Shown: positions 1 through 64,000 of the stretch, in pieces
Numbering within the stretch: the first letter of the stretch is position 1
Layout: every line of letters begins with the position of its first letter
Assembly (NCBI GenBank): GCA_014695345.1
Contig: JACJOC010000115.1
Location: 248,001-312,000, forward strand
Direction of reading: 5' to 3'
Length of the DNA stretch: 64,000 bases
Source of the DNA: Cyanobacteria bacterium FACHB-471
GTDB taxonomy: Bacteria; Cyanobacteriota; Cyanobacteriia; Elainellales; Elainellaceae
Notes under the pieces: model-generated
The model's input: the letters and a program-made list of their open reading frames with translations, nothing else
Told to the model about the DNA's origin: nothing
Databases searched by the model: none
Translations under genes and position numbers: made by a program

Positions 1-1167
1 GCCAAACAGTTCTCCACTACCGCAAACAGTTCGCACTTTGGGCATTTCAGCTAAACCGATCGCCCGAATTGAACTGGATTCACTATCTGCCACATAAAGT
101 TCCTGCCCATCAGTTGCAATGCCGCTGGGTTGTGCAAAAACGGCATCGTTGACTAGCCCATCTACGCAAGATTCGGCTCCTGTGCCTGCGTAGGTACTGA
201 CGATGCCGCTTTCCAGATTCATTTGCCAAATCTGGTGTGAACCTGCCATTGCAATAAACAAATGATTACCCAGTTTGACCAAATCCCAGGGAGAATTTAG
301 GGCAGTTTTTAGCCCAATGCCGCTGTGAGGACGGATGTTGCGGCTTTGTTCTCCAGTTCCTGCCAGGGTAAGAACGGTTTGGTGCTGGAAGTCAACCTGG
401 CGAATTGCGTGATTCTCTGTGTCTGCAACGTAGAGAAGCTGAGTTTCTGCATCCCACGCCATGCCTTGGGGTGAAGCAAACTGAGCATCGGCAAAGCTGC
501 CGTCTTGCAGTCCCACTGTTCCAGTGCCAATGGTGTGTTTGATGGCTCCATCAAGGCTGGTGACAACAAGGCGGTGATATCCAGAATCAGCGATGAAGAG
601 GGTATCGCTAGCTGCGTCTGCTAAAACTTTTCCGGGAAAGGCAAGTGGGGTGGTGAGGGGCGATCGCTCCTTCTCCAGCACTAAGCTCAATTTCTCAAAA
701 TTAACGGTTCCTTTTTGGCGATGCTCCTGGATCATCTGCTCAATCAGGTCGTCGAGCGCTTGCCGATGTCCCTCACCTGAAACGGAGCCAACCACATATC
801 CAGTTGGGTCAATTACCATCAACGTTGGCCAGGCTCGAACTGCGTACTGTTGCCAAACATTGAAGTCTTGGTCTAACAGCACTGGATGCTCAATGTCATG
901 GCGCAGAATTGCCTGACGCACGTTCTCTACATCCTTTTCGTGGTCAAATTTGGCAGAGTGAACGCCAATGACGGTGAGGCAATTTTTGTATTTTTGCTCC
1001 AAATATTTCAAATCTGGCAGAACGTGCAGGCAGTTGATGCAGCAATACGTCCAGAAATCTAATAGAACAACTCTGCCCCGCAATGCTTTGAGCGCAAGGG
1101 GGCGATCGCTATTCAACCAGGGATAGTCTTGGGGTAATTCTGGTGCTCGAACGCGATCGCGCTGCAT
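1..1167 (-). CDS. Thioredoxin-like/NHL-repeat protein, 3' end outside the window
   Basis: The frame is open from an ATG at 1167 to the window edge, giving 389 codons without a stop, so the gene is partial. Residues about 20-150 look like a TlpA/thioredoxin fold with WTYCCINC at 39-46; the redox pair would be C43 and C46. From about residue 165 onward there are NHL-type blade motifs such as YVADTENHAIRQV and LFIADSGYHRLVV, which form a beta-propeller. Thioredoxin-NHL fusions are a known family (NHLRC2-like), but their bacterial substrates are not settled. No signal peptide is visible, so a cytoplasmic location is likely. An AAAGGA ribosome site lies about 5 bases before the ATG. Confidence 0.88.
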   Translation of the reverse strand, partial: MQRDRVRAPELPQDYPWLNSDRPLALKALRGRVVLLDFWTYCCINCLHVLPDLKYLEQKYKNCLTVIGVHSAKFDHEKDVENVRQAILRHDIEHPVLLDQDFNVWQQYAVRAWPTLMVIDPTGYVVGSVSGEGHRQALDDLIEQMIQEHRQKGTVNFEKLSLVLEKERSPLTTPLAFPGKVLADAASDTLFIADSGYHRLVVTSLDGAIKHTIGTGTVGLQDGSFADAQFASPQGMAWDAETQLLYVADTENHAIRQVDFQHQTVLTLAGTGEQSRNIRPHSGIGLKTALNSPWDLVKLGNHLFIAMAGSHQIWQMNLESGIVSTYAGTGAESCVDGLVNDAVFAQPSGIATDGQELYVADSESSSIRAIGLAEMPKVRTVCGSGELFG

Positions 1168-1224
1168 AAAAATTCCTTTGGGGTGAGAAGGATTGGCACT
1201 AGGGAGACGTAATTTGTTGCCTCT

Positions 1225-2007
1225 CTACAAGGCGATCGCCCTAATGCTTAAAGCCAATAGGATGGCGGCGATCGCTCCAATCAGGGTATTCAGAATGTTG
1301 ACTACTTCATTCGTCAACCAGTCAAACTTGGATTGTAAGGTTGCACCGATCACGCTTTCTAAGTTGGTGGCGATGAAGGCAGCAATCACGCACAGCAGCA
1401 CACCCAGCGGATTGATCAGATTGACTGCCCAACCGATTAGAGCGATCGCCACCGAAGCGACTACGCCTGCCAGTGTTCCTTCCAGGCTAACCGCTCCCTC
1501 AGTTCCAGGTGGTACGGGTTTGAGGGTGGTGATCAAGAAGGTGTGCTTACCGTAAGCTTTACCAACCTCACTAGCAGAGGTGTCCGAAAGTTTGGTACTG
1601 AGACTGGCAACATATCCCAACAGCAGCAGGGGAATGAATGTTTGTAACTCCGCCGATTCACTAAAGCCGAGCACATAGGCAGCTAGGGCACAAATCGTAC
1701 CCGTCAAGGCAGATCCCCAAACGTTTTCTGGTCCGCGTGCCCCCGATCGCTTTTCGGCAATGCCCGCCGCTTCTTTTTTTGCCATGCCGATTCGCGTCAC
1801 AGCAGAGCCAACCAGGAAGTAGAACATCATCACTACGTAACCTCGCCAGCCCAACGTTCCCCAGAGGATGACTCCCAAAATCCAGGCGTGAATGTATCCC
1901 GCTGGGGTCAGGAGCTTTTTGGGGGCAAAATAGGCGATCGCTAGTAGAACTGCGTTGAGCCCAGTACCAATCAACCAAGGAGCTATGAAATCAGGAGAGA
2001 GGAACAT
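1225..2007 (-). CDS. DUF92 family membrane protein (VTE6-type phytyl-phosphate kinase homologue)
   Basis: This 260-residue protein is strongly hydrophobic with about six membrane segments. It carries the family signatures LLTPAGYIHAW near the N-terminus, ARGPENVWGSALTG in the middle and SDTSASEVGKAYGK after it. DUF92 proteins include plant VTE6, which phosphorylates phytyl phosphate in phytol salvage for tocopherol and chlorophyll; cyanobacterial members are assigned the same role by homology. The frame is open to a start at 2103, but the extra 32 residues are polar and unlike the family, so I choose the ATG at 2007. Family assignment is firm. The exact substrate is inferred. Confidence 0.85.
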   Translation of the reverse strand: MFLSPDFIAPWLIGTGLNAVLLAIAYFAPKKLLTPAGYIHAWILGVILWGTLGWRGYVVMMFYFLVGSAVTRIGMAKKEAAGIAEKRSGARGPENVWGSALTGTICALAAYVLGFSESAELQTFIPLLLLGYVASLSTKLSDTSASEVGKAYGKHTFLITTLKPVPPGTEGAVSLEGTLAGVVASVAIALIGWAVNLINPLGVLLCVIAAFIATNLESVIGATLQSKFDWLTNEVVNILNTLIGAIAAILLALSIRAIAL

Positions 2008-2431
2008 AGAGGTCAGAAATTTGCGATCAGAGGTAGTAGCGTATCTAGGAAGATTGGCACAACGAACCACTGGGTAAAGAACTGCAGACCCAGGATTTCT
2101 CATCAGTTTCTATGGAGAAGCTACCATAGACTGAAGTGCTTAACCAGCGGTATTTGAATCGAAGTTAACAATGGTGTCAGTATCTTACCCCTGTCTGTTT
2201 ATGTCTGAATTTACTTCACTGAGAATTAAGGCATTTATAAAGGTAGAGAGTAAATAAAGTTTATGGCAAGTTTCAAGAAGATAGACTGCTTTAATTCTCT
2301 AAGGCTTATGTACTTCGTCCATTTCTATTTATTGAAATCCTAGTACTGAACCTTGTTGGATAAATAAAGCATTTTCTTGTCAATATGATTCTAAATTTAG
2401 TATTTGAGCAAAAAAGAAGTGAACCAAGTCT
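2008..2431. other. AT-rich intergenic stretch before the DUF262-HNH gene
   Basis: No convincing gene is visible on either strand. The composition shifts sharply to A+T from about 2110, with few HIP1 sites, and this bias continues through the next gene to about 4100. It marks the left side of a probable acquired segment. I find no tRNA, transposase remnant or clear direct repeat at the edge. Confidence 0.5.
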
Positions 2432-3985
2432 ATGGCTAAAGTTAATTTAGATGCTTTGATCCCAAGGGAAGATTTTGAAGTGGGTGAGAATACAAATCCT
2501 GGTAGAAAGAAAGAAACAATTTCTATTGAGGATATTAAAGCAGATTCATTTTTCTTCTCAAACATTAGAAAGCCTGATTTTCAAAGACAAACTAATGAAT
2601 GGGACAGTCAAAAAATTTATGAATTCATCAAAAGCTTTATCGAAGGTGATTTAATACCAGCAATCATTTTGTGGCGCAGTACGGCCGGTTATCTATTTGT
2701 TATTGACGGAAGCCATAGATTAAGTGCTTTGTCTGCTTGGGTAAATGATGACTACGGCGATGGAAGAGTTTCAAAAGACTTTTACGATGGTGAAATTCCT
2801 GATGAGCAACTGGATGTTGCTCAAGAAACACGCAAGTTAATAAACAAAACAATTGGCTCATACGATGATTTCAAGTTGGCTTTGACACGCCCTGATAAAG
2901 TTAAACCGCAAGTTATTCAGTACGCTAAAAATTTAGCAGCTTTAGCAATCCAGCTTCAATGGGTTGAGGGTGATGCAAGTAAGGCAGAAAGTTCGTTCTT
3001 TAAAATCAATCAACAAGCTGCTCCAATCAATAAAACTGAGCTGAAGCTCCTTGAGTCCAGAAAAAAGCCCAATAGTATTGCTGCGCGTGCAATTTTTAGG
3101 AGTGGCAAGGGTCACAAATATTGGTCATCTTTTTCTGATGAGACACAAAATCAGATACAAGAACTGGCTAAGGAGATTAACAAAATACTTTTTGATCCTA
3201 AGTTGAAAACCCCAATAAAAACTCTAGATATACCCATAGGGGGTAAATTATATTCTCCTCAAACTTTGCCGCTAATTTTAGATTTTGTGAACATTGTAAA
3301 CGACATAGACTTTAATAATAAAGGAGTCGAAAATGATGAAACAGGCGAAGAAACAATAAAAATATTAAAGAGTATTAGAAGAGTTACCTATAGATTAAAT
3401 GGCAATAATCCTTCTTCTTTAGGATTGCATCCAGCTATATATGTTTATTCAAAAGACGGACGGCACAAGGCAGCTTCTTTCCTTGCCATTGTTGATTTTG
3501 TGATGGAACTAGATAAACGAAAAAAGATAAATGACTTCATTAAAGTACGAGGAGAGTTTGAAAATTTTCTTGTAGGGTATGACTATTTAAGCCAACAGAT
3601 TTACTTAAAGTATAAGGATGTCCAGAAAAGTTATAAGCACACATCAAAGTTTTTTCAGGAAATCATCGCTAAGCTAATAGCTGAAAAGTCGATCGATAAT
3701 ATCCTAGATGAAATTTTATCTACCAGTGAGTTTAAATACTTAAGCATTCGCAGAACTTCTCAACAAGCCGATTCTTTTGAAAAAGATTTTAATACAAGCA
3801 AGAAGAGTGGAGTTTACATGAAGGAGGCATTGCAGAATGCGCCTCGATGCAAAATTTGCGACGGTTTAATTCATGTCAACTCAATTTCAATTGATCACAT
3901 ACAACGGAAAGAAAATGGTGGATTAGCAACTTTAGATAATGGACAAATAACCCATCCATACTGTAATACAGGGTACAAAAGTTGA
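2432..3985 (+). CDS. DUF262 (ParB/GmrS-like) protein with C-terminal HNH nuclease domain
   Basis: The 517-residue product begins with a DUF262-like domain: FQRQ around residue 50 and DGSHRLSAL around 92-100, the counterpart of the DGQQRL motif that marks the ParB-like NTPase fold in GmrS and related proteins. The C-terminus holds CKIC, SIDHIQRKENGG and a terminal HPYCN, which together read as a zinc-supported HNH nuclease. The middle 300 residues are not recognised. DUF262 plus HNH/DUF1524 is the architecture of GmrSD-type modification-dependent restriction, so a role against phage or foreign DNA is a reasonable inference. The gene stands alone and is much more AT-rich than its neighbours, with only one GATCGATC-like site near its end, suggesting transfer. 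No methyltransferase is adjacent. Confidence 0.82.
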   Translation: MAKVNLDALIPREDFEVGENTNPGRKKETISIEDIKADSFFFSNIRKPDFQRQTNEWDSQKIYEFIKSFIEGDLIPAIILWRSTAGYLFVIDGSHRLSALSAWVNDDYGDGRVSKDFYDGEIPDEQLDVAQETRKLINKTIGSYDDFKLALTRPDKVKPQVIQYAKNLAALAIQLQWVEGDASKAESSFFKINQQAAPINKTELKLLESRKKPNSIAARAIFRSGKGHKYWSSFSDETQNQIQELAKEINKILFDPKLKTPIKTLDIPIGGKLYSPQTLPLILDFVNIVNDIDFNNKGVENDETGEETIKILKSIRRVTYRLNGNNPSSLGLHPAIYVYSKDGRHKAASFLAIVDFVMELDKRKKINDFIKVRGEFENFLVGYDYLSQQIYLKYKDVQKSYKHTSKFFQEIIAKLIAEKSIDNILDEILSTSEFKYLSIRRTSQQADSFEKDFNTSKKSGVYMKEALQNAPRCKICDGLIHVNSISIDHIQRKENGGLATLDNGQITHPYCNTGYKS

Positions 3986-4001
3986 AAACGTTTAGCAGCA
4001 A

Positions 4002-4046
4002 ACTAGCAACTCAATTGACTAAAGTGAACTGTTTAGAGTTGCTAGT
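4002..4046. terminator. Inverted repeat downstream of the DUF262-HNH gene
   Basis: ACTAGCAACTC at 4002-4012 is matched perfectly by GAGTTGCTAGT at 4036-4046, with a 23-base loop. It starts 17 bases after the nuclease stop. There is no T-run, so it could be a processing or pause hairpin or a scar at the insert boundary rather than a classical terminator. Confidence 0.4.
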
Positions 4047-4120
4047 GTGAATTAAAAGCCTAATTTGTAGTTGTTCAGTTCAATTGCTATCAGAAACCAG
4101 TCAATTTGTACAAGGGTGCC

Positions 4121-4552
4121 ATGCAGCAGACTTTATTTCATTTAGCTTTTCCAGTGAGCAATTTGACTCAAACCAGAGAGTTTTATGTGGATGGGTTGGG
4201 CTGTGAGCCAGGACGGGAAGGGGGGCGATCGCTCATCCTCAATCTCCACGGACACCAAATTGTGGCACAGGTAACGCAGGAACCACTGATGCCGCAGAAG
4301 GGAATTTACCCCAGGCATTTTGGCTTAGTGTTTACTACCGAGGCGGACTGGGAAGCGTTGTTAGAAAGAGCGCAACACAAAGGGCTGAAGTTTCATCAAC
4401 AGCCCAAGCGCAGGTTTGTTGATTCACCGCTGGAACACTGTACCTTCTTTTTAGAAGATCCGTTCTACAACCTGCTGGAGTTTAAGTTTTACTGTCATCC
4501 CAGCGCTATTTTTGGAGAGGCAACATTTGCTCAAGTCGGAGATCCGGGCTAG
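4121..4552 (+). CDS. VOC family (glyoxalase/dioxygenase fold) protein
   Basis: The 143-residue protein starts QQTLFHLAFPV and contains two beta-alpha-beta-beta-beta modules typical of the vicinal oxygen chelate fold. Candidate metal ligands are the early His of FHLAFPV, the His in PRHFGLVF and the Glu in LLEFKFY near the end. Enzymes of this fold include glyoxalase I, extradiol dioxygenases and bleomycin-binding proteins; the reaction cannot be assigned here. A TTG at 4106 would add five residues, but the ATG at 4121 is preferred. The 3' end overlaps the convergent hydrolase gene by 47 bases. Confidence 0.82.
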   Translation: MQQTLFHLAFPVSNLTQTREFYVDGLGCEPGREGGRSLILNLHGHQIVAQVTQEPLMPQKGIYPRHFGLVFTTEADWEALLERAQHKGLKFHQQPKRRFVDSPLEHCTFFLEDPFYNLLEFKFYCHPSAIFGEATFAQVGDPG

Positions 4553-5159
4553 GCAACACTTGCAGCGGTTCTGACAAAGCATCCGCAACAGCTTTCAGGC
4601 ATCTAGCATCTGTCACCATCTGAGGATGACTGGGAACAGAGAGGATCACTTCACGACCAACGGGCAGTCTGGAACTCACGGCAGGCAGGATCATTAGATC
4701 CATCGGTGTCCAGATCGAGGTGAAGTTGATTTGTGCCAGCGCTGCCACGTCTTGATTTAGGTCATACAAGAAGGCGCTATTTCGCTGCATCTGGTTGCCG
4801 CCCAAGTTGGGGCGAAAGTAAGCTGTCCAGGTGCCATTGTGAGGAGACGAAATTGTGACGAATCGCTGCACACGGTCAATTCCACCCAAACGCTGCACGT
4901 AATAGCGGCTAACAATCCCACCCATGCTAAATCCGATCAGGTCAACTGGCTGGTCAGGCGCAAAGTTTTGCTCAATGTAATTTGCAACCTGATGAGCTAG
5001 TCTGTCTAACCCGACGCTGCCATTATTGGGGATCAAGTCCAGGCTGTGAACTGTCCAACCTCCTTGGTGAAGATAGGAGGTCATGCGGTTGAACAGGATA
5101 GCAGTGTCGTCAATGCCGTGAATTAGCAAAACCGGATTACGAGAGGGGGAGTTGCTCAT
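4506..5159 (-). CDS. Alpha/beta hydrolase, lipase/PGAP1-like
   Basis: This 217-residue protein shows the oxyanion motif LLIHGIDD at 11-18 and the nucleophile elbow GFSMGG with Ser78, followed by a Tyr-rich strand and FVTISSPHNGTW, which is characteristic of bacterial triacylglycerol lipases and PGAP1-like esterases. A likely acid and a late His lie near VPSHPQMVTD. There is no signal peptide, so a cytoplasmic or membrane-associated lipid esterase is the best guess. The start is an ATG at 5159. It overlaps the VOC gene tail to tail. Confidence 0.85.
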   Translation of the reverse strand: MSNSPSRNPVLLIHGIDDTAILFNRMTSYLHQGGWTVHSLDLIPNNGSVGLDRLAHQVANYIEQNFAPDQPVDLIGFSMGGIVSRYYVQRLGGIDRVQRFVTISSPHNGTWTAYFRPNLGGNQMQRNSAFLYDLNQDVAALAQINFTSIWTPMDLMILPAVSSRLPVGREVILSVPSHPQMVTDARCLKAVADALSEPLQVLPSPDLRLEQMLPLQK

Positions 5160-5287
5160 GGGAAAGTGGAGTGATGTATCTCTAGCTTAGACAGCGGCGA
5201 TCGCTTCTATGTCTTTGGGAGGACACCTGCTGCAATGGCATAAGGGAAGGATGAAATAAGGCGGAGGTAATCACGTACTCCCTTACC

Positions 5288-7117
5288 CTACTCTCTATCA
5301 TCTGTTGAACGGGAAGGTTGCCCAGCCATGAAAACTAGGCGATCGCCTTCCTGATCAAGGGGATCAGGAAAGCCCAGGTAAAACAAATAGGTTAAGGAAA
5401 GAATGGGAGATTCTGGCGGCAAAGGATTAACGGTCAAGCCACCCCAAGTATTCAAAACAACGGTAGGGGCAATCCGCCATTCAAAAGAACGGTTGAAATT
5501 GAAGGCAGGTCTGCTCAATTCACTTGCAACGTTAGTCTTTTCTGTTTTGAAAGTAACAGACTGAATTTCCCTCATAGGATTGATGGACTGATTAGTAGAA
5601 GTGCTGGAACTGGTAGTCTCCCTGACGGGACTACTTCCTTCTACTGGCTTAATTCTTTCTACTAAATCGGCTTTCTCGGTTTTCTCAATCAAACTGTTTG
5701 TCTTGATTGGCTGATCTGCCCTAGTTAGCGCTACCTTTACACCCTGAGCAGAAATGGGCGTTTCCGTTGCTGGTTGGACAGACGGACTTAGTTTTGACTT
5801 TGGCTCCAACTCATTTGCATGTTGGGCACCGTAAGCGAACTGCAACTGTGCCCGGTTAGATACTCGTAAATTAAAGCCAATGCCTGCACTGATGGCAGTT
5901 TGAGAAGTTGGACTGACGGCGGGCGATCGCCCTCTCAATTTTTGCTTACGAATTGAGTCAGGATTATGAGAAGGCTTCCAATCGAAGCGGTAGGGCTCGA
6001 CGTTGAGGATGACGCGATCGTCTACTACCAAACGATATCTCGGTGCTGTTTCAGCTTCGTTAGCAAAGCTTGTATCAAAATCGTTATCAGTACTACTGGT
6101 ATCAGCACTAGCTGGAGCAGTACTAGCTGAGTTAAGTGTTTGTGGTGCATTAGTCTCAGGCAGATGGGGATCAGAATCTAAGGTGACATCCCTTGGTAGA
6201 TCGGACTGTGCCGCTTCAAGTTGTGTTTGGGGGAGTTCTGCTTCCTGATTCGATTCTGGAACTGCGGGATCAGTAGATAAGTTATATCTCCCGGTACCTT
6301 CTGTTAGGTCATCTTCAGACAACAGTAGGTCAATCCACTCGTCGGATGTCCAGTAATCAAGATCGTCTTGAGCCAGCCGCTCGATCAGGTCTGCTTCTGC
6401 TTCAGACGCTCCATAGAGACGAGGAGAATTCTCGGTCCATTCATTTTCAGACTGATTCAAAGATTCATTGAACAACTCACGATCTAATTCGTGGTCTGAC
6501 TGATTACTTGATTCACTTGGCGACTCAACAAGCGAATTCTCAGAGTGTTCATTAGGGAATTCTGCACTGGGAGCGATCGCCTCAAATGAAGGATTTTCAG
6601 TTGGCTCATCCAATTCTTCAGTTGACTCAGTTTCTTCAACTGTCTCAATTAACTCAATCGGTTCAGAGGAAGCTGCGGGGGAAATAGGACTTGCTTCAGC
6701 TACAGCAGCAACCGATTTGTCCAATTTCTCATCCAGCTCTAGTGGCTCCTCTGATGGAGAGGCAACTATTTCATCGGCTCGAGCAGCAACTGGAATAGAC
6801 TCAATCTCTGTTTCTAAGGGCTCAGGGGAAGTAGGGGCGATCGCTTCCGGTGCAGGCGCAGAAAAATCTGGAGCAAATGGCTCTGGAGGGCTGACGGAAG
6901 GCACAGGAGCAACTGGGGCGATTTCCTCCACTGCCTCCACTATTTGCTCTGGCTGAGCAACCTGCACTTCCACCACAATCGATCCGGGTGTCTGTAAATC
7001 GGTTTCGATAGCAGGAGATGAATCGGGGATCGATTCGGTGGGCTGGTTGGCGATCGCTGGGGGAACTAACAGCGCGACCGAAGCTCCAGACAGCAGCAAG
7101 ATATTTTTTGGATTCAC
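5288..7117 (-). CDS. Exported acidic Ser/Glu/Pro-rich protein, possibly cell-surface
   Basis: I start the gene at a GTG (7117) because a GGGAGAGA ribosome site precedes it and the next residues, NPKNILLLSGASVALL then PPAIANQ, form a signal peptide with a cleavage site. A TTG at 7180 would add 21 residues in front of the signal. Residues about 25-360 are low-complexity and very acidic, dominated by E, S, P and A. From about 360 there is a more ordered region with a RYRLVVDD motif, strands such as AISAGIGFNLRVSNRAQLQFAYG, and a C-terminal block ending YLFYLGFPDPLD. The strand pattern hints at an outer-membrane or surface beta-domain. I do not recognise a named family. Confidence 0.65.
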   Translation of the reverse strand: MNPKNILLLSGASVALLVPPAIANQPTESIPDSSPAIETDLQTPGSIVVEVQVAQPEQIVEAVEEIAPVAPVPSVSPPEPFAPDFSAPAPEAIAPTSPEPLETEIESIPVAARADEIVASPSEEPLELDEKLDKSVAAVAEASPISPAASSEPIELIETVEETESTEELDEPTENPSFEAIAPSAEFPNEHSENSLVESPSESSNQSDHELDRELFNESLNQSENEWTENSPRLYGASEAEADLIERLAQDDLDYWTSDEWIDLLLSEDDLTEGTGRYNLSTDPAVPESNQEAELPQTQLEAAQSDLPRDVTLDSDPHLPETNAPQTLNSASTAPASADTSSTDNDFDTSFANEAETAPRYRLVVDDRVILNVEPYRFDWKPSHNPDSIRKQKLRGRSPAVSPTSQTAISAGIGFNLRVSNRAQLQFAYGAQHANELEPKSKLSPSVQPATETPISAQGVKVALTRADQPIKTNSLIEKTEKADLVERIKPVEGSSPVRETTSSSTSTNQSINPMREIQSVTFKTEKTNVASELSRPAFNFNRSFEWRIAPTVVLNTWGGLTVNPLPPESPILSLTYLFYLGFPDPLDQEGDRLVFMAGQPSRSTDDRE

Positions 7118-7347
7118 AACTCTCTCCCTGAAGCACTGCAATCCTGGCTTAAGCTTCCAACCCGGTGCGGGCGATCGCAAACTGAAATAATTTCTAGCAC
7201 AGGATTGACCGCGTGTTACAGCAATCGTGATTTACGTGGAGAAATATCACCGTCTGCGTATAGTCTTAAAAGGAAGGCAACCCCCCTCGTTGAAGTTGGC
7301 TATCATGCCTCTGTAGAATCAGCGCCAGGTTTTAGGAAACGCTTGCT

Positions 7348-8214
7348 ATGGCAAATGAGGAACAACTCACTCTACTCAAACAAGATGTCGGTCGCTGGAA
7401 TCAGTGGCGACAAGAAAATCCACAAGTGACTCTTGACTTTAGCAGTTGCGACCTGAGCAAAAGCAAACTTGCTGGGGCTGACCTCAGTGGAGCCAATCTG
7501 CAAAACTCAGACTTCAGCGGTGCCGACCTCAGCAAGGCCGACCTGCACAGTACTGACTTTAGCGGTGCCGACCTCAGTGGAGTTGACTTAAATCAGGCAA
7601 ACTTAAGCAATGCCAACTTGAGTAGCGCCAACTTACTTGCCGCTTATTTGAGCGGTGCAATCCTCTGTTATGCCAACCTCAGCGAAGTCCGGCTCAACCG
7701 AGCAGATTTAAGCAGTGCTGATCTGAGTGAAGCAAACTTGCAAAACGCTGTTTTGCTTGGAGTTGACCTAAGCAGCGCCAACTTAAGCAGCGCTAACCTA
7801 AGCCAAGCCGAGTTAAGTCGCTCTGAGTTGAGTCGGGCTGATTTACAACAGGCAAACCTAACCAGCGCCAACTTAAACAATGCCAGATTGCTCAACGCCA
7901 ACCTCAGTGGAACCAACCTGAGTGAAGCTAACTTAACTAGCGCTCGGTTAAATCGGGCTGACTTAAGCGACGCCAACTTGTCTAGCGCTAATCTAAATCA
8001 GGCTAATCTATTGGGAGCAAAACTTCCGCGTGCCAAGCTGAGTGAAGCTAATCTTAGTAATGCCAACTTAAGCGGGGCTGACCTACAACAGGCAACTTTG
8101 GAGGGAGCTAACTTGAGTGACGCAAATTTACAGGATGCTCATTTAGAAGAAACTGTCCTGGAAGGGGCTGATTTAAGCCGAACTATCATGCCAGATGGCA
8201 CTGTCAGAGACTAA
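7348..8214 (+). CDS. Pentapeptide-repeat protein
   Basis: After a 30-residue head, nearly the whole 288-residue protein consists of A(D/N)LSx pentapeptides, close to fifty in an unbroken run. This sequence folds as a right-handed quadrilateral beta-helix. Cyanobacteria encode many such proteins, mostly of unknown role; some members elsewhere mimic DNA and bind gyrase. The DNA repeats keep the reverse strand open too, which produces a false 102-codon reading frame at 7668-7976. The ATG at 7348 gives the intact head. Confidence 0.93.
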   Translation: MANEEQLTLLKQDVGRWNQWRQENPQVTLDFSSCDLSKSKLAGADLSGANLQNSDFSGADLSKADLHSTDFSGADLSGVDLNQANLSNANLSSANLLAAYLSGAILCYANLSEVRLNRADLSSADLSEANLQNAVLLGVDLSSANLSSANLSQAELSRSELSRADLQQANLTSANLNNARLLNANLSGTNLSEANLTSARLNRADLSDANLSSANLNQANLLGAKLPRAKLSEANLSNANLSGADLQQATLEGANLSDANLQDAHLEETVLEGADLSRTIMPDGTVRD

Positions 8215-8558
8215 TTTTAGTCATGGTTTCTTGAACTTTGCCGCCTGTCGATCAGGAATCAACGGCTGTTGAAATGTAATTTTTGGATGAAGGTACTCAT
8301 ATTTCCACCTAAAAATTACGTTCTGCTCAATCTCACGCAGTAAGACTAAGAAGGGCGACTACAGATTTACCTGCGATCGCCCCTCGTTCCAAATAGCAAC
8401 GCACAATTTCGTCGAAAGCAGCAGAATAGCACCTTCTGAGTTTGAGAAATTTTGCAGCGGATTTGGGCACGATTATACTAGGTCACTAAGTCGCACGTTC
8501 TAGTGCAGACCCAAAGACTCATCCCCTCTTATCTCTTCTCTTCTCACATCCATTAGCT
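8215..8558. other. Intergenic stretch with hairpins, upstream of a small gene
   Basis: Nothing longer than the small gene at 8559 is supported. GTAATTTTT near 8276 pairs with AAAAATTAC near 8320 and could end transcription of the pentapeptide gene. GGGCGA near 8355 pairs with TCGCCC near 8377 around a HIP1 site. TCTAGTGCAGAC at 8499-8510 recurs upstream of the related small gene at 16817. Confidence 0.4.
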
Positions 8559-8738
8559 ATGAATCGTAAACCTAATAGGAATCACTTCCCGTTGTGGAGC
8601 TATCTCAACCAGCCGCTGTTCAGCGCTCAGAAACCACTAATCCTCCGTCCTCGGAGATTTTGGTATTCTCACAACATTCGACACCTGGAACGCTGCTTGC
8701 AAAACGCCTACCGGCCGGAAGAGCATTTTCGTAGCTAA
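8559..8738 (+). CDS. Small HLERC-motif protein, 59 residues (copy 1)
   Basis: An ATG-TAA frame of 59 codons encodes a basic, aromatic-rich peptide that begins MNRKPNRNHFPLWSYL and carries HNIRHLERCLQ in its second half. The same motif, as HNQLKHLERCFQ, occurs in another short frame at 16817-16951, in the same position relative to the C-terminus. Two independent short frames sharing HN-x(2-3)-HLERC-x-Q argue that both are translated. No membrane segment or signal is present and the family is unknown to me. No strong Shine-Dalgarno sequence is seen. An intrinsic terminator follows at 8878. Confidence 0.6.
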   Translation: MNRKPNRNHFPLWSYLNQPLFSAQKPLILRPRRFWYSHNIRHLERCLQNAYRPEEHFRS

Positions 8739-8837
8739 AGGTTACTTGAACGCCCACTCATCCATCAACATCTCTTGTTCGTATCTAGAATAGGGCGTTT
8801 CGATTTGAACCCGCTTCTACCAAAAGCATTACTTAGC

Positions 8838-8901
8838 TCATGAATAGAAATAATTCATGAACATAAATAAATAGGGAGGGGGCGCAATACGTCCCCTTTT
8901 T
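8838..8901 (+). terminator. Hairpin and intrinsic terminator downstream of small gene 1
   Basis: TCATGAAT at 8838-8845 pairs with ATTCATGA at 8853-8860. Immediately after, GGGGGCG at 8878-8884 pairs with CGTCCCC at 8890-8896 (one G-T pair) with a five-base loop, followed by five T residues. The second hairpin has the form of a rho-independent terminator on the plus strand. Confidence 0.6.
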
Positions 8902-9158
8902 GCTTTTAAAGGGGGTGCTGCGCCAAGCCTTTCTGCAGCAACTCCGTTACCTGGGGCAAAGTTCCAGATTTCTGCTTTTGATTCCGGAATTGCTACCAAT
9001 CCGTAGGAAAAGTGATACGACAACCTGGGAGTCCTGGAAATTGGTTAATTAAGAAGATTTCGCAGGATTGAGGGGGGAGTCTGGAGTTGTGCTTCCGTCT
9101 CAGCCTATGTTGCCTGACTTTACACGCTGTTTGATTGAGCAACGGAGATAAGAGAATC

Positions 9159-10220
9159 GTGGCACTAACACCTACCTACTGCCTTGAAGGGGCTGAAAAT
9201 ACAAGAATTGCACTTTCACAAGAAAAGTTAAGGACCATCTTCAACCAAGTCGAAGCCGAGCTTTATCACAGTGAAACCTACCGTCGGGCTTTGTCGAGCT
9301 TACAAAAAACTGTAGGAGAGGCGATCGAAGGTCCTCAAGCACTGATCAAATCAGCTTGCAGAGAGGCAATTCGTTTAGCTCTCCGTCAGCTTGTCAAACA
9401 ATATCAGGTACCTGCAACTGCCAATCAGTCGGAGGTACAACATGCTGCTAGCCTGTTGAGCCAGCAGGAGGGCATTTCCTCTGCCCAAGAGCCTATCCAA
9501 GACAGTATTCCTCAAGCCATCTCAAACTTGCGTGAAAAGTCTGAGGTAGCTTCGTCGAGTGGTTTGGCAATTTCGCCAAAGGCAGAATTGTGTTCAAAAT
9601 CAAAGCGATCGCGTGCTGGCATCTTGGCGAAGGTTGATCCCAGTAAGCCTGATGCGACCGCTCAGCCTTCTAGCCCACCGCGCGAGATTTTAGTGCGACA
9701 AATTGGTCAAGAACTGCGCCATGCCCGTCAAGCTAAATCTCTTTCTCTTAACCAACTTCATAGCCTTACCTGGATTCCAATTCATCAACTCAAGGCATTG
9801 GAAGACGGTCAGGTTGAGCAATTGCCCGAAGACGTTTATGTGCGCGGTTTTATTCGACGTGTGGGAGATGCTTTAGAGCTAGATGGGGCAACCATGGCGG
9901 AGGCTTTGCCAGCTCCTGACACCGCTAAGACGGTGCTTCCCTCCTGGCAAATTTCAGACGAAACGTCTTCCTGCTTGCGTCCTGTCCACCTATATTTTGG
10001 ATATGCAGCATTGATGGCAGGAGCCGTAGGAGGACTAGCATGGATGGCTCAGCAGCCTTTCCCGGATGGGGCATTTAACCCTGAGCCGGACTCCTCACAG
10101 GAACTCGCTCAAACGACTAGTCGAAATCAGCGGCTGGACGTGATTCCAGGAATGAGAGCAAGTGGGGCAGGGGCGATCGCCGGAACAGATCTAGCTCCAC
10201 CAGAAACGATGCCATTCTAG
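9159..10220 (+). CDS. RodZ-like helix-turn-helix single-pass membrane protein
   Basis: With the GTG at 9159 as start (GGAG lies 11 bases before it; a TTG at 9135 is possible) the product has 353 residues. Residues about 176-250 form an HTH_25/RodZ-type domain: VRQIGQELRHARQAKSLSLNQL, then EQLPEDVYVRGFIRRVG. A single membrane segment, GYAALMAGAVGGLAWMA, sits near 280-297, followed by a short periplasmic tail. The N-terminal 130 residues are helical and not recognised. RodZ links MreB to the wall synthesis machinery in rods. This protein lacks the usual long RodZ C-terminus, so the role is inferred only from the domain. Confidence 0.8.
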   Translation: MALTPTYCLEGAENTRIALSQEKLRTIFNQVEAELYHSETYRRALSSLQKTVGEAIEGPQALIKSACREAIRLALRQLVKQYQVPATANQSEVQHAASLLSQQEGISSAQEPIQDSIPQAISNLREKSEVASSSGLAISPKAELCSKSKRSRAGILAKVDPSKPDATAQPSSPPREILVRQIGQELRHARQAKSLSLNQLHSLTWIPIHQLKALEDGQVEQLPEDVYVRGFIRRVGDALELDGATMAEALPAPDTAKTVLPSWQISDETSSCLRPVHLYFGYAALMAGAVGGLAWMAQQPFPDGAFNPEPDSSQELAQTTSRNQRLDVIPGMRASGAGAIAGTDLAPPETMPF

Positions 10221-10619
10221 GTTCATTCTCAACACAGTAGCTATTCGCTGATGGGGGGTGAAGCCCCCTAACACCTGGCGCTTCTTCCGGTCTTAGGATG
10301 ACTCTGGGTTATGATGGCTGTGAGGTTGCTGGACAACTTGTCAAGGCGACATTGGGAGATTTTGGCTTCCTACTTCGCTTACCTAGACGCTGGTATTGCT
10401 GAAGCGGTATGCTGCTAGGGCGATCGTTTTAACGCCTAAACAAGGAGCATCCTGGTAAGCACAGGTTAGGTTGTGTTCTTAGCTGAACGCTTCATTAAGT
10501 TGCTTAGCGCTGGAAGATGCTCTAAATAGGGCATTTGCTTAACCAGACAAGCTGTTGCCAGCACCCCTCGCCTCCCCAATAAGCGTTTATTGACCTCAGA
10601 GTTTGAGTATGATGGCTTC
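10221..10619. other. Intergenic stretch between the RodZ-like and Crp-like genes
   Basis: About 400 bases without a supported gene. GGGGG near 10254 pairs with CCCCC near 10264 around a TGAAG loop, a compact hairpin that may end the upstream transcript although no T-run follows. Short frames here have no homologue within the window and no ribosome site. Confidence 0.4.
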
Positions 10620-11321
10620 ATGGAAGACCGGTACAGCCCCCGTGAATCCCGCAACGATTCACTGATTCGATCTGCTCCTTTTTTCGACGGTTTGCCAGAA
10701 GCCCTTGTAGATAAGGCGACTGCTCACGTTGTTATTCGGAGCCACCCGCCGAATCAGGTAATTTTGTTGGAAAACGACTGGGGCAGCTCAGTCTACTTCA
10801 TCCTGGAAGGGTGGGTAAAGATTCGGACTTACAACTTGGATGGAAAGGAAGTCACACTCAATATTCTGGGTAAGGGCGAAGTCTTTGGTGAAATGGCTCC
10901 TCTAGATGAGGTGCCACGCTCAACGGATGTAATTACATTAGCTCCAACGGCGATCGGCAACATGCCTGCTCAGGATTTTGTGCAGCTAATCAACTCAGAG
11001 CCCCAAGCGGGTATTCGGTTAGCTCAGCTAATGGCGCGACGACTGCGTCAGGTCAACCGGCGGTTGAGACTGCGAGAGTCAGATAGCGTCTCGCGAGTAG
11101 CAGACATTCTCCTATTTTTGGCGGATGGTCAGGGAAAGCGGGGAGAACAGGGAATTGAGATTCCAAACTTGCCCCACCGCGAACTTAGCAGCCTTAGCGG
11201 ACTGGCACGGGAGACGGTGACTCGCGTGCTGAGTAAGCTGGAGCGTAAAGGGCTGATCCTACGTGAGCGGGATATTCTCTGTATTCCTGATGTCTATGCC
11301 TTGGAGCGTCTGTTGGTTTAG
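10620..11321 (+). CDS. Crp/Fnr family transcription regulator
   Basis: The 233-residue protein has an N-terminal cyclic-nucleotide-binding beta-roll. The phosphate-binding cassette reads GEVFGEMAPLDEVPRST, retaining the Glu and Arg-Ser pair that contact cyclic nucleotides in CRP. The C-terminal winged helix contains LSGLARETVTRVLSKLERKGLI, close to the CRP recognition helix (RETVGR). Binding of a TGTGA-type half-site is therefore a fair inference. There are no Fnr-type iron-sulphur cysteines. The ATG at 10620 is preferred over a TTG ten codons upstream. It is convergent with the kinase gene that ends at 11367. Confidence 0.9.
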   Translation: MEDRYSPRESRNDSLIRSAPFFDGLPEALVDKATAHVVIRSHPPNQVILLENDWGSSVYFILEGWVKIRTYNLDGKEVTLNILGKGEVFGEMAPLDEVPRSTDVITLAPTAIGNMPAQDFVQLINSEPQAGIRLAQLMARRLRQVNRRLRLRESDSVSRVADILLFLADGQGKRGEQGIEIPNLPHRELSSLSGLARETVTRVLSKLERKGLILRERDILCIPDVYALERLLV

Positions 11322-11366
11322 TAGAGGCTGGGGCTGGAGACTGAGGCAAGAAGGTACTCTCGCTTT

Positions 11367-12794
11367 CTACTTCACTTGCCGAGGTAATTCCACTCGAAAG
11401 GTTGAACCTTGCCCAGGGCTGCTCTCAACGCTGATGTCGCCGCCCATAATCCGAATCAGCCAATCTGCGATCGCCAGCCCCAGTCCTGCACCAGAATAGC
11501 GTCGGGACTGGCTCTGATCTGCCTGCCGAAATCTTTCAAAGATGTGGGAAAGGTCGCCTTTGCTAATGCCGATCCCGGTGTCCTGGATTGTGATCAGAGC
11601 GCGATCGCCAGAAATCGGCTCTAGCGACACTAGAATTCCACCGGACTCAGTAAATTTGATCGCATTGGAGATTAGGATGACCAAAATTTGATGGAGCCGA
11701 GTGCGGTCGTTTGAGACCATTAGCGTTTGCATGTCGGATTGCACCTGTAAGGACAACCCTTTTTGCTCGGCTTGCGATCGCATCTCTTCAACCGTAGCTC
11801 TAATTAAAAGCCCTAAATCTAGATTTTCTGGATTTAAGGCTAAATACCCTGCTTCTAAATTAGAGAGATCAAGAATGTTGTTGATCAGTGAGAGCAGGTT
11901 TCTGCCATTACTTAAAATCCGCTGCAGCATGTCTTCCTGAGAAGAATCGCTGAGATAACGACGCTGACGCAGCAACAGTTGCGAGAATCCGATAATCGCA
12001 TTCATCGGAGTTCGCAGCTCGTGTGAGATAGTTGCCAAGAATTGCGACTTGAGGCGGGCACTTTGTTGAAGCTGCTGCTGCTGCTGCTGAATCTGCTGCT
12101 GTTGTTGCGCCAGTTTAGAGGTTTGCTGGAGCAGTAGCTCATTTTGAGCCGTTAAGTGATTTTCTCGCTCCTTCAAAGTATTTAGAAGTTGAGCTTGTTG
12201 AGAGGCGATCGCTCCCTGCGTCAGCAGGTTGGCAGACTGTCCAATAACGCTTGCTATTGTTGATACACCCTGCCAAGCCGCGTAGCTTGGCACTACCTCA
12301 CCGCCTTCACCTTCATCTCTCAGTTGAATTCCATCTGGCTGCATTGCTAAAGGCAAGTGAGTATGAATTGCGCCCCAAGCTTCAATTTGACCTGTGCTGC
12401 TCAAAGGAACAAGCTGAACCAGAAATTTTTGACATGTACCATTCGGCTGAAATAAACGGTAAATTAGGGTGAACTGGTTTGCAGCAATCTCAGCCTGCTG
12501 CCAGAGGCTTAAAAACCGATCGCGGTCCTGTGGATGAAGAGCTTGGAGGAAATCCTGCTTCAGCGATGCTGCCATTGTCAAGCCAGTGTAGCTGCACCAG
12601 TGCTGATTCACCCAAACAACCGATTTATTCGCATCTGCTAGCCAGATGAGGTGGGGGATAGCTTGAAGCAACTGCTGCTGCCTGGTTTCATAAGCCTGCA
12701 AACGCAATCTCAGTTGCTCCACCTCAACTGAAGGCGGTTCTTCTACTGGAGAGGGGGTAGACTCAGACATCTGCTGATTGAAAGCAGGATTCAT
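11367..12794 (-). CDS. PAS-domain sensor histidine kinase
   Basis: Soluble 475-residue kinase. A PAS domain spans about 42-150 (LIWLADANKSVVWVNQHW), followed by a Gln-rich coiled coil near 205-250 and a HisKA dimerisation domain with the phospho-acceptor His at about 258 in ISHELRTPMNAIIGFSQ. The HATPase domain shows the N box (LVILISNAIKFTE), G1 (DTGIGIS) and G2 (GAGLGLAI). It has no receiver domain. It lies head-to-head with the NarL-type regulator at 13076, separated by 281 bases, so the two may form a pair. The signal sensed by PAS is unknown. Confidence 0.93.
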   Translation of the reverse strand: MNPAFNQQMSESTPSPVEEPPSVEVEQLRLRLQAYETRQQQLLQAIPHLIWLADANKSVVWVNQHWCSYTGLTMAASLKQDFLQALHPQDRDRFLSLWQQAEIAANQFTLIYRLFQPNGTCQKFLVQLVPLSSTGQIEAWGAIHTHLPLAMQPDGIQLRDEGEGGEVVPSYAAWQGVSTIASVIGQSANLLTQGAIASQQAQLLNTLKERENHLTAQNELLLQQTSKLAQQQQQIQQQQQQLQQSARLKSQFLATISHELRTPMNAIIGFSQLLLRQRRYLSDSSQEDMLQRILSNGRNLLSLINNILDLSNLEAGYLALNPENLDLGLLIRATVEEMRSQAEQKGLSLQVQSDMQTLMVSNDRTRLHQILVILISNAIKFTESGGILVSLEPISGDRALITIQDTGIGISKGDLSHIFERFRQADQSQSRRYSGAGLGLAIADWLIRIMGGDISVESSPGQGSTFRVELPRQVK

Positions 12795-13075
12795 AACGTT
12801 CTTGTTTTAAAAGCAACAGGTCGCTAAACCGTACATCCAGTTCGGTAGTCGTATGTTACCTCTCGGTTTAGGTTGGACGTGGAGGCACAAATTAGTGGAC
12901 TTCTAGACAAACGGCTCGATTGCTACACTTCGTATCGTTGAACCCATGAAGCTGGCTCACTTGTCGGTATAGTCGATATAGTTGGCTAGCCGTTAGCTAG
13001 TCTAGATACATTCTTCAACTGCTCCCCTTCCTTTGCCATCGTCACAAAGTTGCAGAAAGTTGCACAAATGAGATC

Positions 13076-13789
13076 ATGAGTGAAATTTACGTTGCCCTGA
13101 TTGAAGATCATGACCTGACGCGAGTTGGAATGCGAACTGCCTTACAACAGCAACAAGGTGTAAAAGTGGTTGGCGAAGCAGCCAACGCCACAGAAGGATT
13201 ACAGTTACTACAGTCTTCCAAGCCCGATGTCGCGATTGTGGACATTGGCTTGCCAGATATGGATGGGGTTGAGCTGACTCGCCGCTTCCGCGATTTTCAG
13301 GCGAGCTCAGAAGAGACTAAGACAAAAGTTTTAATTCTGACTCTAAATGACAATGAAGAGACTGTTTTGGCGGCTTTTGCGGCAGGGGCAGATTCTTACT
13401 GCATGAAGGATGTCAGCCTTGACAAGCTGATGGAAGCGCTGCAAGTGACCCATGAAGGCAATAGCTGGATTGATCCGGCGATCGCCCGAATTGTGCTATC
13501 TCAAGCCCGTCAACCTCAGCCCGCTGCCGTCGAGGTAGAGCCGACCGTTGCGATCAATGCCGCTGCCCCAGAATACAACCAGATTCTAGAGACCTATCCT
13601 CTGACCGAGCGTGAGCTAGAGGTGCTAGAGCTAATTGTGGCGGGCTGTAGCAATGCGGCGATCGCTGACCGTCTTTACATCACTGTAGGCACCGTCAAAA
13701 CGCACGTCCGCAACATTCTCAACAAGCTCTGCGCTGATGACCGCACTCAGGCTGCTGTTCGGGCACTTCGCTCTGGGCTAGTTGGTTAA
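13076..13789 (+). CDS. NarL/LuxR-family response regulator
   Basis: A receiver domain occupies residues 1-125 with acidic pocket E10/D11, phospho-acceptor D56 in VDIGLPDMDG and the conserved Lys in CMKDVS. A LuxR-type winged-free HTH fills about 175-237: LTERELEVLELIVAGCSNAAIADRL, GTVKTHVRNILNKL. It is a DNA-binding output regulator. It is divergent from the PAS kinase gene at 12794, a plausible partner. The spacer holds a CTAGC-CGTTA-GCTAG inverted repeat near 12990 that could be an operator, though this is only a guess. Confidence 0.93.
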   Translation: MSEIYVALIEDHDLTRVGMRTALQQQQGVKVVGEAANATEGLQLLQSSKPDVAIVDIGLPDMDGVELTRRFRDFQASSEETKTKVLILTLNDNEETVLAAFAAGADSYCMKDVSLDKLMEALQVTHEGNSWIDPAIARIVLSQARQPQPAAVEVEPTVAINAAAPEYNQILETYPLTERELEVLELIVAGCSNAAIADRLYITVGTVKTHVRNILNKLCADDRTQAAVRALRSGLVG

Positions 13790-14064
13790 AGCTCATCTCT
13801 TATCGTTTGAGTCGGGGCAGTTTTGGTCAAGCACACAAAAAGCGCTTGACCTATTTGTGTGGTAATCAACATATAGCAGAGGCATCTACTGTTTAATATC
13901 CGGTAGAACATTAGAAGAATTGCTGATGTCGTCTCTGAATCTACGTCTTTGCCATCCAATTCAGTCAAACTATCTACACAGCAGACTTCAATTAGAAGTT
14001 TTGCCATTTTTGGTTGAGAATTTCTTGCGATCGCGTCACACGATTGGGGGAGTGAAGTAACCGC

Positions 14065-15780
14065 ATGACTCAAGCAGGCGAGAGCAAGCTGAGATTAATG
14101 GTTGTAGATGACGAATCTGACAACCTTGACTTGCTCTATCGAACCTTTCGGCGTGAGTTTGACGTGTTCAAGGCGGAGAGCGCACTGATCGCACTAAGAC
14201 TTCTAGACCAGGAAGGGGAGATGGCAGTGATCATCTCCGACCAGCGAATGCCAAAAATGAGCGGCACTGAGTTTCTGAGCCGCACGGTTGAGCGTTTCCC
14301 CGATACGATTCGGATTGTATTAACAGGCTACACGGATGTCGAAGACCTGGTAGGCGCAATTAATACAGGCAAGGTTTTCAAATACATCACCAAGCCTTGG
14401 AATCCGGACGAACTGAAGCGGGTGGTGCAACAGGCGGCTGATACGTACCGGATCGTCAAGCAGCGCACAACTGAGCTACAGCGTGCCCTACGACGAGAAT
14501 CCCTATTTAACGCTGTCACCACTGCGATTCGAGAGTCTTTGGACTATCGCAGTATGCTGCAAACCGTCGTCAACACGATTGGTCGAACTTTTACTGCCGA
14601 TGCCTGTATTCTTCGCCCTGTTGAAAGTGTGGGTGATCCCATCCATCACCGTCTGCTAGACGAAGTTTTCTCCTACAGAACTGAAGCATCCGCCGCAGAA
14701 TTAAGCCAGAACGACGCGAATCAACCAGGAGCAATTGCCGCAGTCGCATTAAAAGAAGCGATCGCCACCCGCCAGATTCAGATCATCCCAGCCGAACACC
14801 AAACATCACCCTACAACCAACTCATTGTTCCGCTCAGCTACCAGCAAGATTTTCTAGCCATTCTTGTGCTTTATAGGGGGAGCGATCGCCTCTGGAGTGT
14901 CGAAGAAATCGAGCTGATTGAAGGTGTTTCTCAACAGGCATCTTTAGCCATCTCCCAGGCAAAGCTTTATCAGCAGATTCAAGAACAGACCGAGCAGATG
15001 CGGACAGAGCTAGCCGTAGCCCGACAAATTCAAAGCAACCTGCTACGCCAAACCCTACCCGAAGTAGAAGGAGTTAAAGTTCAGGCGTGCTGCTATCCTG
15101 CTCGCGAAGTTGGAGGAGATTTTTTTGAAGTTTATCAGCATCCCCAAGGCGACCTCTGGCTAGCAGTCGGAGACGTTTCTGGCAAAGGTGTGCCTGCGGC
15201 TTTATTCATGGCCAGTGCGATCTCAGTGCTACGGCGTGAGCTATCTCAAGAAAACCCGCCCGCACCCAACATCGTCATGCGCCACCTCAACAGCAGCCTT
15301 TCAGAAGATTTGGTGGGAAGTAACTGTTTCATCACGATGGTCTTGGCCCGATACACGCCCTCGACCCAGCAATTGGTATACGCAAATGCAGGACATATCT
15401 ATCCTCTGATCTGGTCACCGCAGCAAGTCCTGGCTCTAGCAAATAAGCCAGACGTGACTGTAGAGCCAACTTATTTAGAAGTGCGTGGAGTTCCTCTGGG
15501 TATCCTGCCAGTATGGCAAGCTGCTGCTGAAGAACTTACCTTAAAATCGGGGCAAATCTTGTTACTCGCCAGTGATGGCATCACAGAAGCGACCGTTTCA
15601 GACGAAACAATTGGAACTAGCCAGCAATCAACTCGCTCAATGCTGAAACAATCAGGGCTTTGGAGACTGCTCATCCAACAACAAGGTGAGCTTAGCCTAA
15701 CCCACCTACTTACCAAAATTCGCGCTCATCATAAAGTTCAGGAAGATGACCAAACCATTCTTTCTCTGGAGGTTCTGTAG
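14065..15780 (+). CDS. REC-GAF-PP2C response regulator phosphatase (RsbU/SpoIIE type)
   Basis: The 571-residue protein has a receiver domain at 1-125 (D15/D16 pocket, D59 acceptor in SDQRMPKMSG, Lys in YITKPW), a GAF-like domain at about 150-310 ending QQASLAISQAKLYQQI, a short coiled coil and a PP2C/SpoIIE phosphatase domain from about 330. Metal-binding acidic motifs are EVGGDFFEVY, AVGDVSGKGVPAALFMA and LLLASDGITEA. Such proteins dephosphorylate anti-anti-sigma factors when their receiver is phosphorylated. The next gene, three bases downstream, is an RsbW-like ATPase, which fits a partner-switch. No STAS-domain antagonist lies in the window. Confidence 0.92.
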   Translation: MTQAGESKLRLMVVDDESDNLDLLYRTFRREFDVFKAESALIALRLLDQEGEMAVIISDQRMPKMSGTEFLSRTVERFPDTIRIVLTGYTDVEDLVGAINTGKVFKYITKPWNPDELKRVVQQAADTYRIVKQRTTELQRALRRESLFNAVTTAIRESLDYRSMLQTVVNTIGRTFTADACILRPVESVGDPIHHRLLDEVFSYRTEASAAELSQNDANQPGAIAAVALKEAIATRQIQIIPAEHQTSPYNQLIVPLSYQQDFLAILVLYRGSDRLWSVEEIELIEGVSQQASLAISQAKLYQQIQEQTEQMRTELAVARQIQSNLLRQTLPEVEGVKVQACCYPAREVGGDFFEVYQHPQGDLWLAVGDVSGKGVPAALFMASAISVLRRELSQENPPAPNIVMRHLNSSLSEDLVGSNCFITMVLARYTPSTQQLVYANAGHIYPLIWSPQQVLALANKPDVTVEPTYLEVRGVPLGILPVWQAAAEELTLKSGQILLLASDGITEATVSDETIGTSQQSTRSMLKQSGLWRLLIQQQGELSLTHLLTKIRAHHKVQEDDQTILSLEVL

Positions 15781-15783
15781 TTA

Positions 15784-16212
15784 ATGAGAACTGAACTGCA
15801 TGTACCGAGCGATCTCAAGTTTTTGACAATCGTTGAAAACTGGCTTTTAGGTTCCCTGGAATCTGAGTTAGGCAATGAAGTTGATTGGCCACGTCAGTCT
15901 AATCGGCTTCGCCTGGTTTTGGTAGAAGCTTATTCCAACGTAGTACGTCACGCTCACCGCGATCAGCCCAACTTGCCTGTGCTGATTCGCCTAGAGCTTC
16001 GAAATCGGGATATCTGCCTGGAAATTTGGGATCATGGGAAGGGGTTTGACCTATCTACATATCTGCCGCCCACTCCAGAAGACCAGCAAGACGGAGGGTA
16101 TGGCTGGCTAATTCTTAACCGTCTGATGGATAAGGTAGAATACCGGCTTCAAGTTAATGGGCGAAACTGTCTCAGACTAGAAGCAACCTTGTCCAATCAA
16201 GAACAACATTAA
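15784..16212 (+). CDS. RsbW-like anti-sigma regulatory ATPase/kinase
   Basis: This 142-residue protein is a stand-alone HATPase_c_2 domain. The N box is LVLVEAYSNVVRHAH, the G1 box is IWDHGKGFDL and a degenerate G2 reads GGYGWLILNRL. In this family the protein is a serine kinase that inactivates a STAS antagonist and may bind a sigma factor. It begins three bases after the stop of the REC-GAF-PP2C gene, so the two are translated together and probably act in opposition on the same substrate. Confidence 0.9.
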   Translation: MRTELHVPSDLKFLTIVENWLLGSLESELGNEVDWPRQSNRLRLVLVEAYSNVVRHAHRDQPNLPVLIRLELRNRDICLEIWDHGKGFDLSTYLPPTPEDQQDGGYGWLILNRLMDKVEYRLQVNGRNCLRLEATLSNQEQH

Positions 16213-16816
16213 ACTCGCAGAAAGATTGAGGGACAATAGCCAGACGCACTTCGTTAAACCGCTTTGCATCTATCCACCCTATCTGTTGCCCGGTGCCTGC
16301 TTCTTTAACTAACCGAGCTGTGATTTGAAACTGTAAGGTTGAGGCGGAACGATACATCCCACAGCAAAAAATCCACATGGCTTCAGTCGTTCAAAAAAGC
16401 TGAGTATGAGGCTAAATATGAGGCGTTTTGGGTAGATTGGGGAGAAGGGTTAAAAAGGTAAGCCAAATCAAAAGTGCAAAGATGCCGACCATAGTTCACC
16501 TGTAGTGTGTGAAGAACTAAGCGTTGCTACATAAACTTCACTGATTTTCACTCCTGTAACACCTTTACCCCATCTATCCAATTGCTCATCTTTTGCAATG
16601 GAATAAGGTGCGTATCCTCCTCACAAAAAATCCTCAACAATAGACACCCGCGCCACCATTCACGCTTCAAAAAATGATTCATACAGGGAGTCTAGTGCAG
16701 ACAAAGGCGGGACTGTTTAGGACACCTTTCTGTAAAGTAGCATGAGAGATTTTTTAAGCTGTCGTCTAGGAGACATCCGTAGGGAAAACTGAGGCAAAAG
16801 GTTTAGGAATGCAGCT
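16213..16816. other. Intergenic stretch upstream of small gene 2
   Basis: Six hundred bases without a supported long gene. A minus-strand frame at 16172-16378 overlaps the RsbW-like gene and has no recognisable features. TCTAGTGCAGAC at 16691-16702 is identical to a 12-mer upstream of small gene 1. I see no terminator with a T-run and no known RNA motif. Confidence 0.4.
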
Positions 16817-16951
16817 ATGAAGAAGATTTGGGTCAGACTTGAGATTTGGAGTCTATCTCATTTACCAGCTTTGCCGATCGTGAGACTACACAACCAGCTC
16901 AAGCACCTCGAACGCTGTTTTCAGGTTTCCTGTGTGCAGGAATGGGAGTAA
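16817..16951 (+). CDS. Small HLERC-motif protein, 44 residues (copy 2)
   Basis: ATG-TAA frame of 44 codons, beginning MKKIWVRLEIWSLSHLPALP and carrying HNQLKHLERCFQ at residues 25-36. The motif is shared with the 59-residue peptide at 8559. Outside the motif the two differ, although both have a Trp-rich N-terminal half and a short acidic tail (QEWE here, PEEH there). AGGAATGCAGCT before the ATG offers a ribosome site. The stop is 15 bases from the 3' end of the convergent histidine kinase gene. Function unknown. Confidence 0.6.
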   Translation: MKKIWVRLEIWSLSHLPALPIVRLHNQLKHLERCFQVSCVQEWE

Positions 16952-16965
16952 TGGGAAGGTAGCAT

Positions 16966-19179
16966 TCACATCGGCAGTTCGATGATAAATTCTGTGCCTA
17001 GACCGGAGGCAGAAAGGCAGGTGATGGTACCGCCGTGTTTTTCAACAATAATTTGGCGACTGATAGGGAGTCCTAACCCTGTTCCCTTATCTAAGGGCTT
17101 AGTGGTAAAGAGGTAGTCAAAGATTTGCGATCGCACCTCTTCTGTCATGCCAGGGCCGTTATCTTCAATGCCAATGATCACCTTGTCCTCATAGTCAGCC
17201 ACTTTGGTGTAAATCGTGATTGTGGCGGGTGATGATTTAGAGAATTTCAGATTTTTTGCACTGGGTTCATCAAACGCATCAATCGCATTGGCGATGATAT
17301 TCATAAACACCTGGTTGAGCTGGGTGGGGTAGCACTTGACCAGAGGCAATGAGCCATAGCGCCTGTTAACCCGAATGGCGCAACGCTGTCCATTTTCCTT
17401 GAGCCGATGTCTCAAGATCATCAGCGTACTGTCGAGTCCTTCATGAATGTTGACAGCGACTTGGATGGAATCCCCTCGTGAAAAAGTTCTCAAAGACTTG
17501 CTGATGCTGCAAATCCGGTTGGTGCCTTCGGTCATGGAACCTAGCAGTTTGGGCAAATCTTCGCTGACATAGTCCAGGTCGATCGCCCGAATTTGGGCAT
17601 CGATTTCTAAAGGTGGCGTGGGGTAGTGCTTTTGGTAAAGTTGCAGCAGCTTCAGCAGTTCTTGGGTATAGCGGCGAGCATACTTGAGGTTGCCTGCAAT
17701 AAAGTTGACGGGATTGTTGATTTCGTGGGCGACTCCGGCAACGAGCTGTCCTAAAGTAGACATCTTTTCACTCTGAACCAGCTGAAGCTGGACTTGTTTG
17801 AGTTGTTCAACCCGCACTTCCAGTTCAGAGTTTGTCCCCTCTAGCGCTACAAATGAAGCTTGCAGTTGACGAGATAGCTGGTTAAAGGATTTTGCCAGGA
17901 TTCTAATTTCGTCGGCTCCGTTGATTTCCACTTCTGCATCTAACGGTTGATTGACAAAATCGGGTTGGGCAACGTGTTTAGTTAATCCTTTGGAGGCTTC
18001 ACTCAGTTGCAGGATGGGCTGAGCGATCCACTGAGCGGTGAGAGTGCCAAGGGCGATCGCCACTAGCAGCGCCACAAAGCACAGCATGACTGTGGTGCGA
18101 GTGTTGGCATGAATTTGGGACATGAATTCAGACTCAGGCACCACCACAAAAATTAGCCAGTCCAGTCCTTTGCCATCCTGAAAGGCAGTCACTCGTAAAA
18201 AGTGACGGTTTCCTGTTGAGCCTTGACCGGAGGTATCCTCCAGGACAAAATTCATCTGGGTTTGAGACTGAATTTGCTCCACTGAGCCAAAGGATTCATT
18301 CACATGCTCAGCGGTTGCTCGAATAAACTCGTTCTGGCTTTCCGTTGCCTGGATGCGCTCTGACTGCCCCTCAGCATTTTCTGCAAGAGGTTCAGCGGTG
18401 GAACTGGCAACCAGCAGCCCTGAGCGTTCCATGATGAAGGTTTGCCCTGCTTTATCAGCATGTAAGCTGTGGAGGAATTGGTTGATGTCGTTGAGAAACA
18501 GGTCTACACCCACAACTCCGGCGATCGCTCCAGCATCGTCGTAGACCGGCAAACTTGCTGTAATCACCAATTGGGACGTATCAAAGTCGGGGTAGATTTC
18601 GCTCCAGCTTGCTTCGTTGGAGTTTGCTGCTACGGGATACCAAGGACGACTTTGGGGCTGATAGGGATCTGGATCAGTCTCTAGAAACTCGACTCTGTTG
18701 GCTTCAAGATCGAGCGTGTAATAGAAAGTTTGATAGTCATTTTGCTTTTGGTTGAGAGCCAATCGCAGTTCCCGATTGTGACCCTGACGAGTCACACCAA
18801 TGAATTCTCCATCTTGCTGAGTGGCGTAGTAAATCCAGCTGATGGTTTCAAAATGCTGAATTTGCTGCCAGAGATATCGCTTGCTCTGCTCAGATTGAAT
18901 CTCTAGCTCGCCTCGCTGCACTGCATCTACATTGATCTGGTTAATCAGTTGAGGCGTTGCTAGATAGGTAGTGAGATGCTGCTCGATGCGAGCGGCTGTT
19001 TCTTCTTGCAGTTCCGTGGCGAGTTCGCTGACCGCTTTTTGCCCATTTCGCAAGGACAGCCAGCCGACTAACCCCACGACTGCAAACATCTGCAAGACGA
19101 AGGGCACAACCAGAATCAAGTGTAGCGGTAGCTTTTGCGGAACTCTAGAAAGCTGACGAGCCAGAAATTTTTGCGGCAT
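16966..19179 (-). CDS. Cache-HAMP sensor histidine kinase
   Basis: The 737-residue kinase has a first membrane segment at about 20-43, a large extracytoplasmic dCache-type domain (SRPWYPVAANS, ASLPVYDDAGAIAGVVGVDLFL), a second membrane segment at about 355-380, a HAMP linker and a coiled coil. HisKA has its acceptor His at about 485 in LVAGVAHEINNPVNFIAGNL, the class common in cyanobacteria. HATPase motifs include FMNIIANAIDAF, EDNGPGM and GTGLGLPIS. Cache domains bind small ligands such as amino or carboxylic acids; the ligand here is unknown. The REC-flavoprotein gene lies upstream on the same strand, 320 bases away. Confidence 0.93.
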   Translation of the reverse strand: MPQKFLARQLSRVPQKLPLHLILVVPFVLQMFAVVGLVGWLSLRNGQKAVSELATELQEETAARIEQHLTTYLATPQLINQINVDAVQRGELEIQSEQSKRYLWQQIQHFETISWIYYATQQDGEFIGVTRQGHNRELRLALNQKQNDYQTFYYTLDLEANRVEFLETDPDPYQPQSRPWYPVAANSNEASWSEIYPDFDTSQLVITASLPVYDDAGAIAGVVGVDLFLNDINQFLHSLHADKAGQTFIMERSGLLVASSTAEPLAENAEGQSERIQATESQNEFIRATAEHVNESFGSVEQIQSQTQMNFVLEDTSGQGSTGNRHFLRVTAFQDGKGLDWLIFVVVPESEFMSQIHANTRTTVMLCFVALLVAIALGTLTAQWIAQPILQLSEASKGLTKHVAQPDFVNQPLDAEVEINGADEIRILAKSFNQLSRQLQASFVALEGTNSELEVRVEQLKQVQLQLVQSEKMSTLGQLVAGVAHEINNPVNFIAGNLKYARRYTQELLKLLQLYQKHYPTPPLEIDAQIRAIDLDYVSEDLPKLLGSMTEGTNRICSISKSLRTFSRGDSIQVAVNIHEGLDSTLMILRHRLKENGQRCAIRVNRRYGSLPLVKCYPTQLNQVFMNIIANAIDAFDEPSAKNLKFSKSSPATITIYTKVADYEDKVIIGIEDNGPGMTEEVRSQIFDYLFTTKPLDKGTGLGLPISRQIIVEKHGGTITCLSASGLGTEFIIELPM

Positions 19180-19499
19180 CGGTCGTGATCAAGCGATCGG
19201 GTTGGAGAGACTAAAACGCTAGATGCCCCAGTGACAAGATCTTTGAAGTTTTGCAGAAGTTTAACAGTCTTTCCCTATACGTTTCTACTTCCGATCTGGA
19301 TGCAAATCCGCTTAAAGTGACTCAAGTCATAAGATTTGTCATTCATTAAGCAAATTAATTACTAGGCTTCCTGTAGGAATCATTTCTTACAGCCATTCTC
19401 GGAGGCGTAAGCCACAGCGTAGGGGCGGTTCGCGAACCGCCCCTACGCTGTGGCTTATAAGCTGTCTCTACAGGAAGGTGTTGCGACGAGGGTATTTGC
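19180..19499. other. Intergenic stretch with a nested foldback element
   Basis: The 320 bases between the REC-flavoprotein and Cache kinase genes hold the 50-bp perfect palindrome described separately. No gene is visible. The upstream part is plain AT-rich sequence that probably carries the kinase promoter. Confidence 0.45.
19367..19477. repeat. Nested inverted-repeat (foldback) element with a 50-bp perfect palindrome
   Basis: Positions 19408-19457 form an exact palindrome: 25 bases reading TAAGCCACAGCGTAGGGGCG and on to the TTCG|CGAA centre at 19432/19433. Outer arms CTTCCTGTAG (19367-19376) and CTACAGGAAG (19468-19477) are also exact complements. The GTAGGGGCG core resembles palindromes dispersed in many cyanobacterial genomes. 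The element follows the REC-flavoprotein stop by about 20 bases and may act as a terminator or mRNA stabiliser. Confidence 0.85.
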
Positions 19500-21170
19500 T
19501 TAGACCTTACTAAGGTACTGGTGGATGAATTGGACAGCGATCGCCCCTTCTCCCACCCCCGAAGCAACCCGTTTAATGGAACCGTAACGCACATCTCCGG
19601 CAACAAAGATGCCGGGGACGCTGGCTTCTAGCAGGAATGGGTTGCGGTCTAGTGTCCAACCGCGGGGTCGCTGGCGCTCACGCAACAGGTCAGGACCGGT
19701 TAGAACAAAGCCTTTTTCGTCTCGTTCAACAACACCGCTGAGCCAATCGGTTTGAGGACTAGCTCCAATGAAAATAAATAGCGATTTGGCAGGAACGTAC
19801 TGCGTTTCGCCCGTCTGGGAATTGGCGATCGCAATCTTCTCTAAATGCCCATCGCCCTGCACCTCGACCACACTGCAATAGGGACAAACTGTAATGTTGG
19901 GCGTTGATTCGATCTGGGCAATCAGATATTGAGACATGCTTTTGACGAGGGATTCACCCCGCACCAGCATCGTCACCTGACTGGCGTAGCGAGAGAAATA
20001 CATTGCTGCTTGACCGGCCGAGTTTGCGCCACCGACGATGTAGACATGTTCACCCTGACAGGCGATCGCCTCCGTCATTGCTGCGCCGTAATACACTCCT
20101 GCCCCAGTCAACGGTTCGCTGCCTGGCACATCAAGCTTGCGATAGGACACTCCTGTCGCAATCATCAGTGCGTGGCAGCTAAGCTCTGTACCGTCTACCA
20201 GTTTGAGGATGCGGTAGGGATCTTCTACCCGAACCCCAATCGCTTCTTGGGGAGACAAGATTTCTACGCCAAAGCGTTTGGCTTGCGTCACGGCCCGACG
20301 AGCCAGATCGTTACCCGAAAGCCCCACTGGAAAGCCAAGGTAGTTTTCGATGCGAGAGCTTGAACCCGCCTGTCCACCGGGAGCCTGACGCTCGATCATC
20401 AGCGTGCTTAATCCTTCGGAGGCTCCATAAACTGCGGCTGCCAGTCCAGCCGGGCCACCACCCACAATTACTAGATCGTAAAAGGGGCGATCGGCTTGAG
20501 TTTTCAGCCCGATCTTAGTGGCAATTTCAGCATTAGAGGGCTGGCTGAGGTGTGAACCATCCGGGAACACAATGGTAGGAAGACGTATGGCATCTTCCCG
20601 TCCTGCGTTGGCATAAGATAATAGCTGGGTGGCCTCTTCCGATTGCTCAAAATCGAGCCACTGGTAGGGCACCTGGTTGCGGGCTAAGAAATCCTTCACC
20701 TGGTGAGATTGGGGCGACCAACGGTTGCCAACGACGCGAATCCCCTCAAAAGGTGGACGAAAGGATGCTTGCCAGTCATCCAGTAAGTCATCTAACACAG
20801 GATAAAGCCGCTCCTCTGGAGGATCCCAAGGTTTGAGCAAATAATAATCGAGCTTAGCTGCATTGATTGCCTGAATCGCTGCATCCGTGTCTGCGTAGGC
20901 AGTTAGCAAAACCCGCTTGGCATCCGGGAAAATTTCCATTCCCTGTTCTAAAAATTCAACGCCTGTCATTTGAGGCATTCGTTGGTCTGCCAAAAACAAG
21001 GCGACGGATTCATTTCGCAAGCTAAGCTGCTGAGCAGCTTCTAGAGCTGCTGCCCCGGAGTCTGCCCGCACAACTCGAAAGCGATCGCCATATTGATGTC
21101 GCAGGTCACGGGCGATCGCCTGCAACACTTCAGGATCATCATCAACGGTCAAGATTGCAGGTTTAGCCAT
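19500..21170 (-). CDS. Response regulator fused to thioredoxin-reductase-like flavoprotein lacking the CxxC
   Basis: The 556-residue protein starts with a receiver domain (pocket at D10-D12, acceptor D62 in LADQRMPQMTG, Lys in YYLLKPWDP). A glutaredoxin-like segment with no CxxC follows at about 145-230 (GIRVVGNRWSPQSHQVKDFL). The remainder is a class II pyridine nucleotide-disulphide oxidoreductase: FAD motif IVGGGPAGLAAAVYGA near 240, NADPH-fold motif YIVGGANSAGQAA near 385 and the C-terminal FVAGDVR. Where thioredoxin reductase has CATC the sequence reads GAAM, so the redox disulphide is absent. Such REC fusions are known in other bacteria. A flavin-based sensor or oxidase role regulated by phosphorylation is inferred. 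Confidence 0.9.
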   Translation of the reverse strand: MAKPAILTVDDDPEVLQAIARDLRHQYGDRFRVVRADSGAAALEAAQQLSLRNESVALFLADQRMPQMTGVEFLEQGMEIFPDAKRVLLTAYADTDAAIQAINAAKLDYYLLKPWDPPEERLYPVLDDLLDDWQASFRPPFEGIRVVGNRWSPQSHQVKDFLARNQVPYQWLDFEQSEEATQLLSYANAGREDAIRLPTIVFPDGSHLSQPSNAEIATKIGLKTQADRPFYDLVIVGGGPAGLAAAVYGASEGLSTLMIERQAPGGQAGSSSRIENYLGFPVGLSGNDLARRAVTQAKRFGVEILSPQEAIGVRVEDPYRILKLVDGTELSCHALMIATGVSYRKLDVPGSEPLTGAGVYYGAAMTEAIACQGEHVYIVGGANSAGQAAMYFSRYASQVTMLVRGESLVKSMSQYLIAQIESTPNITVCPYCSVVEVQGDGHLEKIAIANSQTGETQYVPAKSLFIFIGASPQTDWLSGVVERDEKGFVLTGPDLLRERQRPRGWTLDRNPFLLEASVPGIFVAGDVRYGSIKRVASGVGEGAIAVQFIHQYLSKV

Positions 21171-21376
21171 GAGTAATCTGGAGTCTAGATATCTGGTTCA
21201 GCAAGCCGCAACACATTCACTATAGGATGCAGCGCCGCGTACTGTTGAGTCTGGTGTCGATACAAATGAATGCAGTGTGCAGCATTGAACTTGACGCAAT
21301 GCCAAAAGTACTCCGGCTCTCCACTTTCTAGAGGAATTTATTACACTTTGTAAAGGTAGGTGAATGGAGTTGATCT

Positions 21377-22243
21377 ATGGCAGTTCGAAGCGACACTTTA
21401 TTTGAACGGTTTCTGGCTCCTATCTTTAAGAACTTCCTGATTGACCGAGAAGCTTTGACGCAGTTCTACAAGAGCATTGATTGGGAGGCAGAGAGCGATC
21501 GCCTGCGTCAACCAGACCTGCAATATCCCGACTATTACCGAAGTCAAAATTTTCATAGCATTCAGAATGGCTATTTAAACGTGGATGCAGCCGTTTCCTA
21601 TGATCCCATTACTCAATACGTTCTACCGCCTAACGAAGCGATCGTGCGTCAGGGGTTGATTCAACGCATCCAAAGCAAACCCCGTCGCATTCTAGACTTG
21701 GGCTGCGGTACAGGTTCCACTACGCTGCTGCTCAAGCAAGCCTTTCCGCAGGCAGAAGTGATTGGGCTAGACCTGTCGCCCTACATGCTGGTCGTGGCTG
21801 ACCACAAAGCCCGCAATGCCAAACTCGATATTCAATTTCAGCACGGCAAGGCTGAGCAAACGGGATTTCCCGATGCAAGTTTCGACCTGGTAACGGCTTC
21901 TTTGCTGTTTCACGAAACGCCACCTGCTGTTTCCCGTGAAATTTTGCGGGAATGTTTCCGATTGCTCAAGGTGGGCGGTGAGGTTGCCATTCTCGATGGC
22001 AATCAGGCTACTATACGGCAAACGGCTTGGCTCACCGAAATTTTTGAAGAACCCTACATCAAAGACTACGCCGCAGGCAGCGTGGATGCCTGGATGGGTG
22101 CCGCTGAGTTTGGTTCAGTGCAAACGGAAGATATTTGGTGGGTGCAACAGGTGACCCGCGGAGTCAAACCAATTCCTGGTAGTGCGGAGCCGATGCGGTA
22201 TTCTGAATGGGAAGAAGGCGATCGCCAGTGGGCAATGGGCTAG
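21377..22243 (+). CDS. Class I SAM-dependent methyltransferase
   Basis: The 288-residue protein has motif I RRILDLGCGTGSTT near residue 98, the acidic end of strand 2 in VIGLDLSPYML, and motif IV-like DLVTASLLFHETP. The layout matches the UbiE/Methyltransf_11 group. The substrate cannot be told from sequence. The N-terminal 90 residues (ERFLAPIFKNFLIDREALTQFYKS) resemble plant and cyanobacterial methyltransferases of unassigned target. The HAD gene follows 8 bases after the stop, so an operon is likely. Confidence 0.88.
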   Translation: MAVRSDTLFERFLAPIFKNFLIDREALTQFYKSIDWEAESDRLRQPDLQYPDYYRSQNFHSIQNGYLNVDAAVSYDPITQYVLPPNEAIVRQGLIQRIQSKPRRILDLGCGTGSTTLLLKQAFPQAEVIGLDLSPYMLVVADHKARNAKLDIQFQHGKAEQTGFPDASFDLVTASLLFHETPPAVSREILRECFRLLKVGGEVAILDGNQATIRQTAWLTEIFEEPYIKDYAAGSVDAWMGAAEFGSVQTEDIWWVQQVTRGVKPIPGSAEPMRYSEWEEGDRQWAMG

Positions 22244-22250
22244 AGGAAGT

Positions 22251-22973
22251 ATGACCCTCAAGGCAGTTTTGTTTGATTTCAATGGTGTGATCATCAATGA
22301 TGAACCGCTCCACCAAAAGCTAATTGACGAACTTTTAATCCAGGAGAACTTGCGCCCCAAGCCAGGAGAGTTTTGGGAAGTTTGCCTGGGAAAAAGCGAT
22401 CGCGTCTGTCTGACAGACCTATTGCAGCGTCGGGGGCGCATCGTCACAGAAGAATACCTGGATCAACTGATTGCCCGAAAATCAAAGCTCTATCAGCAGC
22501 AGCTAGAGGCGATCGACAAGCTGCCGATCTATCCAGGGCTACCCGATCTAATCTTTCAGTTGCGATCGGCTCAGATCAAGATGGCGGTCGTCAGTGGTGC
22601 CTTGCGATCGGAAGTGGAACTCGTGCTAAGCCGAGCTGACCTGACACAAGCCTTTTCATTGATTGTGGCAGGAGACGATATCAAAACGAGCAAACCTGAC
22701 CCCACCGGATACCTATTAGCAGTAGAACGGCTCAATCAGCAATATCCGGCGCTCAAGCTAGAGCCAGTAGAGTGTCTGGCGATCGAAGATACCCCAGCGG
22801 GAATTGAGGCTGCTATACGGGCGGGAATGCAAGTTGTCGGAGTTGCCAACACTTACCCGTTCCACATGATGCAGCGTCAGGCAAATTGGGCAGTGGATTA
22901 CCTTTCAGAATTAGAGCTAGATCGAGTGCGGCAGGTATTTGAACGGGCAAAACCTCGACAAGCAGTCGGTTAA
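22251..22973 (+). CDS. HAD-superfamily hydrolase, beta-phosphoglucomutase-like
   Basis: A 240-residue HAD protein with an alpha-helical cap. Motif I is FDFNGVI, with nucleophile D9 but Asn at position 11 where phosphatases usually have the acid/base Asp. Motif II is VVSGALRSE, motif III Lys lies in TSKPDP and motif IV is AIEDTPAGIEAA. The Asn substitution suggests altered or weak phosphatase chemistry. The ATG at 22251 has AGAGGA eight bases before it and follows the methyltransferase stop closely; a longer frame starting at 22182 overlaps that gene and is rejected. Confidence 0.87.
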   Translation: MTLKAVLFDFNGVIINDEPLHQKLIDELLIQENLRPKPGEFWEVCLGKSDRVCLTDLLQRRGRIVTEEYLDQLIARKSKLYQQQLEAIDKLPIYPGLPDLIFQLRSAQIKMAVVSGALRSEVELVLSRADLTQAFSLIVAGDDIKTSKPDPTGYLLAVERLNQQYPALKLEPVECLAIEDTPAGIEAAIRAGMQVVGVANTYPFHMMQRQANWAVDYLSELELDRVRQVFERAKPRQAVG

Positions 22974-22988
22974 CTTGAGCAACAGTGC

Positions 22989-22996
22989 TATAAAAT
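22989..22996 (+). promoter_or_regulatory. Probable -10 element for the tRNA-Ala gene
   Basis: TATAAAAT lies 13 bases before the first tRNA base, a suitable place for a -10 box. No clear -35 hexamer at 17 bases further upstream is seen. Confidence 0.35.
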
Positions 22997-23009
22997 GCAA
23001 AAGCAGATT

Positions 23010-23082
23010 GGGGAATTAGCTCAGCTGGTAGAGTGCTGCGATCGCACCGCAGAGGTCAGGGGTTCGAATCCCCTATTCTCCA
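23010..23082 (+). tRNA. tRNA-Ala (anticodon CGC)
   Basis: The 73-base sequence folds as a full cloverleaf. The acceptor stem is GGGGAAT/ATTCTCC with a G3-T70 pair, the identity element for alanyl-tRNA synthetase. The D arm is GCTC/GAGT, the anticodon stem CTGCG/CGCAG closes the loop ATCGCAC with anticodon CGC, and the T arm is AGGGG-TTCGAAT-CCCCT. It reads GCG codons. CCA is not encoded. The anticodon arm contains the HIP1 octamer GCGATCGC. Confidence 0.97.
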
Positions 23083-23149
23083 TCAAATTTTCTATGTAAA
23101 GAGATTCTGGTAACAGTTTCGCCCGTTTTAAGGTGCGACCCAGGAAAGA

Positions 23150-23177
23150 GTAGGGGCGCACCGCAGTGCGCTCCTAC
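23150..23177. repeat. GTAGGGGCG-type foldback hairpin
   Basis: GTAGGGGCGCAC at 23150-23161 pairs with GTGCGCTCCTAC at 23166-23177 (one mismatch) around a CGCA loop. It shares the GTAGGGGCG arm with the palindrome at 19408. It lies 67 bases after the tRNA. Confidence 0.7.
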
Positions 23178-23333
23178 AGAAATTGATATGTCGCGAAATC
23201 TGTCTAAAGGGATTTCGGTAAGGATGGGCGATCGGAAATTAGAACTGCGGCTAATCGGGTAAAATACCCCGCTGGTTCAGTCCTAAACAGTGCTATGGCG
23301 GTTTTTAACCGTATAAAAAACCATATCGTTTCT

Positions 23334-23361
23334 GTAGGTGCGAACAACCGTTTGCGTCTAC
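23334..23361. repeat. Degenerate GTAGG-type foldback hairpin
   Basis: GTAGGTGCGAAC at 23334 is partly complementary to GTTTGCGTCTAC ending at 23361, with two substitutions. It appears to be an older copy of the same repeat family found at 19408 and 23150. Confidence 0.5.
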
Positions 23362-23571
23362 CTGTGGTTTGTTGATCTGAAAGCCGTTATCAATCAGTGG
23401 GTTCTACAAGGCTTCCATTCATCCGGCTTCAATATGGGAGAAATCAAACAGAATTTGGTGAGTTTAAAAAGGTTCACCAATAAACAAATCTAGCGAGGGA
23501 TGAGAACACTGGGATTTTCAGTAATCTGAAAGGTAATTTGAAAAGCAACTTTAAAGCCGTGTTTTAGAAAA

Positions 23572-25434
23572 GTGAACGTAAACAGTGAGTGGCTGAGCCA
23601 ACAAACGAGGGCACTAGGTGAGCGAGTAAGTACTCTATTACAACACGCTCACTCCAATTCATTACAACATCCAGAACTGTTGTCCGAAGCATTGGAAGAA
23701 CTGGGTACTTCCTTGGAAGAACTCCGAATGTCTCAGGAGGTATTGAACCAGCAGAATCAGGAATTGTTAGAAGCTCATGCAGCATTAGAAGTAGAACGAC
23801 AGCGCTACCAGGAGCTATTTGAATTTGCTCCTGATGGTTATTTGATCACTGATCCCGAAGGCAATATTCAGGAAGCTAATCATGCGGCTAGTTTGTTGCT
23901 CAAGGTGCCGCAGAAGTATTTGATCGGGAAACCTCTAACCGTGTTTGTGCCTCAGCCTGAGCATGGAGCTTTTTGGAACGAACTGAACCGATTGCAGCAG
24001 GTTGAACGACTTTCGGAGTGGATCATTCGATTACAGCCTCGCGGTGCCCATCCTTTTGATGCGGCGCTAACGGTTACTACAGTGTTTGACTCCAAAGGTA
24101 ATTCTGTGGGGTTGCGCTGGCTACTGCGAGACATCAGCGAACGCAAGCAACTCGAAGCAGCGCAGTTGCAGAATGCACTGGCTGAAATGACCAATCAGGC
24201 ACTAGAAGCAGAAATTGTTCGGCGGAGACAACTAGAGCAGGAACTGCGACAACAAGCAGAATCTCTGAATCAGGCAAGTACTCTTAAGGACGAATTTTTG
24301 GCGATCGTCTCCCATGAACTGCGATCGCCCCTCAATGCTATGTTGGGCTGGACGCAGATGCTTCGTAGCAAGCAGTTAAATGAGTCAATGGTTGCTCGTG
24401 GATTAGAGACAATTGAGCGAAATGCTAGAGCACAGGTAAAACTAGTCGAAGACTTGCTAGACATCTCTCGGATCATTCGGGGCAAGCTTTTCCTTAATAT
24501 TCGGCCTATCAATCTGGTGTCAGTGATTCAAGCAGCGATCAAGTCTGCACAGCCTGCTTTCACGGCTAAAAATATTCAGATTCGGACAGTATTAGATGAA
24601 TCAGCCACTTTCGTATTGGGAGATGGCGATCGCCTCCAGCAGATCGTTTGGAATTTGCTTGCTAACAGCACCAAGTTCACGCCGCAACACGGACTAATTG
24701 AAGTTCGACTAGAGCGCATTGCCACTAACGCTGTGATTACCGTAAGCGACACCGGGGAAGGCATTCGTTCAAATTTTTTGCCTTACGTTTTTGATCGCTT
24801 TCGTCAGGCAGAACAGGCAACCACTCGGTGTCACGGTGGATTAGGTTTAGGACTGGCGATCGTGCGTCAATTGGTAGAAATACATGGAGGAACGGTTGAA
24901 GCAGACAGCCCAGGAGAAGGGCAAGGAGCCACTTTCACAGTTACTTTGCCTTTGCTGGTAAACAAAGAGGAAAGCAGGGGATGGGAAGAGATTTACCCTT
25001 CCAACCTCTCCCCCTTTCACCCCCTCCTGGGTTTGCAAGTTTTAGTAGTTGATGATGAAGCAGATAACCGTGAATGGATAGCTGTTGTGCTGAAGGATGC
25101 TGGCGCAAACGTCAAAACGGCCACCTCAGCCAGTGAAGCTTTGCAAGTGATTCAACAGTCGCAGCCCGATATTTTAATCAGCGATGTGAGAATGCCAGAG
25201 CAGGATGGCTATGCGCTAATTCGTCAGGTGCGGGAAATCGAATCAGAGCACCCACATTTGATCCCAACCACTACAAAGCAAACTCACCTTCCGGCGATCG
25301 CCCTAACTGCCTATGACCGAGAAGATGATGATCGCAGGCAATTGCTAGATGCGGGCTTTCAGCTTCATCTGCCTAAGCCAGTTGAGCCCAATGCACTGGT
25401 GGCAGCAGTGGTCAGTCAGATTAAGTGCGTTTGA
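23572..25434 (+). CDS. PAS hybrid histidine kinase with C-terminal receiver
   Basis: The 620-residue cytoplasmic protein begins at a GTG. A helical head leads into a PAS domain at about 78-195 (YQELFEFAPDGYLITDPEGN), a coiled coil, then HisKA with acceptor His at about 248 in IVSHELRSPLNAMLGW. The HATPase domain has LLANSTKFTP, DTGEGIR and GLGLGLAIVRQL. A Pro-rich linker precedes a receiver domain whose acceptor is about D538 in SDVRMPEQDG with the Lys in LPKPVEP. It can autophosphorylate and pass phosphate internally. It has no adjacent partner, as the next gene is plsY on the opposite strand. Confidence 0.93.
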   Translation: MNVNSEWLSQQTRALGERVSTLLQHAHSNSLQHPELLSEALEELGTSLEELRMSQEVLNQQNQELLEAHAALEVERQRYQELFEFAPDGYLITDPEGNIQEANHAASLLLKVPQKYLIGKPLTVFVPQPEHGAFWNELNRLQQVERLSEWIIRLQPRGAHPFDAALTVTTVFDSKGNSVGLRWLLRDISERKQLEAAQLQNALAEMTNQALEAEIVRRRQLEQELRQQAESLNQASTLKDEFLAIVSHELRSPLNAMLGWTQMLRSKQLNESMVARGLETIERNARAQVKLVEDLLDISRIIRGKLFLNIRPINLVSVIQAAIKSAQPAFTAKNIQIRTVLDESATFVLGDGDRLQQIVWNLLANSTKFTPQHGLIEVRLERIATNAVITVSDTGEGIRSNFLPYVFDRFRQAEQATTRCHGGLGLGLAIVRQLVEIHGGTVEADSPGEGQGATFTVTLPLLVNKEESRGWEEIYPSNLSPFHPLLGLQVLVVDDEADNREWIAVVLKDAGANVKTATSASEALQVIQQSQPDILISDVRMPEQDGYALIRQVREIESEHPHLIPTTTKQTHLPAIALTAYDREDDDRRQLLDAGFQLHLPKPVEPNALVAAVVSQIKCV

Positions 25435-25452
25435 GCTGGAGGATGCTTTGCG

Positions 25453-26133
25453 TTATTGAGCCACAACGTCTTCTGGCTCTTGCAGCTTCTTCCCAATGCG
25501 AGGTTCTGTGCCTGCTATCAATCGCTGAATGTTGCTGCGGTGCCGCCAGATGACGTAAAGCCCACCTGCGATCGCCAACAGCTGATAGGGCAAAGGCTGA
25601 TTCAGTGTCACGATGAGAACACAGCCTGCGATCGCCGCCACAATCGATCCCAAGGACACAATTCTAAACAGCGCCAACACGATCCCAAAGGCTGCCAGTG
25701 CACCCAACCCGACCATCCACGACATTGCCAGCAAAACACCTAGCCCTGCTGCAACTGATTTGCCGCCGCTAAAACCAATCCAGATTGATTTGCTGTGTCC
25801 AAAGATGGCAAGCAGCCCAGCGATTGTCACCGCCCAAGGCACCCAGATTTCCAGGTCAATCGATGCAGGAGTCGTAGCAACCACCGCTGGCAATGTATAG
25901 AGCCAACGCGTGAAGGCGATCGCCCCCACTCCCTTCAACACATCAATCAACAGCACTGCCAGTGCCGGCAGTTTGCCTAGCGTTCGCAAAACGTTTGTCG
26001 CGCCCGTCGAGCCAGAGCCATGCTGCCGAATGTCAATTCCTTTCAATCGCCCAATCCAGTAGCCCGTGGGAATAGCGCCCAGCAAGTAAGCCACGACCAC
26101 TACGATACCGCCCCACATTGCCCACGTCGCCAT
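25453..26133 (-). CDS. plsY: Glycerol-3-phosphate acyltransferase PlsY
   Basis: A membrane protein of about 226 residues with several hydrophobic helices. It retains the three PlsY motifs: GSGSTGATNVLR (motif 1), GHSKSIWIGFSGGKSVA (motif 2, where the usual KGGK is SGGK) and HRSNIQRLIAGTEPRI (motif 3). PlsY transfers the acyl group from acyl phosphate to glycerol-3-phosphate at the inner membrane, the first step of phospholipid and glycolipid synthesis. The ATG at 26133 has GAGG nine bases upstream; a GTG at 26148 would add five residues. Confidence 0.94.
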   Translation of the reverse strand: MATWAMWGGIVVVVAYLLGAIPTGYWIGRLKGIDIRQHGSGSTGATNVLRTLGKLPALAVLLIDVLKGVGAIAFTRWLYTLPAVVATTPASIDLEIWVPWAVTIAGLLAIFGHSKSIWIGFSGGKSVAAGLGVLLAMSWMVGLGALAAFGIVLALFRIVSLGSIVAAIAGCVLIVTLNQPLPYQLLAIAGGLYVIWRHRSNIQRLIAGTEPRIGKKLQEPEDVVAQ

Positions 26134-26630
26134 TAGGACAAGCCTCACTCAAAGCAAAATGAAAAAGTATTGCACCATCAGTTTACCGTGATGCCACAGG
26201 CTTTTGTTTCGGTCTGTCAAAAGATACATTGACGCACCTAAAGAGCAGTGCTAACTTATTTGGAAATCGAATAAGTAAGTCAGCCTAATCTGGACTGGCG
26301 TTTGTCTGCGATTCAGCCTCAAACGCAAATTCAGAGCGGAGGAACCAAATTTTGGGGCTTATCGTTAGCACGGTTATGAGGCTTGTTGGTTAGGGAGATT
26401 GCTCGTTCATCCCTCATCCTTCATTCTTCATCCCTAACGAGGGACACCTCTCAGTCCTAGCCCGTCAGCTAACTCCGTCGGCATTGAGAGGAGACTGAAG
26501 AATCAGCATTTTACTACTGCTCGATACTTCAGTGTCCTCGTATACACGCAAGGACGCTTTTTTTGTGCTCTCTACCGAGCGGCACAGCGTTCCTTGGTCT
26601 GCGATCGCCTCGCACTCTCAGGAGAGTTCA
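26134..26630. other. Divergent intergenic region and structured leader of the ABC operon
   Basis: About 500 bases separate plsY from the permease. The left half is unremarkable. A polypyrimidine patch (26402-26440) is closed by CTCGTT/AACGAG. From 26446 onward several mutually exclusive stems can form, ending in a T-run at 26558-26564. I searched for a GTA-N8-TAC NtcA site and found none that is exact. Confidence 0.5.
26488..26564 (+). promoter_or_regulatory. Attenuator-like leader: competing antiterminator and terminator stems
   Basis: GAGGAGACTGAAG (26488-26500) pairs with CTTCAGTGTCCTC (26527-26539) in 12 of 13 positions. The 3' part of that stem, GTGTCCT (26532-26538), can instead pair with AGGACGC (26551-26557), giving a 7-bp hairpin directly followed by seven T residues. 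A third segment, CCTCTCA (26446-26452), is complementary to TGAGAGG (26485-26491) and could block the first stem. The T-run ends 66 bases before the permease ATG. The arrangement is that of a transcription attenuator. It matches no riboswitch class I can recall. Confidence 0.55.
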
Positions 26631-27482
26631 ATGCTGCTGCAATTCAACGTTCAGATTATTCTTGTCGCTGCTCAGGCAACATGGCGGCGATCGCTGCGTC
26701 CAGCCCTGGTTCGAGACTCGGTATTGCTCCCGCTGCTAGGGTTCGCAGGATTGATTCTACTGTGGTGGATCGTTGCTACCTTGAGAAGTGAAATGATGCC
26801 GACTCCCTGGCAGGCTCTAGTCGCAAACCTCGACTACATCCTGCATCCGTTCTACAGACGCGGTCCAGGGAATTTAGGAATTGGCTGGTTGTTAGCGGCA
26901 AGTTTGCGTCGAGTCTTGATCGGGTTTGTGTTGGGTGCTCTGGTTGCCATTCCCGTCGGCTTTCTGATTGGAATGTCAAAGCAGGCCATGCTAGCGCTGA
27001 ATCCCGTTATTCAAATCCTCAAGCCCGTTTCTCCTCTGGCATGGCTACCGATCGCCCTTGCTATCTTTAACCTGGCAAATCCTTCTGCCATCTTCGTAAT
27101 CTTTATCACCTCCCTCTGGCCAACCATCATCAACACAGCCTTAGGGGTATCAAGCGTTTCTAAAGACTATATTGACGTAGCGCGAGTGCTAGAAATGCCC
27201 CGCTGGAGACAGGTACTCAAAATCATTCTGCCTGCAAGCTTGCCCTACATTTTCACAGGACTGCGGATCAGTTTAGGAATCGCTTGGCTGGTCATCGTTG
27301 CAGTTGAGATGCTAACAGGCGGTGTCGGAATAGGCTTCTTTGTATGGGACTCCTGGAATCGACTCAACTTGAGCTCTGTCTTCCTGGCAGTGATTGTAAT
27401 TGGAGTCACAGGGCTGGTCTTGGACTACATCGTTGGCAAAATTCAGGAGTGGGTGACACACCGCCCTGCCTCCCAGACCTGA
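26631..27482 (+). CDS. ABC transporter permease of the NrtB/CmpB/CynB/SsuC type
   Basis: The 283-residue protein has about six membrane helices and the binding-protein-dependent permease loop around EMPRWRQVLKIILPASLPYIFTGL, the EAA-type motif that docks on the ATPase. I start at ATG 26631, preceded by AGGAGAG; an in-frame GTG at 26532 lies inside the leader hairpins and is rejected. It is the first gene of a three-gene operon with a binding lipoprotein and an ATPase. Family members import nitrate, bicarbonate, cyanate or sulphonates. The substrate here is not determined. Confidence 0.9.
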   Translation: MLLQFNVQIILVAAQATWRRSLRPALVRDSVLLPLLGFAGLILLWWIVATLRSEMMPTPWQALVANLDYILHPFYRRGPGNLGIGWLLAASLRRVLIGFVLGALVAIPVGFLIGMSKQAMLALNPVIQILKPVSPLAWLPIALAIFNLANPSAIFVIFITSLWPTIINTALGVSSVSKDYIDVARVLEMPRWRQVLKIILPASLPYIFTGLRISLGIAWLVIVAVEMLTGGVGIGFFVWDSWNRLNLSSVFLAVIVIGVTGLVLDYIVGKIQEWVTHRPASQT

Positions 27483-27540
27483 TCTAACTTCATTAATCGC
27501 TACACCTTGCATCACCTCATTCCCAGCAAGAGGGCTAAGC

Positions 27541-29019
27541 ATGACTGACATTTTTGACACTTCCTGGAGTCGGAGAAGATTCATTAAACGATTTGGCGCA
27601 ACCGCAAGTGGATTGGCGTTAGCTTCTTGCGTCAAAGGAAGCACGGGTTCAAATATCCTCACCCCTACTGCTCAGGCAGTTGACCAGGTTGTCGATCCCA
27701 GCACATTAGAAAAGCCAAATTTGACCGTTGGTTACGTTCCCGTGAACGATTGTGCACCGTTTGCGATCGCCCACGAAAAAGGCTTCTTTCACAAATACGG
27801 TCTAAACGTCAAGATCAACCGAGAAGCAAGCTGGGGCACCTCTCGCGACGGTGTCATCTTTGGTCGTTTGGATGCTGCACCCGTGGTTTCTGGTGCAGTA
27901 ACCAATGCTCGCAGCGGAGCCGAAGGCGCACGTCACGCACCCTTATGTGCGGCGATGACGATTCACCGTCACGGCAACTCCATGACCATGAACAAAGCCA
28001 TGTGGGAAAGCGGTGTGCGCCCCTGGCAGGAATACAACGGTGACTTGGAAGCCTTTGGTCAAGACTTTCGCCGTCACTTTAGCGGTCTGCCTCCAGAACG
28101 GCGCGTCTGGGCAGTCGTGCTCAGTTCTTCCATTTATGAATACTTCATCCGCTATCTCTCAGCAGCGGCAGGAGTCAATCCATTAGATGAATTTCGGATC
28201 ATCATCACGCCACCACCCCAAATGGTTTCTAACATTCGCATTGGCGCAATGGAAGGCTACATGGTGGCAGAACCCTGGAATACCCGCGCCATTAGTGGAA
28301 ATGAAGGCGTTGGTTTTACCTTTGCTCAAGGTCGAGAGATTTGGCGGGGACACCCAGACCGCGTATTAGGTGTAATGGAACCTTTCATTGAGGAAAATCC
28401 TAAAACCTATCGATCGCTGGTCAAGGCAATGATCGAAGCCTGTCAGTATTGCAGCAATCCCAACAACCGCCAAGAGGTTGCTCAAATCATCACGGGTGTA
28501 TCTTACACTGCTGCAAAACCCAAAACTTGCCAGGCACCCACCGCCATTACCGAGGAGAACATCGGCTCCCTGCCTGATTGCACCACAAAATTCACTGGAC
28601 CTGCCATCTTGGGTAACTACAACTACGGTGGGTTTGACGAAAAAGAGCGGATAGTCAACGATCCTGACGAGACAACTATTTTCTTCGATATGCCTTCGAC
28701 CGTTTCTACGGTACCCAATGATCACTCTACGTTTCTCTGGCAGTCGCAAAGCATTTGGCTCATGACCCAAGCCGCCCGGTGGGGGCAACTTCCAGAATTT
28801 CCTAGAAATGGGGAAGAACTGGCTAGACAAGCCTGGAGAACTGACTTGTATCGTGAGATTGCCGCAGAAATGGGCATTGAGTGTCCGGCTGATGATTACA
28901 AAGTTGAACTGCCAGAGGCATTCATTGACAACGTCGGGTTTGACCCCAGTGATCCGGTTGGCTATCTGAATAGCTTTGACATTCGAGCCGATCGCCCCAC
29001 TCGTATTTTCATGTCTTGA
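27541..29019 (+). CDS. NrtA/CmpA-family solute-binding protein, Tat-type lipoprotein
   Basis: The 492-residue precursor has a twin-arginine motif SRRRFIKRFG at residues 10-19 followed by a short hydrophobic stretch and a lipobox LASC, so it is probably exported folded and lipid-anchored, as NrtA is. The mature part starts with LTVGYVPVNDCAPFAIAHEKGFF and contains ASWGTSRDGVIFGRLDAAPV, both typical of the nitrate/bicarbonate-binding family. It is longer than the roughly 440-450 residues usual for NrtA or CmpA, with extra Cys-bearing loops near residues 325-345. Sixty bases separate it from the permease. The ligand could be nitrate, bicarbonate, cyanate or something else. Confidence 0.9.
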   Translation: MTDIFDTSWSRRRFIKRFGATASGLALASCVKGSTGSNILTPTAQAVDQVVDPSTLEKPNLTVGYVPVNDCAPFAIAHEKGFFHKYGLNVKINREASWGTSRDGVIFGRLDAAPVVSGAVTNARSGAEGARHAPLCAAMTIHRHGNSMTMNKAMWESGVRPWQEYNGDLEAFGQDFRRHFSGLPPERRVWAVVLSSSIYEYFIRYLSAAAGVNPLDEFRIIITPPPQMVSNIRIGAMEGYMVAEPWNTRAISGNEGVGFTFAQGREIWRGHPDRVLGVMEPFIEENPKTYRSLVKAMIEACQYCSNPNNRQEVAQIITGVSYTAAKPKTCQAPTAITEENIGSLPDCTTKFTGPAILGNYNYGGFDEKERIVNDPDETTIFFDMPSTVSTVPNDHSTFLWQSQSIWLMTQAARWGQLPEFPRNGEELARQAWRTDLYREIAAEMGIECPADDYKVELPEAFIDNVGFDPSDPVGYLNSFDIRADRPTRIFMS

Positions 29020-29082
29020 GAATTGCGGCTCTAAACCATTCCTGATCTAGATTTCTCGCTCTACTGCAACTAGGAGTCCCAC

Positions 29083-29922
29083 ATGATTAAACCCACTGCG
29101 AACTTTGCCAACACATCTCAAACTGCAAACTCACCTAAAGAGTTTTTGGTAATCGAAAATGTGACAAAGGCTTATCCAACGCCGAATGGTGGCGAAACGG
29201 TGGTTCTCGACGACATCAACCTGAATATTGGGGAGAACGAATACATCTCCATCATCGGTCACTCCGGCTGCGGCAAATCGACTCTGCTCAAGATTGTTGG
29301 TGGACTAGAGAAGGCGACATCAGGCTCCATTTGGCTAGGCGGACGCGAAGTTCGTAAGCCCGGTGCGGAACGGATGATGGTGTTTCAGCACTATTCCCTA
29401 CTGCCCTGGTTAACGGTGCGTGAAAATATCCGATTAGCTGTTGATGAAGTGCTAGACCACTTGTCTCCCGCAGACAAAAAGCAAGTGGTAAATGAACACA
29501 TCGCCATGGTGAACCTGAATGCAGCGGCTGAGAAGTACCCTGATGAGCTATCCGGCGGGATGAAACAGCGGGTGGGTATTGCTAGAGCGTTGGCCATCCG
29601 CCCCAAAATGCTGCTGATGGATGAACCTTTTGGAGCGCTAGATGCCTTAACGCGCGGCAGGTTGCAGCGGCAAGTATTAGACATTTGGGAGAATCAGCGA
29701 CAGGCAGTCATGATGGTGACTCACGATGTGGATGAGGCGTTGTATATGAGCGATCGCATCATCATGATGACCAACGGCCCGCACGCCAAGATAGGTGAAA
29801 TCCTAGACGTCCCCTTTGAGCATCCCCGCGTTCTGAAAGAACTGCGATCGCAGTCCACCTACTACGACTTGCGAAACCATGCGCTGAATTTCCTCGATCA
29901 GCACTTCAGCCAAGATGACTAA
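29083..29922 (+). CDS. ABC transporter ATPase, NrtD/CmpD/CynD type
   Basis: The 279-residue subunit has a Walker A GHSGCGKST, Q-loop MVFQHYSLLPW, signature LSGGMKQRV, Walker B LLMDEPFGALDA and the H-loop VTHDVDEA. An AGGAG lies before the ATG. It powers the permease at 26631. The operon order (permease, binding protein, one ATPase) and the absence of an NrtC/CmpC-type fused ATPase-binding protein make it differ from the classical nrtABCD and cmpABCD operons and resemble cyn-type systems, but no cyanase gene is next to it. Confidence 0.93.
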   Translation: MIKPTANFANTSQTANSPKEFLVIENVTKAYPTPNGGETVVLDDINLNIGENEYISIIGHSGCGKSTLLKIVGGLEKATSGSIWLGGREVRKPGAERMMVFQHYSLLPWLTVRENIRLAVDEVLDHLSPADKKQVVNEHIAMVNLNAAAEKYPDELSGGMKQRVGIARALAIRPKMLLMDEPFGALDALTRGRLQRQVLDIWENQRQAVMMVTHDVDEALYMSDRIIMMTNGPHAKIGEILDVPFEHPRVLKELRSQSTYYDLRNHALNFLDQHFSQDD

Positions 29923-29981
29923 CCTGTTGGGGTTGGCGATCGATTATTAACTACTTCCTTCTCAGTTAAAGATTAGGTACC

Positions 29982-30034
29982 AAAAGATTCAGGGATGCAG
30001 CCCCACTTAGCAGGGCTGCATCCCTGAATCTTTT
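29982..30034. terminator. Perfect 22-bp hairpin downstream of the ABC ATPase
   Basis: AAAAGATTCAGGGATGCAG and the next CCC (29982-30003) are exactly complementary to 30013-30034, with a 9-base loop CACTTAGCA. The 3' arm ends in TTTT and the 5' arm begins AAAA, so it can stop transcription in both directions. It lies 60 bases after the ATPase stop. Confidence 0.75.
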
Positions 30035-30043
30035 AGTGGAAGA

Positions 30044-30059
30044 GTAACTATATAGTTAC
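30044..30059. repeat. 16-bp perfect palindrome GTAACTATATAGTTAC
   Basis: An exact palindrome lies ten bases after the 22-bp hairpin. It might be a regulator site for the genes to the right or part of the same repeat cassette. Confidence 0.5.
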
Positions 30060-30109
30060 GGTTAGTGATTATTGCACCCTAGCCACAATCTCTTTACTGA
30101 ATGTGATGT

Positions 30110-30210
30110 AGGTTGGGTGAAACAACGTGTAAGCTAACACTCACCTAGATTCTGTTGGGTTACGCATTAGCTTCACCCAACCTACGATACATACATAGTT
30201 TTAGGAGTTT
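30110..30210. repeat. 101-bp foldback repeat, copy 1
   Basis: The element begins AGGTTGGGTGAA (30110) and has the exact complement TTCACCCAACCT at 30172-30183, followed by a conserved tail ending TAGTTTTAGGAGTTT. A second copy of the same length and orientation is at 31717-31817. The AGGTTGGGTGAA core is a familiar dispersed repeat in cyanobacterial intergenic DNA. Confidence 0.85.
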
Positions 30211-30565
30211 TGTCAGTCAACCAGGAGTGAGACACCACAGCGGTTTTCGTTCGCAGTTGGCTGGAACTCTTAACCGTTTGTAGGATAACCCGCAAAGTTA
30301 TCTGCATCACACTCCTCTTGGTAACAAAAGTAGCCTAATGGTGGAGGACTAAACTAATTGCGATCAGGCATCCTAGTAGACAGGATCGAAAGAATAATGG
30401 CTGGGGATCATGACGAACTGTGTAGAAAACCATTTAGCTCGACTTAAATGCAGTACCAAAGCAGAATGGAATTCTCAATATAAATAGAGCCAAGATTCTC
30501 CAAATTCTCTAAACCGTCCTTCCGATTAAAACAAATCATTTCTTAACCTTTTTAGTCCAACTACT

Positions 30566-31276
30566 ATGAAAAAAACAGAAGGCGTAAAGCTTGAAACTGT
30601 ACTGACACGCCTGCAGAATACTCTGGGGCAAGAAGACTGGGTCAAACAAATCTTGTTGCTGCGAGGAGCAAAGTCAAATATTGCATCTCGCAAAACAATC
30701 AACTTGATTGTTGGCTACAACGGCTCTTTCAGTAGTCAAGCAGCCTTAGACCTAACGCTATGGATTGCCCACCAAATTCGCCTAGCCACGAAAAAGCAAG
30801 TCACTGTCCATGTGGTTTATGTAGTAGAAGACCTTCAGAGCCTTCAGCAGTCTAGCGATTTTGGCACTTTGAATAGCGGGCAGCATTCTGAGTTGAGCCA
30901 GTCTGTATCTCAGTTACCTCAGTTCACCTCTAATGTCGCGACTTTAATGCGATTGCCCCTAGAACTCAGCCCTTCACGCACCACCGTTTGCAGTACCTCC
31001 TGTCACCCCAGCCCCGACGCATCACTGAGTGCACTAGAAAAAGCCGACTGTATCCTCTGGCAAGCTCGATGCATGGCAGAAGAGTGGCGTGGCTCTCTTG
31101 ATGCCCATCTGCGCTTTGGCACAGTAGCAGGTGAGCTACGTGAGGTTGTGGAGTCTCTACACGCCGATTTGCTGGTTTTGGGCTGCACTTCTGCTAATCA
31201 TCGGCTGATTCGTCAACTCACTCGTCGCTTTCCTTGCTCGGTGGTAGGTATACCCACTCAGGCAGCAGTTGCTTAA
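30566..31276 (+). CDS. Universal-stress-protein-like protein
   Basis: The 236-residue product has a first beta strand INLIVGYNGSFSSQAALDLTLW and a later HADLLVLGCTSANHRLIRQL with a final strand SVVGIPTQ, which is the UspA alpha/beta fold. The ATP-binding loop normally written G-x2-G-x9-G-(S/T) is not preserved (GCTSANHRLIRQLTRRFPC), so nucleotide binding is doubtful. A long insert of about 90 residues separates the halves. It lies between the two 101-bp repeats with the YnfA-like gene. Stress role inferred from fold only. Confidence 0.75.
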   Translation: MKKTEGVKLETVLTRLQNTLGQEDWVKQILLLRGAKSNIASRKTINLIVGYNGSFSSQAALDLTLWIAHQIRLATKKQVTVHVVYVVEDLQSLQQSSDFGTLNSGQHSELSQSVSQLPQFTSNVATLMRLPLELSPSRTTVCSTSCHPSPDASLSALEKADCILWQARCMAEEWRGSLDAHLRFGTVAGELREVVESLHADLLVLGCTSANHRLIRQLTRRFPCSVVGIPTQAAVA

Positions 31277-31349
31277 CAGGTGAGTTTACAACAATGCAAT
31301 GGGCAGCTTTTCATCTGCCCATTGTGTCAATCAGGTGAGCTTTTTCTGT

Positions 31350-31673
31350 TTAGCTCCTGGGAGCGTACATCATGATTAAAACGCCGATCAATACAACCCA
31401 GCCGCCCAAAAGATCAAACTTGTCCGGTCTGATCTGATCCACTAGCCAGCCCCACAAAATAGACATCGCAATAAACACACCCCCATAAGCAGCATAAGCA
31501 CGTCCAAAATGAGTCGGTTGCAGCGTCGGAACGGCACCGTACAGTCCGAGTATCACCACTCCAATTAGCGCTAACCAATAACTCTTTCCCTCCCGCAACG
31601 CCAACCAAACCAGATAGCCACCGCCAATTTCACAGACTCCAGCCAGGACAAAAAACAACATCGACTGAATCAC
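31350..31673 (-). CDS. YnfA/UPF0060 family small membrane protein
   Basis: This 107-residue protein with four hydrophobic helices matches the UPF0060/YnfA family from end to end: [43 protein letters not shown] and [22 protein letters not shown]. Members are related to small multidrug-resistance exporters. I use the GTG at 31673, with GAGGA seven bases ahead; an upstream ATG at 31751 would start inside the foldback repeat and give a non-family leader. Confidence 0.9.
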
Positions 31674-31716
31674 GGGCACATCCTCTTCGACCTTTCCCCG
31701 ACAAATCTTCTTATGG

Positions 31717-31817
31717 AGGTTGGGTGAAGCAGAGCGGAACCCAACACTCACCTAGATTTCGTTGAGTTCCGCATTCGCTTCACCCAACCTACGATATACC
31801 CATAGTTTTGGGAGTTT
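31717..31817. repeat. 101-bp foldback repeat, copy 2
   Basis: Same length and orientation as copy 1 at 30110. Terminal arms AGGTTGGGTGAAGC (31717-31730) and GCTTCACCCAACCT (31777-31790) are exact complements, and the pairing nearly continues through GCGGAAC/GTTCCGC. It sits just upstream of the YnfA-like gene and probably contains or replaces part of its promoter region. Confidence 0.85.
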
Positions 31818-32112
31818 CGCTATGCGGTATTATCGAAAGGAGTTGCTTAACAGAGAGTTGAGAGCAAAATGTCTCTACAAAACATTTTTTACTGCATTTC
31901 TCCCCCATCTGCCCGCATCCACTAGGGCAGGACAAACAAAAATTTTTTCAGGTTGATTGCTTGAATCTCTTTTAAGCATTGCTGAAGCCAGATACAAGTT
32001 CGCAACTTATCCAGTCGCGCGAACTTGCATTTCTGACTAGCGATCGCCCCTATTAATCCTGCCCTCGCTTCTAAACGGTTCATTGACCTTTGCGGGAATA
32101 AGGATTTTTTCC

Positions 32113-33027
32113 ATGAAAACTCAAGTCAACGCTCAGGCGATCGCTCGCCTTGGGCTAGTTTCGATTTTGCTCGCAGCAACGCTGTGGGGCACGGTTGGAG
32201 TGGTGATTCAAGCGCTGTATCGGCTGAGTGACACCAATCCCCTTTCAGTCGGCTTCTTGCGGCTAGCGCTCTCGCTGCCGTTGCTGTTTGTAGTTTGCGG
32301 CTTTACTTTGGGACGCAAAACGTTTCGGGTAGCGCGGCGCGATTTGGGGCTGATGCTGCTGATTGGTGCAATGACTGCGCTGTATCAGGTTTGCTATTTC
32401 TCAGCGATTACCCACATTGGTGTAGCAGCAGCAACGCTAATTGCACTTTGCGTTGCGCCCGTTTGGGTAGCGTTGCTAGCAACCGTTCTGTTGCGAGAAC
32501 GGATGACTCGCGGCGTTTTTCTAGCAGGAAGCTGTGCGATCGCCGGAACAATTCTGTTAGTCGGCATACAGCCCGATTCTGAAATGCAGTCAATGGGGTT
32601 GGGTGTGTTGCTAGCGCTGGGTTCAGCCTTGGGCTACGCAGTGGTTGCGCTGTGTGGGCGATCGCTAGCCGAGCGCTATCATCCGCTGCAAACGCTGACC
32701 ATTGGGTTTGGCTCTGGAGCAGTCATTCTCCTACCGTTTGCCCTGGGAACTGGATTGGCAGTCAACTACTCCGGTCTGGGCTGGTTAGCGCTGCTGTATC
32801 TGGGCATCATCCCGACAGCCCTCGCCTATCTGCTCTACTTTGGTGGAATTCGCCATACCACCGCGACCGTTGCCAGTATTGCAACCCTGCTGGAGCCGCT
32901 TGTCTCGACTGTATTAGCTTGGTGGCTGCTGAATGAGCAACTGGGTTCGCTGGGAATAGTTGGGGCAGTGTTGCTATTGGGGGCGATTGGATTGCTGTAT
33001 TTGGAAGATGGAAGGAGGAAGGATTAA
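32113..33027 (+). CDS. EamA/DMT-family transporter
   Basis: The 304-residue protein has ten predicted membrane helices in two EamA repeats. The first begins LVSILLAATLWGTVGVVIQALY and the second GLGVLLALGSALGYAVVALCGR; the helix-rich motif LLYFGGIRHTTATVASIATLLEPLVSTVLAWWLLNE is split across the family signature LEPL. Members export amino acids or other small metabolites. ATG 32113 is preferred over a TTG 30 bases upstream. No clear operon partner. Confidence 0.9.
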   Translation: MKTQVNAQAIARLGLVSILLAATLWGTVGVVIQALYRLSDTNPLSVGFLRLALSLPLLFVVCGFTLGRKTFRVARRDLGLMLLIGAMTALYQVCYFSAITHIGVAAATLIALCVAPVWVALLATVLLRERMTRGVFLAGSCAIAGTILLVGIQPDSEMQSMGLGVLLALGSALGYAVVALCGRSLAERYHPLQTLTIGFGSGAVILLPFALGTGLAVNYSGLGWLALLYLGIIPTALAYLLYFGGIRHTTATVASIATLLEPLVSTVLAWWLLNEQLGSLGIVGAVLLLGAIGLLYLEDGRRKD

Positions 33028-33060
33028 CTAGTTATCAGCAGGAGCTTGATAACAACCCGG

Positions 33061-33137
33061 TAGGATGTGTTAGCACAGCGTAACGCATCGCTCTCTGAGG
33101 ATTGATGCGTTACGGCTAGCGCCTAACGCATCCCCTA
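33061..33137. repeat. Nested inverted repeat with GCGTAACGCATC arms
   Basis: GCGTAACGCATC at 33078-33089 pairs with GATGCGTTACGG at 33104-33115 in 11 of 12 positions. Outer segments GGATGTGTTAGC near 33063 and GCCTAACGCATCC near 33121 are also nearly complementary. It looks like another dispersed cyanobacterial foldback element. Confidence 0.65.
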
Positions 33138-33178
33138 CTGGGACTCATGCCAAACCCATCTGTAGAGTAGCGGTAGCG

Positions 33179-33250
33179 GTATGGGCGAAGCATTCGGTCA
33201 CAATTCCTGCCACCGAAGCACAGTTCTTTTACCGAATGCTTCGCCCATAC
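33179..33250. repeat. 20-bp perfect inverted repeat (GTATGGGCGAAGCATTCGGT)
   Basis: The arm at 33179-33198 is exactly complementary to 33231-33250, with a 32-base spacer. The 72-bp unit with long perfect termini has a MITE-like form but no target-site duplication is evident. Confidence 0.8.
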
Positions 33251-33288
33251 ACCAAATCGTGCTTCTTTACAAAACGGATTCCGTATCA

Positions 33289-33602
33289 GTTCCAATCTCG
33301 AAAATTCACACTTTGAGCTCGGGAATTTGGGGTTTAAACTGGAACGTTCCTGTTTGAACTCGGAAACTTTCTGTTTGAACTTGAAAACTTCCTGTTTGGA
33401 ATTGGAGCGTTCCTATCTGAACTTAAAACGTTCTTGTTTGAAACTAGAACATTCCTGTTTGGAATTAGAAACTTCTGGTTTGAAATTGGAACGTTCCTAT
33501 CTGAACTTAGAAATTTCCTGTCTCAAACTAAAAGTTTCCTGTCTCAAACTAAAAGTTTCCTGTCTCAAACTAGAAGCTTCAGACTGAGAACTCGAAATTA
33601 CC
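33289..33602. repeat. 21-bp minisatellite, about 14 units
   Basis: Degenerate tandem units of the form TTTGAACTTGAAAACTTCCTG run through this stretch, most uniform in the last three (CTCAAACTAAAAGTTTCCTGT). Because the unit is a multiple of three, both strands stay open: the plus strand reads a heptapeptide such as SCLKLER over 86 codons from a TTG at 33327. There is no ribosome site or family match, so I call it a repeat rather than a gene. Confidence 0.8.
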
Positions 33603-33648
33603 AGTTTTGAGGGCGATCGCCCCCTCCTAACTCCCGCTCGCCCCACCC

Positions 33649-34026
33649 TCACTTCCCCGACCCACCGCTCACTTTTGCCTTATAGCCAAGCTGAATCAGA
33701 AATTGGGCAATATTCTGAGCATGATCGCCCTGGATTTCAATTTCACTGTCCTTTACCGTTCCGCCTGCGCCGCACTGGGCTTTAAGCTGCTTCAGCAAAG
33801 CCGCCAGCGTCTCAGAATTGGATTGGAAACCACTGATTACTGTGACCGTTTTGCCCTTTCGTCCCTTGCGGGAAGCCTGCACCTTCAGGTTTTGCTGATT
33901 GGGCGGCAGGTCAGGTGTGCCCCGTTGCATCGCAGCCGAGTTATCGGGCGTACCGAACTCGGAGTAGACGACGCGATCTTTACCTGACTTTTGTGAATCA
34001 GATGATTTACCTTTAGAAGCCGCCAT
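33649..34026 (-). CDS. SUI1/eIF1-like translation factor (YciH family)
   Basis: The 125-residue protein has a basic, disordered head followed by the SUI1 domain at about 45-125: GRKGKTVTVISGFQSN, LKAQCGAGGTVKDSEIEIQGDH and IAQFLIQLGYKAKVSGG. Bacterial members resemble eIF1 and may influence start-codon choice under stress. ATG 34026 has a strong AGGAGG nine bases upstream; an upstream start at 34053 is rejected. It is divergent from trpB. Confidence 0.93.
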   Translation of the reverse strand: MAASKGKSSDSQKSGKDRVVYSEFGTPDNSAAMQRGTPDLPPNQQNLKVQASRKGRKGKTVTVISGFQSNSETLAALLKQLKAQCGAGGTVKDSEIEIQGDHAQNIAQFLIQLGYKAKVSGGSGK

Positions 34027-34158
34027 ATCCCAAAACCTCCTATCGGAAAGCAATTCACCGCGTCTTTGCAGAATAGCAATTGTTCTATTTTCTGGAATGT
34101 TTCTATCTTCCAGGATTTCTCTATAATGGGGGCTAATCCATTATCTTAAATTGGGTCT

Positions 34159-35427
34159 GTGACACGTACTCCCCTTTCCCCCAGCCAAAATACCACCGAT
34201 GCTCCTAGCATTTCAGAATCGACTCAGCGACCAGATAACCTAGGACGGTTCGGACGATTTGGCGGCAAGTACGTGCCTGAAACCTTGATGCCTGCTTTGA
34301 CAGAGCTAGAGACTGCATTCTACGAATATCGTGATCAGCCAGAGTTTCAGCAAGAGCTGCAAGGTCTGATGCGCGATTATGTAGGACGACCCAGTCCGCT
34401 CTACTTTGCTGAACGGCTAACGCAGCATTACGCTCGCCTCGATGGCACAGGCGCACAGATTTACTTAAAGCGAGAAGACCTAAACCACACCGGTGCACAC
34501 AAGATTAACAATGCGCTAGGGCAGGTGTTGCTGGCAAAGCGAATGGGCAAACAGCGGATTATTGCCGAAACGGGGGCAGGACAGCACGGCGTAGCGACTG
34601 CAACGGTTTGCGCTCGATTTGGTTTGACCTGCATCATCTACATGGGCGTTCACGATATGGAGCGGCAGTCGCTCAACGTATTTCGGATGCGCCTGATGGG
34701 GGCAGAGGTGCGCCCGGTCGCAGCTGGAACCGGAACGTTGAAAGATGCCACGTCTGAAGCAATTCGTGATTGGGTAACAAATGTGGAAACGACCCATTAC
34801 ATTCTTGGCTCCGTGGCTGGGCCACATCCTTACCCCATGATCGTGAGAGACTTTCAAGCCATTATTGGACAGGAAACCAGAGTCCAGTGTCAGGAGAAAT
34901 GGGGTGGATTGCCAGACATTCTCCTCGCGTGTATTGGCGGCGGCTCGAACGCAATGGGTCTGTTTAACGAATTTGTGAATGAACCCAGCGTTAGAATGAT
35001 TGGCGTAGAGGCGGCCGGTGAAGGCGTTGACACAGGCAAACATGCCGCAACTTTGACCCAAGGACGAGTTGGTGTGCTGCATGGGGCAATGAGCTATCTG
35101 CTGCAAGACCAGGATGGTCAGGTGATTGAGCCTCATTCGATTAGTGCGGGATTGGACTATCCCGGTGTTGGGCCAGAACACAGCTTCCTCAAAGACGAAG
35201 GACGGGCAGAGTATTACAGCGTGACGGATCAGGAAGCGATAGACGGATTCCAGCAGCTTTCTCGGTTGGAAGGGATTATTCCAGCGCTGGAGACGGCTCA
35301 TGCGATCGCCTTCCTCAATACGCTCTGTCCTCAACTTACAGGCAACCCTCGCATCGTGATCAACTGCTCAGGACGAGGCGACAAAGATGTGCAAACGGCG
35401 GCCAAGCTTTTAGACATGACCAGCTAG
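34159..35427 (+). CDS. trpB: Tryptophan synthase beta subunit
   Basis: The 422-residue protein starts at a GTG. It has the PLP lysine K115 in [12 protein letters not shown], the conserved Glu in [16 protein letters not shown], and the phosphate-binding loop [10 protein letters not shown]. TrpB condenses indole and serine to tryptophan together with TrpA, which is not in the window. A 20-residue N-terminal extension precedes the [17 protein letters not shown] core. The gene stands alone, as is usual in cyanobacteria. A perfect hairpin follows its stop. Confidence 0.97.
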
Positions 35428-35442
35428 CTATTGCAGATCGCT

Positions 35443-35472
35443 ATCGTGGAGTAGATAGGCTTACTCCACGAT
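35443..35472 (+). terminator. 11-bp perfect hairpin after trpB
   Basis: ATCGTGGAGTA (35443-35453) pairs exactly with TACTCCACGAT (35462-35472) around an 8-base loop. It lies 16 bases after the trpB stop. No T-run follows. The first ATG of the next gene (35471) overlaps the 3' arm. Confidence 0.55.
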
Positions 35473-35479
35473 GGTTCAC

Positions 35480-36049
35480 ATGGTTCGTTTTATTTCGTTT
35501 GCAAGATTTGCTGCATTTTGGGTTGGTGGCGCAGGTTTGTTGGCGATCGCTTCCTGCCAAGAAGTTACTTCTGAAGTGCTGCCACAGCTACGTCCGGCTG
35601 AGCAACCTGAGCAGTCCGCTTCCCCTTCAGAAAGCCAGCCTCCCAGCCCTTACGCTGAGCTAGAACAGGCAGTTCACACTCAGATTAATCAATATCGCGC
35701 AGAACAAGGGCTACCACCGCTAGAGCTAAACGCTGAGATGAGTGAAATTGCCCGTCAACACAGTCAGGCAATGGCAGACGGGCAAGCTTCCTTTAGTCAT
35801 GATGGGTTTGAGCAGCGGGGACAGGCGATCGCCCGCAAAATCCCATTCCGAACGGTTGCTGAAAATCTCGCCTTCAATCAGGGTTTTGCTGACCCTGTAA
35901 CGCAAGCCGTAGAAGGCTGGATCGACAGTCCCGGACATCACGCTAACATCAAAGGCAACTTTGACCTGACTGGCATTGGTGTGGTCAAAAATGAGCAAGG
36001 TGAGTATTATCTGACGCAGCTTTTTGTGAAGCGGCTGTTGCCGTTTTAG
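35480..36049 (+). CDS. CAP/SCP-domain lipoprotein
   Basis: The protein (189 residues from ATG 35480; an ATG at 35471 lies in the trpB hairpin and is less likely) has a signal peptide ending in the lipobox AIASC, a Pro/Ser linker and a CAP domain: EQAVHTQINQYRAEQGLPPL, ARQHSQAMADGQASFSHDGF, GWIDSPGHHANI. The paired His residues of CAP proteins are kept. Bacterial CAP proteins are exported and mostly uncharacterised; some have protease-like or lipid-binding roles. It would be anchored on the periplasmic side. Confidence 0.88.
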   Translation: MVRFISFARFAAFWVGGAGLLAIASCQEVTSEVLPQLRPAEQPEQSASPSESQPPSPYAELEQAVHTQINQYRAEQGLPPLELNAEMSEIARQHSQAMADGQASFSHDGFEQRGQAIARKIPFRTVAENLAFNQGFADPVTQAVEGWIDSPGHHANIKGNFDLTGIGVVKNEQGEYYLTQLFVKRLLPF

Positions 36050-36134
36050 GGGTATTGGTCACTGGTCGCTGGGTCAGTGACTAAACTCAGACTTTTGAAT
36101 ACTAGAATTGGTCTAGTTTCTCCAGTGTGGCTTG

Positions 36135-36761
36135 ATGGAATTTGAATTTCAGGTGTGCGATCGCGATCTCTCCGATGAAATTCTTTCTGAGTACCTGCAG
36201 GCGGAGGCGATCGCCGTTGATACCGAAACGATGGGATTGTTGCCACAGCGCGATCGCCTTTGTTTGGTGCAGCTTTGTGACCCCAAAGGAAACGTAGCGG
36301 TCGTTCGCATCGCACTGGGGCAAACCGAGGCACCCAAACTTAAACAGGTTCTCGAGTCTTATAGCACCGTCAAGGTGTTTCACTTTGCCCGCTTTGACCT
36401 GGCGACGTTGCAGCATCACTTAAACATTCAAGTTCAACCGACCTTCTGCACTAAAATTGCCAGTAAGCTAGCCCGCACCTACACGCCCCGTCATGGATTG
36501 AAGGATCTGGTGCAGGAGCTAGAGAGAGTTGAATTGGACAAAAGCGCCCAGAGTTCTGATTGGGGTAATGCTGCCAACCTATCTGAAGAGCAGCTTCGCT
36601 ACGCGGCAAATGATGTACGCTATTTGCTCAGCGTCAGAATCAGACTGACCGAAATGCTGAAGCGAGAGGGACGCTGGGAGCTAGCTCAGGAGTGCTTTGC
36701 CTGTCTACCTACCATCGTCAAGCTAGACCTGATGCAGTATTCCAGCATCTTTGAGCATTAA
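36135..36761 (+). CDS. Ribonuclease D-like 3'-5' exonuclease
   Basis: A 208-residue DEDDy exonuclease without HRDC domains. Motif Exo I is AVDTETMGL with D29 and E31, Exo II is HFARFDLATL and Exo III is YAANDVRYLL with the Tyr and Asp. RNase D enzymes trim the 3' ends of tRNA and other stable RNAs. Short forms like this are common in cyanobacteria. It lies six bases upstream of the exonuclease III gene, so the two are co-transcribed. A 7-bp GTCACTG/CAGTGAC hairpin at 36058-36081 separates it from the CAP gene. Confidence 0.93.
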   Translation: MEFEFQVCDRDLSDEILSEYLQAEAIAVDTETMGLLPQRDRLCLVQLCDPKGNVAVVRIALGQTEAPKLKQVLESYSTVKVFHFARFDLATLQHHLNIQVQPTFCTKIASKLARTYTPRHGLKDLVQELERVELDKSAQSSDWGNAANLSEEQLRYAANDVRYLLSVRIRLTEMLKREGRWELAQECFACLPTIVKLDLMQYSSIFEH

Positions 36762-36767
36762 TTCAAC

Positions 36768-37559
36768 ATGAAAATTGCAACCTGGAACGTTAACTCAATT
36801 CGCACTCGAATGGAACATGTGACCAACTGGTTGCAGGAGAATCCTGTAGATGTGCTTTGTGTGCAGGAAACGAAGGTTGTGGATGAGGACTTTCCGCGAT
36901 CGCCCTTAGAAGCTTTGGGCTATCACCTCTACATCTACGGGCAAAAGTCCTACAACGGTGTAGCACTGATTAGCCGCGCTCCGCTCACCGATGTGAAAAT
37001 GGGCTTCTCAGCCGTTCTTCCCGAAACCCTGGTGGATGACCTTGATGACCAAAAGCGTGTGATCAGCGGCATCGTCAACGATCAGGTGCGACTAATTAAC
37101 CTTTACGTACCCAACGGCTCTTCAGTCGGCAGCGATAAATATGAGTACAAACTGCGCTGGCTAAAAACCTTGCGGGAGTATGTACAAGCTTTGATGCTTC
37201 AGTTACCCAACAACCTATTGATCTGCGGCGACTTCAACATTGCCCTTGAAGACCTGGATATTCATAATCCTCAAGGGCGCGAAAAAATGGTGATGGCAAC
37301 CGACTTGGAGAGGGAAAGCCTGAAAGCTGTCCTGGATTTGGGACTTCAGGACGTGTTTCGCAAATTTAACCAGGAAGGGGGACAGTACAGTTGGTGGGAC
37401 TATCGCACCGCCGCTTTTCGTCGCAACCTTGGCTGGCGGATTGACCACCACTACGCCACTCAACCCCTTTATGACTCCGCAAAAAGCTGCACCATCGACA
37501 TAGCTCCCCGCAAACTCGAAAAGCCCAGCGATCACGCCCCCGTTATTGTGGAACTTTAA
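36768..37559 (+). CDS. xth: Exodeoxyribonuclease III (AP endonuclease)
   Basis: The 263-residue protein shows the complete EEP-fold active site: ATWNVNSIR (N7), QETK with E34, YVPNG, the catalytic CGDFNIAL, the WRIDHHYAT strand and the terminal SDHAP. ExoIII cuts at abasic sites and removes 3' blocks in base-excision repair. It follows the RNase D gene by six bases. Confidence 0.96.
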   Translation: MKIATWNVNSIRTRMEHVTNWLQENPVDVLCVQETKVVDEDFPRSPLEALGYHLYIYGQKSYNGVALISRAPLTDVKMGFSAVLPETLVDDLDDQKRVISGIVNDQVRLINLYVPNGSSVGSDKYEYKLRWLKTLREYVQALMLQLPNNLLICGDFNIALEDLDIHNPQGREKMVMATDLERESLKAVLDLGLQDVFRKFNQEGGQYSWWDYRTAAFRRNLGWRIDHHYATQPLYDSAKSCTIDIAPRKLEKPSDHAPVIVEL

Positions 37560-37642
37560 TCAGAACTAAGAATTACGTTGGAGGACAGCATTTACCGAAG
37601 AAACTTTTGGCTGAACCTGTAAATTTCACACCTTGACCTAAC

Positions 37643-37882
37643 CTAATCCACAGATGAACGAGCAAGCTTGGCAAGTCGATCCGCAATCCAGATCTTGATA
37701 ATCGATTGGCGGGTTACTCCGAGCCGCTTAGCTTCCTGGTCCAATGCAGCAACCATCCATGTTGGAAAATCAACATCAATCTGTTGCTGTTCGTATCCAG
37801 GACGTTTTGCTTGAGGGAGGTCTAGAGAATCGGTGATATCCTCTCCGTTGTCAAATTTGCTATCAAATTCGGTTGCTTTCAT
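37643..37882 (-). CDS. brnA: BrnA-like antitoxin
   Basis: The 79-residue protein ends in a ribbon-helix-helix-like segment, QQIDVDFPTWMVAALDQEAKRLGVTRQSIIKIWIADRL, typical of BrnA/CopG antitoxins that bind their own promoter. Its start overlaps the toxin gene by 20 bases, the standard toxin-first order of this module. Confidence 0.85.
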   Translation of the reverse strand: MKATEFDSKFDNGEDITDSLDLPQAKRPGYEQQQIDVDFPTWMVAALDQEAKRLGVTRQSIIKIWIADRLAKLARSSVD

Positions 37883-38132
37883 AAACTTTCACCTCTTCTA
37901 CACGAGAGCAACGAACAGAAATAATGCGAATCTTGCCCTTTCGATAGGTAATTACCGCTGACCAATGCTTCTGAAGAATTTTGCCAATCACTAAGTATCT
38001 TGGCTCATCTTCAGTCTTTGCTGGAATCTCAATTCTGGCAGGATCAGCCCACAGTCTCTGTGCTTCTACAAAGTCAATCTTGTGCTTCTCCTGATTAGAT
38101 TCGCTCTTAGATGAATCATACTCAAACTCCAT
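37863..38132 (-). CDS. brnT: BrnT-family toxin (ribonuclease)
   Basis: The 89-residue DUF497 protein shows the family order: FEYDSSKSESNQEKHKIDF, EAQRLWADPARIEI, RYLVIGK and IISVRCSRVEEVKVYE. BrnT is a RelE-like RNase that blocks translation and is neutralised by BrnA. The usual C-terminal Arg-Glu-rich helix is present. It is first in the operon. Confidence 0.88.
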   Translation of the reverse strand: MEFEYDSSKSESNQEKHKIDFVEAQRLWADPARIEIPAKTEDEPRYLVIGKILQKHWSAVITYRKGKIRIISVRCSRVEEVKVYESNRI

Positions 38133-38301
38133 AGGCTGTATGAGTCATACTCTCCTTTCCTCAGCGTTCTCTCACTCATCTTAATTTCTGCCTTGAGTGG
38201 AGCGATCGCACACCTCACATAAATCTTGAGCTACCCTACGGGAAGAAGCATATACAATCTGCCTCTAGCCCCCAGTCCCTAATCCTCACCCCCCAATCCC
38301 C

Positions 38302-39195
38302 ATGTTTCTAGTTACTGGAGCCACCGGAGATCTCGGCACCCGCGTCGTTAAGCGGTTGCGAGAAGAAGAAAAACCCGTCAGAGCCTTCGCGCGTCTGACC
38401 TCGCGCTATGCAGAACTTGAAAGTCGTGGCGCAGAAATTTTTGTTGGCGATCTGTTGAAAGAGCGAGATATTCAAAAAGCCTGCCAGGGCATTCGCTATG
38501 TGATTAGCACTCACGGTGCAAGCGAAGCCGGTGGTGGCACTGCTGAAACGCTGGACTATCGCGCCAATATTGACTTAATTGATGCAGCAAAAGCTGCCGG
38601 AGTTGAGCATTTTGTCTTCATTTCCGTGCTGGGAGCCGATCGCGGCTATGAAGACGCACCGACATTTAAAGCAAAGCGGGCAGTTGAAAACTACTTGCAA
38701 GCTAGCGGACTCAACTACACAATCCTGCGTCCATCCGGCTTTGCTTCTAACATTGTGCCCTTGGCAGAGCGGTTCAAGCAATCCGGCATTTATTTCACTA
38801 TTGGTGACCTGAGAATTCGCTCGTCGATCGTCAGCACCGATGATTTAGCCCGAATTGCAGTAGATTCCGTAGCCATTGACGCCGCCCGCAATCAAATCTT
38901 TGCGGTTGGTGGGCCAGAGATTATTGAGCGAGGCAACATTCCAAAAATCTTTGAACAGATTTTTAATCAGGAACCCGTTGTAATTAATCCGCCCATTGGC
39001 GCTGTGGATGGGATTCGCACCGTCGTAGGATTCTTTAATCCTGAAGCAAAGCAGGCGCTGGGAACTTTTCGGACATTGCTCTCGAATGAGTTTTACTGCA
39101 CTGCTACCGAAATCGAGCGATTAGAATCGGTCTTCAACATGAGAATGGAAACCCTGGATAGTTACATCAGACGGTATGTGCCAGCTCAGGCTTAG
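38302..39195 (+). CDS. NAD(P)-binding atypical SDR (NmrA/Ycf39-like)
   Basis: The 297-residue Rossmann protein starts FLVTGATGDLGTRVVKRL, with GxxGxxG at residues 6-12, then EIFVGDL and YVISTHGASEAGGGT. The catalytic YxxxK of classical SDRs is not evident, so it belongs to the atypical, NmrA-like branch used for quinone or complex-assembly proteins. The C-terminal third is poorly conserved. It overlaps the oxoprolinase gene by four bases, tail to tail. Confidence 0.87.
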   Translation: MFLVTGATGDLGTRVVKRLREEEKPVRAFARLTSRYAELESRGAEIFVGDLLKERDIQKACQGIRYVISTHGASEAGGGTAETLDYRANIDLIDAAKAAGVEHFVFISVLGADRGYEDAPTFKAKRAVENYLQASGLNYTILRPSGFASNIVPLAERFKQSGIYFTIGDLRIRSSIVSTDDLARIAVDSVAIDAARNQIFAVGGPEIIERGNIPKIFEQIFNQEPVVINPPIGAVDGIRTVVGFFNPEAKQALGTFRTLLSNEFYCTATEIERLESVFNMRMETLDSYIRRYVPAQA

Positions 39196-42100
39196 GCACC
39201 AAAGCCACCACCACCGGGAGTTTCAATTACAAACAGATCACCTGAATGTACCTGTACTTCTGCCTTACCGGGTAGAGAGGCGATCGCCCCATCCTTTCGT
39301 TCTACAAAGTTACGACCGATCGCCCCAGGTTCACCTCCCTGCAACCCAAAGGGGGGAATGATCCGATGCCCTGAGAGAATTGCGGCAGTCATCGTTTCGC
39401 GAAAACGGATGCGGCGAATCACGCCATTACCTCCCGAATGGTGTCCTTTGCCGCCACTGTTGTGCCGAATTGCAAACTCTTCTAGCAACACGGGAAACCG
39501 CCATTCCAATACTTCTGGATCGGTGAGTCGTGAGTTAGTCATGTGAGTCTGCACGGCATCGGTTCCGTCAAACGTTGCTCCAGCGCCAGAGCCACCACAA
39601 ATAGTTTCGTAGTATTGGTGCTGCTCATTGCCAAAGGTGAAATTGTTCATCGTGCCTTGGGCTGCCGCCATAACACCGAGAGCACCGTAGAGTGAGTTGG
39701 CGATCGCCTGTGAAGTCTCCACATTTCCCGCAACTACAGCAGCAGGATAATGTGGATTTAACATGCAGCCATCGGGAATGGTAATTTCCAAAGGTTTCAA
39801 GCACCCCGCATTGAGTGGAATATCATCTTCCACAAGGGTGCGAAACACATACAAAACAACCGCTTTGCAGATTGCTAAAGGTGCATTTAGATTACTCTGC
39901 TGTTGAGGTGAAGTGCCTGTGAAATCAACGTGGGCAGAGCGATCGCCCCGATTAATTGTAATCTTCACGCAAATCTCACAGCCGTCGTCCATCGGATAAA
40001 CAAACTGTCCATTCTGCAATACATCAATTACTCGTCGCACAGACTCTTCTGCATTGTTTTGCACATGCTGCATGTAAGCCTGAACTGTTTCTAAGCCATA
40101 GTGTTCGACCATTCGCAGCAATTCTTGTGACCCTCGCTCATTAGCAGCAACCTGAGCCTGTAAGTCAGCAATATTTTGTGAGACATTCCGCACCGGATGT
40201 GTTCCAGAAGTGAGTAAGTTCACTAGTTCAGATTCACGAAACTCTCCCTGATTCACAAGCTGAAAGTTATCAATCAATACGCCTTCTTGTTCCATTGAAG
40301 TGCTGTGAGGCGGCATAGAGCCAGGAGTGATACCACCAACATCGGCGTGGTGTCCACGAGAGGCAACGTAGAAGAGAGGGATAGAGGAATGGAAACTTGC
40401 TGCGGTGGCAAAAACGGGAGTGATGACGGTGATATCAGGAAGGTGAGTGCCGCCATTGTAGGGGTTGTTGGAAACGTACACATCGCCAGGTTTGAGAACG
40501 TCACTTTTTGCCTGAATTAAACTGTTGACGCTTTCACTCATAGAACCGAGATGCACCGGAATATGGGGCGCATTGGCAACGAGTTGACCATGCTGATCAA
40601 AGATGGCACAGGAGAAATCTAGCCGCTCTTTGATATTGACGGAATAACTGGTGTTTTGTAATGTGATGCCCATTTCTTCGGCGATCGCCCGAAATAGGTT
40701 ATTAAAAATTTCCAGAAGAACGGGGTCAGGTTTGGAGGTTGAGGCTTGAGAACTGGAGATTGATCGGTCTCTCCCTTGTTCTTCCTTGGTTTGAGTCAAC
40801 ACTAAATGATTCCGCTGGGTCAGTTCTGCGCCCCATCCAGGCTCAATAACGTTGGTGCCCGTAGGTTCAATAATTAGGGCCGGGCCAAGGAGGCGATCGC
40901 CTGGTTTCAGGTCTTCCCGCTGGTAAACGGGGGTTTCGTGCCAGGTATCGTGAGTGTACATCTGGACGGTGGCAATTGGGGTGAGTGGCGTGATTCTGCC
41001 CCTAGGAAGCAAAGGCTCAGTGAGTGGTGTGGTTTGTCCAATTGCTTCTACAGAAACCGCTTCTACGATCAGGGCTTTGTGAGGCATGGTGAAGCCATAG
41101 CGCTGATGATAGGACTGCTCAAAGTGAGTTCGTGTCGTGTCTGCATCACCAAAGTCTATGATCAGGGCAGAATCCGTTCCTTCGTAGCGAAGGTGAGTTT
41201 TGAGCAAGGTTTGGATGCGATCGCCACTCACTCCCTGTGCCAGGATTTCCTGCTGAGCTTCTGCACTCAACTCCTCCAACATCTGCTTTAGCGTAGGAAT
41301 TGTATCTGGAGTTAAGCGAACCTCTGCTGCTTTTTCTTTGAGGGTACGAAGGTCAGCTAAACCAATACCATAAGCTGACAGTACGCCTGCATAGGGATGA
41401 ATAAAGATTTGCGTCATGCCTAGCGCTTCAGCAATCAGGCAGGCATGCTGTCCACCTGCGCCACCAAAGCAGCAGAGAGTGTACTCAGTTACGTCATAAC
41501 CCCGCTGAACCGATATCTTTTTGATTGCGTTAGCCATTTTGTCGATGGCGATCGCCAAAAACCCTGCCGCCACTTGTTCTGAAGTGCGAGAATCACCTGT
41601 TTTGGAGTGAATTTCTGCACTCAATTCAGCAAACTTTTGCTGCACAATGGCATTATCCAAAGGCAAATTCCCTGTTTCGCCAAACACATGAGGGAAAAAC
41701 TCTGGCTGAATTTTGCCTAACATCACATTACAGTCGGTCACTGCAAGTGGTCCACCCTTGCGGTAGCAAGCTGGGCCAGGGTTTGCCCCTGCGGATTCGG
41801 GTCCAACTCGATAGCGAGAACCATCAAAAAACAGAATTGAGCCTCCCCCTGCCGCAACCGTGTGAATCGACATCATCGGGGCACGTAGTCGCACACCGGC
41901 TACTTCTGTTTCAAAAGTGCGTTCATACTCCCCGTTAAAGTGAGAGACATCGGTGGAGGTGCCTCCCATATCAAAGCCAATAATTTGATTGAATCCTGCA
42001 GCAGTGCTGGTTTTAACCGCTCCTACAATTCCTCCAGCGGGGCCAGAAAGGATACTGTCTTTGCCTTGAAACAGTCGGGCATCAGTGAGTCCTCCATCCG

Positions 42101-42899
42101 ACTTCATGAACTCCAGTTTGGTAGAGTGAGTTTCTGTTTTGGTGAGGTTGGCTGCGACCTGCTCTACATATCGCCGCAAAATTGGAGACAAATAGGCATC
42201 AACAACGGTAGTATCTCCCCGACTCACCAGTTTCATTAACGGACTCACTTCATGGGAAACAGAGATCTGTGTGAAGCCGATTTGTTGGGCGATCGCCATC
42301 ACTTGTTGCTCATGTTTGGGATAACGATAACCATGCAAAAACACAATCGCACAGGCACGAATGCCACCCTCGTAGGCAGCTTGTAATGCTTGAGTTAAGC
42401 GAGCTATTTCTTCAGCAGTAACGGCAATCAGTTCTTCACCTTGCGCCGTGTAACGCTCCTCCACTTCAATCACCTGTTCGTACACCATCTCAGGTAGAAC
42501 AATGTGACGCGCAAAAATATTGGGTCGGTTTTGATAGCCAATTTTTAGGGCATCTCGAAAGCCTTTTGTGATTAGCAGGAGGGTGCGCTCGCCTTTTCGC
42601 TCTAACAGGGCATTGGTAGCCACCGTTGTCCCCATCTTTATCACTTCAACCGCTCCGGGCGGAATTTGACCCTCAGGAGCAATTCCTAGAATGTCTCGAA
42701 TACCTTGAATGACTGCATCTTGATAGCGTTCTGGATTCTCCGACAACAGTTTGTAGACAATCACCCATTGACGATCAGGCAGTGAGACAACCTGAAACCG
42801 TTCAGGGGAATGAGAGAGGTGATGGGCGATCGCCTCATCATCTGTCACTGCAACCAAGTCAGTGAACGTCCCCCCGCGATCGGCAAAAACTTTCAGCAT
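39192..42899 (-). CDS. Fused hydantoinase A/B, 5-oxoprolinase family
   Basis: This 1235-residue protein joins HyuA (N-terminal about 700 residues; ATPase motif DRGGTFTDLVAV at 6-17, FDMGGTSTDVSHF, CFGGAGGQHAC) and HyuB (from about 725; LLEIFNNLFRAIAEEMG, SVNIKERLDFSCAIFD, ending VIETPGGGGFG). Full-length fusions like this are eukaryote-type 5-oxoprolinases, which hydrolyse pyroglutamate with ATP in glutathione turnover; related enzymes act on hydantoins or acetone. Which substrate applies cannot be read. The gene stands alone. Confidence 0.93.
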   Translation of the reverse strand: MLKVFADRGGTFTDLVAVTDDEAIAHHLSHSPERFQVVSLPDRQWVIVYKLLSENPERYQDAVIQGIRDILGIAPEGQIPPGAVEVIKMGTTVATNALLERKGERTLLLITKGFRDALKIGYQNRPNIFARHIVLPEMVYEQVIEVEERYTAQGEELIAVTAEEIARLTQALQAAYEGGIRACAIVFLHGYRYPKHEQQVMAIAQQIGFTQISVSHEVSPLMKLVSRGDTTVVDAYLSPILRRYVEQVAANLTKTETHSTKLEFMKSDGGLTDARLFQGKDSILSGPAGGIVGAVKTSTAAGFNQIIGFDMGGTSTDVSHFNGEYERTFETEVAGVRLRAPMMSIHTVAAGGGSILFFDGSRYRVGPESAGANPGPACYRKGGPLAVTDCNVMLGKIQPEFFPHVFGETGNLPLDNAIVQQKFAELSAEIHSKTGDSRTSEQVAAGFLAIAIDKMANAIKKISVQRGYDVTEYTLCCFGGAGGQHACLIAEALGMTQIFIHPYAGVLSAYGIGLADLRTLKEKAAEVRLTPDTIPTLKQMLEELSAEAQQEILAQGVSGDRIQTLLKTHLRYEGTDSALIIDFGDADTTRTHFEQSYHQRYGFTMPHKALIVEAVSVEAIGQTTPLTEPLLPRGRITPLTPIATVQMYTHDTWHETPVYQREDLKPGDRLLGPALIIEPTGTNVIEPGWGAELTQRNHLVLTQTKEEQGRDRSISSSQASTSKPDPVLLEIFNNLFRAIAEEMGITLQNTSYSVNIKERLDFSCAIFDQHGQLVANAPHIPVHLGSMSESVNSLIQAKSDVLKPGDVYVSNNPYNGGTHLPDITVITPVFATAASFHSSIPLFYVASRGHHADVGGITPGSMPPHSTSMEQEGVLIDNFQLVNQGEFRESELVNLLTSGTHPVRNVSQNIADLQAQVAANERGSQELLRMVEHYGLETVQAYMQHVQNNAEESVRRVIDVLQNGQFVYPMDDGCEICVKITINRGDRSAHVDFTGTSPQQQSNLNAPLAICKAVVLYVFRTLVEDDIPLNAGCLKPLEITIPDGCMLNPHYPAAVVAGNVETSQAIANSLYGALGVMAAAQGTMNNFTFGNEQHQYYETICGGSGAGATFDGTDAVQTHMTNSRLTDPEVLEWRFPVLLEEFAIRHNSGGKGHHSGGNGVIRRIRFRETMTAAILSGHRIIPPFGLQGGEPGAIGRNFVERKDGAIASLPGKAEVQVHSGDLFVIETPGGGGFGA

Positions 42900-43016
42900 A
42901 GAGCAGTGCTCACTGGGCTAATGCCATGACAATTTCACTTGATTGTATGACACCTGTTGAAAATCACCGCAACATGCTGAACGATCAACAAATCCGAGGG
43001 TTGTCAGCGCTGCAAA

Positions 43017-44042
43017 TTAGAAATGTTGAAATCCCTGACTGAGATTAAGGGCAACATCAGGCTGCCCGTTGCCCTGGCTCAAACAAACTTCGCTGCCTGC
43101 AACAATACTGCCAACGATCGCCGCTCCACTGCCCAAACGGCCCTTTACCGTCTCAGCCAGATCAGGAGGCAAGCACAGCACCAGTTCAAAATCTTCCCCC
43201 CCGTACAAAGCCCAATCCAGCGCTTGCTCTGGAGAAAGCCATTGCTCAAAAGCAGGCGGCATGGGAATTTTTGCTCTTTCCAACCTGGCTCCTACGTTGC
43301 TGGCTCGACAGATTTGCAGGACGGCATCTGCTAGCCCATCACTGCTATCCATCCCAGCCAGCCTAAAAGGAATTTGGACGGAAGATTGGAGAGAATAAAC
43401 CTCCTGCAAGATTGGTAGAACGTCCAAACGTGCGGCAGGACGCTGGTGCGCTTTGATGAGCTGATCGCGATCGCCCTCACTAAGCTCTACACCCGTCTCC
43501 GGATTCAGCAACAGTTCCAGCCCAGCCCGTGAGGCTCCATGAACGCCCGTCACTAAAATTGCGTCTCCCGGTTGCGCTTGAGAACGAAGAATTGCCTGCT
43601 CTGGAAAGACTTGACCAAAAGCGGCGATCGCCACCGTCAAAATTGTTGAGCGGCATACATCCCCACCTACAATCGGCGTATCATACTGCGCTAAACAGTC
43701 GGTCATACCCTGATAAAGTTGCTCAACCCAACTCACAGGTAGGTCACCTGGAAGACCCAAGCCAACCGTAATTCCTAAGGGAGAAGCACCCATTGCGGCT
43801 AGATCAGAGAGATTGGCGATCGCCGCCCGCCATCCCACATCTGCCGGAGAAGTCGTATGCACACCCGGAGATGCCAGTCCCACACTGAAATGCACCCCGT
43901 CAACCAGGATATCGGTCGTTACCACGACCGACTGCCCCGTCGCCACAGCCATGAGTGCTGCATCATCACCAACTACAGCAGGGGGGCAAAAACGCTGCAA
44001 TTTCTGCAAAAGCGCCTGCTCCCCCAAATCACGAATCAACAT
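43017..44042 (-). CDS. thiL: Thiamine-monophosphate kinase
   Basis: The 341-residue protein carries the ThiL motifs VVGDDAAL near residue 22, VVTTDILVDGVHF, GGDVCRST, SAFG-like AIAAFGQV and GMDSSDGLADA. ThiL phosphorylates thiamine monophosphate to the diphosphate cofactor. Its ATG is nine bases after the cyclophilin stop, so both come from one transcript. Confidence 0.95.
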   Translation of the reverse strand: MLIRDLGEQALLQKLQRFCPPAVVGDDAALMAVATGQSVVVTTDILVDGVHFSVGLASPGVHTTSPADVGWRAAIANLSDLAAMGASPLGITVGLGLPGDLPVSWVEQLYQGMTDCLAQYDTPIVGGDVCRSTILTVAIAAFGQVFPEQAILRSQAQPGDAILVTGVHGASRAGLELLLNPETGVELSEGDRDQLIKAHQRPAARLDVLPILQEVYSLQSSVQIPFRLAGMDSSDGLADAVLQICRASNVGARLERAKIPMPPAFEQWLSPEQALDWALYGGEDFELVLCLPPDLAETVKGRLGSGAAIVGSIVAGSEVCLSQGNGQPDVALNLSQGFQHF

Positions 44043-44051
44043 GAGACAACT

Positions 44052-45245
44052 TTAAGCAGCTTGCGGCTCTACCAGATTTTCAGCGCCTTTGACGACTTTG
44101 GCAGAGATAATCTTGTCGCCTTGCTTGAGTTGTTCTAGAACTTCCTTATTCTCGATGACGTAGCCAAAGACCGCATAACGTCCATCCAGCAAATTCAGCC
44201 CAGCAGGAGTCAATTCTGGCTCAAACAGGAAGAAAAAGAATTGCGACGAACCTCCATTGGCATCCTCACCGGGACGAGCCATTCCCAACGTGCCATAGGC
44301 AGAGAAAGGTAGTACGGGCTTATCCAGATAGCGTCCTGCATCCTCTAGCGTGATTCCATAGGTCGGTTCAGTATCGCCTTCTACCAAGACTTCTAGCGGA
44401 ATAGCCCGGTATTCGCCAGTGTCGGGATCAATAAAGCCTTCGGCTTCTCCAGGTGGGTCGCCAATTTGCACTACATAGAAGTCTTCGGCGCGAGTAAACT
44501 CTAGCCCGTCATAGAAGCCACGCTGCACCAAATCGACGAAATTTCCAGCGGTGACAGGAGCACTATAGCCATCCACGACCAGCGTCATCGTGCCTTTACT
44601 GGTTTCAACCTCAACCGTGGCACGACCCTTAAGTTGGGGCAAATTGCTGTATTCAGCAGGCACCTCAAAGGGAAAATCTTGCACCATCAACTCTTCGAGG
44701 TGACCGACCATGTCCAACATTTTGCCCCGTCGAATCCAGATCGCTTCTTTGTCTTTGCTTTCGACGTCTTGCCGCATAGCGTTGATCTCATTCTGCAATT
44801 GCAAGACAAGATATTCTGCTTGAGGCTTGTTCTCATCGGGAACGGTAGTCAGCAATTCTGAACGACGCGAATTGAGAATTCGTTCGGCTTGCGTCAAATT
44901 GCCGTTGATTGCACCAAATCGTCTGCGCGCCCGCAGCACTTCCGAAATTTCTTCAATGCTGGTTTGAATTCGTCGCACGGCAGTGTTGTCAATCGGCAAT
45001 GCATATCTAAGCAACGCTTTGCCATCAGTAATGGCGTTACCAGGCGGCAAAGCGCTAATCAATACATCCGCTGAGGCTGGGCTAACGCACCAAGTTGTAC
45101 TGAGTCCCAGAAACAGAGCAGCCTGCACTGCAATCAAGACTCCGGCTTTGAGGTAGGGGCTAAGGAAGCTGGCAAACCTCTTGCAAAGTTCAGTTGAACT
45201 CGTCTTGGGGGATTCACTAGCCGTTTTTGCAAGAGCGATAGTCAT
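44052..45245 (-). CDS. Peptidyl-prolyl cis-trans isomerase, TLP40-like cyclophilin
   Basis: The 397-residue protein has a signal or membrane segment at about 33-58 (AGVLIAVQAALFLGLSTTW), a helical region of about 110 residues with ESKDKEAIWIRRGKMLDMVGHL, and a C-terminal cyclophilin domain (VETSKGTMTLVVDGYSAPVT, FYDGLEFTRAEDFYVVQIGD, SSQFFFFLFEP). This layout matches TLP40 of plant thylakoid lumen and its cyanobacterial homologues, tied to photosystem II maintenance. It would act in the lumen or periplasm. It is upstream of thiL. Confidence 0.92.
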   Translation of the reverse strand: MTIALAKTASESPKTSSTELCKRFASFLSPYLKAGVLIAVQAALFLGLSTTWCVSPASADVLISALPPGNAITDGKALLRYALPIDNTAVRRIQTSIEEISEVLRARRRFGAINGNLTQAERILNSRRSELLTTVPDENKPQAEYLVLQLQNEINAMRQDVESKDKEAIWIRRGKMLDMVGHLEELMVQDFPFEVPAEYSNLPQLKGRATVEVETSKGTMTLVVDGYSAPVTAGNFVDLVQRGFYDGLEFTRAEDFYVVQIGDPPGEAEGFIDPDTGEYRAIPLEVLVEGDTEPTYGITLEDAGRYLDKPVLPFSAYGTLGMARPGEDANGGSSQFFFFLFEPELTPAGLNLLDGRYAVFGYVIENKEVLEQLKQGDKIISAKVVKGAENLVEPQAA

Positions 45246-45456
45246 CAGAATTGCTTAAAGAACTCGGCATGAGAGCGGGGATTTTTTGGAACAACCCCAT
45301 GTTTAATCTTGCCACAGTGAGGGAATGGGGATGAGGAATGGCGATCGCCAATCCTCATCCCCTAATCTCCAATCCCCAAAATGCCTCTCAGGAAAGTGAA
45401 GACGCACCCACTTGAGCGGTACAATAAGTTGCCAATTGTTCTCCTTCAAAAGATTC

Positions 45457-46017
45457 ATGATTTCCAGCAATGACTTTCGCCCAGGTGTCAGCATTGAGCT
45501 AGATGGCTCCGTGTGGAAGGTGGTTGAATTCCTCCACGTCAAGCCAGGGAAAGGGTCTGCATTCGTCCGCACTAAGCTAAAAAATGCTCAGACTGGCAGC
45601 GTGATCGAGCGGACGTTTCGGGCCGGTGAGACGGTTCCTCAGGCAACGCTTGAAAAAAGCACAATGCAGCACACCTACAAAGAAGCTGACGATTACGTCT
45701 TCATGGATATGGAGACTTACGAGGAAGGACGCCTCAACGCCCAGCAGATTGGCGATCGCGTCAAATACCTGAAAGAAGGTATGGAAGTAAACGTCGTGCG
45801 CTGGGGGGAGCAGGTCATCGAAGTTGAACTACCTAACTCTGTCGTGCTGGAGGTGACGGAAACTGACCCAGGAGTCAAGGGTGATACGGCCACCGGAGGC
45901 ACCAAGCCCGCAATCGTTGAAACGGGTGCTCAGGTGATGGTGCCGCTGTTTATTTCAATTGGCGAACGGATCAAGATTGACACCCGCAATGATACATACT
46001 TAGGACGAGAGAATTAG
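45457..46017 (+). CDS. efp: Translation elongation factor P
   Basis: The 186-residue protein begins [10 protein letters not shown] and contains PGKGSAF with the Lys at 32 that is modified in many bacteria. The three-beta-domain order continues through MDMETYEE and [11 protein letters not shown], and it ends with the EF-P signature [19 protein letters not shown] relieves ribosomes stalled at proline runs. A 45-base upstream extension is rejected. It is followed by accB 90 bases on, the usual cyanobacterial pair. Confidence 0.97.
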
Positions 46018-46107
46018 TGGTTTAGCTGGGTGATGGCGACAGGCGATAGGCTAAAAGCGCCATAGCCCGAGCCTGTTGCCTGTTGCCTATTTTGAGGGGT
46101 CACATAA

Positions 46108-46623
46108 GTGGAATTTGATTTTAACGAACTCCGTCAACTGCTGGCGGTGCTAAATCAAACGGATATAGCAGAACTGACTTTAAAGAGCGATGACTTTGAG
46201 CTGGTCGTGCGGAAGGGCTCTCAAATTGGCGATCGCCCTCCAACCAGCGGTGTTGTTGGGGCAGAAGGCTTTGCGCCACCCGTAGCGATTTTGCATTCCC
46301 CAACTCCTGGGGCAGCTACGACGACAGCCGATGTTAGCGTCACCGCTTCAGTGCCGACCCCTGCCCCTCCTGCAAGCGATCGCCTGGTCGACGTGATGTC
46401 GCCTATGGTCGGCACGTTTTACCGTGCGCCCGGTCCAGACGAGTCACCTTTTGTAGAAGTGGGCGATCGCATTCGCCCAGGGCAAACTGTCTGCATCATC
46501 GAAGCGATGAAGCTGATGAACGAGCTAGAAGCCGAAGTATCCGGCGAAATTGTAGAAATTTTGGTGCAAAACGGAGAGCCCGTAGAATACGGGCAAGCTC
46601 TGATGCGAGTCAACCCTGGCTAG
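46108..46623 (+). CDS. accB: Biotin carboxyl carrier protein of acetyl-CoA carboxylase
   Basis: The 171-residue protein starts at a GTG. A helical head ([21 protein letters not shown]) leads to a Pro/Ala linker and a biotinyl domain with the biotinylated K135 in EAMKLMNEL. It carries CO2 between the biotin carboxylase and transferase of acetyl-CoA carboxylase. It sits directly downstream of efp. Confidence 0.96.
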
Positions 46624-46624
46624 A

Positions 46625-47554
46625 TTAAACATCAGCGGGTTCTAGCCGCAAGAATACTTCCTCAAATCGCCACAGCAAGTGACTACTCAAGTTTTGGGAA
46701 TAGCTCCACCAGCCGTTCATGGCAAAAATGTACTCCCTTGGTAGGCTACCTGCGGGGGCACGAAAGCCATATTTGAACGTATCCCACTGGAGCAGCCAAA
46801 TATTATTTACATACCAGCCAATTTGCGCTCCAAATTTGCATTCACTCTTGCTTTGGGCAAACAGCCGGGAGTCTGTTTTGCAGTTTAGCTCACGCCAAAT
46901 TTTGCTTTGAGTGCTGAACCCAAAGCGGCCATTGCTATATTTGACCCAAAGGCGATCGATCGCAGCAAGTGTTGCAACAGGCAAATTTCTCACATCTTCT
47001 TCACTGAGCCAACCCGCTTCTTCGCGATTCATAATCTTCAGCAAGATTGCTTTGGTCTCAAGGTCTGCATCTTTCCAACGACCCGATGCCATGAGTAGCT
47101 GCAAGTAACTTAAATCGGTTGATTGAGGTTGTGCTTGATAAGTTGTGTTTTCTTGATAAGCCGTGTTTTCTTGGTAAGTTGTGTTCTGGTGAGCCCAATC
47201 TGAATAAGTTGCGTTTTGGTAAGACGTATTTTGATAGTTCGGACTTTGGTAAGACGTATTTTGAGGATTTTGATAAGTAAAGTTGTCAGCAGAATTTTGA
47301 GGAGGCTCGTTGTAGCGGGGCTCATTATAGGGTGTTGAAAAGCCCATTTCAGGAGCGAAGTCATAGGACTTTAGAAAAGCATAAGCTGCATTAATTTCCT
47401 TCACCTTTTCCTGGGCTTTCTGCTGGAGCCTGGGATTGTGCGTGAAGCGGTCAGGATGCCAAACAACAATCAAATCCTTGTATGCCTGTTTCACTTCATG
47501 CTTTGATGCACCGGGCTTAAGGTCAAGAATCTGGTAGTAGTAGGCACAATCCAT
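46625..47554 (-). CDS. J-domain/GUN4 fusion with Asn/Gln/Tyr-repeat linker
   Basis: The 309-residue protein starts with a J-domain at about 5-68 including the HPD triad in WHPDRF. A 75-residue linker is made of degenerate YQN(T/A)(S/T/A)YQ repeats. Residues about 150-305 match the GUN4 core: GRWKDADLETKAILLKIM, AIDRLWVKYSNGRFGFSTQSKIW and AGSLPRE. GUN4 binds protoporphyrin and stimulates magnesium chelatase; several cyanobacterial GUN4-domain proteins have other roles. The J-domain suggests Hsp70 recruitment to tetrapyrrole handling or a stress sensor. Confidence 0.88.
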   Translation of the reverse strand: MDCAYYYQILDLKPGASKHEVKQAYKDLIVVWHPDRFTHNPRLQQKAQEKVKEINAAYAFLKSYDFAPEMGFSTPYNEPRYNEPPQNSADNFTYQNPQNTSYQSPNYQNTSYQNATYSDWAHQNTTYQENTAYQENTTYQAQPQSTDLSYLQLLMASGRWKDADLETKAILLKIMNREEAGWLSEEDVRNLPVATLAAIDRLWVKYSNGRFGFSTQSKIWRELNCKTDSRLFAQSKSECKFGAQIGWYVNNIWLLQWDTFKYGFRAPAGSLPREYIFAMNGWWSYSQNLSSHLLWRFEEVFLRLEPADV

Positions 47555-47807
47555 AAGAAATCAACTGAGATAGGGTAAATTGCTTGAAACTCAAACAGAT
47601 TAGCTTTTGTAGTTTACAGACCAGGTTTATTTCAGTCCGGATATCCTCAAAAACTCAACTAGAATCTTCAAAGCTAGCAACTGCATCATGACAAAACTTA
47701 GGGCGATCGCTTCTAATTTCGTTGGCTACTTAACTCGGTTTAAGCCATTGAATGCATGACTAATTCATATCAATTCCCTAAAGATTTGCTGTTAGAGAGT
47801 ATGGTTT

Positions 47808-48275
47808 ATGAATTTAATCGATCGCATCACTTGGGCTGCCCTTGAGCGCATGATTCACACTCAGTTTCCAGCAGTTCGGCAAATTGAATCTGAAGAACTG
47901 GCAGCGAGACTAGAGCAGACAGATTTGCCCCAGCTAATTTTGCTGGATACGCGCAACCCGGCAGAATTTGCGGTTAGTCATTTAGCTAACGCCCGGCAAG
48001 TTGATCCTAAGCTGGAAACGTTCGAGAGCTTGAGGCTCCCTTTGAACACGCCAATTGTGACCTACTGTTCAGTCGGATATCGGTCGTCAGCGATCGCCTC
48101 TCGCCTACAAGCGGCGGGCTACTCCAATGTGGTCAACTTGAAGGGATCAATCTTTCAATGGGCAAATCAAGGCAGACCCGTTTACCGAAACGGACAGATT
48201 GTTCAACAGGTCCATCCTTACAATTCGCTCTGGGGAAGACTTTTAGATGCTAAATTTCATGCTTACGAACCGTAG
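47808..48275 (+). CDS. Rhodanese-like sulfurtransferase
   Basis: The 155-residue protein is a single rhodanese domain: LLDTRNPAEFAVSHLANA, the active-site loop TYCSVGYRSSAIA with Cys at about 87, and VVNLKGSIFQWANQGRPVY. It would move sulfane sulphur to an unknown acceptor. A 220-base spacer with no gene precedes the next gene. Confidence 0.93.
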   Translation: MNLIDRITWAALERMIHTQFPAVRQIESEELAARLEQTDLPQLILLDTRNPAEFAVSHLANARQVDPKLETFESLRLPLNTPIVTYCSVGYRSSAIASRLQAAGYSNVVNLKGSIFQWANQGRPVYRNGQIVQQVHPYNSLWGRLLDAKFHAYEP

Positions 48276-48505
48276 TTAAACCGATAAAGACTGCTATCAA
48301 ATTTGCTCAAAAGCATTTGCTTAAAAGCAACAATCTATTTTGAGAAGATCAAGTGCATTTATGCAGATTTAACAGAGGCACATGGAGGAAATCTAGTTTT
48401 CGAACTTTTGTCGGTGGGATTCTCCAGACCAAAACAGACGGATATCTGTACCGGACCTCTTGGGACAAATTCGCCAAAATTAAGAAGTAATCGGAGGAAC
48501 TTCCT

Positions 48506-48844
48506 ATGACAAGCAACCAACCAGGCAATCAAAAATCTTTTGTTCAATCGATTTATCAGTGGTACCGCAGCACCATTCGCAATCCTAAATATCGCTGGTG
48601 GATCATCTTAGGAACTCTGGCTTACTTTTTCAGCCCCATTGACATTGCTCCAGATTTCATCCCGGTGATTGGGCAGATCGATGATGTAATGCTAATGACT
48701 CTACTGGTGTCAGAGCTATCTCAATTGATGATCGAGCGGGTTAGAAATCGCAAAGATGAAGATGCGGTTGCAGCAGGTAGCGATCGGGTCGCCTCAAGCG
48801 TAGATCAAGAACCTGTTACCGTTGATGCCATCCCCGTTGAGTAG
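48506..48844 (+). CDS. DUF1232 (YkvA-like) small membrane protein
   Basis: The 112-residue protein has two hydrophobic helices within the DUF1232 pattern: RNPKYRWWIILGTLAYFFSPIDIAPDFIPVIGQIDDVMLM. The PxDxxPD(F/L)(I/L)P motif is kept. A GGAGG precedes the ATG. The function of the family is unknown. An intrinsic terminator follows 70 bases downstream. Confidence 0.88.
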   Translation: MTSNQPGNQKSFVQSIYQWYRSTIRNPKYRWWIILGTLAYFFSPIDIAPDFIPVIGQIDDVMLMTLLVSELSQLMIERVRNRKDEDAVAAGSDRVASSVDQEPVTVDAIPVE

Positions 48845-48913
48845 CCGAACCTCCTAAAAATTTGAGATTTAACCTTCTGTAGAGACACGATTCAACGTTT
48901 TCCTTAATGAAGG

Positions 48914-48942
48914 GGACAGGGCAAAGCTCTGTCCTTTTTTTT
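48914..48942 (+). terminator. Rho-independent terminator
   Basis: GGACAGGGC (48914-48922) pairs with GCTCTGTCC (48926-48934), leaving AAA as loop, with one G-T pair, and is followed by eight T residues. It ends the DUF1232 transcript and comes just before the 3' end of the convergent phosphoglucomutase gene. Confidence 0.85.
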
Positions 48943-48955
48943 GCCCAAATTTGTC

Positions 48956-50383
48956 CTAAAAGGATTGACTCACCTGACGTTCTAGATGAGCCGCAATGCT
49001 CGCCTGTTTCTCTAAATCATCCGTCTCCAAATAAACTCGCATTAAAGGTTCTGTACCAGACGGACGCAGTAATACCCAACTGCCATCTTCCAGATAAAGT
49101 TTAATTCCATCCTTGCGACCGATCTGCTTAACCCTGATTCCGGCGATGTCGGCTGGCGGATTCTGGCTAAAGGTATCCATCAGAGCTGCTTTGTGAGAAT
49201 TACTCAGACGAAAGTCGAGCCGGTGTTCATAACGAGGTCCTCCTGCATCCGCGATCGCCTCTTCTACCAGTTGGCTCAGCGGTTTGCCTGCGTAGGCGAT
49301 CGCCTCCACCACGAGCAGGGCTGCTAGTACCCCATCCTTTTCAGGAATGTGTCCTGCAATGCTCAGCCCGCCTGACTCCTCACCGCCAATTAGCACGTTG
49401 GCAGTTCGCATTTTTTCGCCGATGTGCTTGAATCCGACTGGCGTTTCATAAAGCTCCAGCCCATATTTCAGCGCCAAATTATCGAGCAGATGGGTTGTGG
49501 CAACCGTCCGAGCGATCGCCCCCGTCTTACCCCTCTGTTCAACCAAATGGCGCGTCAGCAGCAGCAAAATTGCGTTGGGCGTGAGAATATTTCCCTGATC
49601 ATCCACAATGCCAAAGCGATCGCTATCTCCATCAGTGGCAACTCCCAGAGCCGCCTTATCCTGCTGCACTGCTTTCACCAAGCCTCTCAATTGCTTGCCT
49701 TTGGGTTCAGGAATGCCACCACCAAACAGCACGTCTCGCTGCATGTGGAAGGCTTCAGTCTGACAGCCGCAGTGGCTTAACGCGACATCCAAATAGCCAC
49801 GCGAAGTTGAGAACAGCGCATCGTACTTGACCTGTAGATTAGCCTTGCGAATCCGCTCGATATCCAGCAGCGTGTATAAGAACCGGAGGTAGTTAGGTTT
49901 AGGGTCAAAGGTAGAAATCTGATCAGTCTGATCGCCGCTGGGAGGTCGAGTCGATACTCGATCGAGCTGAGCTACGATTGCATCGGTAATTTTTGATGTA
50001 GCCGGGCCAGCATAGTCAGGGATATATTTGATGCCGCAATACACGGCTGGGTTGTGGCTGGCTGTGAACATAAGCGCGCCTGCCGAGTTGAGCAATTTGG
50101 CGCTGTAGGCGATCGCTGGAGTTGGGCAATCTCGCTCTACCAGTTTGACTGTCCAGCCTGCATCTGCCAGCACTACTGCTGCTGTTTTGGCAAATTGATC
50201 GGCAAGGAAGCGAGTGTCATAGGCAACCAAAACAGGACGCGATTTGGAATAGGCAGTTTCTAGATAATGGGCAATCGCCCGTGTGACTCTACACACATTG
50301 GCAAAGGTAAAATCATCCGCAATGATTCCACGCCAGCCGTCCGTGCCAAAGCAAATTTGGCTTGTATCGTTGGCTGCCTTCAT
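48956..50383 (-). CDS. Phosphoglucomutase/phosphomannomutase family protein
   Basis: The 475-residue protein has the alpha-D-phosphohexomutase domains in order: FGTDGWRG near the N-terminus, phospho-Ser loop MFTASHNP near residue 110, metal loop DGDSDRFG near 250, sugar loop GGEESGGL near 330 and C-terminal RPSGTEPLMRVY. It interconverts hexose 1- and 6-phosphates; which sugar cannot be separated here. It is the first of seven minus-strand genes leading up to dnaN. Confidence 0.93.
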   Translation of the reverse strand: MKAANDTSQICFGTDGWRGIIADDFTFANVCRVTRAIAHYLETAYSKSRPVLVAYDTRFLADQFAKTAAVVLADAGWTVKLVERDCPTPAIAYSAKLLNSAGALMFTASHNPAVYCGIKYIPDYAGPATSKITDAIVAQLDRVSTRPPSGDQTDQISTFDPKPNYLRFLYTLLDIERIRKANLQVKYDALFSTSRGYLDVALSHCGCQTEAFHMQRDVLFGGGIPEPKGKQLRGLVKAVQQDKAALGVATDGDSDRFGIVDDQGNILTPNAILLLLTRHLVEQRGKTGAIARTVATTHLLDNLALKYGLELYETPVGFKHIGEKMRTANVLIGGEESGGLSIAGHIPEKDGVLAALLVVEAIAYAGKPLSQLVEEAIADAGGPRYEHRLDFRLSNSHKAALMDTFSQNPPADIAGIRVKQIGRKDGIKLYLEDGSWVLLRPSGTEPLMRVYLETDDLEKQASIAAHLERQVSQSF

Positions 50384-50470
50384 TCTGCCTTTCCTCCCTC
50401 ACCTGAGTCGAATATAGCGCTTTACGCTCGACTCTCCACTCGCCATCTCTGATGACTATTGCTGCGTCTA

Positions 50471-51172
50471 CTAATTTCCTGCACCTACACAGCTCTCAGC
50501 TAGACAAACCACCAACACTGAGGTAATCGTAGCGGTTGGTTGAAACTCTTGAGTTTCATTAAAGTCAGCGGTTGTCGAAGGATAAACGCCAGCAGTTTGC
50601 TGATTGAAGTTGCCCGTTCCAAAGGAAAGGTTAGAGGCAGGATGATTCTCAAAACGGACGTATTCCCGCCCTTCATTTTGCGTGTTATAGGAAAGCGTTG
50701 CTTTGCCGTAGGATGATTCTGCTTGGGCGAGCGCCACTCCCGGACCCACTGATTCACCAGTGAGAAACTTAGGATTATCAGTCATTAATCCTTGAATCAC
50801 ATCCTCATCTGTAAAGGTTCCACCTGGCAGATAGAGAATGTAAAACTGAACTTCGCCAGCTTGACGAACGGCGATCGCATCAAAGTCTGCAATAAAAGGA
50901 GACTCAACCACAAACTCGGTTTCTGCTCCCAACGCCTGCTTTAACTCGCCTAGGGTCATTCCTAATTTGGCTAGCCCAATTCCCTCGGCTGAGATGCGTC
51001 GCTCATCGGAAACAGTTGTCTCTGATACTGAAGGAGTAGAACTGGGAGACGGAGCAACTTCTTCAGCAGCAGGCGTGCTATCTGGCACAGAAGCTTCTGG
51101 ACTGACGGGAGGAACAGTACCGCAACCCGCCAACCCCAGCAAGATACCAGAGAAAATCAAGTACTTTTTCAC
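50471..51172 (-). CDS. Putative lipoprotein, unknown function
   Basis: The 233-residue product starts with the signal MKKYLIFSGILLGLAGC, whose lipobox LAGC marks a lipoprotein. A Ser/Pro/Glu linker runs to about residue 58. The folded part (EGIGLAKLGMTLGELKQALG, then strands such as VQFYILYLPGGTFTDEDV) is conserved-looking but I do not recognise the family. Membrane-anchored, periplasmic. Confidence 0.8.
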   Translation of the reverse strand: MKKYLIFSGILLGLAGCGTVPPVSPEASVPDSTPAAEEVAPSPSSTPSVSETTVSDERRISAEGIGLAKLGMTLGELKQALGAETEFVVESPFIADFDAIAVRQAGEVQFYILYLPGGTFTDEDVIQGLMTDNPKFLTGESVGPGVALAQAESSYGKATLSYNTQNEGREYVRFENHPASNLSFGTGNFNQQTAGVYPSTTADFNETQEFQPTATITSVLVVCLAESCVGAGN

Positions 51173-51330
51173 AAACGTCTAACTAAAATTTCAATGAAAT
51201 CGTAACAAGTAACCTTAGATCAACGGAAGCAATTTGAGCAACTTAGTTCCCCCTTCTCGCTCTGGTTGAAAATACGAAATAAATGGAGCGATCGCCTAGT
51301 AGAAACCTATCGAGGTTAGCCCGGCATCCG

Positions 51331-51822
51331 TTAAATCAAAGGTTTCACCATCCATACAGATTGGGAAGTATAGCCTAGTTTCTGGTAAAGGCTAATCGCG
51401 GGTTGATTTGCAACAAAAACTTGTAAACCCATTTGGCGATCGCCCCTCTCTTTTGCCCACTCCTCTGCATGATGCATCAATGCTGACCCAATTCCTTGGC
51501 GACGATGGGCAGGCAGCACGTAGAGCAAGAAAATATGAGAGTGACGATCGCCTCTTACCTGATCAATAGCGTTTCCTAACCACAAGCAAGCAATTGGCGA
51601 TCGCGCATAAGTTCCTGTACCGAATTCAGGCTTATGAGAATCGGACTGCCCAATCCACCAGAGCGGCGTTTCCTTAGAAAAATACTGCTCAACAGTTCGC
51701 GCAAGATGAGCAAAGGACTGATCAGGATATAGCTCCTGATACGTGCGCTGCATAAACTTCACCAACAGCGCCCGATCTAGCCCCGAACCTGACCAAAGCA
51801 CATAATCGGCGGGAATTGCCAC
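51331..51822 (-). CDS. GNAT-family N-acetyltransferase
   Basis: The 163-residue protein starts at a GTG and has the acetyl-CoA-binding motif RRQGIGSALMHHAEEWAKERG and the C-terminal NQPAISLYQKLGYTSQSVWM, the RimI-like signature. The substrate is unknown. Only 18 bases separate it from the upstream small membrane gene, so they share a transcript. Confidence 0.9.
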   Translation of the reverse strand: MAIPADYVLWSGSGLDRALLVKFMQRTYQELYPDQSFAHLARTVEQYFSKETPLWWIGQSDSHKPEFGTGTYARSPIACLWLGNAIDQVRGDRHSHIFLLYVLPAHRRQGIGSALMHHAEEWAKERGDRQMGLQVFVANQPAISLYQKLGYTSQSVWMVKPLI

Positions 51823-51840
51823 AGCTAAAACCCAGCAACG

Positions 51841-52068
51841 CTAAAAGGAAGCCGCTTCAGGCAAGCCATGCACCAAAATTTCTAATGTGGGAGGCAAATC
51901 TGCAACAGCTTCGGTGTCTGCGGCTTGTGCTTGCTCCTCTGGTTGCTCGATGGGAGCAGGAGCCATCATGTCAGAAGGCAGGAAAATTCGCGCACTGACG
52001 GCAACGAGGGCAACCACAAAAACCAGGACAACTAAAAGCGGCGCAATATATTGACGAAAAATAGCCAT
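51841..52068 (-). CDS. Small single-pass membrane protein, unknown
   Basis: From ATG 52068 the product has 75 residues: a hydrophobic helix (IAPLLVVLVFVVALVAVSARIF) followed by an acidic, Pro-rich tail. A longer frame to 52101 adds 11 residues of doubtful use. I do not know the family. It lies between AmpG-like and GNAT genes on the same strand. Confidence 0.65.
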   Translation of the reverse strand: MAIFRQYIAPLLVVLVFVVALVAVSARIFLPSDMMAPAPIEQPEEQAQAADTEAVADLPPTLEILVHGLPEAASF

Positions 52069-52136
52069 GATGGGTGAAGGGATTTTAAGAAAAAATCTCA
52101 AGTTTTATAAAGCTCTTTCATCCATCCTACTACCAT

Positions 52137-53429
52137 TCATTCTGAGTGATCGCTATCCTCGACATCTCCTAAACCCGGTCTAGGAACTGGTAACGGACCC
52201 GGATTCCAGGGAGCAAACAGCGGCAACAGCAACAGCCCCGGTAAAGCGGCAATCAGAGTCAATAGGAAAAAAGTTGTCCACCCTGTAAGTTCTACAATCC
52301 TTCCGGCTGGAGCCACTAAAATATCGCGGCTGACTGCCATTAAGCTAGACAGCAAGGCAAACTGCGTTGCCGAAAATCGCTGATTACAAAGGCTCATCAG
52401 AAATGCCACAAAGGCAGCGGTTCCCAAGCCAGCACAGAAGTTTTCGATATTGATCGCTACAACCATGAAGGGATAGTTTCGCCCGATTTGCGCCAGGATG
52501 AGGTAAGTCAGGTTGCTAACTGCCTGAAGTCCACCAAAAACCCAGAGGGAACGGTTAATTCCCAATTGGCTTAAAACTGCACCACCCGCCAACACACCTA
52601 CGATTGTTGCCAGCAGACCCATTCCACCCTGGATGGCACCAATATCAGTTTGGCTAAAGCCCGCCTGCAGCAGAAATGGCAGGGACATATTGTTGACTAG
52701 CGCATCGCCCAGTTTATAGAGAACGATGAAAACTAGAATAGCGATACCCTGGAACAACCCCGATCGCTGAAAAAATTCCAGGAAGGGCATTTTGATCGCT
52801 TCTGCCAAAGAGGATGGCGGGCGAGCGCGCAAAATCGGTTCCGGTGCCCAAATGGAGAAAACAATACTAATTGCCATCAGCCCTGCCAGACACAGATAAA
52901 CTGCCGTCCAGGGAATTCGGTCTGCCAGGATAAGCGCCAGGGAACCAGTTAACAGCAGCGCAATCCGATACCCTAAAACGGCAACGGCTGCTCCTGCTCC
53001 CATTTCTCGCTCTTCCAGCACATCGGTGCGGTAAGCATCAAACGCAATATCTTGACTGGCACTAAGAAATGCGATCAGCAATGCATTCACGGCAAGAAGC
53101 TGGAGTGCTTGAGTTGGGTTTTGCAGAGCCATAGCGGCGATCGCTAGTGTTAAACCCACTTGCGTAATCACCAGCCAACCCCGGCGGCGACCCAAAAATG
53201 GTGGCATGTAGCGATCGATCAACGGTGACCAGAGAAACTTCAGCGAATAGGGCACCCCTACCAAACTAAAGGCTCCGATCGAAGCCAGATCAACTCCCTC
53301 AACCGTCATCCAGGACTGTAGCGTTCTACTCGTCAAAAATAGCGGCAGTCCTGACGCAAATCCCAGAAACAGCAGTGCTGCCATTCGCTGGCTCTGAAAA
53401 ACCTTAAAGAAAGAATCAACTGACTTCAC
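52137..53429 (-). CDS. AmpG-type MFS transporter
   Basis: The 430-residue protein has twelve membrane helices and the AmpG pattern FASGLPLFLTSRTLQSWM, VGVPYSLKFLWSPLIDRYMPPFLGRRRGW and AFDAYRTDVLEEREMGAG. AmpG imports muropeptides released during wall turnover in Gram-negatives. In cyanobacteria the substrate is untested. The 70-base gap to the next gene has no promoter-like motif I can identify. Confidence 0.9.
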   Translation of the reverse strand: MKSVDSFFKVFQSQRMAALLFLGFASGLPLFLTSRTLQSWMTVEGVDLASIGAFSLVGVPYSLKFLWSPLIDRYMPPFLGRRRGWLVITQVGLTLAIAAMALQNPTQALQLLAVNALLIAFLSASQDIAFDAYRTDVLEEREMGAGAAVAVLGYRIALLLTGSLALILADRIPWTAVYLCLAGLMAISIVFSIWAPEPILRARPPSSLAEAIKMPFLEFFQRSGLFQGIAILVFIVLYKLGDALVNNMSLPFLLQAGFSQTDIGAIQGGMGLLATIVGVLAGGAVLSQLGINRSLWVFGGLQAVSNLTYLILAQIGRNYPFMVVAINIENFCAGLGTAAFVAFLMSLCNQRFSATQFALLSSLMAVSRDILVAPAGRIVELTGWTTFFLLTLIAALPGLLLLPLFAPWNPGPLPVPRPGLGDVEDSDHSE

Positions 53430-53556
53430 GATCGCCCTCCGGCTCCTGACAGGAGAAATGCCTCTCCGATTCAGTCATCTTGCCATAGAGCGATTATCAA
53501 AAAGTCTTTGTTTCCCGCTAATGCACCAACCCATGCAGAAAGAGCCGCCCTTACAA

Positions 53557-54186
53557 TCATTCACCAGTCATTCTTCCTATCTGCTTCATCACCTGTAGCA
53601 CCTTAAGAAGCACATTACGTCCCGGCAATAGCAGCATCACATCCAAGACATCATAACGAGGCTGTGGTTCTTGAATGAGTTTAATGAAAGCAAAACTGCT
53701 GCCGTTGGTTACCAATCCATAGGTAAATCGCGCAGGGTGAGGAGTTGCCAGCATATATCCCAATGCCTGAGGGATTGCGCGATCAATGCCAAAGACCGAA
53801 TTTTTTGCCTCCACTACCAAAACCCAGAAAAAGTCTTTGATCACCAGCGCATCAATTCGACCTCTCCAAAGTTCATTTGCTTCTGTAACTTCAATCTGTA
53901 CTGGCTCTTCCAGCCTGACCTCAAACGGATATCGATAGAACCCAGCTAGATGCAACAAAGGAGAAACCACTATTAGCTTGATCAAACCTTCAGAAATTTG
54001 CCCCATTCGAGTTTGATCAAAATACTCTTGCTGTACCTGCTCCAGATAGCGTTTTTCCTCATCACTCAGCTCGGGAAGAGCTTCACGCCACTCCGCAAAA
54101 AACTTAGGATCATCTGTTAGCTTGAGATTCTGCTTTTCCTCTAGCTCCGGCAACGTGAGGTCACTGATTGCAAGGCTCTGTACCAT
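53557..54186 (-). CDS. PD-(D/E)XK nuclease-like protein, restriction subunit-like
   Basis: The 209-residue protein contains RGRIDAL with D112, then a hydrophobic strand and VVEAKNS with E126 and K128, the PD-(D/E)XK metal site. It also has a Gln in PQALGYMLA further on. The N-terminal head resembles HsdR-like proteins common in cyanobacteria with no partner genes. It starts seven bases after dnaN stops, so it is co-transcribed with the sliding clamp. A repair or nuclease role is plausible but unproven. Confidence 0.8.
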   Translation of the reverse strand: MVQSLAISDLTLPELEEKQNLKLTDDPKFFAEWREALPELSDEEKRYLEQVQQEYFDQTRMGQISEGLIKLIVVSPLLHLAGFYRYPFEVRLEEPVQIEVTEANELWRGRIDALVIKDFFWVLVVEAKNSVFGIDRAIPQALGYMLATPHPARFTYGLVTNGSSFAFIKLIQEPQPRYDVLDVMLLLPGRNVLLKVLQVMKQIGRMTGE

Positions 54187-54193
54187 TTGTATC

Positions 54194-55378
54194 TCAGCTG
54201 CGGATCTGGACAGGCATAACCAGGTAGGTCATTTTCGTGCCGCCTAAAGGAGTGAGAATTGACGGGCTAGTTGCCGTATTGAACTGCATCTGAATTTCGG
54301 TAGTGTTGAGAGCCTTCAGGCCTTCCACCAGATATTTCACGTTAAAGGCGATTTCTAAGTCTTCACCAGAAATTTGAGCCGCGACGGATTCGCGTCCACT
54401 GCCCACGTCAGCCGCGTCTACAGACAAAACCAACTCTTGCTCAGCGTTGTTCATTTCCAGCTTCACAATGCTGTTTTTTTGGTCTGCGAGGACTGCAATT
54501 CGCTCTAGCGCACCGACAAATAGGCGACGCTCTACCGTTAGTTGGCGGGAAAACTGACGCGGAATCAGTTGCCGATAGTTGGGATATTGTCCTTCGAGTA
54601 AGCGGCTGGTGAGGCGCTGATTTGCCCACTCGAAGGTTAACTGCCCCTGGTCAAAGTGAACGGCGATCGCCCCCGTATCCTGATGCACTTGCAGCATTCG
54701 TTCCAGTTCTCGGAGAGCTTTACTTGGAACCGTCACATCAAATTCGGCTTTTGCCTCTGCATCAGTCGCTCCTTTGCCATTTGCCTTGGCTGCACTGGAC
54801 GGCTCCTCATCCGGTTCCACATTTACAGTTTGGACTACCGCTAGACGATGTCCATCCGTTGCGGCAAATTCCAGACTATCCGGCTCCACCGTCAAATGCA
54901 CCCCAGTTAAAACCTGCTTAGTTTCATCAGCACTCGTTGAGAACAGCGACCCGCGCAGCCCTTCGATCAAAGATTCAACGGGCAAATAGGTTACATCCCC
55001 ATCTTCAATCGTTGGCAATTCGGGATACTCTTCTGCACCCATGCCGCGAACCTGATACCGCCCAAAGGCACAGGTCAACGTTGCGGTCATATCACCCGAT
55101 TCAGTTGCCAAAGTAATTTCGCCATCGGGCAAACGCGAAACGATATCGCTCAGCAGCTTGGCAGGTAGGGTCAGCGTCCCCCCTTCCTCAACCTGTGCCG
55201 CAAAGCTAGTTTGCACTCCCAAACTCAAGTCAAATCCAGTGAGACTGACGCGCTGAGTTTCCTCATCCGCCTTCAACAGCACATTTGCCAAAACGGGATG
55301 GCTGGGACGCGAAGGAACAGCGCGGCTAACCAGGGAAAGGTGAGAACTAAGTTCGTTTTGGGCACAAATGAGTTTCAT
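54194..55378 (-). CDS. dnaN: DNA polymerase III beta subunit (sliding clamp)
   Basis: The 394-residue clamp has three repeated domains: it begins MKLICAQNELSSHLSLVSRAVPSRPSHPVLANVLL, with ATDGHRLAVVQ in the middle and the terminal YLVMPVQIRS. An acidic insert (EPDEEPSSAAKANGKGATDAEAKAE) near residues 190-215 is longer than in Escherichia coli. The clamp tethers replicative polymerase to DNA. Its start is next to the DnaA-box cluster. Confidence 0.97.
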   Translation of the reverse strand: MKLICAQNELSSHLSLVSRAVPSRPSHPVLANVLLKADEETQRVSLTGFDLSLGVQTSFAAQVEEGGTLTLPAKLLSDIVSRLPDGEITLATESGDMTATLTCAFGRYQVRGMGAEEYPELPTIEDGDVTYLPVESLIEGLRGSLFSTSADETKQVLTGVHLTVEPDSLEFAATDGHRLAVVQTVNVEPDEEPSSAAKANGKGATDAEAKAEFDVTVPSKALRELERMLQVHQDTGAIAVHFDQGQLTFEWANQRLTSRLLEGQYPNYRQLIPRQFSRQLTVERRLFVGALERIAVLADQKNSIVKLEMNNAEQELVLSVDAADVGSGRESVAAQISGEDLEIAFNVKYLVEGLKALNTTEIQMQFNTATSPSILTPLGGTKMTYLVMPVQIRS

Positions 55379-56310
55379 GGGTGAAAAATTGATGCTTGCG
55401 GCTGTCTGGTTGAGAGCTTCTTGGTCGGAAACGGGTTGAAGGAATTTAAGGGTGTTCTGCGAGATTCTTCTAAACGCTTAACTTAAGTTAGCTGGCTTGG
55501 CTAGTAACGGGTTCGCGATTGTTTTGTAACGGTTCAGCGTTTAGAGATCAGATCCTTTGTACTATTTAGTTGTACAAAAGCTAGTACTTCAACTAGTACA
55601 CTGAAAAGCCAAGGACAAGTTCTGCTTGGAACGAGATCCTAACACCCTTACCGCCTTTAATTGAACCTTTCAATTTGTCGAATCTGAAGCATTCATCCGT
55701 GACTTTAAAGGATTCCGGATCGGATCTTTAAAAAGAGATCGGTAGTAGTAGGGCCTGTGGAAAATGTGGAAAAAGTCAGGGGATCACGCCAGCATAGGGA
55801 TCTTGAAAGTTTCTAACTTGTGGAGAACTTGTGGAAAAAGAGAAGAGTGTTTTACACAGTATTTATACTCATCTAGCATTTCCACCTAAACCCTGGTTTT
55901 TCCACGCTGGTTTCCCCATAGTTTTCCACAGAAAAATAGTGCTTTTCCACAGAATTTTTCCTCTTAATATTCCTTAATCTAAGAACGCTACAAAAGTTTA
56001 CTTTAGGGGACTTAGGAAAAACCTCTATATGAATTTCGTCAGGTTCACTGGAAAATATCTCTGCTCTGTACAGAAAGATCTCTGAAGAATAGCAACTTTT
56101 CGGCGAAAGTTTGTTGTTTAGCCTGTAAATGAAGCGATTTTTGGCAGGAGTAATGAGGTCGCCCCAGAAACTGCACCAACAACAACTTCAAGAATTGGGC
56201 TTGTGCTGCTTAGAGCTTGATTAAACAGCCTGATTTAAGTACATTTGTACTGTACTCATGCGTTGTTAGTTCTGCGATGCAGATGCCAGGGTTGAACGGG
56301 AGAGGGCAGG
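55379..56310. other. Candidate chromosomal replication origin (oriC)
   Basis: This 930-base gene-free stretch has five perfect TTTTCCACA boxes (minus strand at 55756-55764, 55765-55773 and 55830-55838; plus strand at 55922-55930 and 55943-55951). Three boxes have one mismatch: TGTGGAGAA at 55819, TTTTACACA at 55850 and TTTTCCACG at 55898. AT-rich DNA follows at 55950-56060. Left boxes face one way and right boxes mainly the other. Adjacent dnaN, as in Synechococcus elongatus, and a flip in gene direction support oriC. The 55500-55700 part is otherwise unremarkable. Confidence 0.8.
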
Positions 56311-56919
56311 ATGAGTCTTGAGCAAACGAATCAGTTGATTCAGTTAGTCCTAAATTCGGCGTTGATGGTGTCGGCGTGCGTGGTGATTTTGGGTGGACTG
56401 CTGGTGCGCCACACTGCAACTCACAGGCAGCTGCGATCGCTCACTCAGGAATATGCTGAGCTAATGGGCGGCTCGGTTTTGCTCAGGGGCGATCGCTTGC
56501 TCCAGGTCAAGCACCAGCTGCGGCAGCTACGGCAGCAATATCAGGATGCCTATCGCAGCATTCTGGTGATTCACTATGCGCTGTTCATGTTTGTGTTGAG
56601 CGGGCTGACCGTTGCCCTGAGAACGATCGCGAATGCGGATTGGTTGATTACTGCCGCGCTAGTGCTATTTATCGTCGGGTTGGTCATGCTGCTGCTGGGA
56701 TTAGCGCTGGCGTTGGCAGACCTTCATGCAGCCAAGCGATCGCTCTGGAATGAGATTCAGTGGGCGCTCAGCTTAGGCAATTCAGGGGAAACACCCTTAC
56801 TGGAAGCCAAACCTGAAACGTCGGAGAAGCGATCGCCCCGTCCTCAAAAGCCAACTCGCAAACTTCCTAAACTGACCAAACCAACCAGACAACAAAAGCC
56901 TAAAACCGGAGTGATTTAA
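56311..56919 (+). CDS. DUF2721 membrane protein
   Basis: The 202-residue protein has three hydrophobic helices: LNSALMVSACVVILGGLLV, then YALFMFVLSGLTVAL and AALVLFIVGLVMLLLGLALALADLH. A basic, Pro/Lys-rich tail ends the protein. DUF2721 is common in cyanobacteria with no assigned role. The last 20 bases overlap the convergent HDAC-like gene. Confidence 0.87.
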   Translation: MSLEQTNQLIQLVLNSALMVSACVVILGGLLVRHTATHRQLRSLTQEYAELMGGSVLLRGDRLLQVKHQLRQLRQQYQDAYRSILVIHYALFMFVLSGLTVALRTIANADWLITAALVLFIVGLVMLLLGLALALADLHAAKRSLWNEIQWALSLGNSGETPLLEAKPETSEKRSPRPQKPTRKLPKLTKPTRQQKPKTGVI

Positions 56920-57832
56920 TACCGCGACTGCTGTACACTTCGCTGGCGGCCCGATGCAGCAGCGAGTGACGATAGACCAACGCTTCAAAATCATCGCCAT
57001 AGCCGCCGCCAATGACGCAAGCGACAGGATAGCCCTGGGCAGCACAGGTACTCAAAACCTGCATCTCCCGACAAAAAAGACCGCGATCGCTAAGAGCTAG
57101 TTTGCCCAGGCGATCGCCCGAATGCGGGTCAACCCCCGCGTCATATAGCACTAGGTCGGGCTGAAACCCAGACAGCAAATCGGGTAAATATTTCGCTAGC
57201 GTTTGCAGATATTCCTCATCTTCCATGCCGACGGGTAAAGGCACATCCAGGTCGCTGGTTTGCTTGGTGCCGGGAAAATTCACCTCGCAATGCATAGAGA
57301 AGGTAAAAACAGTCGGGTCGTCCTGAAAAATGAATGCGGTGCCGTCTCCCTGATGCACGTCCAGGTCTACAATCAGGACTTTTTGGACTAACCCTTGCTG
57401 CTGAAGAACTCGGGCGGCGATCGCCAAATCATTAAAAATGCAGAACCCTGACCCGTAGCTAGGAAAAGCGTGATGGGTTCCGCCTGCGGTGTTGCAAGCT
57501 AGCCCATGCTCTAGCGCCAGTCGTGCCGTTAAAATTGTGCCACCCACCGCGATGCAGGTACGCTGCACCAGCGCCGGACTCCAGGGTAAGCCAATTCGCC
57601 GCTGAGCCTTGGCATCCAGCGTTCCCTCGCAGTAATCTCGAATGTATTCCGGTGTATGCACCAGTTCGATCCATTCCTGGGGCGGGGCTTCAGGCTGATG
57701 AAATTGGGATGCAGAAGCGACTCCATCCGCCAGCAAGGTTTGGTACAGCCGCCTAAACTTCTCCATTGGGAACCGATGTCCAGGTGGCAGAGGTACAACG
57801 TAATCAGGGTGATAAACGAACGGCAGATCCAT
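56900..57832 (-). CDS. Histone deacetylase-like (AcuC-type) hydrolase
   Basis: The 310-residue protein has the arginase-like deacetylase fold. Motifs are THHAFPSYGSGFCIFNDLAIAA, DLDVHQGDGTAFIF with the zinc Asp and His, and LYDAGVDPHSGDRLG with the second Asp. Bacterial members deacetylate acetyl-CoA synthetase or polyamines. The substrate is not known here. ATG 57832 is 35 bases from the start of the divergent 57868 gene. Confidence 0.92.
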   Translation of the reverse strand: MDLPFVYHPDYVVPLPPGHRFPMEKFRRLYQTLLADGVASASQFHQPEAPPQEWIELVHTPEYIRDYCEGTLDAKAQRRIGLPWSPALVQRTCIAVGGTILTARLALEHGLACNTAGGTHHAFPSYGSGFCIFNDLAIAARVLQQQGLVQKVLIVDLDVHQGDGTAFIFQDDPTVFTFSMHCEVNFPGTKQTSDLDVPLPVGMEDEEYLQTLAKYLPDLLSGFQPDLVLYDAGVDPHSGDRLGKLALSDRGLFCREMQVLSTCAAQGYPVACVIGGGYGDDFEALVYRHSLLHRAASEVYSSRGIKSLRF

Positions 57833-57867
57833 CTAACGTAAAATCAATCCTTGTACTTAAACCCGTC

Positions 57868-58392
57868 ATGCAAACCGAAACGTTTTGGCAATTAGGCAGC
57901 AACAGCCCCGACAATGCCAGCCATTTTGCCACGATCAGCCGATGGTGGGCTGAGTTGAGTGGCAAGGAAGTTACCTGGCGACAACGCCTGATTCCTCCCA
58001 ATGGAGATTTGAGCGTACTGAACTGGGAAACCCAGCGGTTCGACGAGACGATTCTCTTTGATATGGCTGAAACGCGCGGTATCACGCTCTACTGGCGCAA
58101 ATCTGGCTCTACAGATGAACGCAATACCACCCCTCACAAACTGGCACTCGATCATTTGCATCAGCGCCTTTATGTTTTTCCGCGATCGCAGCAAGAAGTC
58201 GTGATTCAGATTGGAGTCCCTGAAGAGGTTTACCGATCGCTCGTCGTTACAAACCCCCAGATCGAACGTAGCACAAGCGGCAAAGACCAAATTCTCACCC
58301 TCAAAGACGACCTCCAGCAGCTAGAGATCAAAATCTCTTTGGGCGCTGAAAATTTCGAGCAACTCAAGCGACTGCTCAGAGTTGAAGACTAA
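57868..58392 (+). CDS. Conserved-looking protein of unknown function
   Basis: The 174-residue protein has no signal peptide or membrane helix. It starts QTETFWQLGSNSPDNASHF and contains DEMAETRGITLYWRKSGS-like and LYVFPRSQQEVVIQIGVPEE segments that predict as alternating strands and helices. I do not recognise a family. It starts 35 bases from the HDAC-like gene on the other strand, so they share a divergent promoter, which is the only hint about its role. An upstream frame start at 57766 overlaps that gene and is rejected. Confidence 0.75.
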   Translation: MQTETFWQLGSNSPDNASHFATISRWWAELSGKEVTWRQRLIPPNGDLSVLNWETQRFDETILFDMAETRGITLYWRKSGSTDERNTTPHKLALDHLHQRLYVFPRSQQEVVIQIGVPEEVYRSLVVTNPQIERSTSGKDQILTLKDDLQQLEIKISLGAENFEQLKRLLRVED

Positions 58393-58550
58393 TCCCAACA
58401 GAATCTTAGCGAGAAGCGACAGCCTGAGCCATTTTTCCCTACAGTTAAAACAGTAGACACTTTTTGGCACGCCGATGATGGTGCGGCAGGCTGCGCTACC
58501 ATTCACGCAGGAGTCCTAGTGGGTACGGTGTTCAGGTTTCTTGAGGTGTT

Positions 58551-60254
58551 ATGTCGTCTTTCAATTGGTTTAATCGGCAGTACAACGATCGTGTCGATGC
58601 TCAGACCGAGCCAGCAGAAACTCCTTCAACTGAGCCAGAGACCGAATCAGCAGAACCCGCGGCAGCGGACTCAACCCCAGATGTGTCAGCAGACTACCTC
58701 AACTGGGCAAAAGCAGCTTACCAAAACATTCAAAAGCGCCAGCAGACCAGTACAACCGCTTCACCGCCAACCGTTACCGAAACGGCTCAGGCTAACTCTG
58801 CAGAAACTCCCCAAGCCGCTGAATCATCTGACTCTGTGTCTGAACCAGCAGAGCCAGTTTCTCCTATAGCTGAGTCAGAAACGGAATCAGCGCCAACGGC
58901 TGAACCTGTTTCTGAAGACGAGGCTGAACCGGCTTCTGAAGCTTCTCTAGAAACCTTTCCTGAACCTACTGCTGAACCTGCCTCAGAACTTGTTGCAGAA
59001 ACTGCTGCTGAACCTGATGCGGAAGTTTCCTCCACAGAGAGCATTCCTGAAAGTTCCACAGAAACACCTGCAAGTGATGAAGTTGCTGTCACTGCTCCTT
59101 TGCCTTTTTGGGCGCAAGCAGAAGCAGAGCGGCAAGAACGCTTGGAGCGACTTAAAGCAACAGCAATCGAAGAACCTGAATCTGTTCCTGTCGCGGCAAC
59201 AACAGCAACTCCAGAAGAAACCGCTGATTCCGGTTTTCCTGGAATTGAATTTGACGAAAATTTCCTCTGGTCAGCCGAGGTGTTAGCGTCCCAGGGTCGC
59301 CGTCCCGAGCAAATTTCAGTTGAGGAAATTACCTGGCTAAAGCGGCTGCGGCAGGGACTGGACAAAACCCGTCGCAACCTGGTGAATCAACTGCGGTCAA
59401 TCGTCGGGCAAGGACCGCTCAACCAGGATGCGGTCATGGAGATCGAGTCGCTGCTGCTTCAGGCTGATGTGGGAATTGTGGCGACCGACTACATCATCGA
59501 GTCGCTGCAAAACAAGCTGCGCCAGGAAGCACTGCCCCCAGCGGAGGCGATCGCTTACCTCAAGCAAATCCTGCGCGACATGCTGGACAACCCTCTAGGC
59601 AAATCCTATTCCCCCACCTTCGCACCCGAAAAAGAGACACTCAACATCTGGTTAATAACCGGGGTAAATGGTGCCGGGAAAACGACAACAATTGGCAAAA
59701 TCGCCCATATTGCCAAAAAATCGGGCTACAACTGTCTGATCGCTGCGGCTGATACTTTCCGGGCTGCGGCAGTGCAGCAGGTTAAAGTATGGGGCGATCG
59801 CAGCAACGTAGAGGTGATCGCTAACCCTGGCAAAAACACTGACCCGGCTGCCGTTGTATTTGATGCGATCGCTGCTGCCCAATCTCGCAACACCGAACTG
59901 CTGCTCATCGACACCGCAGGTCGCTTGCAAAACAAGAAAAACCTGATGGACGAGCTGAGCAAAGTTCGCCGCATCATCGACAAAAAAGCGCCGAATGCCA
60001 AAATTGAGTCGCTGCTCGTGCTGGATGCCACGCTGGGGCAAAATGGACTGCGTCAGGCGGAAGTCTTCTCCGAGGCAGCTCAGCTTAGCGGTGTCGTCCT
60101 CACCAAGCTAGATGGCACTGCCAAAGGCGGAATCGCTTTAGCAGTCGTACAGCAGCTTGGACTACCCATTCGCTTTATTGGAGCAGGCGAAGGCATCGAA
60201 GACTTACGCCCCTTTTCTAGCTACGAGTTCGTCGAAGCGCTTCTTAGCGGCTGA
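58551..60254 (+). CDS. ftsY: Signal recognition particle receptor FtsY
   Basis: The 567-residue protein has an acidic, repetitive N-terminal A domain of about 220 residues rich in Ala, Glu, Pro, Ser and Thr. The NG GTPase follows: P-loop GVNGAGKTTTIGK near 371-383, AADTFRAAAVQQ, DTAGRLQNKKNLMDEL, TKLDGTAKGG and the C-terminal GAGEGIEDLRPF. FtsY docks ribosome-SRP complexes at the membrane. The low-complexity head is much longer than in Escherichia coli. Confidence 0.96.
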   Translation: MSSFNWFNRQYNDRVDAQTEPAETPSTEPETESAEPAAADSTPDVSADYLNWAKAAYQNIQKRQQTSTTASPPTVTETAQANSAETPQAAESSDSVSEPAEPVSPIAESETESAPTAEPVSEDEAEPASEASLETFPEPTAEPASELVAETAAEPDAEVSSTESIPESSTETPASDEVAVTAPLPFWAQAEAERQERLERLKATAIEEPESVPVAATTATPEETADSGFPGIEFDENFLWSAEVLASQGRRPEQISVEEITWLKRLRQGLDKTRRNLVNQLRSIVGQGPLNQDAVMEIESLLLQADVGIVATDYIIESLQNKLRQEALPPAEAIAYLKQILRDMLDNPLGKSYSPTFAPEKETLNIWLITGVNGAGKTTTIGKIAHIAKKSGYNCLIAAADTFRAAAVQQVKVWGDRSNVEVIANPGKNTDPAAVVFDAIAAAQSRNTELLLIDTAGRLQNKKNLMDELSKVRRIIDKKAPNAKIESLLVLDATLGQNGLRQAEVFSEAAQLSGVVLTKLDGTAKGGIALAVVQQLGLPIRFIGAGEGIEDLRPFSSYEFVEALLSG

Positions 60255-60565
60255 GTCAAGACTATTTCAAAGCAATTTGAATAGACATGCAATAGATTCC
60301 TGTACGGGCTTGGCAACGCTAAGCCCCTGCTTAAACTTGGCTATCACAAGCTCTGTTTAGACTGAAATGTTTTAGCATTTAGCAAACATATGTCATCAGT
60401 TCGACACAATCTTGTCAGACTGTGAGTATATCTAAAGAGCTTGAGAATGCACCTGCAACCTGTGGCAAGTAGCTGAGAAGATTTCAGACTAATTCTCTGA
60501 ATCTTTCCCCTACTCAATACTTCACAGTCTTGTTGTGTTCTGTCGTGTCTCAACTTGGATGAGTA
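60255..60565. other. Intergenic stretch with an ftsY terminator-like hairpin
   Basis: GGGCTTGGC (60306-60314) pairs with GCTAAGCCC (60318-60326), one G-T pair, around an AAC loop, 50 bases after the ftsY stop; no T-run follows. The remaining 240 bases are AT-rich and probably carry the promoter of the MscS gene. Confidence 0.55.
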
Positions 60566-62524
60566 ATGACTTTTGCAACCTACCAATCTAAGAAAATCGG
60601 GTATCGAGTAGGACGGTGGATTCGCGCTACAGTCTGGTTTGGGCTAAGTGTAGCTGTGAGTCTCTTGATCTGGGCGATCGCTCCAGCCACACACGCTCAA
60701 ACACCTGAGACGCCGTCAGCCGAGACATCGCCAGCGGAGACACCAGCAGAAGATCCATCATTGGCTGCTCCTAGTCTCAGCTTGGAGCTTCCAGACTTTA
60801 GCGATTTACTTCCCTCTGATACATCAGAAATTGATACCCAATCTGTCTACCTGGATGGAAATCAACTGTTTATAGTTGCTGCTCCAGATATAACCGTAGA
60901 TGACCCTAACGATTTAGAAAATGGGTCCAGCGCTCTTAACGCACGGGTCAACAGCATTGAAACTCAACTCAAACAAATCGTTAATGCCGACTTTAATCCC
61001 GCTACACTGCAACTCACTTCAGAATATGTAGAAGCTGAGGAAGTATTTGTAATTAATGCCAGCTACGGCACGGGTGAAAATGAGACAAACGAAGATTACT
61101 TGCTGACTGTTAATGCATTAGACGCTCAGGCAAACGGGGTTGACGACTTAGAAACCTGGACAAACGAGCTAACCGAAAGAATTGAAGGAGCACTGCTTAG
61201 AGCTGAGCAAGAACGTCGTCCAGACTCTTTAAGACAGCAGATCTCGATCGCTAGTGGCATTTTACTCGTGATGATTGTTGCAAGCTTTTTGCTTACTGTG
61301 TTTCAGCAGCAAGCCAAGCAAAAACATCGCTTTATTACGGCACGGCGAGAAGCAGATGCTCAAGAAATGTCAGCGGCAGCAGATACCGGCAACCCAACCG
61401 AGATGACGACTGCCCTGTTACAGCGGCAAATGCACAACCGCCAACAGCACAACCTCAACGAAATTCAACGGCGACTGTTTCAACTCGGTCAAGTTTTCAT
61501 CTGGGGAGGTGGCACACTGATAATCCTGGGGCTATTCCCTTACACCCGCTGGGTACAGCCCCTAATCCTCAACTGGAATTGGATACAATTTCCGCTCTAC
61601 ATCACACTGACCCTGTTTAGTACCTACGTTGCCATTCGTATCAGTGATGTTTTAATCGATCGCTTTTTCTTAGTTTTGCAAAGCGGTACCAGCTTTAGGG
61701 CAGAAACTTCTCAGCGACTAGCACTCCGATTTTCGACTTTTTCCCGTGTTGCCAAAAGCATCATTGCAGTACTTCTAGTCAGTTCTGGAATTGTTACCTC
61801 TCTTGCTGTCGTAGGCATTGAAATTGCTCCTCTCTTGGCTGGAGCCGGGATTATTGGTTTAGGAATTTCTTTTGCGTCACAAAGTTTGATCAAAGACATT
61901 ATCAATGGCTTTCTCATCCTATTTGAAGACCAGTATGGGGTCGGAGACGTAATCATCGTTGGAGACGTCGCTGGATTAGTGGAAAACATGAACCTTCGCA
62001 TTACTCAACTGCGAAATGAAGAAGGACGTTTGATCACAGTTCCCAATAGCGAAATCAGAATTGTGCAAAACCTCTCCAAAGAGTGGTCTCGCGTTGACTT
62101 AACGATCACGATCGCCAACAATGCCAACCTGGACGAAGCGCTCAAAGTAGTTAATGACGTAGCTCAAGAAATGAGTCACGATCGCCACTGGCGTTCTCTA
62201 ATTTTGGAGTCTCCTTTGTTGTTGGGAGTAGATAAGCTTGATCATATCGGCTCAATGATACGACTTTGGATAAAAACCCAACCGCTCAAACAGTGGGATG
62301 TTGCACGAGAATATCGCCGTCGTCTAAAGCTAGCCCTTGATGAAGCCGGAATTGCCATTGGCGTGCCTCAACAGTCGCTCGTATTTAAGAGCGATTTGCG
62401 CCTTGCAGGTGAATTAGCTGAGGAGCAGAATGGTGATGAAGATGGACAAAAGGCAGACGGAGGATTTACTCATACCGAATCGCGTTCTTCCGGTCCAACC
62501 AATCCATTTCACTTGGGCAACTAA
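60566..62524 (+). CDS. MscS-family mechanosensitive ion channel
   Basis: The 652-residue protein has a signal peptide ending near THAQTPET, a periplasmic domain of about 190 residues, then membrane helices from about residue 225. The MscS pore signature is AGAGIIGLGISFASQSLIKDIINGFLILFEDQYGVGDVI, followed by the beta domain (NLRITQLRNEEGRLITVPNS) and a cytoplasmic tail. It would open on membrane tension and release osmolytes. The extracytoplasmic extension is longer than in MscS itself. Confidence 0.93.
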   Translation: MTFATYQSKKIGYRVGRWIRATVWFGLSVAVSLLIWAIAPATHAQTPETPSAETSPAETPAEDPSLAAPSLSLELPDFSDLLPSDTSEIDTQSVYLDGNQLFIVAAPDITVDDPNDLENGSSALNARVNSIETQLKQIVNADFNPATLQLTSEYVEAEEVFVINASYGTGENETNEDYLLTVNALDAQANGVDDLETWTNELTERIEGALLRAEQERRPDSLRQQISIASGILLVMIVASFLLTVFQQQAKQKHRFITARREADAQEMSAAADTGNPTEMTTALLQRQMHNRQQHNLNEIQRRLFQLGQVFIWGGGTLIILGLFPYTRWVQPLILNWNWIQFPLYITLTLFSTYVAIRISDVLIDRFFLVLQSGTSFRAETSQRLALRFSTFSRVAKSIIAVLLVSSGIVTSLAVVGIEIAPLLAGAGIIGLGISFASQSLIKDIINGFLILFEDQYGVGDVIIVGDVAGLVENMNLRITQLRNEEGRLITVPNSEIRIVQNLSKEWSRVDLTITIANNANLDEALKVVNDVAQEMSHDRHWRSLILESPLLLGVDKLDHIGSMIRLWIKTQPLKQWDVAREYRRRLKLALDEAGIAIGVPQQSLVFKSDLRLAGELAEEQNGDEDGQKADGGFTHTESRSSGPTNPFHLGN

Positions 62525-62648
62525 AATAAAGTGAAAAAGTTGAACCTATTGCACATGCCGTTTAAAGCAATATCGCAATCCTAAATTTGCTTTTGAAAAA
62601 GCAATTTCGACGTGGGTTACATTAGCTTAGAGTTCAGCTTTAACAGCC

Positions 62649-63362
62649 ATGCAAAGCAACATCCGTCATACTCTCAAGACTGTTGCTCTACTAATGTTTG
62701 GGGCTGCGATCGCCCTGTTCCTCACAAATTGCAGAGCAGTTTCCAACCAGAGTTCAGATCAAGCTAGCTCAACTACAGTCGAAAATTCAACGGACGAAGT
62801 TCAACCTACGGGATGTGTCACGTCAATCAACGACCCTGCCGCTCCAGTCACCAACATTTACTCTAATCCTGAAGAACAGTCCAGCGAGGTGTTGGATGAA
62901 TTGCCCAACAATACAGAGATAACAGTAGTAGGCTCTCAAAATGGTTGGCTGCAAATCAATTCACCTGCAGCAGGCTGGGTCTTTTTAGGATCAACAACGG
63001 TTTCCTGTGGTGACACCGCCGCAATTCAAACTGTCGTCGGTAATGTTGATCTGCTGAAGGAGAAAGCAATTGAAGGCGATCGCCTCGCTGCCGATATGCT
63101 GATTCGCTATGCATTTCAAGCAGACAGCGCAGGTGCCGAAGTCGCGCTCGGTGCAATTATGGAATGGGCACAAACGAATCCAGAATTACTCATCTCCGTT
63201 CTGGATGAACAGCCTCAATCTGTCCGAAATGGCGTGCTGTCTTTGCTCAAATTTTCTTTATCATCAGAGGCTCAATCTACCTTTGAAGCGGCGCTAACGA
63301 AACAAAGTTCAGATTCGCCAACGGCTCAAACTTGGCAGCAAGACGATCGCCCCTCTCCTTAG
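62649..63362 (+). CDS. SH3-domain lipoprotein
   Basis: The 237-residue precursor has a signal peptide with lipobox LTNC. Residues about 55-120 form a bacterial SH3 domain: CVTSINDPAAPVTNIYSNP, NGWLQINSPAAGWVFLGSTTV and SC at its end, where two Cys could pair. The C-terminal 110 residues are helical and unknown. Bacterial SH3 proteins often bind peptidoglycan. It stops 46 bases before the convergent glycosylase gene. Confidence 0.83.
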   Translation: MQSNIRHTLKTVALLMFGAAIALFLTNCRAVSNQSSDQASSTTVENSTDEVQPTGCVTSINDPAAPVTNIYSNPEEQSSEVLDELPNNTEITVVGSQNGWLQINSPAAGWVFLGSTTVSCGDTAAIQTVVGNVDLLKEKAIEGDRLAADMLIRYAFQADSAGAEVALGAIMEWAQTNPELLISVLDEQPQSVRNGVLSLLKFSLSSEAQSTFEAALTKQSSDSPTAQTWQQDDRPSP

Positions 63363-63407
63363 AGAAAGTTCAGCCAAAACTTCAAAATTTACTCCTCAAC
63401 CGGGTTG

Positions 63408-64000
63408 CTAAACCTCAATTCCCTGCATATCTAAACTGCGCCATAAATACCAGGAGACGATCGCTCCATAGGGTTTCCACTTTTGCCCCATCAACTCCAC
63501 CATCTTTTTGGTGGGTAAGTCATCTAGCTGATAGAGCTTTCGAATTCCAGCCCTCACCCCCAGATCATCTACAGGTAAAACATCAAGTCTCCCTAGCCGA
63601 AAGATCAATAGCATTTGAGCACTCCAACGCCCAATCCCCTTAACTTGAGTGAGCGTTTGAATGATGGCTTCATCTTCCATTTCTGCCAACTCTGCCATAG
63701 TAGGCAAACCGTCTAATATCTTCTGCGCTAAGTCTTTGAGGTAAATAATTTTAGAGCGTGAAATGCCAACTCCACGTAGCGTTTCATCAGGTGTGTTGAG
63801 AATATCCATTGCTGTCGGCAATCTTTCAGCGTAAAGCTGAAGAAACCTGCCGTGAATTACATTCGCAACTTTGGTAGAAAGCTGCTGATGCAGAATTGTT
63901 TTAGAGAGAGAAAATAGCAAATCTGCTTCAGGCTGGGGTTCCCCCAATTGACAGGGTCCAACCTGCTGAATCAGCTTTCCTAGAACGGGGTCAGACTTGA
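63408..64000 (-). CDS. AlkA-like DNA-3-methyladenine glycosylase, 5' end outside the window
   Basis: The frame stays open to the window edge; upstream of the TTG at 63947 it reads KSDPVLGKLIQQVGPCQLGE, which belongs to the family, so the gene extends beyond 64000. It has the helix-hairpin-helix QVKGIGRWSAQMLLIFRLGR and the catalytic Asp in VLPVDDLGVR. HhH-GPD glycosylases of this type remove alkylated purines in base-excision repair. Confidence 0.92.
   Translation of the reverse strand, partial: KSDPVLGKLIQQVGPCQLGEPQPEADLLFSLSKTILHQQLSTKVANVIHGRFLQLYAERLPTAMDILNTPDETLRGVGISRSKIIYLKDLAQKILDGLPTMAELAEMEDEAIIQTLTQVKGIGRWSAQMLLIFRLGRLDVLPVDDLGVRAGIRKLYQLDDLPTKKMVELMGQKWKPYGAIVSWYLWRSLDMQGIEV

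What the first reader, a model, noticed from the sequence alone, without database searches (positions are those of the whole stretch)
8559..16951. Two unannotated small genes share a HLERC motif
The sequence shows two short ATG-stop frames, 59 codons at 8559-8738 and 44 codons at 16817-16951, 8 kb apart on the same strand. Both place HN-x(2-3)-HLERC-x-Q in the second half and have Trp-rich first halves. The rest of the proteins differs, so they are not a recent duplication of DNA. Conserved protein sequence across diverged DNA is a sign of translation. I know of no named family with this motif. Both sit inside the two-component signalling district.
Basis: partly seen in the sequence, partly recalled or inferred. 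Interest (0 to 1): 0.7.

Follow-up and report, generated by a model that had tools for sequence, protein, structure and literature searches.

The report
Small cyanobacterial proteins sharing LERC motif
Two tiny genes in this cyanobacterial genome are real and belong to unnamed families of small proteins that share a short motif; one family is found across a large part of the cyanobacteria and in a few genomes is placed under a glutamine sensor, which suggests a role as a small regulator.

Summary
P1 (8559-8738, 59 aa) and P2 (16817-16951, 44 aa) are genuine protein-coding genes. P1-type proteins match in 30 of 36 genomes of the family and 222 of 388 of the class; strong P2 matches are in 12 genomes, all of the family. 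Both show purifying selection (dN/dS 0.03-0.07 and 0.10). Neither has a significant Pfam, NCBIfam or PDB match. P1 and P2 are linked only by the HLERC helix: the profile match vanishes when those five columns are masked. Some paralogues carry two or three (F/L)LExCW motifs in tandem, so the motif looks like a binding unit. In another family the P1 module is fused to DUF4278, the N-terminal module of glutamine synthetase inactivating factor IF17; the four full-length fusions found (three genomes) sit behind a glutamine riboswitch. Best reading: a partner-binding microprotein that works like the cyanobacterial inhibitors IF7/IF17 and PirA; it has no sequence similarity to the IFs, and its target is unknown. 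The 'two-component district' is probably incidental.

The parts
8559..8738 (+). P1, 59-aa small protein; core FPLWxxLNQPxF...PLILxPxRFWxxYxIxxLERCW...RPEE
   Evidence: matches in 30/36 family and 222/388 class genomes; dN/dS 0.026-0.074
16817..16951 (+). P2, 44-aa small protein; core W-x-L-x-HLPLLP-x2-RR-x4-HLE(R/K)C
   Evidence: strong matches in 12 genomes, all of the window's family; dN/dS 0.10
8649..8708 (+). predicted helix of P1, residues 31-50, carrying HLERC (8682-8696)
   Evidence: AlphaFold2 model, helix 31-50, pLDDT about 75 there, 63 overall
8462..8479 (+). upstream element of P1, TTTGGGCAn3TTATACT; with a TTTGCA box at 8451 it makes a promoter-like pair (17-nt spacer)
   Evidence: 4 exact copies in 36 family genomes, each at P1; 19 one-mismatch copies lie elsewhere, reversed-pattern control 14 (positions compared). 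Promoter-like scan: 1 found, 1.1 expected in shuffles, so the scan alone is no evidence
8878..8901 (+). terminator-like hairpin with T run after P1, by eye
   Evidence: sequence; kept in L012 and L013; not among the 2 sites of the terminator scan

Best explanation
P1 and P2 are two families of small, mostly basic proteins of oxygenic cyanobacteria, probably cytosolic. Each exposes a short amphipathic helix ending in L-E-(R/K)-C-(W/L/F), which folds onto a protein partner. P1 is transcribed alone from its own promoter, and its amount sets the effect, as with the glutamine synthetase inactivating factors IF7/IF17 and the PII-binding PirA. In some lineages the motif was multiplied (two or three copies) or joined to DUF4278 under a glutamine riboswitch. 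This points to a role in carbon/nitrogen control as an inhibitor or adaptor of an enzyme or signalling protein not yet identified. SHOWN: genes, selection, motif, repetition, fusion, riboswitch. INFERRED: the single-gene transcript; that the motif binds a protein; that the output is inhibition; that the ordinary P1 is also tied to nitrogen status.
For: Coding. Core of invariant W13, Q18, P26, L43, E44, C46. No confident fold of its own: pLDDT 63 for P1, 49 for the three-motif relative, helices only. Tandem motifs in paralogues, e.g. L148 with LEACW, FLEECW, FLEGCW and L156 with LKRCW, LLERCW, LLERCW. Fusion to DUF4278 (PF14105: L268 E 9.9e-12, L266 6.6e-8, L271 2.3e-10) in family f39, and a glutamine riboswitch RF01739 about 27-32 nt before each of the 4 full-length fusions found, in three genomes (L268, L266, L270, L271). 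Two further riboswitch genes of one genus carry (H/Y)LERCWSK in another 142-aa protein. DUF4278 is the N-terminal part of IF17 and its genes are the main companions of cyanobacterial glutamine aptamers (PMC6316151, passages); of 60 riboswitches read here, 52 precede a frame with Y(R/K)G. Family is mostly basic, median pI 9.7, range 6.5-11.5, of 85; IFs and PirA are described as rich in positive residues.
Against: The fusion was found only in family f39: 1 of 308 class genomes at E <= 1e-9, G213 itself, plus G464 and G482. Two further f39 loci of the kind, L267 (DUF4278 only at E 0.052) and the partial L277, have no riboswitch match. Ordinary P1 has no riboswitch in the window nor in the six P1 loci L131, L135, L142, L262, L256, L257, and no excess of NtcA sites (3 of 85, shuffles 5.4). 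No sequence similarity to the IF core or DUF4278 (hhalign probability 0.9 and 0.2). The window's genome has its own IF17-type gene (L339, by eye). No clear operon partner. The P1-P2 link rests on five columns. (H/Y)LERCWSK in two orthologous proteins could be chance. No target is known. AlphaFold used only 7 sequences.
Confidence: 0.4

Rival explanations
1. P1 is a small structural or assembly subunit of a cyanobacterial complex (photosystem, NDH-1, phycobilisome, cell-division or RodZ-type), held by its aromatic N-terminal segment and LERCW helix.
For: In a sample of the phylum all 33 matching genomes (of 117) are of the class; of the genomes outside the class only 4 are listed, without a match. 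Very conserved aromatic core. In 5 of 21 loci, window included, P1 lies 0.4-0.7 kb before a RodZ-like gene.
Against: No match in 166 of 388 class genomes (only some candidates were scored per genome, so a few may be missed). Paralogues with one to three motifs, and riboswitch control in f39, fit a regulator better than a fixed-ratio subunit.
Confidence: 0.25
2. P1 is a peripheral membrane peptide: the W/F-rich segment and the amphipathic helix lie in the membrane and recruit or stabilise something there.
For: Aromatic, mostly basic sequence; helices only in the models.
Against: The L-E-x-C string is conserved and in places multiplied, which lipid binding does not need. Fusion to DUF4278.
Confidence: 0.12
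3. P1 and P2 are unrelated and the HLERC match is convergence.
For: Similarity vanishes when HLERC is masked: probability 0.6. 5-mers are often shared by chance.
Against: hhalign score 39.9 against a maximum of 18.8 in 100 column shuffles; the P2 profile meets P1 genes at the motif in 3 genomes, weakly, E 0.007-0.009 (G010, G013, G029).
Confidence: 0.35
4. The ORFs are chance and not translated.
For: None after the searches.
Against: Orthologues and dN/dS; the other two frames give ratios of 0.85 to 3.0.
Confidence: 0.01

Closest known systems
Glutamine synthetase inactivating factors IF7/IF17 (GifA/GifB)
   Same: Small cyanobacterial proteins rich in positive residues; in f39 the LERC module shares DUF4278 and the glutamine riboswitch with gifB-type genes.
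   Different: No similarity to the IF core; P1 of the window lacks DUF4278 and riboswitch; no NtcA-site excess in 85 upstream regions; target unknown.
PirA (Ssr0692), PII-interacting regulator
   Same: 51 aa, positively charged, cyanobacterial (PMC8092223, passages).
   Different: Sequences not compared here (PirA was not held); PirA is NtcA-repressed, whereas P1 shows no NtcA-site excess.
NirP1, nitrite reductase-interacting protein
   Same: Small cyanobacterial regulator with one conserved Cys and conserved Trp residues (PMC10907346, passages).
   Different: 81 aa, pI 4.59, predicted beta strands; P1 is mostly basic with helices only. Sequences not compared.
DUF4278 (PF14105)
   Same: Short-repeat (YRG) small proteins of cyanobacteria; fused to the LERC module in f39.
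   Different: P1 itself has no match.

Membership tests
Glutamine synthetase inactivating factor (IF7/IF17) | similarity to the IF core (RARxLMMxHHRxxKxRQQxMLxR...) | tested here: not met
   hhalign of A1 against ten hand-picked IF17-type rows: probability 0.9; A2: 0.4
Glutamine synthetase inactivating factor (IF7/IF17) | NtcA-repressed promoter | tested here: inconclusive
   only a consensus scan: GTA-N8-TAC in 3 of 85 P1 upstream regions, shuffles 5.4
Glutamine synthetase inactivating factor (IF7/IF17) | binds and inactivates glutamine synthetase | not testable with these tools
   needs an enzyme assay
DUF4278 family / glutamine-riboswitch genes | DUF4278 domain | tested here: not met
   no Pfam match for P1 or P2 and none to DUF4278 among 28 A1 rows; met by the f39 fusions L268, L266, L271
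DUF4278 family / glutamine-riboswitch genes | glutamine riboswitch RF01739 in the 5' leader | tested here: not met
   none in the window; met by the 4 full-length f39 fusions, not by L267 or L277
PirA | PII binding and PirA sequence similarity | not tested
   PirA sequence not held; resemblance in size and charge only
P1 family (this report) | short frame with W13, Q18, P26, L43-E44, C46 kept and purifying selection | tested here: met

The most novel reading that the evidence does not exclude
The LERC(W) proteins are a second, ancient class of cyanobacterial protein-based metabolic inhibitors, parallel to the glutamine synthetase inactivating factors: a short Cys-Trp helix, used singly or in tandem, that switches off or tethers a so far unknown C/N enzyme or signalling protein, and that one lineage put under direct glutamine control by fusing it to DUF4278.
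Probability: 0.3. Interest if true: 0.78.

Novelty: new variant of a known kind. Interest (0 to 1): 0.6.

Why it matters
A gene matched in 222 of 388 sampled genomes of its class, under strong selection, has no significant match in Pfam or NCBIfam. Cyanobacteria control key enzymes by small proteins, and few of these are known in detail. A motif that is repeated, fused to the inactivating-factor accessory module and put behind a glutamine riboswitch gives a concrete, testable entry to a new regulator.

Tried and rejected
Mobile elements: P1 against plasmids and one P1 relative against phages gave no match; A1 against viral contigs gave 39 pattern matches, none a relative; P2 was not searched there. 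Literature: of 323 papers holding a motif string, the 30 listed were unrelated by title; listings showed no paper that I recognised as describing P1; passages of PMC10907346, PMC5126843, PMC8557916, PMC6316151, PMC11288750, PMC8092223 and PMC7760959 were read, no whole paper; supplements were not available. Norf1, Norf4, NsiR6, HliR1 and Ssr1169 were not compared by sequence; lengths, charge and features given in PMC5126843 do not suggest P1. Operon function; besides the RodZ-like gene (5 of 21 with the window), kinase-type proteins (5 loci, the window included), a transporter-like group (5) and a protein-kinase-like group (3) recur, at scattered distances. Regulon by upstream element: family element, 4 exact hits, each at P1, 19 one-mismatch hits elsewhere, control 14; other families' element, in 20 of 24 hand-picked genomes, 20 of 23 hits at P1 (14 of 14 exact ones), 3 one-mismatch hits elsewhere, control 4. 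Neither gives a regulon. Fusions: no other long frame stood out among the listed matches (lists capped). The shared CTAGTGCAGAC upstream of both genes is not kept upstream of P2 in L042.

Selections before counts: A1 holds 28 of 30 P1 rows (two near-duplicates left out); A2 holds 12 of 16 candidate rows (L051 has a stop in the match; L061, L066, L067 did not look related). Start codons were set mechanically (nearest upstream ATG). The A5 search found the long three-motif form only in the 8 genomes it was built from. Labels f1, f39 and so on are the tool's numbers. Correction: an earlier count gave 34-35 nt spacing for 22 of 26 leaders; the right count is 20 of 26, with two at 36-37 and four without.

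Full report
Observation. The two frames are present as described: P1 at 8559-8738 and P2 at 16817-16951, both +. The shared string is HN-x2-HLERC-x-Q in P1 and HN-x3-HLERC-x-Q in P2. Inside one window such a match is only suggestive, since 163 of 41,328 pairs of short ORFs share some identical 5-mer.

Are they genes? P1: a protein search of 36 genomes of the order, own genome included, gave matches at E <= 1e-9 in 30. A 28-row profile (A1) found matches at E <= 0.01 in 222 of 388 class genomes, among them 30 of the 36 of the family. Two genomes with matches have contig lengths that I recall for Thermosynechococcus BP-1 (G064) and Synechococcus elongatus PCC 6301 (G065); this naming is recall. 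P2: a 12-row profile (A2) gave 13 places at E <= 1e-10 in 12 genomes, all of the window's family; one of the 13 (G029) holds a TAG. A further P2-like frame, start unclear, lies outside the family (L106, G148, E 2.9e-4); most other matches near that level look like chance. Codon comparison with congeners: P1 dN/dS 0.074, 0.068 and 0.026 (three pairs); P2 0.103 (one pair); third-position changes dominate; the two other frames give 0.85 to 3.0. In the relatives the alignable protein begins at the ATG.

No named family. P1 and P2 gave no Pfam match. Of 28 A1 rows a few gave matches to unrelated families, E 0.014 or weaker, in NCBIfam and Pfam; 12 A2 rows gave none in NCBIfam. PDB sequences gave none for A1 and three non-significant ones for A2 (E 0.28 or weaker).

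Relation of P1 to P2. hhalign gives probability 95.5 and score 39.9; 100 column shuffles of A1 reach at most 18.8. Masking the five HLERC columns in A1 drops the probability to 0.6. The two families thus share a motif; common descent beyond it is not shown.

Anatomy. P1 consensus: FPLWxFLNQPxFDxxxPLILNPxRFWxxYQIxYLERCWxxxYRPEExFRN. AlphaFold2 with seven rows gives helices 12-16 and 31-50, mean pLDDT 63; the three-motif relative L011 gives helices with mean pLDDT 49. Paralogues repeat the motif: L144 and L148 three times, L145 twice by the pattern used, L156 (from a congener of the window) three times. The long three-motif form is in 8 genomes of the family, those from which its profile was built, and in no other of 388. 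These features suggest a linear binding motif.

Fusion and riboswitch. In genome G213 three of four relatives carry YRG segments: L268 and L266 pass the Pfam cut-off for DUF4278, L267 does not (E 0.052). Relatives of the fusion occur in G464 and G482 of the same family f39. A glutamine riboswitch lies directly before the four full-length fusions (L268, L266, L270, L271); DUF4278 was confirmed by Pfam in three of these four. L267 and the partial L277 show no riboswitch. A wider search found the fusion in 1 of 308 genomes, G213 itself. [quoted passage not shown] here 52 of 60 riboswitches precede a frame with Y(R/K)G. In that test 3 of 60 met the LExC pattern: L320 and L338, with (H/Y)LERCWSK, and L337, an unconvincing frame beside a YRG frame. 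Thus the LERC module occupies, in one lineage, the place of a glutamine-controlled effector module. Extension to the ordinary P1 is inference.

Not a member of the inactivating factors. A1 against the IF core: probability 0.9; NtcA-like sites in 3 of 85 upstream regions (shuffles 5.4); the window genome has its own IF17-type gene behind a riboswitch (L339).

Expression. P1 may be a single-gene unit: a promoter-like pair at 8451-8479 (the scan finds 1, shuffles 1.1, so this alone is no evidence), a pyrimidine-rich leader without a clear Shine-Dalgarno sequence, and a hairpin with T run near 8878-8901 (both by eye). In the window's family TTTGGGCAn3TTATACT occurs without mismatch four times in 36 genomes, each time at P1. 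In other families TTCCGCAATCnTnACnAGG precedes P1, with a second element 34-35 nt further in 20 of 26 leaders, 36-37 nt in two, not found in four; in 24 chosen genomes the first is found in 20, at P1 in each. This is a dedicated control element of unknown kind.

Context. P1 neighbours: pentapeptide protein and HTH_25 protein; the latter recurs in 5 of 21 loci with the window. P2 neighbours differ between genera. The two-component district is therefore probably not a clue to function.

Verdict. The finding is real. The mechanism is inferred, at about 0.4, from motif repetition, fusion and riboswitch in a related lineage.

Noticed in passing
L320/L111 (G171) and L338 (G133): Glutamine-riboswitch genes that encode a 142-aa protein with (H/Y)LERCWSK and a C-terminal FWYAYDP-TGQTTYLESE segment; no significant Pfam match for L111.
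   Followed up: partly
upstream of P1 in other families, e.g. L142, L191, L359: Closely spaced pair of elements, TTCCGCAATCnTnACnAGG then TTTGGCAT 34-35 nt on in 20 of 26 leaders, found at P1 in 20 of 24 genomes searched; part forms an inverted repeat such as AGATT-CCGC-AATCT. Operator or RNA leader not decided.
   Followed up: partly
window 8500-8510 and 16692-16702: Identical CTAGTGCAGAC upstream of both P1 and P2; 3 matches with up to one mismatch in the window against 0.8 expected.
   Followed up: partly
window 19500-21170: Response-regulator receiver fused to a pyridine nucleotide-disulphide oxidoreductase.
   Followed up: no
window 14065-16212: Receiver-GAF-SpoIIE phosphatase next to an RsbW-type ATPase, likely a partner-switching pair.
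   Followed up: no
window 26305-26498: c-di-AMP riboswitch, 58.2 bits.
   Followed up: no
L135 13502-13721: HEARO RNA near a P1 locus, 141 bits.
   Followed up: no
L273 1444-1911: Two tandem, very similar P1 copies beside a tmRNA gene.
   Followed up: no
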